A stretch of 36,571 nucleotides of DNA from Acidimicrobiia bacterium. GTDB lineage: Bacteria > Actinomycetota > Acidimicrobiia > Spongiisociales > UBA5794. The stretch is from assembly GCA_030064765.1 (NCBI GenBank), contig JASJEG010000029.1, positions 1-36,571 on the forward strand, read 5' to 3'. A model generated the notes under the pieces. The model saw only the letters and a list, made by a program, of their open reading frames with translations, was not told the DNA's origin and did not search any database. Shown here in pieces: positions 1 through 36,571 of this stretch. The translations under genes were made by a program, and so were the position numbers. Each line of letters begins with the position of its first letter. Position 1 is the stretch's first letter.

Positions 1-613
1 CCACGCTTGGATTGACGAGCGCGCCCAACCAGCGCCCGTCAGGGTGGCGCAGCGCACGCATGAGGTCGGTTTCGGTATCGAGGTCGAGGGCGAGGCGAGG
101 ATGGCGGATGACGCGAGCGCTCGGGTAGTGGGCCATGTGGGCGCGAAAGCTGGCCGGCCCGTACGCAAACCGGAAGCTGGCGCGATTTCCTGCGATGACG
201 TTCGTTCCGCCGTCATGAGACGGGACGAAAACGACGTCGCGCTCCGCGGCGGCGAATATGGGTGTCAGGGACGCCGGCGTGACGAGCGGTAGGTCGGCGT
301 GAACGATCGCCCAGCAACGTTGCCGCCGGGCTGCCTCGAAAACCGCAGCCTCGGCTGCGCCGTTCAGGCCACTCTGCGACGAGTCTTCCTCGTCGATTGT
401 GAGGTAGCCGTTGCTGCGGGCCCACGATGCCACGCCCGAGTCGCCGGTGACGATCGCCACCAGGGCTCCAGCATCCGTTGCAGCAGCAGCCGTCCGCGAC
501 GCCACGGCCCTGCCCAGTCGGGATCTGCTACTCGCATCGAGTTTCCCCGCCAAGCGGGCCTTGGCGACGCCAAAGGGCTTGATCGGGATTGCAGCGAGGA
601 TTGCCTTACCCAC
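1..613 (-). CDS. fbiD: 2-phospho-L-lactate/phosphoenolpyruvate guanylyltransferase-like (CofC/FbiD), 3' end truncated by window edge
   Basis: Reverse-strand translation from GTG at 613 is open to the window edge: VGKAILAAIPIKPFGVAKARLAGKLDASSRSRLGRAVASRTA...AIVHADLPLVTPASL...VFVPSHDGGTNVIA...FRFAYGPASFRAHM...LALDLDTETDL. The K-x-x-x-AK-x-RL, HADLPL and DGGTN motifs fit CofC/FbiD. Absent from the supplied ORF track (GTG start, runs off the edge). Confidence 0.85.
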   Translation of the reverse strand, partial: MGKAILAAIPIKPFGVAKARLAGKLDASSRSRLGRAVASRTAAAATDAGALVAIVTGDSGVASWARSNGYLTIDEEDSSQSGLNGAAEAAVFEAARRQRCWAIVHADLPLVTPASLTPIFAAAERDVVFVPSHDGGTNVIAGNRASFRFAYGPASFRAHMAHYPSARVIRHPRLALDLDTETDLMRALRHPDGRWLGALVNPSV

Positions 614-718
614 GCGCGGCTCCGCTGGCTCGATTGGTGACCCCAGGTCGCTTCATGACGGGGAGCCTACAGACCAGATTCGTCGCGTCCAGGCATGTCG
701 TTTCGGTATGGTGCTGCC

Positions 719-2128
719 GTGCGAAAAACGAAAATCATTGCGACATTGGGTCCAGCCGTGGCCAGCTACGAGGCGATTCGCGACCTCATCGAGGCCGGCA
801 TGGACGTGGCGCGCCTCAACTTCTCTCACGGTGACTACGACAGTCACCGCCAGCTGTCCGACTGGGTGCGCAAAGCGGCAGCCGAACAGAATCGGCCGGT
901 TGCGGTGCTGCAGGACATCCAGGGACCCCGCATTCGGGTCGGTACCTTCCCCGGCGGCGCAATTCGCCTCGATCCTGAAGCCGAAGTGGTGCTCCACTCC
1001 GGCGAAGCCGAGGGGACCGAATCGCAGGTCTTCATCGAGAACTTGGACGCGGCGCAACTGGAGCCCGGCGCCCGGGTCCTGATGTCAGACGGCCTCATCA
1101 CGGTCCGGGTGATCGACTGGGACGGTGAATCTGCCAAGGCGGCTGTTGTGGAGGGCGGCGTCCTGCATGATCACAAGGGCGTGGCTTTCCCGGGGTCGGT
1201 TGTCGACGTTCCGGCCGTGTCCGAGAAGGACGTCGCCGACTTGGCCTTCGGGCGAACCCTCGGTGTCGACTACGTGGCGGCTTCTTTCGTCTCCTCAGGT
1301 CTCGATGTGAAGCGCGTCAAGAATCTGATTCCGGGAACTCCGGTTATCGCCAAGATCGAGAGCGTCGTCGGCTATCAGAACCTCAACGACATCCTCGCTG
1401 AGGCGGCAGGAACCATGGTGGCGCGGGGCGATTTGGGGGTTGAGCTCTCCTTTGAGGCAGTCCCGCGCGCCCAACGCGAGATTCTGCAGCGCAGCAATGC
1501 CAAGGCCAAAGTCTCCATAACCGCAACCGAAATGCTCGAGTCGATGAACTACTCGACCCGTCCCACTCGCGCGGAAGTAAGCGACGTCGCGGCTGCCGTG
1601 CTTGATGGCAGCGATGCCGTCATGCTCTCATCTGAGACCGCGGTCGGCAGGTATCCGGTGCGAGCGGTGCAGGCAATGGCACGCATCTGCCGGGAGGCCG
1701 AGGAGAGTCCTGACTATGGGCGCGGCCCGGAGATTCACTTCTTGGAGGACCGGGCTCGGTTTGCCTCGGCAACTGCCCAAGCATGTGTCGATGCTGCGGA
1801 AAACCTGGATTTGCGAGCGATCGTGGCCTTCACCGAGTCGGGCAGCACGGCCCGTCTCATTTCCAAGTACCGGCCTCACTCGGACATCTTCGCCTACACA
1901 CCACATGAGGCGACATATCGACGCATGGCCTTGTATTCGGGCGTTACGGCTCTCCGATTTGCGGCAGAGGATTCGACCGACAAGATGATCGCCCATGCGG
2001 AGCGCAATCTGCTCGAGCTCGGCATTGTCGAGCCGGGTGACGGAGTGGTCATGGCAGCAGGGATCCCGCCAAATCAGGCGGCTACGACCAACCTGATGAA
2101 GCTGCACTCGATTGGGAGCACCGCCTAG
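719..2128 (+). CDS. pyk: Pyruvate kinase
   Basis: MRKTKIIATLGPA...DVARLNFSHG...MVARGDLGVEL...TATEMLESM...SDAVMLSSETAVGRYP. Start set at GTG 719 (in frame with ATG 695) from the typical N-terminus. Confidence 0.96.
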   Translation: MRKTKIIATLGPAVASYEAIRDLIEAGMDVARLNFSHGDYDSHRQLSDWVRKAAAEQNRPVAVLQDIQGPRIRVGTFPGGAIRLDPEAEVVLHSGEAEGTESQVFIENLDAAQLEPGARVLMSDGLITVRVIDWDGESAKAAVVEGGVLHDHKGVAFPGSVVDVPAVSEKDVADLAFGRTLGVDYVAASFVSSGLDVKRVKNLIPGTPVIAKIESVVGYQNLNDILAEAAGTMVARGDLGVELSFEAVPRAQREILQRSNAKAKVSITATEMLESMNYSTRPTRAEVSDVAAAVLDGSDAVMLSSETAVGRYPVRAVQAMARICREAEESPDYGRGPEIHFLEDRARFASATAQACVDAAENLDLRAIVAFTESGSTARLISKYRPHSDIFAYTPHEATYRRMALYSGVTALRFAAEDSTDKMIAHAERNLLELGIVEPGDGVVMAAGIPPNQAATTNLMKLHSIGSTA

Positions 2129-2164
2129 AGTGCTTTCGACTTCGCAACGTAGCGAGGAGAGGCG

Positions 2165-2461
2165 ATGGGTCAGTCCATAACTGTGGAATCGAGGCAGCTC
2201 GACGGCTTCTGCGTATTCACCACCGACCGGAGCATCAGCGGGCAAGACGGGTCCGCCTTCGAGTCCATCGCAGTTGCCGAAGGAGACGAGAGTTTCCCGG
2301 CGGTGCTCGCAAAGCGACTGTTCGCTGCCGATGAGGGCATCGATCACGTCTATGTTGCTTCGAACGATGTGGTGGTACGACGCTCGGCGGGCTGGGATGC
2401 AGACCAGGTTGCTCTCGCTTCTCGGGTGATCGAGGAGCTCTTCCGCTTCTACCCGGACTAG
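2165..2461 (+). CDS. Small protein resembling a stand-alone Nfu/NifU N-terminal domain
   Basis: 98 aa; the C-terminal half SFPAVLAKRLFAADEGIDHVYVASNDVVVRRSAGWDADQVALASRVIEELF resembles the Nfu_N pattern (SPLA-x-LF-x-I-x-GV...VTK...W). GAGG upstream of ATG. Confidence 0.6.
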   Translation: MGQSITVESRQLDGFCVFTTDRSISGQDGSAFESIAVAEGDESFPAVLAKRLFAADEGIDHVYVASNDVVVRRSAGWDADQVALASRVIEELFRFYPD

Positions 2462-4476
2462 GTTTCCTCTCCCGAGTCGTCCGGTGGCGGAACGTACACC
2501 GCGACGTTGACCGTAACCTCGCTACCCGGTTCGATCCACTCACCACCGCCCGGGCTCTGCTCGACGATCAAGCCGCTTTGAGCTTCGTCGTTGACCTCGA
2601 CTGCCGTACCTTCGACCAGAACGAGACCTAGCGCTTCGAGGGCGCTGCGGGCATCGGCAACCGACCAACCCGCCAGTGCCGGTACCTCAACCGGGCAATC
2701 CGAGGTGTCCAGTTCCTCACCCTCTTCTTCGGGCACCAGACACGGGTGCACCTCGATGATCTTGGGTGCTGGCTGGTAGGTCCACTGGTAGTCCTCTTCG
2801 ATAACTGTTCCGTCCGGCCACGTCATGACGCGCTTCACGGTGTTGCTGAAGCCGCCCCAGCCATTCTGAGTCACCTTTTGCTCGTCCGGGTTCAGGTCCT
2901 CATTTGCCTCGAATTCCTCGGGTGGTTGGGTGAACGCATAGCGACTTCCCAACTGGCGCTCGGCTACACAGCCGCCGTTGTTGCCGTAGAACTGGACCGT
3001 GATGTCGGTCTCGGTGTAGTTGGTTTTGATGATGACCATCGTGTCGGTGTTGTTGCGGAAGATCAGGTGCGGCGACGGCCAGGAAATCGTCGCCTCATTG
3101 ACCTCCGGATAGCGAGAGAAGTAATAGCTGTGGGGCTTGTGATCGATCGGCTCGTAGCAGCCGTAGAAGATGGCGTTGTAGAAGGTCGTGGCAAATTGGC
3201 TGACCCCGCCCCCAACGTCGTCGACCAACTCCCCGTTGAAGATCATCGGTGCGGGCACGTAACCCTTGTCCGTGGTGCGCTGCCCAACAAACTCATTGAG
3301 TGAAAACTCTTCGCCGGGCTCTACGATCGCGCCGTCCACCGCGTCGGCCATCAAATGGATGTTGGTGACTCGTCTCTGTCCCGCCGGGTGAGAGGTGGTG
3401 AACTCCGACACGAAACCGATGTCGCCAAGTGCCTGGGCGTCCTCGGTAGTGAATGCCGGGGCGGCCCCTTGGGCGTACGGGAACTCGCCACTGTTTCCTG
3501 AACGCGCCGCGGCCTCTAGTAGTGCGTCTGTGACCAGCGCCGTGTCCAGCACGGTGCCGTGACGCGATGGGATGAGCGTGACCTCTTTGGCTTCCTCATC
3601 GATTACGAGCTCGGCGTCGCGTGGTGGCTGTTCGATTTCCGGTCTCAATGGTGTCAGCAGGGGCACCAGTGCTTGCTCATCGAACTCGAGCAACACCAGA
3701 GGGCCCGATTCGTAGCGGACGTCGCTTATCAGCGCCCCGGCGAGGTCCTCTCTGCTGAAGACGACTTCGAATTCAGGGTCTTCGGCGCGCAGGGTTACGG
3801 GGGCGTCGATGAGGCGAGCCGCTTCGGCAGTGGCCTCATCGATGTCTGCGTTGGTGAGCTCAGGCTGTATCTGAGCCGTTCCCAGGACCACGAGCTCGCG
3901 ATCGATCCCTTGTACGCTGGCCAAGACCGCTTCGTGTGCAGGGTCTCGATCGATACCTTCCCCGGGTCGGGGATAGTCGGGAAGAGCGCGTGTGTCACGG
4001 ATGATCACGCCGCCTTCATAGGCGGGTGAGTCGATCGCTTCGCCTTCCCAGCTGTCGAGCACATCGTCGAGCAGAACCGTGTCGATCGTGACCGGGACAT
4101 CGAGCTCAATCTGGTCGCCAAAGCTTCCAAACCATGAGAAGAAGCCGGCTACGAAGCCCTTGTCGCGGCGTTGTTCCATCGCCTCCGCAACGACCGCCTC
4201 CTCGTCAACCTCCAAGCCAACATCACGAGGATCTAGCAGAAACTCGGTTCCGCTGACTTCGAAGTACGCAGGCTGACTCGCCAACTCGGCCTCGTACACA
4301 CGAAGCGCCTCGGACGCTTCCTCTTCACCCAATCCGCCGAGGTCGACACCTGCGGCGGTGACGTTGCGAGCAATCTCCCCGCTACCACGGATGGTGTCGA
4401 AGGTATAGATGAGAACGGGCAGCACGATGATTGCGGCTGCACCGATCAGGATCCATCGTCGAACGTCTTTAGTCAT
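2458..4476 (-). CDS. VanW-like family protein with N-terminal TM helix, YoaR-type repeats and C-terminal PASTA domain
   Basis: N-terminal hydrophobic helix; VanW block INFxx-like GEEFSLNEFVGQRTTDKGYVPAPMIFNGELVDDVGGGVSQFATTFYNAIFYGCYEPIDHKPHSYYFSRYP; C-terminal PALAGWSVADARSALEALGLVLVEG...IVEQSPGGGEWIEPGSEVTVNV is PASTA-like. Confidence 0.9.
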   Translation of the reverse strand: MTKDVRRWILIGAAAIIVLPVLIYTFDTIRGSGEIARNVTAAGVDLGGLGEEEASEALRVYEAELASQPAYFEVSGTEFLLDPRDVGLEVDEEAVVAEAMEQRRDKGFVAGFFSWFGSFGDQIELDVPVTIDTVLLDDVLDSWEGEAIDSPAYEGGVIIRDTRALPDYPRPGEGIDRDPAHEAVLASVQGIDRELVVLGTAQIQPELTNADIDEATAEAARLIDAPVTLRAEDPEFEVVFSREDLAGALISDVRYESGPLVLLEFDEQALVPLLTPLRPEIEQPPRDAELVIDEEAKEVTLIPSRHGTVLDTALVTDALLEAAARSGNSGEFPYAQGAAPAFTTEDAQALGDIGFVSEFTTSHPAGQRRVTNIHLMADAVDGAIVEPGEEFSLNEFVGQRTTDKGYVPAPMIFNGELVDDVGGGVSQFATTFYNAIFYGCYEPIDHKPHSYYFSRYPEVNEATISWPSPHLIFRNNTDTMVIIKTNYTETDITVQFYGNNGGCVAERQLGSRYAFTQPPEEFEANEDLNPDEQKVTQNGWGGFSNTVKRVMTWPDGTVIEEDYQWTYQPAPKIIEVHPCLVPEEEGEELDTSDCPVEVPALAGWSVADARSALEALGLVLVEGTAVEVNDEAQSGLIVEQSPGGGEWIEPGSEVTVNVAVYVPPPDDSGEET

Positions 4477-4644
4477 AGCGGCAGAAAGGAGGGAGGGGAG
4501 TAGCGGACCCAGATTGTACCGCTACTTGGCGCCAACCTGGTGGTTGGCAAACTCTCGTTGAAAACGCAGCGTAGCAGTAGTTCCACCCAGCGTAGCGTAG
4601 GGCGATGAACCCGCAATCGAGGCGTTGCCGGATAGCATCTGCCC

Positions 4645-5421
4645 ATGATCGACTTCCCTGAGGTAGCACCGGGCGAGCCGCTGACAGTGAGCGCCACGCT
4701 GTTCGTCACCTATTCGAAGTGTCCCGACCAGGCGCTGGGGCGGATGCGCGGTTTCTACCCGCCGGAGAGCCGGGCGTCCTTCAGGGGCGGCCTGGCACAC
4801 CGTGTATTTGCCCGGCATCTGGTTGGCGGTGAAATCGGCGCCGGAGACTTCGACAAGGTGTGCAAGGAGGAGATCGGGTCGTCGATGAATCCGAAGCTTG
4901 GATCACTCGGGCTCAAACCCTCGCAGCTGGACGGCGTCATCCGTGAGGTGGGCGACCTATATCAACGATTCAAGACCATCTCGACTGAGGGTTTTCGCAG
5001 CTCAGAGGTACTGCTCGATGTCGAGCCCGTCGAGGACCTGACACTGCGCGGATCGGTCGACGCCATATTCGACGACAGCCGCGGAGTGCGGCTCGTCGAC
5101 TGGAAGACGGGCGGCCTTTACGAGGTCGAGCAACAGCTCGGCTTCTATGCGCTGCTTTGGGTACTCGATAGGGACGAGTTGCCGGGTCGAGTGGAGGCGG
5201 TATCCGTCAGCTCCGGCGAGAGGGTTAGCGCAACGCCGAGTGTGGAGACCGTGATGGCGACAGCCACCGCAACCGCAGCTCTGGTCACTGAACTGCGGGC
5301 CGCCTTCGATACCGGTCGCGAGCGCCTTGCCAGACTCGCCGGACCCTGGTGCCGCTATTGCGCCTTGCTCGATGGTTGCGACGAGGGACGTGCCGCAGTC
5401 AAGGTGAGCGACGCCGGCTAA
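4645..5421 (+). CDS. RecB/Cas4-type PD-(D/E)XK nuclease with candidate Fe-S cysteines
   Basis: TYSKCPDQALGRM...GLAHRVFARHL...LRGSVDAIFDD..GVRLVDWKTGG..YEVEQQLGFYALL... then WCRYCALLDGC (C-x2-C-x5-C). PF12705 (PDDEXK_1) style. Confidence 0.85.
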   Translation: MIDFPEVAPGEPLTVSATLFVTYSKCPDQALGRMRGFYPPESRASFRGGLAHRVFARHLVGGEIGAGDFDKVCKEEIGSSMNPKLGSLGLKPSQLDGVIREVGDLYQRFKTISTEGFRSSEVLLDVEPVEDLTLRGSVDAIFDDSRGVRLVDWKTGGLYEVEQQLGFYALLWVLDRDELPGRVEAVSVSSGERVSATPSVETVMATATATAALVTELRAAFDTGRERLARLAGPWCRYCALLDGCDEGRAAVKVSDAG

Positions 5422-5429
5422 CGCCCGTT

Positions 5430-5443
5430 CGCCCCTTAGGGCG
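5430..5443. terminator. Short GC hairpin between convergent genes, possible weak terminator
   Basis: CGCCC-CTTA-GGGCG between the stop codons at 5421 and 5449; no T tract. Confidence 0.25.
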
Positions 5444-5448
5444 CGACG

Positions 5449-6723
5449 CTAAGCAACCCGCTTGTCGGCTGCCGGCGGTCGCAAGGCGCGTGCGATGTCG
5501 TCCACCAACTCGATCAGCTGGGAGCGGAGTGAGTCGAGGTCGTGCCGCACGGACTCCAGCCCGTCTTGAGCAGCCGCCAAGGCTCGCTTGCTGCGGGAGA
5601 AGTGCTGCGCGAGATCGCGAACCCGATTGAGCCTCTCCTGAGCCGTGGCCGTGTCGACGCGATCGGACTCCTGTGCCGCGGCCACGGCGCACGAATTGAT
5701 CCAGCGAAGCGCCACGCCGGTCAGCGTTCCTTCACCAGGATCGACTACCAACACCCGATTGCCGTAGACCGCAAACGCGCCGACCTCGCCCGGGAAAGAG
5801 TCGGTGCGCGATACACAGATTGCCCACGAAGCGTTGCGGTTGTCCATTGCCTGGTCGAGTTCGTTGAGAATGCCGGTCTTGCCGTTCAGGGGCATTCTTC
5901 CCACGTTCTTGGCCTCGACAGCCACCCGGGTCCCGTCGGCGAGGGTAAGGACGAAGTCGCCGACCTTGGAATTGAGCCCCAGAGTCCCTTTGGTGAGGCC
6001 CGTGCGTTCGACGATACATCCTCCGATTGCGCGCGCTTGAGAGCGGAGGACCTCCTCGACCGTGTCTTCGTATGCAAGGCCCTTCGCAGTTCCCCGGGCC
6101 GCTTCCTCGACTCGATGTTGCTCGCCGACAACTAGATCGCGCAGTTCTTGGAAGCGACGTTCGAAGGTTTCGACAACACGGCCCAGGCCGCTGCCGGCAT
6201 CGCTCGAATCGAGGGCCGCTTCGAGACGCTGCGACAGTTGCCCGCCGGGCCCGAGCAGCTCAGTGATCGCGGCTACCAACCGGCTGGTGTGGCTGTCGGT
6301 GCGATCGGGGTCGAGCCGCGCCAGTACTGAGGCATGGAGCTCCTCTAGCTCGGCAAAGGTACGCGCCGTCAGGGAGGTGCGCACGTCGGGGTCGAGGTGG
6401 GCGGCGAGTTGAGTCTTGCCCGAATCGACTGCATCACTGAGGTGCTGCTCGGCGGCGGTCGTAGCCGATTCCAGGATCCGTTGCACTGCTTCCTTCACAT
6501 CGTCCAGCGTTGCTCTCATGTTCGTTGTTGCCATGGCGTGGATGCCCAGCGCAACTGCGCGGCTCGCATGATCGGCCCGCTGTGCGGCAGGGAGTGCCAG
6601 CAGATAGCCGGCGACTGCGGGGTCGTTGATTTCGAGTCTCGCAATGGTCACCGTCGAGCCGCTTATTACGATCGTCGGCTCTGCATCTGTCATGTGGCCT
6701 GGGGAAGCTTCTTTTTGTTCCAT
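5449..6723 (-). CDS. Coiled-coil protein with C-terminal-half PD-(D/E)XK-like nuclease domain
   Basis: Start ATG at 6723 (MEQKEASPGHMTDAE...). Long helical/Ala-Glu-rich N-terminal half, then YEDTVEEVLRSQA...KVGDFVLTLADGTRVAVEAKNVGRMPLNGKTGILNELDQAMDNRNASWAICVS: an E...D...E-x-K arrangement. Confidence 0.75.
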   Translation of the reverse strand: MEQKEASPGHMTDAEPTIVISGSTVTIARLEINDPAVAGYLLALPAAQRADHASRAVALGIHAMATTNMRATLDDVKEAVQRILESATTAAEQHLSDAVDSGKTQLAAHLDPDVRTSLTARTFAELEELHASVLARLDPDRTDSHTSRLVAAITELLGPGGQLSQRLEAALDSSDAGSGLGRVVETFERRFQELRDLVVGEQHRVEEAARGTAKGLAYEDTVEEVLRSQARAIGGCIVERTGLTKGTLGLNSKVGDFVLTLADGTRVAVEAKNVGRMPLNGKTGILNELDQAMDNRNASWAICVSRTDSFPGEVGAFAVYGNRVLVVDPGEGTLTGVALRWINSCAVAAAQESDRVDTATAQERLNRVRDLAQHFSRSKRALAAAQDGLESVRHDLDSLRSQLIELVDDIARALRPPAADKRVA

Positions 6724-6841
6724 GGATCCGACGCTATCTCGCCCCTGTGACAAGAAACGGATCCGCCACACAATCGCTACGAGACAGGTTTCCCGCAGCC
6801 GGTTGCAGGCCAACGGGGCGCAATGTGGTGTAATCGGTCCC

Positions 6842-8491
6842 ATGCAGGCAAACGCGACAGCGATTGCGGCGCTACGGCCGCTGCTCGAGAGACTTGTCGA
6901 GCTACTTCGTGAAGTCGAGTTGAGCTTGCCAACCGGCGATCACGAGGAGGCCGAGAGCGCTCGCGAAGCCGTGATTCGCACCGTCACCGAGTACCTGATA
7001 CCGCGCCTCGACGAACCAGATGCCCCGGTCGTCGCCGCCGTCATCGGTCCCAGCGGAACGGGCAAGTCAACCGTCGTGAACTCGCTTGCCAATGACCGGA
7101 TCTCCGACGTAGGGCCACTACGACCGACAACGCGCAACCCCGTTCTGTGGGCACATCGCGACCACGGGAGCCGGTACTGGTCCGAGTTTGTTGCGCGAGT
7201 TCGCGAACGGGTCGGGCCAACTGTGGAGGTAGTCATCGGCGACGACGAGCTGACAACAGAGCTCACGGTTGTTGATACACCCCCCACTGAGCACGTTGGG
7301 CCGTCCGGGCGACGGGCGGCACTCGATGCCCTCGCCCTGGCCGATCTATGCGTGTTCGTCACCAGCCCTAGTCGATACGCAGACATCTCCGCGTGGAACT
7401 TTCTCAGAGAGATTCGCTGGCGCGGGGTTCCGATGCTGTTCGTGCTCAACCGGCTACCTCCCGACCGTGAAGAGGCAGTTGCGCTGCTGAACGACTTCGC
7501 CTCCCGGCTGCACAAACATGGCCTGCTGCTCGAGCCAGACGCCGCCATGGTGTTCGGCATCAACGAGGCTCTCGGTGACCGTTGGCACGGTGGCTTGGAT
7601 CCGGCGGCCGTCGGTGCGCTCCGCAATGAGCTGGGCGCCGTGTCCAACTCCGGCTATCGCAAGACGCTCGTCTCGACGACCGCCTACACAACAGGACGCA
7701 ACGTTGTCGACCGAAGCCGGGCGATTACAGCTGAGGCGAGGCGAGCAGCGGGGATCGCCGCAGAACTGGACAGCGCAGTCACCCACTCTTACCGATCCGA
7801 AAGCCGCGCCATCGCCAAGATGATCAAGGGGGGAGAGCTCAGCGACATGGCGCGCCACAAGAGTTGGTCCGAGGCGGCGGTCGATCTCACGGCGATCATC
7901 ACCCGACGCGCCGGCGTTGCCGCACAGGAAACGTCCAGTCTCTGGACGAGCGATCGGACTGGGTCGCAGCTCCTCGAAGGGGAGGGCACCTCGCTGTGGC
8001 GCCACACTGAAGACACTTCCTGGGATGTGCAGGGTCGGCTCGAGGATTGGGAAACCACCCTCAGTGAGGTTGCGATAAAGAAGGCTCCCGGCCGGCTACG
8101 AGCCCGGGCGGCGAAGCGGATAGCCGCTCGATCTTGGCGACTGGTCATCGATTCCAATGCACAACCCCCATGGCGGGTACGTCGCAAGTTCCGGGAGGGC
8201 CTCTCCTCCTTCATAGCGGCAGCGCAGGACAGTCTCGGCAACGTTGTCGCTGACGCGCTCGAGTTCGACGCAAGACGCTTCCGCAATCACTTGGCGACCG
8301 ATGAAGCCCTGCTCTTAGAGCTGGAGCGAACCATCGATTCGATTGCCGTGCTGCTTCTGGGGGATGCTCCCCAGCTGCAGGCCGTGCCCGCGGCAGGTGA
8401 CGAAACTGCGCCGCCATCCGAAGCTGCAGGGGCGGAGGAGGCAGCCGGGGCGGCAACCAACAACGAGCTGGTGGAGCCGTCAGATGCGTGA
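6842..8491 (+). CDS. Dynamin/Era-superfamily P-loop GTPase, first of coupled pair
   Basis: MQANATAIAALRPLLERLVELL...AAVIGPSGTGKSTVVNSLAND (Walker A), VVDTPP (G3-like), MLFVLNRLP (degenerate G4). Start ATG 6842. Confidence 0.85.
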   Translation: MQANATAIAALRPLLERLVELLREVELSLPTGDHEEAESAREAVIRTVTEYLIPRLDEPDAPVVAAVIGPSGTGKSTVVNSLANDRISDVGPLRPTTRNPVLWAHRDHGSRYWSEFVARVRERVGPTVEVVIGDDELTTELTVVDTPPTEHVGPSGRRAALDALALADLCVFVTSPSRYADISAWNFLREIRWRGVPMLFVLNRLPPDREEAVALLNDFASRLHKHGLLLEPDAAMVFGINEALGDRWHGGLDPAAVGALRNELGAVSNSGYRKTLVSTTAYTTGRNVVDRSRAITAEARRAAGIAAELDSAVTHSYRSESRAIAKMIKGGELSDMARHKSWSEAAVDLTAIITRRAGVAAQETSSLWTSDRTGSQLLEGEGTSLWRHTEDTSWDVQGRLEDWETTLSEVAIKKAPGRLRARAAKRIAARSWRLVIDSNAQPPWRVRRKFREGLSSFIAAAQDSLGNVVADALEFDARRFRNHLATDEALLLELERTIDSIAVLLLGDAPQLQAVPAAGDETAPPSEAAGAEEAAGAATNNELVEPSDA

Positions 8492-9830
8492 CGTCCCAGA
8501 GCTCCTGGATGCAATCGATCTGGTGATCGCCCGATCCCAGGGGGTGATTCCTGAGGACATCGCCGATTATGCGGCGCAGCTGGCTGGTGAGATCCGCGAA
8601 CGGCGCGGCTTTCTCGGGGAAACACTCGTGCTGGCAATCGCCGGGGGTACCGGCACGGGCAAATCGAGCCTCGTGAACGCGCTTGCCGGCGAGATCATCA
8701 CGTCGGTGAGTGTTCTCCGCCCCCACACGGACGAACCGTTTGCCGTCGTTCCGCAAGACCCCGAGCCGGCGGTGACGGTGCTGCTCGATACCCTGGGGAT
8801 TGCGTACCGCCACGAGCATGCCGCATTCACCAGAACCGCAATCATCGACCTCCCAGATATCGATTCCATTGCTGACTGGCACCGGGAACGGGTCGAAGAT
8901 CTGATCCCTCGCGTTGACGGCGTCATCTGGCTCTTCGACCCAGACAAATACAGAGATCCGATAGTCCACGACGAGTTCCTGGCACAGCTCTCGGAGCACC
9001 GCAGCCAGTTCATATTTGCGCTGAACAAGATCGACAAGCTGCGACCCGACGATCTCCAGACCGTTCGCCAAGACCTTCTCGACACCCTGGCTGCAGATGG
9101 CTACACACGTCCAGCGTTGTTTGCCATGGCCGCCGATCCGCCGGGAGTGGCGCCGCGGGGAATCGATCTGTTTCGCGAGCACGTCACGGAGCGCATTGAC
9201 ACCAAAACGGTGATGCTCCGCAAGGTGATCGGGGATGCGGCCCGCATCGTTCGCATGGTGGGTGATGCTGCCGGCGTGTGGAAGGGGTCCTCGGTAGGTT
9301 TCGAGCGGAGTTGGGCCCGGGTGCGATCCGAGGTGCTTGCGGGAATCGGTCCCAACTCGAGTCAGGCCGACCGAGAGGATGCCCTGTGTCGCTTGGAGGA
9401 CCTGACCGCCCTGATCGCCGTCAAGGCGGGGCCCATTCTCGGTGATGGGGTTCGGAGCCTTGCTGATCGTGCCACGATCGAGGCCGCGGTGGCAGAATTG
9501 GCCGCTGCCGGCAGTTCGCTCCCGGTCGAGTCCACAGGGGGTCTGTGGGGGCGACTGACGGGCGCCGAGCCCGACGAAGGTGAGGACCCGCGTGCTGGTC
9601 TACTGGAAGCGCGGTTGGGACAGCCGCTGCGTGACCTGTTGTGGCGACGCGCCCTCCTCGGTGCAACAGTGGTGCATGCCGCTGTCGGCGCAGTACAGCT
9701 CGATGACCGAATCAGCCTTCTAGAGGACGACACGGCGGGCGTATCGGTAGAAGCTGAATCGCCCGAGGAAGAGCCGCAGCCTTTGCCGGATGATACGGGG
9801 GAGAACGTCAGTCCCGTCCCGGAGCGATGA
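8484..9830 (+). CDS. Dynamin/Era-superfamily P-loop GTPase, second of coupled pair
   Basis: MRDVPELLDAIDLVI...LVLAIAGGTGTGKSSLVNALAGE (Walker A), IIDLPD, FALNKIDKL (canonical NKxD). Its ATG overlaps the upstream gene's stop by 8 bp. Confidence 0.87.
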   Translation: MRDVPELLDAIDLVIARSQGVIPEDIADYAAQLAGEIRERRGFLGETLVLAIAGGTGTGKSSLVNALAGEIITSVSVLRPHTDEPFAVVPQDPEPAVTVLLDTLGIAYRHEHAAFTRTAIIDLPDIDSIADWHRERVEDLIPRVDGVIWLFDPDKYRDPIVHDEFLAQLSEHRSQFIFALNKIDKLRPDDLQTVRQDLLDTLAADGYTRPALFAMAADPPGVAPRGIDLFREHVTERIDTKTVMLRKVIGDAARIVRMVGDAAGVWKGSSVGFERSWARVRSEVLAGIGPNSSQADREDALCRLEDLTALIAVKAGPILGDGVRSLADRATIEAAVAELAAAGSSLPVESTGGLWGRLTGAEPDEGEDPRAGLLEARLGQPLRDLLWRRALLGATVVHAAVGAVQLDDRISLLEDDTAGVSVEAESPEEEPQPLPDDTGENVSPVPER

Positions 9831-10731
9831 TGGAGAGCGCGTCGTAGGCGGGTGTGATCTCGACGGATTCGGCCTGGCCCAGCAACTCACCATCCGCTTG
9901 GAAGGCAGAGGATGGCTCGGCGTGGACAATGAGCTTTTCGAACTCGCGAAAGACGCGAGTCCGCCTCTGCTTGCGAATCCGACCGCGGAGCAGGCTGCGA
10001 GCCGCCAGGCCTGCGGCCGTCGGGACGGAAACGCGCTCGACCACCAGCGCGGTGGGGCCGTCTCCGGGATCAGGTGTGAAGCGCAAGGGGAGCCGACCCC
10101 AGTAGGTATACGGGTCGTGAACTTGGACCAGAACCGATGCTGCGTGCACCCTTTCGCCGGCGCACTCGACGAGCATCGTTGCGGGGCGAGAGTGATAGTT
10201 GCGGATCACCTGGTTGGCCGCGATGCCTGCAAAGGTGACTGAAGCGAAGTAGTACTTCGATGTGGGGCGGCGGTCCGACATAGCAACGACATCTGCATCC
10301 AGCCCCATGCCTAGCGAGAACACGGCATACTCAGACCGGGCGGCAAGGGGACTCTCGGTGGCGATATGGGCCAGACTCATCAGCTGCCGATGCCCGGATA
10401 CCAGCCGGGCTGCGGCCGTCTTTGCCTTGAGAGGGATGCCGAGGATCCGGGCGACAACGTTCGTCGTTCCCGTCGGAATCACCCCCAACGAAGTGCCGGT
10501 GAATGCCAATCCGTTCGCTACGTGATGCACAACCCCGTCGCCACCCATCGCAGCGACGACCGAGTAGCCCTCAGCCGCGGCGTCTGCCGCCGCCTGGCGC
10601 GACTCTGCCGGTCCGTTGGGCCAGGCGGTAGTCACGGCATAGGCCTCTCCCAGGGTGGCTTCGACATCACGCAAGCTGGCACCGGTGAATCCGGAAGCCG
10701 ACGGGTTGGCGACGAGGAGGAGGCGTTTCAC
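9808..10731 (-). CDS. Diacylglycerol kinase-family lipid kinase
   Basis: MKRLLLVANPSASG...VVAAMGGDGVVHHVANGLAFTGTSLGVIPTGTTNVVARILGIP: DAGK catalytic-domain signature. Confidence 0.9.
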   Translation of the reverse strand: MKRLLLVANPSASGFTGASLRDVEATLGEAYAVTTAWPNGPAESRQAAADAAAEGYSVVAAMGGDGVVHHVANGLAFTGTSLGVIPTGTTNVVARILGIPLKAKTAAARLVSGHRQLMSLAHIATESPLAARSEYAVFSLGMGLDADVVAMSDRRPTSKYYFASVTFAGIAANQVIRNYHSRPATMLVECAGERVHAASVLVQVHDPYTYWGRLPLRFTPDPGDGPTALVVERVSVPTAAGLAARSLLRGRIRKQRRTRVFREFEKLIVHAEPSSAFQADGELLGQAESVEITPAYDALSIIAPGRD

Positions 10732-10803
10732 GATGCCGTAAGGCTAGGTGCGGGCGCGACGCTATCGGCGGATTGCGATTGAGGGAGGATCGTCGCTTTG
10801 TGC

Positions 10804-11220
10804 CTAAGAGGCGATCATCTTGGCGACACGGTCCCGCAGGTCCGTCGGCCGAAACGGTTTCGTCATGAAATCGTCGGCGCCACCTTCCTGTGCCTGAACG
10901 GCAACCTCAGGTTGGGCGTGGGCCGTGAGAATCAAGACCTTGGTCTCGCGGGTCGCCTCGTCGGCGCGGAGACGGCGCAACACCTCCCACCCGTCCATAC
11001 CGGGAAGGCCGATGTCCAGCACGATGGCGGTGGGAAGTATCTCCCGAGCAGCCTGCAGACCCGCAACACCGTCGGCAGCGCCCACGATGTTGACACTGAG
11101 CTCGCGGAGACAGACTTCGATAAGGCGTCGCACGCTCGCCGAGTCTTCGACAATCAGGATTGATTCCGTCACGTAGTCAGTATCGGCGGAAATCACTGGC
11201 ACTGCAGGAGTTTTGTTCAC
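10804..11220 (-). CDS. Single-domain CheY-like response regulator
   Basis: ESILIVEDSASVRRLIEVCL...PTAIVLDIGLPGMDGWEVLRRLRA...KVLILTAHA...GADDFMTKPFRPTDL. The real start may be GTG 11172. Confidence 0.92.
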   Translation of the reverse strand: MNKTPAVPVISADTDYVTESILIVEDSASVRRLIEVCLRELSVNIVGAADGVAGLQAAREILPTAIVLDIGLPGMDGWEVLRRLRADEATRETKVLILTAHAQPEVAVQAQEGGADDFMTKPFRPTDLRDRVAKMIAS

Positions 11221-11419
11221 GCGTGTGCAGGAAGCCTTGCATCACGCCCACAGGCTCAACACTCCGATTTCGTGCTCCGAGCATATGGGTTTCAGAGAAC
11301 CCAGAGCCGGAGTCCTGTTGAGGTCGTACCTCTGGCCGGGGCGCCGAGCGACTGAATGGCACTGTGCATTGCTTCGGCGTAGCCTCAAGTGTGGAACACC
11401 GGAGAGCAAAGGAAGTGTC

Positions 11420-12967
11420 ATGGAGCCTTTCCGCAATGAGCCCTACTCGGACTTTTCCGCCCCGGAGCCTCGTGCCGCCTATCTCGAAGCCTTGGAGACA
11501 GTCGCGACCAAACTGGGTGGGCACGTGCCGCTGATCATCGATGGCAAACCGGTGGCTACCGATGATCGAATCGTGAGCATTGATCCGGCTCAGCCTGAGG
11601 TGGTCGTTGGTACTACCGGGTCCGCATCGGGGGCGGAGGCGCAACTGGCGATCGACGCTGCTTCCCGTGCCTTCCTGGATTGGTCGCGGCGCCCCGCCAC
11701 GGAGCGGGCCGAATACGTCCATCGGATCGGCGACCTCATGGCCGAGCGGAAGTTCGAGCTCTCGGCATGGATGACGCTGGAAGCCGGGAAGAACTGGGTG
11801 GAGTCCGAAGCGGATGTTGCTGAGGCAATCGACTTCTGTCGCTTCTACGCCCACCAGGCGGTGCGTCTTGCAGAGCCGCTGCCGGTAGTGCCATATCCGG
11901 GAGAGAAGAACGAATCATTCCTCATACCGATGGGTGTCGGGGTAGCCATACCGCCGTGGAACTTCCCGCTGGCGATCCTCGTCGGCATGACGGTTGGCCC
12001 GGTGGCCGCTGGAAACACGGTTGTGTTGAAGCCTGCTTCGAATACTCCGGTGCTCGGGGCGCACTTCATGGACATCGTGTCCGAGGCCGGTTTGCCGGAC
12101 GGCGTCATCAACTATCTCCCCGGCCCGGGCTCCGTGGTCGGCGACTTCCTGGTCGACCATCCCGATACCCGATTCATCAACTTCACCGGCTCCAAGGAAG
12201 TGGGGTTGCGGATCTCTTCCCGTGCTGGTGTCGTCCAACCCGGGCAGCGCTGGCTGAAGCGGGCCTTCATGGAGATGGGCGGGAAAGACGCCCTGATCGT
12301 GGATGAGACGGCCGATCTGGATCTGGCCGCCGACGCCATCGTCAAGAGCGCCTACGGATATCAAGGTCAGAAGTGCTCCGCGTGCTCTCGCGCCATTGTC
12401 GTCGGCTCGGTGCACGATGCCGTGCTCGACCGCGTGCTAGATAGAGCCGCAGAACTCGAACTGGGCCCCGGTGCGGAGAACAAGCCTGTTGGTCCCGTGA
12501 TCTCCGCGGCGCAACATCGGTCGATCCTCGAGGAGATAGAGCAAGGCAAGAACGAAGCCGGACTCGTTCTCGGAGGGAGCCCGGTAGATCTCGACGGCGG
12601 CTATTACATCCAGCCAACCGTCTTCAGCGGGGTTCTTCCCGAGCAACGACTTGCCCAGCACGAGATCTTTGGCCCTGTGCTGTCATTCATCGCGGCGGCT
12701 GACTTCGATGAAGCACTCGAGATCGCCAACGGAACTGAGTACGGATTGACCGGCGGGCTGATCTCATCGGACGGGGATCGGATTGAACGGGCGAAACGCG
12801 AGTTCCATGTCGGCAACTTGTACATCAATCGCAAGATCACGGGCGCCCTGGTGGGCGTGCAGCCCTTCGGGGGTTTCAAGATGTCTGGTTCGAATGCCAA
12901 AGCCGGTGGCCCCGACTACCTGCGCCTCTTCATGGAGATGAAAACGGTTGCCGAGTACCTCCCCTGA
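11420..12967 (+). CDS. rocA: 1-pyrroline-5-carboxylate dehydrogenase (RocA-type aldehyde dehydrogenase)
   Basis: MEPFRNEPYSDFSAPEPRAAYLEALE...PPWNFPLAI...FTGSKEVGLRI...MEMGGKDALIVDETADLDLAADAIVKSAYGYQGQKCSACSR...VGVQPFGGFKMSGSNAKAGGPDYLRLFME. Confidence 0.93.
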   Translation: MEPFRNEPYSDFSAPEPRAAYLEALETVATKLGGHVPLIIDGKPVATDDRIVSIDPAQPEVVVGTTGSASGAEAQLAIDAASRAFLDWSRRPATERAEYVHRIGDLMAERKFELSAWMTLEAGKNWVESEADVAEAIDFCRFYAHQAVRLAEPLPVVPYPGEKNESFLIPMGVGVAIPPWNFPLAILVGMTVGPVAAGNTVVLKPASNTPVLGAHFMDIVSEAGLPDGVINYLPGPGSVVGDFLVDHPDTRFINFTGSKEVGLRISSRAGVVQPGQRWLKRAFMEMGGKDALIVDETADLDLAADAIVKSAYGYQGQKCSACSRAIVVGSVHDAVLDRVLDRAAELELGPGAENKPVGPVISAAQHRSILEEIEQGKNEAGLVLGGSPVDLDGGYYIQPTVFSGVLPEQRLAQHEIFGPVLSFIAAADFDEALEIANGTEYGLTGGLISSDGDRIERAKREFHVGNLYINRKITGALVGVQPFGGFKMSGSNAKAGGPDYLRLFMEMKTVAEYLP

Positions 12968-12975
12968 TGGTCGAT

Positions 12976-12995
12976 TGCCTAGGGTTGCATAGGCA
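12976..12995. terminator. Hairpin downstream of rocA-like gene (possible terminator or attenuator)
   Basis: TGCCTA-gggttgca-TAGGCA inverted repeat; no T tract. Confidence 0.25.
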
Positions 12996-13064
12996 CGGGA
13001 TGGAAATACCCTAAGTAGCGAGGACTGGGTGGGACAATCTCGTCACTGCCTTCCCCGGTGACCG

Positions 13065-14222
13065 ATGCAGATGCTTATGAAGGGCCAGCGCCGAAACATT
13101 GTGATTGCCGTCGCGGTAACTGCCGCGATAGCTACCGCTGCGGCCGGCGTCGCTCTCATGGGAGTGAGGACGGCGCAGGCTGAGTTCGCCGCGCCGACGT
13201 TTGCTCCGACGCCGGCAGCCAAGGTCGTAGTGCCAGCCACCGGCGTCGCGCTGGTTCCCGAAGGCGGAGCCGACCTTTGGCTCGGGCCGGACCGCGATCC
13301 CTACTTCCGAATCCACGAAGGAATGGCGCTTCCTTTCCTTCACCGCTACGAGGATTGGCTGCTGGTCACTACCAACTGCGATGACACCGCGTGGGTGCAC
13401 GATGGCGACGTGCAGGTCGTTGCCGCCGGCGAGCCGCAGCCGGCGGGTAGCAGCTTCGATGTGGCTGAGGCGGTGATCGTTCTCGACCCGGGTCACGGGG
13501 CGCGCGATTGGGGCGGTGTCGGGCCAAGTGGTCTGGCGGAGAAGGCCGTCAATCTCGATATCGCCGATCGGGTACGCCAGCTGATGGAGTCCCCCCGTGA
13601 CATCGATTGGAGTTCCGGCGCGGTGACCGCCGGGAGCACCGTTCCCAGTTTTCGCGACGTTGTGCTGACCCGGGATGTGGCTGGCCCCGACGACGGTGAC
13701 TTCGAAGCCAACCTCTCATTCCGGGCGACGATGGGAACCGCCGCCAGCGCCGATGCATTCGTCTCGATCCACAACAACACCGTCCCCCGGCTCGATACGG
13801 AGCTTCCGGGGTCAGAGGTCTACTACTCGACTGCTGTGGAAGGTTCGGATCGACTGGCCGGCATCATCTACGAGGAATTACTGCTCAGCCTGGCTTCGTT
13901 CGATGCGGACTGGAAAGGTGGAGAGTTATTGGGAGCGCGTGCCCGGCTCGATCCCGACACCGGGGAGGACTACTACGGCCTTCTGCGCCGCGCCACCGTG
14001 CCTTCGGTGATAGTCGAAGGTGTGTACATCTCGGAGCCGGATGAAGAAGCGCTGCTTGCGTCGGGTGAGTTCCGACAGGCGTATGCCGAAGCGGTCTACC
14101 GTGGCGTAGTCCGGTTTCTGACTACAGCCGATCCGGGAGCGGAGCCGAACCGTCCCGAGTACTTCGAGTACGACGCCGGAACAGTCTCGGGCAACGTCTG
14201 CACGGTTCCTGAGCAGCCTTAG
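13065..14222 (+). CDS. N-acetylmuramoyl-L-alanine amidase (Amidase_3), secreted
   Basis: Signal-anchor N-terminus; IVLDPGHGARDWGGVGPSGLAEKAVNLDIADRVRQLM...DAFVSIHNN...GSEVYYS...VIVEGVYISEPDEEALL. Confidence 0.9.
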   Translation: MQMLMKGQRRNIVIAVAVTAAIATAAAGVALMGVRTAQAEFAAPTFAPTPAAKVVVPATGVALVPEGGADLWLGPDRDPYFRIHEGMALPFLHRYEDWLLVTTNCDDTAWVHDGDVQVVAAGEPQPAGSSFDVAEAVIVLDPGHGARDWGGVGPSGLAEKAVNLDIADRVRQLMESPRDIDWSSGAVTAGSTVPSFRDVVLTRDVAGPDDGDFEANLSFRATMGTAASADAFVSIHNNTVPRLDTELPGSEVYYSTAVEGSDRLAGIIYEELLLSLASFDADWKGGELLGARARLDPDTGEDYYGLLRRATVPSVIVEGVYISEPDEEALLASGEFRQAYAEAVYRGVVRFLTTADPGAEPNRPEYFEYDAGTVSGNVCTVPEQP

Positions 14223-14232
14223 AGTCCTGTAG

Positions 14233-15522
14233 ATGCGTCGTTTGAGCTTGATTGTCGGTGCCGTGCTCTTTGCTGTGTCGTGCACCGCCGGCGAAGCGGA
14301 TACAACCACGGCCCCGTCTGCACCGGTCACGACATCACCGCCGAACACGACAACCTCGACCGTTGTGACCCCCACCACGACCACCACGACCACCACAACG
14401 ACGACGACCACCACCACTACCACCACGCTCCCTCCGACACCGTACGGCGTGCCCGCCGAACCGAGACCGGATCCAATCGCCCCTGATCCGGGTGTCTCCG
14501 ACGGTTTCGACGGGGTCGGAGTGGTCACCGTCGGTGCCGGCGGTGCCCCGCTGTACGAGGCTCTGGACGACGAAGAACCGTTTGTCCTGGCGCGCGAAGG
14601 GCTGATGTTCTCCGCTCAGCAACGGCAAGGGGAGTGGATCGAGGTCTATACGACTTGCGATGAACTGGCGTGGGTCAAGGCGGACACTGTGGTCGCACGG
14701 CCCCCGGCTGAAGCCGCCAGCATCGGGGCTGGGTTTGACTTTGCCGAGGCAACCATCGTTGTCGATCCGGGACATGGTGGGCCTTGGAACATCGGGGCCG
14801 CAAGCCCATCGGGTCTCGCAGAGAAGACCGTGAACCTCGACATCGCCCGCCGCGTCAGAGATCTCCTCAGCGAACCTCGTTCGGTGGACTGGTCCACGGG
14901 AGTGATCCTCAATGGCACGGATATCCCGAGCGCCGGTTGGGTGATACTCACCCGAGCCGGTGCGGGTGATGCGGGTGACTACGAGGCGGGCCTGTTCTAT
15001 CGATCCAACCTGGCAAACGCAGCCAACGCACATGCCATGGTGGCTATCCACAACAACGCCGGCTGGGAGATTCGGATGGACTCGCCGGGGAGCGACGTCT
15101 ACTACCAATCCCAGATTCCTGAGTCGCGCCGCTTCGCCAAGATCATGGTTCAAGAGCTACTGCGGGGCTTCACCCCATTCGATGCCAATTGGGTCGGCGC
15201 ACTGGAAACCGGGGCCAAATCCCGTCTCAGTCCGCGGGCCGACAACCCGCAGTACTACGGGATCTTGCGGCGTAGTGATATGCCGACGGTGATCACGGAG
15301 GGTGTCTACATCTCCAACCAATCGGAGGCAGATCTGCTTGCCACCGCTGAATTCCGTCAGGCCTATGCCGATGCGGTCTATCGGGCGTTGGTGCGATTCT
15401 TGACCACCGATGACACGGGTGACGGTCGGGACAGTGACCCGGTGATTTGGTACGGCGACGCCGGCCGCGGTGACGCACGGCCGAGCTGTGTCATTCCGAG
15501 CCAGGACCCGACCGATCAGTAG
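14233..15522 (+). CDS. N-acetylmuramoyl-L-alanine amidase (Amidase_3), lipoprotein-like, tandem paralogue
   Basis: SCTAGEA lipobox-like start, 18-Thr linker, then IVVDPGHGGPWNIGAASPSGLAEKTVNLDIARRVRDLL...HAMVAIHNN...GSDVYYQ...VITEGVYISNQSEADLL. Confidence 0.9.
   Translation: MRRLSLIVGAVLFAVSCTAGEADTTTAPSAPVTTSPPNTTTSTVVTPTTTTTTTTTTTTTTTTTTLPPTPYGVPAEPRPDPIAPDPGVSDGFDGVGVVTVGAGGAPLYEALDDEEPFVLAREGLMFSAQQRQGEWIEVYTTCDELAWVKADTVVARPPAEAASIGAGFDFAEATIVVDPGHGGPWNIGAASPSGLAEKTVNLDIARRVRDLLSEPRSVDWSTGVILNGTDIPSAGWVILTRAGAGDAGDYEAGLFYRSNLANAANAHAMVAIHNNAGWEIRMDSPGSDVYYQSQIPESRRFAKIMVQELLRGFTPFDANWVGALETGAKSRLSPRADNPQYYGILRRSDMPTVITEGVYISNQSEADLLATAEFRQAYADAVYRALVRFLTTDDTGDGRDSDPVIWYGDAGRGDARPSCVIPSQDPTDQ
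14374..14427 (+). repeat. ACN-codon low-complexity tract encoding 18 consecutive threonines
   Basis: ACC/ACG/ACA/ACT trinucleotide run between CCC (14371) and CTC (14428), in frame with the CDS. Confidence 0.95.
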
Positions 15523-15528
15523 TCGCCG

Positions 15529-16902
15529 CTAGCCGCGGAACACCCAGCCACGTTCCTCGGCCAGTTGTCGCGCTTCCTCGTCGGTCATGCGGACGAGGGC
15601 TCCGTAAGTGAGGCCGCCCCGCTTGATCATGCCGATGAACGCCTCGACGAGCTCCGGATCGAACTGAGTGCCCGCTCCATTGCGGAGCTCCCGAAAAGCT
15701 TCCTCCTGAGTCAGCGCCATCCGATAGGGTCGGTTGCTGGTCATGGCGTCGAACGCATCGGCGATGGCCAGCACCCGCGACTCGACTGAGGGCACCTCGC
15801 CGTCCTCGCTGTGTCTGCCGCGATAGCCACCGCCGTCGTAGTGGGCGTGGTGATCCGAGGCGATCTCAACCAATGGGTGGAGCCAGTCGACGTCCTTGAG
15901 CAGATCGTCGATGTGGTGGACGTGACCCCGCATTGCCTGCGTTTCGGCGGTGGTGAGCCGGCCGCGCTTCTTGAGCAACTCGCGCGGCACCGCCAGCTTG
16001 CCGAGGTCGTGGATGAGCGCGGAGTGCCGGATCCGTTCCTGCATATCACCGGACAGCTTGAGTTCCTGAGCCAGTTGCACCGCAAAGATGGCAACCCGCT
16101 CGGTGTGCCCGCGGGTATAGAGATCCTTCGCCTCGAGCGTCTTGACCAAGGTGGCAAGCATGCTCTCCCGAGCCACCCGCAGCCGCCCCAAGGAGGCAAA
16201 GAACAGGTGGCTGATCAACAGGGTGGCGATCACGAGGAGCAGCATTGCATTGAAGGTGCCGTTTTCGGCCGAGTACTGAACGTACGCATAGCCGAGGAAA
16301 CCGCCCATCGCTCCGAGTCCGACAAAGCCGATGAGAATCTGTGCCAGGTTCGACCACGGGCCGGCAAGCTTGGAGCCGAAGACCTGGCGAATCACGAGGC
16401 GGGTCAGCGCCGTGCTGACGAAGTCTGCTGTGGCGGCCGCTATCGCCCCGGCGGCCACGACATGTATGAGGCTGGCGGTCCCCACGTCACTTGGGAGCAG
16501 CAGGACCAGGGTAAGGGCGGCTGTGGCCGCATTGAGCGTTCCGATCCCGAGGTTCGCCAGTGGCTGGAACAGCCTGCGGTCGGCAAAGTCGCGGGGTTGG
16601 AGGAAGCCGATGAGCGCCATGGCGAGCAACCCACCGATGGCGTCGTCCGGGCCCAGGGCAACACCGGCCGCAACCAGGACTGCGATACCTGGTGAGGTCA
16701 TCATCAGGTCATTGACTTCGACGGCGTAGAACTCGAGAACGAAGAAGGCGAGGGCGAAGGCTGCCCACAGCAACAGCTTGTCGGGCAAGCCGTAGACATA
16801 GAAAGCCGCAGCCGGAAGAGCGATACCAATGATGCCCAACAGCGCAGCGTAGATGCGCTTGCGCCGTTGCTGAATGGGATATGGGGTTTCGTAGTAGGCC
16901 AT
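15529..16902 (-). CDS. Membrane-anchored HD-GYP-like phosphohydrolase
   Basis: Multi-TM N-terminus; RHSALIHDLGKLAVPRELL...RGHVHHIDDLL...ASDHHAHYDGGGYRGRHSEDGEVPSVESRVLAIADAFDAMTSNRPYR. Confidence 0.92.
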   Translation of the reverse strand: MAYYETPYPIQQRRKRIYAALLGIIGIALPAAAFYVYGLPDKLLLWAAFALAFFVLEFYAVEVNDLMMTSPGIAVLVAAGVALGPDDAIGGLLAMALIGFLQPRDFADRRLFQPLANLGIGTLNAATAALTLVLLLPSDVGTASLIHVVAAGAIAAATADFVSTALTRLVIRQVFGSKLAGPWSNLAQILIGFVGLGAMGGFLGYAYVQYSAENGTFNAMLLLVIATLLISHLFFASLGRLRVARESMLATLVKTLEAKDLYTRGHTERVAIFAVQLAQELKLSGDMQERIRHSALIHDLGKLAVPRELLKKRGRLTTAETQAMRGHVHHIDDLLKDVDWLHPLVEIASDHHAHYDGGGYRGRHSEDGEVPSVESRVLAIADAFDAMTSNRPYRMALTQEEAFRELRNGAGTQFDPELVEAFIGMIKRGGLTYGALVRMTDEEARQLAEERGWVFRG

Positions 16903-16959
16903 GGCTGGATCGGTAGGGACCGACAGAGTTGGGGAAGATGTGGAGGGCCGGGTCGGGCT

Positions 16960-17049
16960 TTAGCCAATCTTGACGCCGGCAGCACTGCTCATTAGGGCGG
17001 CTGCGAGACTTCCAAGTGCCAGCAGGATCCTTGCCATCTTGTTACGCAT
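16960..17049 (-). CDS. Possible 29-aa hydrophobic peptide (MRNKMARILLALGSLAAALMSSAAGVKIG)
   Basis: Short ATG ORF upstream of and co-directional with the HD-GYP gene; basic N-terminus plus hydrophobic stretch; no convincing Shine-Dalgarno. Confidence 0.3.
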   Translation of the reverse strand: MRNKMARILLALGSLAAALMSSAAGVKIG

Positions 17050-17077
17050 TGGATCACGTCCGATCCGGTGTTTTCTC

Positions 17078-17096
17078 TGCTCAACATGGTTGAGCA
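17078..17096. repeat. Perfect palindrome TGCTCAAC-atg-GTTGAGCA
   Basis: 8-bp perfect stem with 3-nt loop, read directly from sequence. Confidence 0.8.
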
Positions 17097-17306
17097 CGAA
17101 GGGTATTGCGCTTCGCTCGGGGGATCACCCGGCCCGGACCGCTCCACAAACCTGTGTTGTCTAGGTGCCGATCTTGCCCCATGCCGGATGACTCAGCGTC
17201 ACCGGTCCGCCCAAAGACCACAGTCTGTAGGCACGACATTAAGGGATCCCCGACGCCTAATGCAAGAACGGTTTTCGCGACTATCCAGGTTCTGGCGGAC
17301 GAGAGC

Positions 17307-18155
17307 TCAGAAGACGCCGTCGTAACGCTCCCAGTCGACCACGGTTCCGTCCGGCAATTGCAGGACGATTGTGTCCCCACCGTTGGACCAGACGGGATCG
17401 CGCGCACACCAGTACAGGTCGCTTGCCGTGTCCGAACCGCATCCCGAATGCACGACTACGGACTGTCCCATTTCAAGGCCAAAGCCTTGCGGAAACACGA
17501 ATCGGTTCTGGGTGGACTCATCTCGCAAGATCCATCCCGACATGTCGGTGCTTCCGGAGTCACTGACGATTTCCACCCATTCGTCGTTCGCTCGTTCGGA
17601 GTCACGACCCGGGGGATTAAAGACAAAGTCGGCGATCACGGCAGCAGGTAGGGGCGCCGGCGGGCCACAAGCGGACTGAGACCACATGCCGAGGCGTGCC
17701 GCTGCTGCCGCATCGACCGCCGCAACGAACTCGGTTTCGAGGCTGTGCCCGGTCTGCAGCGCAAGGGCGTCTCCGGCCACGACGAGGGCAAGGTTGGCGT
17801 TGACGCCGTCGACAAAGACGTAGCGCAGCAGGCGACCGAACTGGTCCGTGTCTTCCTCGTCACCGACGAGAGTCAGTTCGCTCTCCCCGAGCAACGAGCC
17901 AAGGGTGTCGCGGGCGGCGTCGCCGTGGCACTCCTCACCCTCGGGCGCGTTGATCCCGATCAGCCGCACCTCGGCGAAGCTCCCGTCGTAACGTTCCACT
18001 TCGATCGAGTCGCCATCCAACACGCGGCGAAGTACGACGCGCTCCCCGGGTGATTCCGCATTCTCCGCACCAACACCATTGGTCGAACCGCCACCAGTAG
18101 TCCCGGTGCAGGCAGATGTGGCAACCACCAGGCCGGCGATGATGAGTCGGTACAT
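17307..18155 (-). CDS. Staphylococcal nuclease-like domain fused to lamin-tail domain, lipoprotein
   Basis: Start ATG 18155: MYRLIIAGLVVATSACTG lipobox; VLRRVLDGDSIEVERYDGSFAEVRLIGINAPEGEEC...DQFGRLLRYVF (SNase), then ADFVFNPPGRDSERANDEWVEIVSDSGSTDMSGWILRDES...FPQGF (LTD). Confidence 0.88.
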   Translation of the reverse strand: MYRLIIAGLVVATSACTGTTGGGSTNGVGAENAESPGERVVLRRVLDGDSIEVERYDGSFAEVRLIGINAPEGEECHGDAARDTLGSLLGESELTLVGDEEDTDQFGRLLRYVFVDGVNANLALVVAGDALALQTGHSLETEFVAAVDAAAAARLGMWSQSACGPPAPLPAAVIADFVFNPPGRDSERANDEWVEIVSDSGSTDMSGWILRDESTQNRFVFPQGFGLEMGQSVVVHSGCGSDTASDLYWCARDPVWSNGGDTIVLQLPDGTVVDWERYDGVF

Positions 18156-18237
18156 CTTTCGCAATGTAGTGGCCGTCGGTGGCGCTAGCCCCAGAGCTGC
18201 AGTGTCTCGAACTCGTCGTTGCGGGCTGTGTGGGGGA

Positions 18238-18648
18238 TCACTCGGTCGGCAGCCCGGCGCCAAACCAAGCCTGGATCCCGCCGTCGAGCTCGTATACCTC
18301 GGAGAATCCGATCGAGTCCATCAACGGCAGCGTGTTCGATGAACGATTGCCCGAATTGCAGTACATGACGTATGGGACGTCGAGGTCGAGTACCCCGAGC
18401 CGCTGCTCGAAGTCGCCGGCGTAGTAGTCAATGTTGATAGCCCCCTCGATATGGCCTGCGGCGAACTCCTCGGGAGTACGAATGTCGAGGATGACCAGAC
18501 CATCAGGCGGATTGCTGATGATCTCCGATACCTCGTCTACCGGGGTCAGCTGAAGGCCAGCCTCGGTAGACGTCGAGCCTCCACACGAGGCCAGTAGCGC
18601 CGCACCGGCGAGAATGACTGCGACGATTCGGATCCGATGACGGCTCAT
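18238..18648 (-). CDS. Rhodanese-domain lipoprotein
   Basis: Start ATG 18648: MSRHRIRIVAVILAGAALLASCGG; VILDIRTPEEFAAGHIEGAINIDYY...YVMYCNSGNRSSNTLPLMDSIGF..VYELDGGIQAW. Confidence 0.92.
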   Translation of the reverse strand: MSRHRIRIVAVILAGAALLASCGGSTSTEAGLQLTPVDEVSEIISNPPDGLVILDIRTPEEFAAGHIEGAINIDYYAGDFEQRLGVLDLDVPYVMYCNSGNRSSNTLPLMDSIGFSEVYELDGGIQAWFGAGLPTE

Positions 18649-18959
18649 GCCATACCTATCTGCTTGAGTCCCCCCGTCAGGTTGGCGACCTGGCTGAACC
18701 CGTTGTGTACCAGGAACTGTGCCGCCAGCTGGCTGCGGTTGCCGGCGCGGCAGATGACCAGGACGGGTTGCTCCGGGTCGAGTTGGTCGAGACTCGCCGG
18801 AAGGTGGGAGAGAGACAGGGTCACGCTGTCCGGCAGAGTCCCGTGCGCCCATTCCAAGGGTTCGCGGACATCGAGAAGAATGCCACCGGTGGTCTGCTGC
18901 CACTCGCGCCAACCGGCAGCGGGCACCTGCTCTACGGCGGTCTGCTGAGCTGGGATCAA
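18645..18959 (-). CDS. Rhodanese-like protein (cytosolic)
   Basis: TTG start at 18959 preceded by GAGGAG: LIPAQQTAVEQVPAAGWREWQQTTGGILLDVREPLEWAHGTLPDSVTLSLSHL...VLVICRAGNRSQLAAQFLVHNGF..VANLTGGLKQ. ATGA overlap with the next gene. Confidence 0.82.
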   Translation of the reverse strand: MIPAQQTAVEQVPAAGWREWQQTTGGILLDVREPLEWAHGTLPDSVTLSLSHLPASLDQLDPEQPVLVICRAGNRSQLAAQFLVHNGFSQVANLTGGLKQIGMA

Positions 18960-19132
18960 TGGAACTCCTCGTCTGGATGGTGCTGCGGGGCGGCAATCTA
19001 TCACAGATGCATGCGTAGATCTGCATGTTTTCTTTCTGCACTGCGCGGAGTTCCTCAGATCTAGGATCCGGCGCCCGGTCAGATGCGCAAGAATGAGCGG
19101 GGAAGCGGCAGAACCCGACCAGAGGAGAAGTG

Positions 19133-19924
19133 ATGGCTCTGCAGTACCACCTTCAGATAGACAGCGGTGATGTGGCGCCCTATGTCCTCCTGCCGGGGGA
19201 CCCGGGACGGGTGGAGACGATCGCCTCCTTCTGGGATGAGGCGCATCATGTCGCAACCAACCGTGAGTACGTGACCTACACGGGAACCTACAAGGGCGTC
19301 CCCATCAGTTGCACGTCGACCGGGATCGGGGCCCCTTCAACGGCAATCGCAATCGAAGAGCTTGCCCGCTGCGGCGTGACGACCTTCTTCCGAGTCGGCA
19401 CATGCGGAACCTTCCTCGATCATGTCGCCAATGGGGACCTGGCGATCTTCGACTCGGCGATGCGGCTCGATGGCGCGTCCCACGGCTATGCACCGCCGGA
19501 GTATCCCGCAGTGGCCGACCACCGCGTGGTTGCCGCCGCCGCAGCTGCTGCCGAAGGCCTCGACTACGCGTACCACATCGGCACCACGCGTACCGCCGAC
19601 ACCTTCTATGCCCGCCATCCTCGGCCGGGTTCCTCGTTCGGTGATTTCTGGCAGAGCTGGTGGCGACATCACTTCGAAGATCTGAAGCGTCTCAATGTCG
19701 TTGGGGCAGAGATGGAGGCGAGCCTGATCCTGGTTCTAGCCCGGGTCTGGGGGCTGCGAGCCGGCGGTGCCGCCGTCGTTGTTGACAACGTCCTCGAAGT
19801 GAGCGGCGAGTCGGGGGAATTCGACCCCGAAGAACAGTTCGTGCACGGCGCCGAGCCAATCGAGAAGCTGGCGCGCCTCGGCAACGAGACGATTCGACAC
19901 CTCTACGCAGCAGACCACGCCTAA
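19133..19924 (+). CDS. Uridine/purine-nucleoside phosphorylase (PNP_UDP_1)
   Basis: AGGAG RBS; YVLLPGDPGRVETIASFWDEAHHVATNREYVTYTGTYKGVPISCTSTGIGAPSTAIAIEELARCGVTTFFRVGTCG...VVGAEMEASLILVLARVWGLRAG. Confidence 0.92.
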   Translation: MALQYHLQIDSGDVAPYVLLPGDPGRVETIASFWDEAHHVATNREYVTYTGTYKGVPISCTSTGIGAPSTAIAIEELARCGVTTFFRVGTCGTFLDHVANGDLAIFDSAMRLDGASHGYAPPEYPAVADHRVVAAAAAAAEGLDYAYHIGTTRTADTFYARHPRPGSSFGDFWQSWWRHHFEDLKRLNVVGAEMEASLILVLARVWGLRAGGAAVVVDNVLEVSGESGEFDPEEQFVHGAEPIEKLARLGNETIRHLYAADHA

Positions 19925-19927
19925 CAA

Positions 19928-19959
19928 GGAGGGGCGAGCACCGATGTGCTCGCCCCTCC
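19928..19959. terminator. Likely intrinsic-type bidirectional terminator hairpin
   Basis: GGAGGGGCGAGCAC-cgat-GTGCTCGCCCCTCC: 14-bp perfect stem and 4-nt loop between convergent stops at 19924 and 19979; no long T tract. Confidence 0.8.
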
Positions 19960-19978
19960 CCGTTCTACCCTGGGTGAC

Positions 19979-21259
19979 CTAGTGGAACTGCTCTTCTTCG
20001 GTTGATCCTTCGAGTGCCAGCGTGGAGGCTGTTCCGCCGCTGATTGTCGTCGCAACCGTGTCGAAATAGCCGGCTCCAACCTCGCGCTGGTGGCGGGTGG
20101 CCGTGTAGCCCTCGCCCTCCATGCCGAACTCGTGCTCCTGCAACTTGACGTATGCGGTCATGCCGTGGTCGGCATAGCCTCGTGCGAGCTCGAACATCGT
20201 CGCGTTGAGAGCATGGAATCCGGCCAGGGTGATGAACTGGAAGCGATAGCCCATGGCGCCGAGTTCCTTCTGGAACGCAGCGATAGTGGTGTCATCGAGA
20301 TGTGCCTTCCAGTTGAACGACGGCGAGCAGTTGTACGCCAGCATCTTGTCCGGGTATTCGCTCTTCATTGCATCTGCGAAGCGGGCGGCCTCATCGAGAT
20401 CCGGATGTGAGGTCTCACACCAGATGAGGTCGGCGTATGGCGCATAAGCCAGACCGCGGGCAATGGCGGCATCCATGCCGTTCCTCACTGTGAAGAACCC
20501 CTCGCTGGTGCGTTCTCCGGTAACGAATTGCCGGTCGCGCTCGTCGACATCGTTGGTCAGCAGAGTTGCCGCCAGCGAATCGGTACGGGCAACGACGATT
20601 GTTGGAACGTCGAGCACGTCGGCTGCAAGGCGCGCTGCCAGCAATGTCCGGATGTGTTGCGAAGTCGGGATGAGTACCTTTCCACCCATGTGACCGCACT
20701 TCTTCTCGGCGGCGAGCTGGTCCTCGTAGTGGATGCCGGCAGCGCCCGCGGCGATGAAGTTCTTGGCCAATTCAAAGGCATTGAGAGTGCCGCCAAACCC
20801 GGCTTCGGCATCGGCCACGATCGGAAGCATGTAGTCATGTTCGCGGCTTCCCTCCGACCATTCGATCTCGTCCATGCGGAGGAATGCGTTGTTGATGCGC
20901 CGCACCAGCGCCGGGGCCGAGTTGGCCGGATACAGCGACTGATCCGGGTAGATCTGTTCACCTAGATTGGCGTCTCCGGCAACCTGCCAGCCCGACAGAT
21001 AGATCGCCTTCAATCCGGCCTTGGCCATTTGCACCGCCTGCATGCCGGATATGGCTCCGAGTGCGTTGATGTAGTCCTCGGTCTCGAGCAGATGCCACAG
21101 GCGTTCTGCTCCCTTGCGGGCAATGGTGTGCTCGACGTTGAACGAGCCCTGCAGGCGAACGACCTCCTCAGCCGTGTAGTCGCGCTTCACATCCTTCCAA
21201 CGGGGATTGGTTTCCCAGTCTTTGCGGATCTCCTCTGCTCGTTGCTCAAAGCTGGTCAC
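19979..21259 (-). CDS. aceA: Isocitrate lyase
   Basis: [39 protein letters not shown]...[21 protein letters not shown]...[10 protein letters not shown] signature motifs. Confidence 0.97.
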
Positions 21260-21289
21260 GGTGTCTCTCCTCCGTGTCGGGGTCGGTCT

Positions 21290-22873
21290 TCAGTCGATCA
21301 ACTCGTATGCGGGCAGTGTCAGGAACTCGGGGAAGTCAGAGCTGATTGCCACTTCTTCCAAGAGCTTGCGGGCCTCCTCGAATCGTCCGTTCTCGTAGTT
21401 GTCATCACCAAACTCGCGGCGCATCCGCGCCAGTTCCTCGTCGGCAATCTCGTGAATCGTCTCTGCGGTGACCGGCGTACCCTCTACCGTTGTCACATCG
21501 TTGTGGAGCCATTGCCACAGCTGAGAGCGTGAGATCTCGGCCGTTGCTGCATCCTCCATCAGGTTGTAGATGCCGGCCGCACCGTTGCCCCGCAGCCATG
21601 AGGCGAGGTACTGGATGGCGACGTCGACGTTCATCCGTACCCCGGCGTCGGTGATGGTTCCGCCTGCGACGGAGACGTCGAGCAGAGCGGCTGCGCTCGC
21701 TTCCACGTCGTCGCGCTGCTTGTGGAGCTGATTCGGGCGGTCACCGAGGACCTCGTCGAACACCTCGGTTGCAAGAGGGACCAAGTCGGGGTGAGCGACC
21801 CAGGTGCCGTCGTGGCCGTTACGCGATTCCAACTCCTTGTCCTCTCGCACCTTGGCGAAGGCGCGCCGGTTGATCTCCTCGTCCCGGCGGCTCGGAATGA
21901 ACGCTGCCATGCCACCCATTGCGTGAGCGCCACGCTTGTGACACGTCTTGATCAGCAGTTCCGTATACGCCTTCATGAAAGGGACCGTCATTGTCACCTG
22001 AGCGCGATCTGGGAGGAGCATGTCTGCGCGGTTGCGGAACTTCTTGATCAGAGAGAACTGGTAATCCCAGCGGCCGGCGTTGAGCCCTGCGGAGTGTTCG
22101 CGCAGTTCGTAGAGGATCTCCTCCATCTCGAACGCGGCCAGGATCGTCTCGATGAGGACGGTCGCTCGAATCGTGCCCTGGGCAATGCCAAGTAGGTCCT
22201 GGGCCGCAATGAAGACGTCGTTCCACAAGCGTGCTTCGAGATGACTCTCGAGTTTGGGGAGGTAGAAGTAGGGTCCGCTGCCCCGTGCCAGCAGCTCGGC
22301 CGCATTGTGAAAGAAGTAGAGGCCAAAGTCGAACAGGCTTCCCGACATTGGCGTCCCGTCGATGAGAACGTGCTTCTCTACCAGGTGCCAGCCGCGCGGT
22401 CTCACGAGCAGCGTTGCGGTTACGTCGTTGAGGCGATATTCGCGTCCGTCGGGTGCGTCGAACTCGATGGTGTGGCGCACTGCATCCATCAGGTTGACCT
22501 GCCCGCCGACCATGTTTGCCCAGGTGGGGGAGGCGCTGTCCTCGAAGTCGGCCATGAAGACCCGGGCTCCAGAGTTGAGCGCGTTGATCATCATCTTGCG
22601 CTCAACAGGTCCCGTGATCTCGACCCTGCGGTCCTGCAGATCAGCAGGTGCGGGCGCTACCTGCCAATCGGCGCTGCGCACCTCGGCAGTTGCGGTGAGG
22701 AATCCCGGCATGTCGCCGGCGTCGATCCGCGCTTGCCGATCGCGGCGGGCCGCCAGCAGCTCCCGACGGCGGCCATCAAAACGACGGTGCAACTCGGCTA
22801 CAAACTCGAGCGCCTCCTCGGTCAATACCTCAGCAGAGCGCTCAACCTCGGCACCCAGGATCTCAACGGCCAT
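21290..22873 (-). CDS. aceB: Malate synthase A
   Basis: [45 protein letters not shown]...[40 protein letters not shown]. Confidence 0.96.
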
Positions 22874-22934
22874 CTTCGCTCCCTATCCGGCGTTTCGCTC
22901 AATTCCACCACTACACCACCAGAGTTCAAACCAG

Positions 22935-22963
22935 TTGACTCGTAAGATCGTTAGAAATTATCT
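22935..22963 (+). promoter_or_regulatory. Putative sigma-70-type promoter for the RamB-like gene
   Basis: TTGACT at 22935-22940, 17-bp spacer, TTATCT at 22958-22963, in the divergent aceB/ramB-like intergenic region. Confidence 0.4.
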
Positions 22964-22988
22964 GTCAGAGCATGTATCGTCAGGATTC

Positions 22989-24434
22989 ATGGTACAAGAC
23001 AGCATTGATCCATTAGTTCTTGGACACCGGGTTCGATACTACCGAAGAAGGTTGGGGATGACCCTCGACGAGCTCGGCGAAGCCGTAGGCAAGCCGGCTC
23101 CTTATCTGTCGATGCTCGAAAACGGGAAGCGCGAGCCACGTTTGGGTCTAATCAATGCCCTCGCGGAGGCGCTTGACGTCGGGGCCGGGGACCTGTTGCT
23201 TCCGGATGCGCCGACGAAGCGAGCTCGCCTAGAAATCGGGATCGTCAAAGCGCAAGAGGATCCGGTCTACCGCGAACTGGAGTTGCCTCTGCTCAAGCCG
23301 AACGCCAAGTTGCCCGACGTGGCGCTCGAGCACATCCTCGGGCTCTACAACGAACTGAAGGGGCGTGCTCAAGCCACGATGGCGACTCGGGAGGAAGCCA
23401 GGATCGCCAACGCGGAGCTCAGAGCGGAGATGCGAGCACGGGGCAACTACTTCGCTGAGATCGAGCAGATCGCAGCCGATGCTGTGGTTGGGGCCGGCTA
23501 CAGCGGTGGAGGCTTCACCGAAGGAACGATCCAGGCTATGGCGGCGCTCTTCGGCTTTACCGTCCATCGGTCACGCGAATTGCCTTCGGCTGTCCGTTCG
23601 CTGACCGACCTGCGCAACCGCCGGATCTATATCCCGCAACGTGACTCGATCTCGGTCCGGGCGAGCCGTTCTGTCGTTCTGCAGACCCTGGGCCACTTTG
23701 CGCTAGATCATCCCGAACCAAAGGACTTCGCACAGTTTCTGCGGCAGCGGGTCGAGGCCAATTACTTTGCGGGGGCGACGCTGATGCCTGAGGTGTCGCT
23801 GGTCCCGTTCCTGCAGAGAGCCAAAGCGGACCGGGACCTTGCCGTCGAGGACATTCGCGACGCCTTCTACGTCTCCTACGAAATGGCGGCCCATCGCTTC
23901 ACCAATCTGGTCAGCCATCACCTCGATCTGCCAGTCCACTTCGTGCGCTCCGACGAGCTTGGCATCATTTGGAAGGCCTACGAGAACAACGGGGTCCCAT
24001 TCCCGCGCAATTCTGTTGGTGCCATCGAAGGGCAGCGACTGTGTCGGGAATGGGGAACCCGACAGGTGTTCCGTTCCGAGGATCGCTACTCGATCCATCA
24101 TCAGTACACGGACACGCCCGGTGGTACGTTCTGGTGCAGCACGCGAGTCGACGACTCTCGGCAGCCGCCCCATGCCATAACGATCGGAGTCGCTTTCAAC
24201 GACGCGCAGTACTTCCGGGGTCGGGATACAGATCACCGTTCGGTGTCCAAATGCCCGGATGGGATATGTTGTCGCCGCCCCAGCGATGACCTTGCCGACC
24301 GCTGGGAAGGATGGGCATTCCCCTCCGTTCGCCCCAACAGCCACGTTCTCGCTGCCATGCCGGTGGAGACCATTCCCGGAGTCGATACGACAGAGATCTA
24401 CGAGTTCCTCGATCGCCACGCCGGCATGGGATGA
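22989..24434 (+). CDS. ramB: XRE-family regulator with IrrE-like and DUF2083-like regions, RamB-like (regulator of acetate/glyoxylate metabolism)
   Basis: N-terminal HTH LGHRVRYYRRRLGMTLDELGEAVGKPAPYLSMLENGKREPRLGLINALAEAL; AAHRFTNLVSHHLDLPVHFVRSDELGIIWKAYENNGVPFP; C-terminal CPDGICCRRP. Divergent from aceB-aceA. Confidence 0.8.
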   Translation: MVQDSIDPLVLGHRVRYYRRRLGMTLDELGEAVGKPAPYLSMLENGKREPRLGLINALAEALDVGAGDLLLPDAPTKRARLEIGIVKAQEDPVYRELELPLLKPNAKLPDVALEHILGLYNELKGRAQATMATREEARIANAELRAEMRARGNYFAEIEQIAADAVVGAGYSGGGFTEGTIQAMAALFGFTVHRSRELPSAVRSLTDLRNRRIYIPQRDSISVRASRSVVLQTLGHFALDHPEPKDFAQFLRQRVEANYFAGATLMPEVSLVPFLQRAKADRDLAVEDIRDAFYVSYEMAAHRFTNLVSHHLDLPVHFVRSDELGIIWKAYENNGVPFPRNSVGAIEGQRLCREWGTRQVFRSEDRYSIHHQYTDTPGGTFWCSTRVDDSRQPPHAITIGVAFNDAQYFRGRDTDHRSVSKCPDGICCRRPSDDLADRWEGWAFPSVRPNSHVLAAMPVETIPGVDTTEIYEFLDRHAGMG

Positions 24435-24634
24435 GAAACGGCCAGTTGGGCGGTGGAGATATAGCGCCCAGAGCACGATCTGGCCGGGTAGCTTCGTAAG
24501 TATCGACAGTTCAACTGCCGGTCAGTTCAACGTCGTGCTGATTACGAATCGTTAGTTAGCAGGAGGTGACCAGGGAACCGTTCTAGTACGAAGACGGGCC
24601 TCGGCATCGTTCCGGGGCGGAGGAAGGGGATGAA

Positions 24635-27316
24635 GTGAAGAGATCGTTATCTCTTTTGAGTGCGCTGGCCTTGGTAGTACCGCTGCTGGCGCTAGGGCCT
24701 GCGGCAGGGGCCGCGGCCGATTCTGTGGATTTCTACACAACTCTATCCGGTGCCAACGAGACGACACCGGTGACAACCGACGCGTCCGGTGCGGCCGGAT
24801 TTTCGTGGAGTACCGACGGCACCAGTCTCGATTACGTAGTGATCGTGAACAAGCTGGTTGACGCAACCGGAGCCCACATCCATAGCGGTGCCGCCGGAAC
24901 CGACGGCCCGGTATTGGCAAGCTTGTTCGGGCCCCATACGGGTAAGGATGTCGACGGCATCCTGCGGCGCGGCACCATCACGGAGTCCGACCTGGCTTCC
25001 GGCACGATGGCCGACCTCGCACTGGCGATGCGCAACGGTACGACCTATGTGAACGTTCACACCGTTGCCAACCCAGCGGGAGAAATCCGGGGCCAGATCG
25101 AGGGTCTAGCAACATTCACCGGCGACCGTTTCACTGACGACGATGGCAACGTGCATGAGACCAACATCGAGCTGATCGCCGCCGCCGGGATAACCGCCGG
25201 CAACAACCCGCCGGCCAACGATGAGTTCGGCCCGGATGATCCGGTGACCCGTGGTCAAATGGCAGCGTTCCTGACCCGTGCCCTGGGTCTACCAGCGGCT
25301 GCCACCGACTACTTCACCGATGACGACGCTTCGATCTTCGAGGACGACATCAATGCGGTAGCGGCAGCCGGGATCACTGCCGGGTGTAACCCGCCCGCCA
25401 ACGACAACTACTGCCCGGACGACAGTGTGACTCGAGGTCAGATGGCGACCTTCTTGGCACGTGCGTTGGGTCTGGAGGCTGCTCCGCTGGATCTGTTCAC
25501 CGACGACTCGACCAGTGTCCACGAGGCGAACATCAACGCCATTCGCTGGGCAGGGGTCACCGTCGGCTGCAACCCGCCGGCGGCAGACCGCTTCTGTGTC
25601 AACGACAGCATCACGCGGGCGCAGATGGCGACGTTCCTGGCGCGGACCTTCGGGTGGAGTGCCCTCGATCCGCTGCTGGCTCTGACGATCATGCACAACA
25701 ACGACGGCGAGTCCGAGCTGCTCGATGACGACGGTGTTGGCGGTGTTGCCCGCTTCCAGACCGTTCTCGACGATGTGCGCACGGCAACCGCAGGGAACGA
25801 GATCGGCACGATCTTGGTCTCTTCCGGCGACAACTTCCTGGCTGGACCGGAGTTCAGCGCCAGCGAGGCGCTGGGTACGTGGTTCGATCCAATTGCCCTA
25901 GAGGCGTTCGACTACGACGCCATTGCGCTGGGCAATCACGACTTCGACTTCGGTCCGGATGTGCTCGAGGAGTTCATCAACGCCTACACGTCGCCGCCGC
26001 CCTACGTGAGCTCGAACCTCGACTTCACCAACGAACCGGGGCTCAATGCGCTCGTTACGGCGGGGACGATCAAGCCGAGCACGATGGTCGAGGTCAACGG
26101 CTACAAGATCGGCATCGTGGGAGCTACCACGCCGGCGATCACTTCGATCTCGAGCCCGCGCGATGTGATCGTCGACACGGATGTGGCGGGCAACATCCAG
26201 ACAGAGATCGATCTGCTCGAAGGAGCAGGTGCTCAGATCATCATTGTCATCAGCCATCTGCAAGATGTGGATGAGGACGCAGCGCTGGCAGCCGAGCTGT
26301 CCGGTGTAGACGTGATGATTGCTGGCGGTGGTGACGAGCTACTGGCCAACGCCGACACCATGCTCATTCCCGGCGATGAAGAAGACCTGTTCGGTCCGTA
26401 TCCGATCTACGCCGACAATGCCGACGGCATGAAGGTTCCGATCGTTACGACCAGCGGCCAATACCGCTACTTGGGCAACCTCACAGTGGCGTTCACCTCC
26501 AACGGAACGCTCGCAGGTGTGGACACCGGCAGCGGTCCGATCGCTGTGATGGGCCAAGACCAGGATGCGACGCTGCTGGCTGACGTGGAGACCCCGGTCG
26601 CCAATCATCTCTCGGGACTGGCAACCACGGTGATTGGGACATCTGAGGTGGCGCTCGACGGGCGCCGGAGCACCGTGCGGACGATGGAGTCGAATCTCGG
26701 CAACCTGGCTGCGGACTCGTTGCTGTGGCAGGCAGGCGAGCTCGCGGCAAGTTTCGGCGTAGCGGTTCCTGATGTGGCCCTGCAGAACGGCGGTGGGATG
26801 CGCAACGATGCCATCATCCCCGCCGGCAACATCACCGAGCTGGACACGTTCGATGTGCTGCCGTTCCCGAACTTCGTCACTGTGATCCCGGATATCCCGC
26901 GGGCGCAGTTCAAGGAGATTCTGGAGAATGCGGTCTCGCAGGTCGAGAACGTGAGCGGTCGGTTTGCCCAGGTCGCTGGTTTCACCTTCACCTATGACCC
27001 AGATGGCACGGCACAGGTGGTCGACGACGACGGGAACGTTCTCACCGCCGGCACCCGGGTCACAGAGGTGACCCTGGAGGGCGGAACGCAGATCGTCACC
27101 GGCGGCAACGTCGTCGCTGGGGCCGACCTGACGATCGCCACGATCGACTTCCTGGCAAGGGGCGGCGATCAGTATCCGTACCGGGATGCGCCGATCACGC
27201 TCCTTGGTGTCAGCTATCAGCAAGCGCTGAGCAACTACATCCAGGACGAGCTCGGCGGCACCATCGGCGCTGCCGACTATCCCGAGGGTGGCGAAGGGAG
27301 GATCACGGCCCTCTGA
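24635..27316 (+). CDS. Secreted multidomain protein: CHRD domain, three SLH-like repeats, 5'-nucleotidase/metallophosphoesterase (UshA-like)
   Basis: GTG start with GGAGGAAGG upstream; signal peptide; CHRD-like DFYTTLSGANETTPVTT...GAHIHSGAAGTDGPV...NVHTVANPAGEIRGQ; SLH-like repeats; LTIMHNNDGESE...ALGNHDFDFG...ISHLQDVDEDAALAAEL...NLGNLAADSLLW...QNGGGMRNDAIIPAGNITELDTFDVLPFPN. Confidence 0.92.
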   Translation: MKRSLSLLSALALVVPLLALGPAAGAAADSVDFYTTLSGANETTPVTTDASGAAGFSWSTDGTSLDYVVIVNKLVDATGAHIHSGAAGTDGPVLASLFGPHTGKDVDGILRRGTITESDLASGTMADLALAMRNGTTYVNVHTVANPAGEIRGQIEGLATFTGDRFTDDDGNVHETNIELIAAAGITAGNNPPANDEFGPDDPVTRGQMAAFLTRALGLPAAATDYFTDDDASIFEDDINAVAAAGITAGCNPPANDNYCPDDSVTRGQMATFLARALGLEAAPLDLFTDDSTSVHEANINAIRWAGVTVGCNPPAADRFCVNDSITRAQMATFLARTFGWSALDPLLALTIMHNNDGESELLDDDGVGGVARFQTVLDDVRTATAGNEIGTILVSSGDNFLAGPEFSASEALGTWFDPIALEAFDYDAIALGNHDFDFGPDVLEEFINAYTSPPPYVSSNLDFTNEPGLNALVTAGTIKPSTMVEVNGYKIGIVGATTPAITSISSPRDVIVDTDVAGNIQTEIDLLEGAGAQIIIVISHLQDVDEDAALAAELSGVDVMIAGGGDELLANADTMLIPGDEEDLFGPYPIYADNADGMKVPIVTTSGQYRYLGNLTVAFTSNGTLAGVDTGSGPIAVMGQDQDATLLADVETPVANHLSGLATTVIGTSEVALDGRRSTVRTMESNLGNLAADSLLWQAGELAASFGVAVPDVALQNGGGMRNDAIIPAGNITELDTFDVLPFPNFVTVIPDIPRAQFKEILENAVSQVENVSGRFAQVAGFTFTYDPDGTAQVVDDDGNVLTAGTRVTEVTLEGGTQIVTGGNVVAGADLTIATIDFLARGGDQYPYRDAPITLLGVSYQQALSNYIQDELGGTIGAADYPEGGEGRITAL
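25120..25660 (+). repeat. Three in-frame SLH-like repeats, about 180 bp period
   Basis: FTDDD(G/A)...(H/F)E..I..(I/V)..AGIT.G.NPPA.D.(F/Y)..DD.VTRGQMA.FL.RALG occurs three times; repeats 2 and 3 carry CNPPA-x-D-x-(Y/F)C. Confidence 0.9.
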
Positions 27317-27449
27317 GAAGACTTGTCGAAGCGAGGGGGTGGCGCGCTGCCGGCGCCGCCCCCTCCGCCATTTCTGCAACTCGAGCTGGTCTCATTGGGG
27401 GACCGCATTGCCGTGCGAGGAGTCAGGCTTCACCTCTACAGTGTCGATC

Positions 27450-27872
27450 ATGGATGCGATGGTCGCAGTTGAGATCCCGCTGGTCGGGGACAACCGTCAC
27501 AAGAACTGGGCGAAGGTCATCGCGCATGTTGACGAAGCCAAGTCGTCCGGATGGGCTTTCGACGGCGAGTTCATCGCCGCCGGCGGTGTCCAGGATGTCC
27601 CGGTCGGCTCGGTAGTGATGGTCTATGGCGAGCGGGGTTCGCGTGCCAACCCTCAGATCGAGGCCCGGGTTTATACGGCAAACGCCGACGGCACGCTAAC
27701 GCATGAGCAGACAGCGACGGGGCGGGCGTGGGCACGGACGCTGCGCGACCGAGTATCAGAGCTGCTGGAGCAAACCGCGAACAATCCGCCCCAGCAAATC
27801 GAGTGGGATCCGGCAATCATGAGGTACAGCGACGACGCCATCCGCGAAGAAGCACAGCGGCGCGGCCTGTAG
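27450..27872 (+). CDS. Conserved-looking hypothetical protein
   Basis: MDAMVAVEIPLVGDNRHKNWAKVIAHVDEAKSSGWAFDGEFIAAGGVQDVPVGSVVMVYGERGSRANPQIEARVYTANADG...; co-directional and 9 bp before the next CDS. Confidence 0.75.
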   Translation: MDAMVAVEIPLVGDNRHKNWAKVIAHVDEAKSSGWAFDGEFIAAGGVQDVPVGSVVMVYGERGSRANPQIEARVYTANADGTLTHEQTATGRAWARTLRDRVSELLEQTANNPPQQIEWDPAIMRYSDDAIREEAQRRGL

Positions 27873-27881
27873 GAGGGAACC

Positions 27882-28682
27882 ATGCCTTACGCAGAGGTCA
27901 ACGGGACACGACTGCACATCCGACAGAGTGGGGAAGGGCCGGTTGCGCTGTTCATACACGGCTTCCCGCTCGATTCTTCGATGTGGATCGAACAGCTCGA
28001 GGATCTCGGATCGCTGCGCCGCTGTATCGCGGTCGATCTGCGTGGTTTCGGTCGTTCGGCTCCTGTAACGGGAGCCCCGTTGACGATGGAGCAACACGCC
28101 GACGATGTAGCGGCTGTGCTCGACCTCGTCTCGGCCGAGCAGGCTGACATAGTCGGACTCTCGATGGGTGGCTATGTGGCGATGGCTTTTGCCGACATGT
28201 ATCCGGACCGGGTTCGTTCGCTGGCATTGATCGACACTCGGTCCGGTGCCGACTCAGAAGAAGCCAAAGCCGGCCGCAACGCGATGGCTGAGCGTTTGAT
28301 CGACGAGGGCCGTATCGCCATCGCCGAGGCAATGGAAAGCGGTTTGCTCGCACCGCAAGCGACGATTGCCGTTCGGGCCAGACTGCGATCGATGGTCGAG
28401 GCCTGTCCCTATGAGACCATCGTGGGTGCGCTTGGCGGGATGAGGGATCGGCCCGATCGCACCGCCATCCTGCGCTCGGTTTCGGTACCGGCGGCAGTGA
28501 TCGTCGGCGAGCAGGATGCCGTTACTCCGCCAACCGAGGCGGAGGCGATGGCAGTAGCTCTGCCGGATGCCGCCCTCACCATCGTGCCCGGCGCCGGGCA
28601 CATGGCCCCAGTCGAACAGCCCGCCGCTGTCAACGAGGCGCTGCGCATCCTCCTGGCACGCGCCAGCGGACAAGTCGACTGA
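27882..28682 (+). CDS. Alpha/beta hydrolase
   Basis: VALFIHGFPLDSSMW...VDLRGFGRSAP...ADIVGLSMGGYVAMAFA (G-x-S-x-G)...PGAGHMAPVEQPAAVNEAL. Confidence 0.93.
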   Translation: MPYAEVNGTRLHIRQSGEGPVALFIHGFPLDSSMWIEQLEDLGSLRRCIAVDLRGFGRSAPVTGAPLTMEQHADDVAAVLDLVSAEQADIVGLSMGGYVAMAFADMYPDRVRSLALIDTRSGADSEEAKAGRNAMAERLIDEGRIAIAEAMESGLLAPQATIAVRARLRSMVEACPYETIVGALGGMRDRPDRTAILRSVSVPAAVIVGEQDAVTPPTEAEAMAVALPDAALTIVPGAGHMAPVEQPAAVNEALRILLARASGQVD

Positions 28683-28719
28683 GTTACCCTCTGGCACCAA
28701 CGGGACGAGGGAGAGCGGC

Positions 28720-30039
28720 TTGAAGAACGACGAGCGCACCATCTTCGGATGGGCAATGTATGACTGGGCGAATTCGGCCTACATCACCATTTTCGGGGCC
28801 GTGATTGGGGCGTTCTTCACCGGCACCATCATGCCGGATGATCGCTACTGGGGCCTTTCTGGCGAAGCGCTGTTCTCGATACTGGTGGGCATCGGCAGCA
28901 TCCTCCTCATGCTCGCCATGCCGGTGCTCGGAGCGATGGCCGACTATGCGGAAGCCAAGAAACGCTATCTCCGCAGCTTCATGATCCTGGGATCGGCTTT
29001 TGTGCTGATAACCCCGTTCATCCCGGACGGCCAGGTCCCACTGTTCTTGCTGGTAACGCTGGTCGGCCAGTTCGGGTTTGTGGCCGCCAATGTCTTCTAC
29101 GACGGTTTCCTGCCCGAGATCGCCACAGACGAGACGATCGACAAAGTCTCGTCGAAGGGCTTTGCTCTCGGCTATCTGGGTGGCGGCCTCTATCTGGTCG
29201 TTGCCCTCGCACTGATCATGTTCTCCAGCGACGAAGCCGGCGCCACGCTCACCGAGAGTCTGGCGGCTCGCATCGGGATCTTCGGGTCGGGGATCTGGTG
29301 GATCGGCTTCTCCATATTCTCGCTGAGCCGGCTTCCCGCGGACGGGCCCTCACCCGAGGAGCAGATGTCGCTGGCGGACTATATCGCCATCGGATTCGGG
29401 CGGACCGTAAGCACCACGCGCAAACTGAGGAAGTTCCCCCAACTGCTCTTGTTCGTGGTTGCCTTCATCATCTACAACTCCGGTACCGGAACAGTGATCG
29501 CCGTCTCCGGGCCCTACGCCGAAGACACATTGAATCTGGAGCTGGAGACGATCGCGCTGGCATTCCTGATCGTGCAGTTCATCGCATTCTTTGGTGCCCT
29601 CATGTTTGGCGCAATCGCCGGCCGTACCGGCCCGAAGCGGGCTGTGATGATCACGCTCGTTGTCTGGACGGGCCTAGCGGCCATGGCGTTCTTTCTACCG
29701 GAAGGCTCTGCGGCCGGGTTCCTGCTGCTCGCTGCAATCGTCGGGTTCGTCCTCGGTGGGGTTCAGGCGTTATCTCGCTCGCTGTACGGCACGATGATCC
29801 CGGAGGAAGCTTCGGCCGAGTTCTTCGGGTTCTTCTCAGTGTTCTCCAAGCTCTCCGGCATCGGCCCACTCGTGTTCGGCGCCATCAGTGCCCTGACAGG
29901 ATCCGGGCGCACGGCGATCCTGTCGGTCGCTGCCTTCTTCCTCGTTGGACTAGCTCTGCTGGCGCGGGTCGACATTGCAGAGGCGCGAGCATCGCGGGAG
30001 CGTTGGTCGTTCGAGGGGGCGCTCACCGAGGCCGATTAG
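28720..30039 (+). CDS. MFS transporter, UMF1 (Atg22-like) family
   Basis: TTG start: MKNDERTIFGWAMYDWANSAYITIFGAVIGAFF...GAMADYAEAKKRYL...NVFYDGFLPEIA..ETIDKVSSKGFALGYLGGGLYLVVAL. Confidence 0.88.
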   Translation: MKNDERTIFGWAMYDWANSAYITIFGAVIGAFFTGTIMPDDRYWGLSGEALFSILVGIGSILLMLAMPVLGAMADYAEAKKRYLRSFMILGSAFVLITPFIPDGQVPLFLLVTLVGQFGFVAANVFYDGFLPEIATDETIDKVSSKGFALGYLGGGLYLVVALALIMFSSDEAGATLTESLAARIGIFGSGIWWIGFSIFSLSRLPADGPSPEEQMSLADYIAIGFGRTVSTTRKLRKFPQLLLFVVAFIIYNSGTGTVIAVSGPYAEDTLNLELETIALAFLIVQFIAFFGALMFGAIAGRTGPKRAVMITLVVWTGLAAMAFFLPEGSAAGFLLLAAIVGFVLGGVQALSRSLYGTMIPEEASAEFFGFFSVFSKLSGIGPLVFGAISALTGSGRTAILSVAAFFLVGLALLARVDIAEARASRERWSFEGALTEAD

Positions 30040-30081
30040 CCGGTGTCGCGATAGAGCCGCGATTCAGGTAGCGTCGCTGCG

Positions 30082-31323
30082 ATGCGTCTCTACAAGACCC
30101 TCGCTGTGTTGCTTCTCGTGTTCGCTGCTGCATGTGGCGATCCGAGCGGAACCGCAGACGACGAGCCGACCAGTTCGACCGCTACCACGGTTCCGGTGGA
30201 AACAACACTGCCGCCGTCCAGCGTCCCCGAGACCACTGCTCGTGCTCCGGAAACCACTACTACTGCGACTTCGTCCACGACGACCACGTTGCCCTTGGGC
30301 TCGCTAGACGATCTCGAGATAAGGGCGGTGGAGTTTGCCTCGGGGTTCACCCAGCCGGTCTTTCTCGCCGCAGCTCCGGGTGGTGGGGATGTCTTCGTCG
30401 TTGACCAGCCCGGTGTCATCTGGGTGCTCGGCGAAGAAGAGGTAGGCGTATTCCTCGACATCTCGGCCGATGTTGCATTTGGCGGGGAACAGGGTCTGCT
30501 GGGTCTTGCTTTCCACCCGGATTACGCAGCGAACGGCCTCTTCTATGTTCACTACTCGGGCCGCAACGGGGACACGGTCATCGAGCAGGTGACTGCGGTC
30601 GGGGGTGTTCCCGATCCTGCCACCAGGTCCGAAATACTGCGTGTCGGTCAGCCGGCCGGCAATCACAACGGCGGCATGATCGCGTTCGGGCCCGATGGCC
30701 ACCTCTGGATCGGCCTGGGCGACGGCGGGGGAGCGAACGATCAGTTCGGCCAGGGGCAGCGCGCCGACACGCTTCTCGGCGCGATGTTGCGGATCGCAGT
30801 TGGTCCGCAAATCGAGGGCTACACCGTTCCGCCCGGAAACCTGGAAGCGGAGGTATGGGCAATCGGGTTGCGTAACCCGTGGCGCTGGGCGTTTGATGGA
30901 GACGATCTGTGGATAGGCGACGTTGGCCAGAATCGGATCGAAGAGGTCAGTCTCGTCAACTGGACGGCAGGCAACCCCAACTTCGGTTGGTCGATCATGG
31001 AAGGCACGGAGTGTTTCGAGCGGAGTGAATGTGACCGTTCGGGACTGATTCTCCCGCTCTATGAGTATCCTCACTCGGACGGGTGCTCGATCACGGGCGG
31101 GGTTGTCTACCGCGGAGCTGCGATGCCCGAGCTGGCAGGGCATTTTCTGTTTGCGGACTACTGCTCCGGCTGGGTACGGAGTGTCGACAAGGCCGGCGAT
31201 GTGCGGGAATGGCTTCCAGTAGGCAGCATCAGCACGATTACGTCATTCGGCGTCGGATCGGACGGGGAGGCCTATGTGCTCTCGGCCGGCGGAACGGTCT
31301 ACCGGCTGCAGCGCGCCCCCTAG
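30082..31323 (+). CDS. PQQ-dependent sugar (glucose/sorbosone) dehydrogenase-like lipoprotein
   Basis: Lipobox ACGDPSG, Thr/Ser-rich linker, FASGFTQPVFLAAAPGGGDVFVVDQPGVIWVL...EQGLLGLAFHPDYAANGLFYVHY...NHNGGMIAFGPDGHLWIGLGDGGG...GLRNPWRWAFDGDDLWIGDVGQNRIEEV...NFGWSIMEG. Confidence 0.93.
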   Translation: MRLYKTLAVLLLVFAAACGDPSGTADDEPTSSTATTVPVETTLPPSSVPETTARAPETTTTATSSTTTTLPLGSLDDLEIRAVEFASGFTQPVFLAAAPGGGDVFVVDQPGVIWVLGEEEVGVFLDISADVAFGGEQGLLGLAFHPDYAANGLFYVHYSGRNGDTVIEQVTAVGGVPDPATRSEILRVGQPAGNHNGGMIAFGPDGHLWIGLGDGGGANDQFGQGQRADTLLGAMLRIAVGPQIEGYTVPPGNLEAEVWAIGLRNPWRWAFDGDDLWIGDVGQNRIEEVSLVNWTAGNPNFGWSIMEGTECFERSECDRSGLILPLYEYPHSDGCSITGGVVYRGAAMPELAGHFLFADYCSGWVRSVDKAGDVREWLPVGSISTITSFGVGSDGEAYVLSAGGTVYRLQRAP

Positions 31324-31344
31324 CGAATCATGGATCGCTCGGTG

Positions 31345-32001
31345 CTACTCGAGATCGTCGATGCCATCGATCGCAGCGCGAAACGCGGCGGCCTCCGCAC
31401 GCCGGGTCATGTCGAGCTTGTGAAGTAGGGCGGACACATAGTTCTTGACGGTCTTCTCCGCCAAGCTCAGTTCATCGGCGATCTGCCGGTTGGTCAAACC
31501 GTCGGCAATGAGCGACAGCACCCGTCTTTCCTGCGGAGAAAGGCGCCGGAGGCGTTCTGCTAGGTGCGCTTCGGCACCGCCGCCATCGAGCGCTGCCTGA
31601 GCCCGGTTGTCGATCACCAGCTCCTCTCCCTGCATGACGCGGCGGATGGTATCTACCAGCGAGCTCAACGCCATTCGCTTGATGACGTAGCCCGACGCTC
31701 CAGCCTCGATCGATGAGCGCAGCAGATCCAGATCGGCGTATGTCGTGAACATCACCACCCGAATCGCCGGGTTGGCTTCTTTGATCGTTCGGCAAGCATC
31801 GATACCCGAGCAATCGTTGAGCCGGATGTCCATCAACACGACGTCGGGTTGCAGGGTGGCGGCTGCGTCTACTGCCTCCTCGCAGTTGCCGGCCTCGCCT
31901 ACCAGCGTCATGTCATGCTGGCTGTCTATGAATGAGGCAACGCCCGCGCGCACCACATAATGATCGTCGACGACGAGTACCCGTATTGCCATTGCATGCA
32001 A
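31345..32001 (-). CDS. NarL/FixJ-family response regulator, DosR-like (paralogue 1)
   Basis: IRVLVVDDHYVVRAGVASFI...DVVLMDIRLNDCSG...LSPQERRVLSLIADGLTNRQIADELSLAEKTVKNYVSALLHKLDM. Likely start MAIRVLVV at 31992. Confidence 0.93.
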   Translation of the reverse strand: MHAMAIRVLVVDDHYVVRAGVASFIDSQHDMTLVGEAGNCEEAVDAAATLQPDVVLMDIRLNDCSGIDACRTIKEANPAIRVVMFTTYADLDLLRSSIEAGASGYVIKRMALSSLVDTIRRVMQGEELVIDNRAQAALDGGGAEAHLAERLRRLSPQERRVLSLIADGLTNRQIADELSLAEKTVKNYVSALLHKLDMTRRAEAAAFRAAIDGIDDLE

Positions 32002-32045
32002 GACCCTACTGCGCCCACGACTCGCCTCGTCCCATCAGAGTATTG

Positions 32046-32714
32046 CTACTCGTCGATCCAGTCTTCGGGCGGGTACTTGGCCTCGCGGTCGGCTATGCGG
32101 CGCGCCATGTAGGCGGCCGCCTCGTTGCGGTTTCGCAGGCCGAGCTTGGCAAGGAGGCGAGAGATGTAGTTCTTGACGGTCTTCTCAGCTAGGAAGACCC
32201 GGTCGGCTATCTCACGGTTGGTCAGCCCGTCGGCAATCAGCTCCAAGATTCGGACCTCGCGCTCCGACAACTGGGAGAAGACGGGATCGCCCACGCTCTG
32301 ACCGCGGATCTGATTGAACAGCTTGGCGGTTGCCGCTGGATCGATAACGGAGGCGCCCTCACACACGGAACGAACTGCGTCGACGATTCGGTCGCCATCT
32401 ATGCGCTTCACGAGATACCCCGACGCGCCGGCCAAGATCGCCTCGTGCACGGTCTCCTCGTCGACGTGTGACGACAGCATGAGCACCTTGATCTCCGGGA
32501 AGCGCTCGACAATGGTGCGGCAAGCAGCGACTCCGCTCATATCCGGGAGCCGCACGTCCATGACGACGACGTCGGGCGAGTCGTACCCGGCGCGCCGGAT
32601 GGCAGAGGCCCCGCTAGCCGCTTCGCCGGCGACCTCGATGTCATCCTGGGAAGTCAGCAGGGCACGAAGGCCTTCCCGCACGACCGGATGATCGTCAACA
32701 ACCAGAACTCGCAA
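32046..32714 (-). CDS. NarL/FixJ-family response regulator, DosR-like (paralogue 2)
   Basis: LRVLVVDDHPVVREGLRALL...DVVVMDVRLPDMSG...ILAGASGYLVKRIDG...LSEREVRILELIADGLTNREIADRVFLAEKTVKNYISRLLAKLGL. TTG start at 32714 suggested; ORF is open to 32849. Confidence 0.92.
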   Translation of the reverse strand: MRVLVVDDHPVVREGLRALLTSQDDIEVAGEAASGASAIRRAGYDSPDVVVMDVRLPDMSGVAACRTIVERFPEIKVLMLSSHVDEETVHEAILAGASGYLVKRIDGDRIVDAVRSVCEGASVIDPAATAKLFNQIRGQSVGDPVFSQLSEREVRILELIADGLTNREIADRVFLAEKTVKNYISRLLAKLGLRNRNEAAAYMARRIADREAKYPPEDWIDE

Positions 32715-32786
32715 TTTGAATCCTCTCGCTTCGCACACGCTAACGAAGGACGCAATCGGAAGAATCCGCCCAATCGCCCCACCCCA

Positions 32787-32802
32787 GGGGCCGTTCGGCC
32801 CC
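32787..32802. promoter_or_regulatory. Palindrome GGGGCC-GTTC-GGCCCC, candidate DosR-type operator variant
   Basis: Perfect 6-bp arms with 4-nt spacer in the divergent intergenic region between response regulator 2 and the histidine kinase; same 5-4-5 geometry as GGGAC-N4-GTCCC. Confidence 0.4.
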
Positions 32803-32821
32803 AAACCAGTGGACGAGTATC

Positions 32822-33943
32822 GTGCCCCGCATGGATTCCACGGAGTCACGCGACCGCTTCACCGAGCTGCTCGACGCAGCAGCGCAGGTCTCTGAGCAGG
32901 GCGAGCTCCATGGTCTCTTGGAGTCGCTGGTCGAGATAGCAATGGGTCTGACCGGAGCGAGCCACGGTGCTCTGGGAGTCGTTGGGCCCCATGGCTTCCT
33001 GGTTGATTTCATCCACCGCGGGATCGACATGGAAACCGCCCAGCGGATTGGTCACCTCCCCTTGGGCATGGGCGTCCTCGGTGCGATTACTCGCGGGGAA
33101 ACCGTGCGAACCGACGACCTGTCTGCGCATCCGGACTCAACCGGCTTCCCGGTACATCACCCGGCGCTGGGGTCGTTTCTGGGAGTACCGCTGCGCACCC
33201 GCACCGAGCTGTTCGGCAACATCTATCTCGCCGACAAGCCCGGTGGTTTCACTGAGGAGGATCAAGCCACCATTGAGACGCTCTCGATTATCGCCGGCTC
33301 GGCCGTGGCCAACGTGCGAATCCACCGGAGACTGCGCGATGCCGCCGTTGCAGAAGACCGGGCGCGGATTGCTCGCGACGTACATGACGACATCATCCAG
33401 GATCTTTTTGCGGTAGGGCTCTCGCTGCAGGGTCTTGCCGATTCGATGGAGGACATCCCGGAGCAGCAGGACATAGTGCGGACCCAAGTGGCTCGGGTCG
33501 ACGACTGCATCACATCGCTGCGTCAGTTCATATTCAATCTACGGCAGCCGAGTTCCCATACCCGCGACCTCGAGATCGAGGTGAGCGAGCTCGTGGAGGA
33601 GCTCGCCGAGCCATACTCGGCGGAAGTCGAGGTTGCTGTTGACGCGATGGTCGATGGGTTCGGCAATGATTTAGCCGATGCCGTTCTGCACATCATCAAG
33701 GAGGCAACCAGCAACGCGCTCCGTCACTCGGAAAGCCCGGTGGTGCGGGTGCTGGTCACAGGTGGCTTCAACAACCTCTCAGTTTCAGTGATCGATCACG
33801 GCAGGGGTTTCGATGTGGATGCAGACCACCCCGGGATGGGCTTGTCCAATCTCAGGCAACGTGCGGCCGAGGTCGGCGGTGACCTTGCTGTGCAGAGCAG
33901 TGGATCGGGAACAACGGTCACACTGGTTCTACCGATCACCTGA
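32822..33943 (+). CDS. GAF-domain HisKA_3 sensor histidine kinase, DosS/DevS-like
   Basis: ELLDAAAQVSEQGELHGLLESLVEIAMGLTGASHGALGVVGPHGFLVDFIHRGID...GFPVHHPALGSFLGVPLRTRTELFGNIYLADKPGGFTEED; H-box ARIARDVHDDIIQDLFAVGLSLQ; HATPase GMGLSNLRQRAAEVGGDLAVQSSGSGTTVTLVLP. Confidence 0.92.
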   Translation: MPRMDSTESRDRFTELLDAAAQVSEQGELHGLLESLVEIAMGLTGASHGALGVVGPHGFLVDFIHRGIDMETAQRIGHLPLGMGVLGAITRGETVRTDDLSAHPDSTGFPVHHPALGSFLGVPLRTRTELFGNIYLADKPGGFTEEDQATIETLSIIAGSAVANVRIHRRLRDAAVAEDRARIARDVHDDIIQDLFAVGLSLQGLADSMEDIPEQQDIVRTQVARVDDCITSLRQFIFNLRQPSSHTRDLEIEVSELVEELAEPYSAEVEVAVDAMVDGFGNDLADAVLHIIKEATSNALRHSESPVVRVLVTGGFNNLSVSVIDHGRGFDVDADHPGMGLSNLRQRAAEVGGDLAVQSSGSGTTVTLVLPIT

Positions 33944-33968
33944 GCACCACGACTCGGTTGAAAGAAAA

Positions 33969-34031
33969 GGGACCCAAAAAGGGACTTTTCGGGACCTTCG
34001 TCCCAGAGTGTCGGGACTATGGGTCCCGACA
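33969..34031. promoter_or_regulatory. Cluster of GGGAC half-sites with two palindromes, candidate DosR-type operators
   Basis: GGGAC starts at 33969, 33981, 33991 and 34013. Site A GGGAC-CTTC-GTCCC (33991-34004) sits within TTCGGGACCTTCGTCCCAGA. Site B TGTCGGGAC-TATGG-GTCCCGACA is at 34009-34031. Confidence 0.6.
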
Positions 34032-34049
34032 TCTGTTAGCGAGTCGCTC

Positions 34050-34055
34050 TACGAT
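34050..34055 (+). promoter_or_regulatory. Possible -10 element (TACGAT) downstream of the GGGAC operator cluster
   Basis: TACGAT fits TANNNT; the expected -35 region overlaps palindrome B. Confidence 0.25.
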
Positions 34056-34126
34056 GGCGCCAGCCGGTGTTGTATGCACGACCGGCGATATGAGCTTGCA
34101 TAACCGTTGAGTGAGTGGGGAGGACC

Positions 34127-34276
34127 ATGACCAGCGAAGGCGAGAGCGACGGCGCGGTCGAGGCTGAGTTCAAGCCCCGCGGGACCGTTGCGTTTGCGGT
34201 TGCTTTTGTGGTGGTGCTGCTGCTGATGTGGTTCAGCATCTACATCATCATGTTGACGCGAGGCACGACGATATGA
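34127..34276 (+). CDS. 49-aa single-TM protein, candidate small subunit of ba3-type oxidase
   Basis: Not in ORF track. GGGGAGGACC RBS then MTSEGESDGAVEAEFKPRGTVAFAVAFVVVLLLMWFSIYIIMLTRGTTI*; stop overlaps the subunit II ATG (ATGA). Confidence 0.75.
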   Translation: MTSEGESDGAVEAEFKPRGTVAFAVAFVVVLLLMWFSIYIIMLTRGTTI

Positions 34277-34779
34277 GCGCTCCAGAGAGTGCCGAGACAC
34301 TCACGATGCACGTCGATCCAACGGAGCGGGCGTGGATCCGGACTGCGATCGTGATTCTCGTCGTATTCGCCGTGTCGGTCACGATTGCTGGTTTCATGCT
34401 CGGTATCCAACTACCGACGACCGAGCAGCGGGTGAACCCCCAGACCGTGCAAAACGCTCTTCCGTGGTCGGAGCCCGGTATCCGTGAGATCGTCGCCGGC
34501 GAGCAGTACGACGTTTACATAGTCGCCAAGCGTTTCTTCTACGAGCCCGGTACTTTCGAGGTCCCTGCCGGCGCCGAGGTCACCTTCTACGTGACTGCAA
34601 CAGATGTGCAACACGGCTTCAAGATCCAGGACACCAACATCAACTTCATGGTGATTCCCGGGCAGGTGTCGACGCTCACGCACACATTCGAAGATCCCGG
34701 TACCTATGACTACATCTGCACCGAGTATTGCGGTCTCGGGCATGCGGTCATGTTCGGCTCTCTGACGGTCACCCCGTAG
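34273..34779 (+). CDS. cbaB: Cytochrome c oxidase subunit II, ba3-type, CuA-binding
   Basis: One TM helix; EQYDVYIVAKRFFYEPGTFEVPAGAEVTFYVTATDVQHGFKIQDTNINFMVIPGQVSTLTHTFEDPGTYDYICTEYCGLGHAVM (C-x3-C-x3-H-x2-M CuA). Confidence 0.93.
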   Translation: MSAPESAETLTMHVDPTERAWIRTAIVILVVFAVSVTIAGFMLGIQLPTTEQRVNPQTVQNALPWSEPGIREIVAGEQYDVYIVAKRFFYEPGTFEVPAGAEVTFYVTATDVQHGFKIQDTNINFMVIPGQVSTLTHTFEDPGTYDYICTEYCGLGHAVMFGSLTVTP

Positions 34780-34791
34780 GAAGGAGACAGC

Positions 34792-36480
34792 GTGGTTACA
34801 GAGACAACAGCGGCTCCTGTCTACGAGCTGACCAAGTCGGACAAGCGGTTTATCGGGTGGCACATCCTCTTCGCAGTGGTAGCACTGACGATTGGCAGCC
34901 TCTTTGGGCCGCTGCAAGCCCTGCAGCATGCCGGGGTTGATTGGTATCCGAGCATCGATTTTCTCTTCATCGAGGTCAACGGTGTCAACTCCTACTACCA
35001 GGGCCTGACGCTGCACGGGGTGCTGAACGCTCTCATCTGGACAACGTTCTTCATAACCGGGTTCTCCACTCTTGCAGTGATTCGGGGCCTGAAGCGGCAG
35101 CTAGCGATTCCGCTACTCAATCGAGTCGGATTCTGGATGATGGTCGTTGGCCTCGTGGTTGCTGCCATCCCGTTGCTGGCCAATGACGCCAGTGTGCTCT
35201 ACACCTTCTACCCGCCGATGGAGGCCGACTCCTTGTTCTACATCGGCCTCGTACTGGTCGTGGTGGGTAGCTGGATCGAGGGTTGGGGCTTCTACGTAAC
35301 CCTGTACCGCTGGCGCAAGGAGAATCCCGACACCAGAACGCCGCTGATTACCTTGGCCGTCGTCATCAACATGGTGATGTGGCAAATCGCAACGTTGGGG
35401 ATCGCGGCCGAGGTTCTGGCCCTGATCCTGCCTTGGTCCTTCGGCTGGGTTAGCGGTATCGATCCCCAGCTATCGCGGACGTTCTTCTGGTTCACCGGCC
35501 ACCCGCTGGTGTACTTCTGGCTGCTCCCGGCCTACGCGTCGTGGTACGGCATGCTTCCCAAGCAGGCCGGCGGCAAGCTGTTCAGCGATTCGCTGGCGAG
35601 GTTGGCCTTCTGGCTGTTCCTGCTGCTGTCGGTGCCCCTCGGGTTCCACCACCAGTTTGTCGACCCTGGTGTCCCCGCCGGCTGGAAGTACATCCACTCG
35701 ATTCTGACCTTTGCGGTCGGCTTCCCGTCCTTGCTGACGCTGTTTACCGTCGTAGCCTCGCTCGAGTATGCGGCGCGGCGCCGCGGCGGCAAGGGCCTTT
35801 TCGGTTGGATCAGGAAGCTCCCGTGGGGCGATTCGTCGGTTACCGCGCAGTTGCTGGCGGGAATCCTGTTCCTATTTGGTGGAATCGGCGGTATCGCCAA
35901 TGCGTCCTACAGCCTCAACCTCGTGCTGCACAACACCACTTGGGTGCCCGGCCACTTCCATCTCACGGTCGCTTCGGCGGTCACCTTGTCGTTCTTCGGT
36001 ATCTCCTATTGGCTGGTGCCGCACATCACCGGCAAGCCGCTGTGGCGGCCCAAGCTGGCGTTGGCCAGCTCCTGGACGTACTTCGCCGGCATGCTGATCT
36101 TCTCGAACGCCATGCACACGGTGGGTCTGCTCGGGGCGCCGCGGCGGACTCCGCTCGGATTGGCCCCGTACGTGCCATCCGAATGGAACGGGCACCTGTT
36201 CCGGGTCGCTGTCGGCGGAGCGATCATGTGGGTCGGCTTGATGCTCTTCGTGGTAGTTGTTGCAGTTACCGCCTTCCAGCGGAGGCGGTTCGCTCCGGGC
36301 GAGTTTGTAGACGTTCCGGTCGCCGAGTCCGTCGAAGACCCGCAGAAGACCCCGGTGTGGCTGGACCGCTGGAAGCCGTGGCTGGTGGCTACCGTCGTGC
36401 TGATAATCCTCGCCTACGGTCCCCAACTGATCGACCAGATCTTCGGCATAGAATCGACCTCCCCGGGAGTGATCCCCTAG
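34792..36480 (+). CDS. cbaA: Cytochrome c oxidase subunit I, ba3-type
   Basis: GTG start with AGGAG upstream; multi-TM; LTLHGVLNALIWTTFF, WFTGHPLVYFWLLPAYASWY, HHQFVDP, HNTTWVPGHFHLTVASA heme/CuB histidine motifs. Confidence 0.95.
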   Translation: MVTETTAAPVYELTKSDKRFIGWHILFAVVALTIGSLFGPLQALQHAGVDWYPSIDFLFIEVNGVNSYYQGLTLHGVLNALIWTTFFITGFSTLAVIRGLKRQLAIPLLNRVGFWMMVVGLVVAAIPLLANDASVLYTFYPPMEADSLFYIGLVLVVVGSWIEGWGFYVTLYRWRKENPDTRTPLITLAVVINMVMWQIATLGIAAEVLALILPWSFGWVSGIDPQLSRTFFWFTGHPLVYFWLLPAYASWYGMLPKQAGGKLFSDSLARLAFWLFLLLSVPLGFHHQFVDPGVPAGWKYIHSILTFAVGFPSLLTLFTVVASLEYAARRRGGKGLFGWIRKLPWGDSSVTAQLLAGILFLFGGIGGIANASYSLNLVLHNTTWVPGHFHLTVASAVTLSFFGISYWLVPHITGKPLWRPKLALASSWTYFAGMLIFSNAMHTVGLLGAPRRTPLGLAPYVPSEWNGHLFRVAVGGAIMWVGLMLFVVVVAVTAFQRRRFAPGEFVDVPVAESVEDPQKTPVWLDRWKPWLVATVVLIILAYGPQLIDQIFGIESTSPGVIP

Positions 36481-36515
36481 GGGCCAGGATCTGAACAGCT
36501 AGCGAGAAAGCACCC

Positions 36516-36571
36516 GTGAGCGAACCGGGCGAGCCCCCGTCGTCGATCGACGGGCCGTCAGTCGACTGGCA
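36516..36571 (+). CDS. Start of possible next CDS (VSEPGEPPSSIDGPSVDW...), truncated by window edge
   Basis: GTG start, co-directional with the oxidase operon, open to the window edge; too short to identify. Confidence 0.35.
   Translation, partial: MSEPGEPPSSIDGPSVDW

Follow-up and report, generated by a model that had tools for sequence, protein, structure and literature searches.

The block of inverted repeats in front of the ba3 oxidase genes in this stretch of Acidimicrobiia DNA (36,571 nucleotides, hereafter the window) is probably the operator and promoter of the IIa-cbaB-cbaA operon, through which a DosT/DosS-like kinase and the response regulator RR2 would switch the oxidase on at low O2. 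From its sequence context we regard it as a real DosR-type operator on a target that is new for DosR. What was observed in the genomes compared, and is presented below, is that the boxes are there and are conserved, how the promoter is laid out, which kinds of protein are encoded nearby, and that other Acidimicrobiia have this box before their ba3 operon too. Coordinates are collected in Table 1.

Table 1. Features of the window and related loci (window positions unless a locus is named)
Feature	Position	Strand	Basis
RR1, second NarL/DosR-type regulator adjoining RR2	31345..32001	-	Best PDB match DevR, 154 bits; helix AEKTVKNYVSALLHKL
RR2, DosR-type response regulator, proposed box ligand	32046..32717	-	Best PDB match DevR/DosR 3c3w, 192 bits; helix LAEKTVKNYISRLLAKL
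Palindrome GGGGCCGTTCGGCCCC between the RR2 and kinase genes (divergent), putative operator for autoregulation	32787..32802	.	Kept in congeners
DosT/DosS-type sensor kinase (single GAF, HisKA_3, HATPase_c)	32831..33943	+	PDB matches and Pfam domains
Two extra GGGAC half-sites (33969, 33981)	33969..33985	+	0.79 mean pairwise identity, congeners
Site A, DosR-type box GGGAC-N4-GTCCC, TTCGGGACCTTCGTCCCAGA	33988..34007	+	16/20 to published consensus
Site B, 9-bp inverted repeat, TGTCGGGAC TATGG GTCCCGACA, overlaps -35	34009..34031	+	Aligned in 7/7 congeners
Proposed oxidase-operon promoter: CCGACA 34026-34031, 18-bp spacer, TACGAT 34050-34055	34026..34055	+	TACGAT invariance
Near-invariant leader and ribosome-binding region, GAGTGAGTGGGGAGGACC	34106..34126	+	0.95 mean identity, 7 genomes
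49-aa membrane protein, oxidase subunit IIa-like	34127..34276	+	PF08113 CoxIIa, E 4.7e-4, 20.3 bits, just missing the cut-off of 20.7
cbaB, subunit II of ba3 oxidase	34273..34779	+	PF00116 COX2
cbaA, subunit I of ba3-type oxidase	34792..36480	+	Thermus ba3 oxidase 3eh3, E 3.7e-153; PF00115
Gene after cbaA, partial (contig end)	36517-36571		Complete in L096:753-3080 (-)
PhoD-like gene box loci	L092 (G000:C132:1793), L093, L094, L095		

Sites A and B and the proposed oxidase promoter

A preliminary description placed four GGGAC starts (33969, 33981, 33991 and 34013) between a kinase gene and the operon of a 49-aa ORF, cbaB and cbaA, and direct inspection of the window confirmed both the starts and the position of the block. 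Site A is a palindrome with the GGGAC-N4-GTCCC core of a DosR box, and its claimed likeness to the published mycobacterial consensus TTSGGGACTWWAGTCCCSAA (PMC2275270) was borne out at 16 of 20 positions. Site B has, as described, perfect 9-bp arms; its spacer is N5 instead of the N4 of a DosR box, and we therefore term it DosR-box-like only. This spacer is non-canonical and was seen in this genus only, the boxes of other lineages having N4. The centres of the two sites lie 22.5 bp apart, approximately two helical turns, and sites A and B are the only GGGAC-N4/5-GTCCC palindromes in the 36.6-kb window (0.15 expected in shuffles). The two additional half-sites further upstream are possible secondary DosR contacts. 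The 3.16-Mb draft genome contains 18 copies of the bare core, compared with 7 of a reversed control, and the remaining copies are mostly intragenic; the bare core is therefore no specific marker, and it is conservation that appears to give the boxes their specificity.

We aligned the intergenic region between the kinase and IIa genes from seven genomes of the genus (this one and six others). Mean pairwise identity reaches 0.89 in the half-sites of site A and 0.92 in those of site B, whereas it is 0.54 in the N4 spacer of site A, 0.69 in the N5 spacer of site B and 0.36 in the A-B linker. The stretch directly after the kinase stop (0.37) and the third codon positions of the kinase gene (0.38) are similarly variable. 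High identity at the half-sites with low identity in the linkers is the pattern that a protein-binding site would be expected to leave. The relatives keep the palindromes as well as the genes, and the order of RR1-RR2, divergent from kinase-IIa-cbaB-cbaA, is the same in all seven genomes. Within 300 bp upstream, the best match to the mycobacterial DosR consensus scores at least 15 of 20 in six of six congeneric records (range 15-17), a level reached by 0.9% of background windows.

A -10 element of the form TANNNT at 34050, with its -35 on site B, had been predicted, and TACGAT is found at this position, with the -35-like CCGACA overlapping the right arm of site B. The -10 hexamer, which was assigned by its invariance and position, is identical in all seven genomes (1.00), whereas the promoter spacer is merely 0.53 identical. 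A consensus scan for sigma-70-type promoters called none there, which is compatible with an activator-dependent promoter. Further downstream, the 20 bases before the IIa start codon are nearly invariant in the seven genomes while the earlier leader drifts. The conservation of this element exceeds the need of a ribosome-binding site, and it could possibly act in translational control.

Regulators, sensor kinase and oxidase

RR2 consists of a receiver domain (PF00072) and a GerE helix-turn-helix domain (PF00196), as identified with Pfam, and aligns to DevR from M. tuberculosis over positions 2-206; the next best match is VraR (159 bits). The recognition helix is intact (FLAEKTVKNYISRLLAKLG in RR2, FLAEKTVKNYVSRLLAKLG in DevR). 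The phospho-acceptor Asp and the equivalents of K179, K182 and N183 of DosR (AEKTVKNY) are kept and identically aligned. In a maximum-likelihood tree RR2, RR1, DevR and the regulators from Acidimicrobiia form one clade (100/98) without VraR and the Chloroflexota homologues. Best PDB match, helix and tree grouping agree that the regulator is DosR-like. The regulators from Ilumatobacter are nearer to DevR than RR2 is in the same tree, and RR2 is therefore classified as DosR-type and not as a proven orthologue. With a closer DevR homologue as a query, RR2 and RR1 were the only regulators of this type in their own genome at E <= 1e-45; RR1 adjoins RR2 in all congeners.

The kinase encoded before the block had been called DosS-like, and its GAF domain indeed has the heme GAFs of DosT (2vzw, 127 bits) and of DosS (GAF-A) as its best PDB matches. 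The residues equivalent to His149 and Tyr171 align and are retained, in the motifs FPVHHPAL (FPPYHPPM in DosS) and IYLADK (LYLTDK in DosS); the His corresponds to the heme ligand of those proteins and the Tyr to their distal residue. At the position of Glu87 of DosS the kinase has Gly, as DosT does, and so resembles DosT. A single GAF domain was found with Pfam instead of the tandem GAF-A/GAF-B, hence we describe the protein as DosT/DosS-like and do not file it as a DosS/DosT orthologue. It may well ligate heme and respond to O2 or NO. In all congeners some 7 bases separate the end of a conserved TATCGT (32818-32823) from the start codon of the kinase gene (ATG, 32831), which suggests that the kinase mRNA is leaderless.

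The enzyme encoded by the operon is a heme-copper oxidase of the ba3 type (B-family): its subunits I and II are homologues of those of the Thermus ba3 enzyme, and the IIa assignment falls just below the Pfam cut-off. Besides cbaA, each genome of the genus carries one or more additional genes of the heme-copper oxidase subunit I family, so the ba3 enzyme is likely an alternative oxidase. The gene that follows cbaA, complete in one congener, encodes there a 775-aa protein in which a cytochrome b-like membrane part is fused to 4Fe-4S ferredoxin domains and an FlpD/MvhD-like domain; in all congeners and in L102 the coding sequence after cbaA begins with a homologous N-terminus. The fusion protein is a possible, and unusual, electron donor for the oxidase.

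Boxes in other lineages and at other genes

We collected 80 records encoding CbaA relatives from named genomes, and outside the genus tested 24 loci from Acidimicrobiia/actinobacteria and 45 from Chloroflexota and others. A strict box, GGG(A/C)C-N4/5-G(T/G)CCC within 350 bp upstream, was fixed as a pattern before the sequences were seen, and the expected number was computed from the rest of the same loci. Strict boxes precede the operon in 10 of the 24 other Acidimicrobiia, with 0.26 expected (about 40-fold); examples are ATAGGGACCTTGGTCCCTAG (L129) and ATAGGGACCAAGGTCCCTAT (L132), and there are two copies in an Ilumatobacter genome (L134) and three in another Ilumatobacteraceae genome (L135). 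The strict box is absent from the other 14, about half of which have degenerate versions (for example L108, L109, L111 and L174) and about seven none; several box-free Acidimicrobiia still have a DosR-like regulator and a GAF kinase. None of the 45 loci from Chloroflexota and others carries a strict box (0.28 expected), and Chloroflexota ba3 loci were ruled out as box carriers. Scored against the mycobacterial consensus, 5 of 23 other Acidimicrobiia reach at least 14 (background 3%), their scores being lower because the flanks differ from TTS...SAA. As to the concern that the motif might be equally frequent inside coding sequence, the density of strict boxes upstream of the operon is far above that in the rest of the loci, although the bare core is intragenic as well.

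The regulators follow the same division: among the genomes sampled, the top RR2 homologues from Acidimicrobiia have the helix AEKT(V/I)KNYVSN, those from Chloroflexota mostly (G/S)EGTVRNYVSS. Many of the sampled Acidimicrobiia regulators adjoin a GAF kinase with a conserved His before Pro. Neither the kinase nor RR2 is encoded beside the ba3 operon in any of the 24 loci of Acidimicrobiia/actinobacteria outside the genus. The Ilumatobacter regulator is closer still to DevR (250 bits), and in that organism a DosR-type box lies between the gene for this close DevR homologue and a divergent PAS-HisKA_3 kinase gene (L200:1465-3267). At the threshold used, no DosS-like GAF kinase was found in the boxed Ilumatobacteraceae genomes. 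With a PAS kinase beside the regulator, the signal in Ilumatobacter need not be heme-bound O2. The link between box and oxidase thus appears to be retained while the sensor differs between lineages. We speculate, tentatively and as an idea that we would not yet call probable, that the main role of the DosR-type system of Acidimicrobiia is to switch a respiratory oxidase, with the box kept on the ba3 operon and the sensor exchanged (heme-GAF or PAS). If true, this would suggest that direct control of a terminal oxidase is an old DosR-type role which the dormancy regulon of mycobacteria lacks. In at least one Acidimicrobiia-type locus, L117, a membrane cytochrome c gene (4345-5145, minus strand) is divergent from the ba3 operon on the other side of the boxed region and may share the operator.

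Within the genus, two further boxes are candidates for a wider regulon. The palindrome between the RR2 and kinase genes, GGGG(A/C)CGTTCGGCCCC or a one-base variant, is present in seven of seven congeners, is flanked by the conserved TATCGT and by a minus-strand TAGCGT (32742-32737), and resembles the consensus AGGGCCGATCGGCCCT given for OsdR of S. coelicolor (PMC5069765). A box TCGGGACCTANG(T/C)CCC, followed by TACGTT, was seen before the gene of a PhoD-like membrane phosphatase in four congeners and is aligned in three, which makes this gene a probable second target. Strict boxes were found at none of the seven USP loci examined in the 78% complete genome, so the regulon appears different from the mycobacterial one. 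An acyl-CoA synthetase (Pat/AcdA-like) and acs were rejected as targets, their boxes being unaligned in orthologues or present in one genome only. Two pattern searches were likewise given up: the perfect-core genome scan as a regulon finder, on account of the counts given above, and a degenerate pattern as a genus-wide finder, which yielded 131 matches versus 58 for the control, mostly in coding contexts.

Proposed control of the oxidase and comparison with known systems

We propose the following mechanism. The DosT/DosS-like heme-GAF kinase, encoded directly upstream, would sense low O2 (or NO/CO) and phosphorylate the divergently encoded RR2, possibly RR1 too. Phosphorylated RR2 would occupy both sites cooperatively, from the same face of the helix, and, site B overlapping the weak -35 of a promoter whose TACGAT -10 is fixed, would recruit the polymerase, such that the high-affinity ba3 oxidase is switched on as O2 falls. 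The palindrome between the RR2 and kinase genes would provide autoregulation. The preliminary description had the two-component system control the oxidase directly; the DosR/DosS-like proteins and the conserved boxes support such control, whereas we infer that RR2 binds them, that it activates and does not repress, that the kinase ligates heme and that O2 or NO is the signal.

It is conceivable, but in our estimate unlikely, that the sites are DosR-type operators through which RR1, alone or together with RR2, represses the oxidase or adjusts it to redox or a different signal. RR1 also has a TVKNYVS helix and DevR as its best PDB match and always lies beside RR2, and the PAS kinase of the Ilumatobacter system supports the reading with another signal. 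A box over the -35 with a second one about two turns upstream is, however, a usual layout for NarL-family activators, and this is how sites B and A are placed; the poor -35 is also compatible with an activated promoter. Against RR1 as the ligand, RR2 is 94-99.5% identical among congeners and RR1 80-91%.

The 9-bp perfect arms and 5-nt loop of site B could fold into an RNA hairpin, either ending the kinase transcript or acting in the oxidase leader, and a minus-strand terminator-like match touches 33973-33993. Both roles are very improbable: neither hairpin is followed by a T-run on the plus strand, no plus-strand terminator was called there, and boxes also persist at operons without a kinase gene in front, as in L117; moreover, the proposed -10 is downstream of the repeats, which would thus fall outside a leader. 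That the repeats are chance GC-rich palindromes or a generic repeat element, as the 18 mostly intragenic copies of the bare core might suggest, we find scarcely credible, given two palindromes within 37 bp, half-sites conserved in seven genomes and a box before this operon in other lineages about 40 times as often as expected. The comparison with other lineages argues strongly against a kinase terminator and chance palindromes alike.

Activation of the oxidase by RR2 at low O2, with a DosR-type system both adjoining and boxed on a high-affinity oxidase operon, would tie an O2 sensor directly to O2 consumption; in mycobacteria no such oxidase is known to be under DosR. The locus offers a small regulatory unit that lends itself to experiment, and a basis for comparing what DosR-type regulators controlled in other actinobacteria, and a match of regulator, box and target would allow oxygen regulation to be predicted in uncultured Acidimicrobiia. 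The open-licence literature searched contained no paper that connects DosR to Acidimicrobiia or to a terminal oxidase of the ba3 type, which is not proof of novelty.

DosR is the dormancy switch of tuberculosis, and OsdR a regulator of stress and development in Streptomyces. The system described here resembles DosR/DevR of M. tuberculosis in its NarL-family regulator with nearly the same recognition helix and in GGGAC-N4-GTCCC boxes upstream of the promoters to be regulated, and DosS/DosT in its heme-GAF-type kinase with a proximal His and a distal Tyr. It differs from M. tuberculosis in having one GAF domain instead of two, a ba3 oxidase operon as target, no USP boxes in this genome, an N5 spacer at site B and a linked second regulator, RR1. 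In M. smegmatis, where control of the high-affinity oxidase cydAB by DevR was tested, a devR mutant still shows normal induction of cydA, and cydAB lies outside the DevR regulon (PMC7739888). OsdR/OsdK of S. coelicolor is a functional orthologue of DevR outside mycobacteria; OsdR binds upstream of mycobacterial DevR targets, has its own consensus and has a predicted site at its own gene (PMC5069765). Its predicted targets listed there differ, comprising stress, nitrate-reductase and development genes, and that paper has no 'cyd', its passage on an oxidase concerning protoporphyrinogen oxidase (PMC5069765). The oxidase itself is like the ba3 enzyme of Thermus thermophilus, with a subunit I homologous from end to end and with subunit II and a small IIa-like protein in the operon; unlike in Thermus, the acidimicrobial operon is preceded by DosR-type boxes and followed by a cytochrome b/ferredoxin/FlpD fusion gene.
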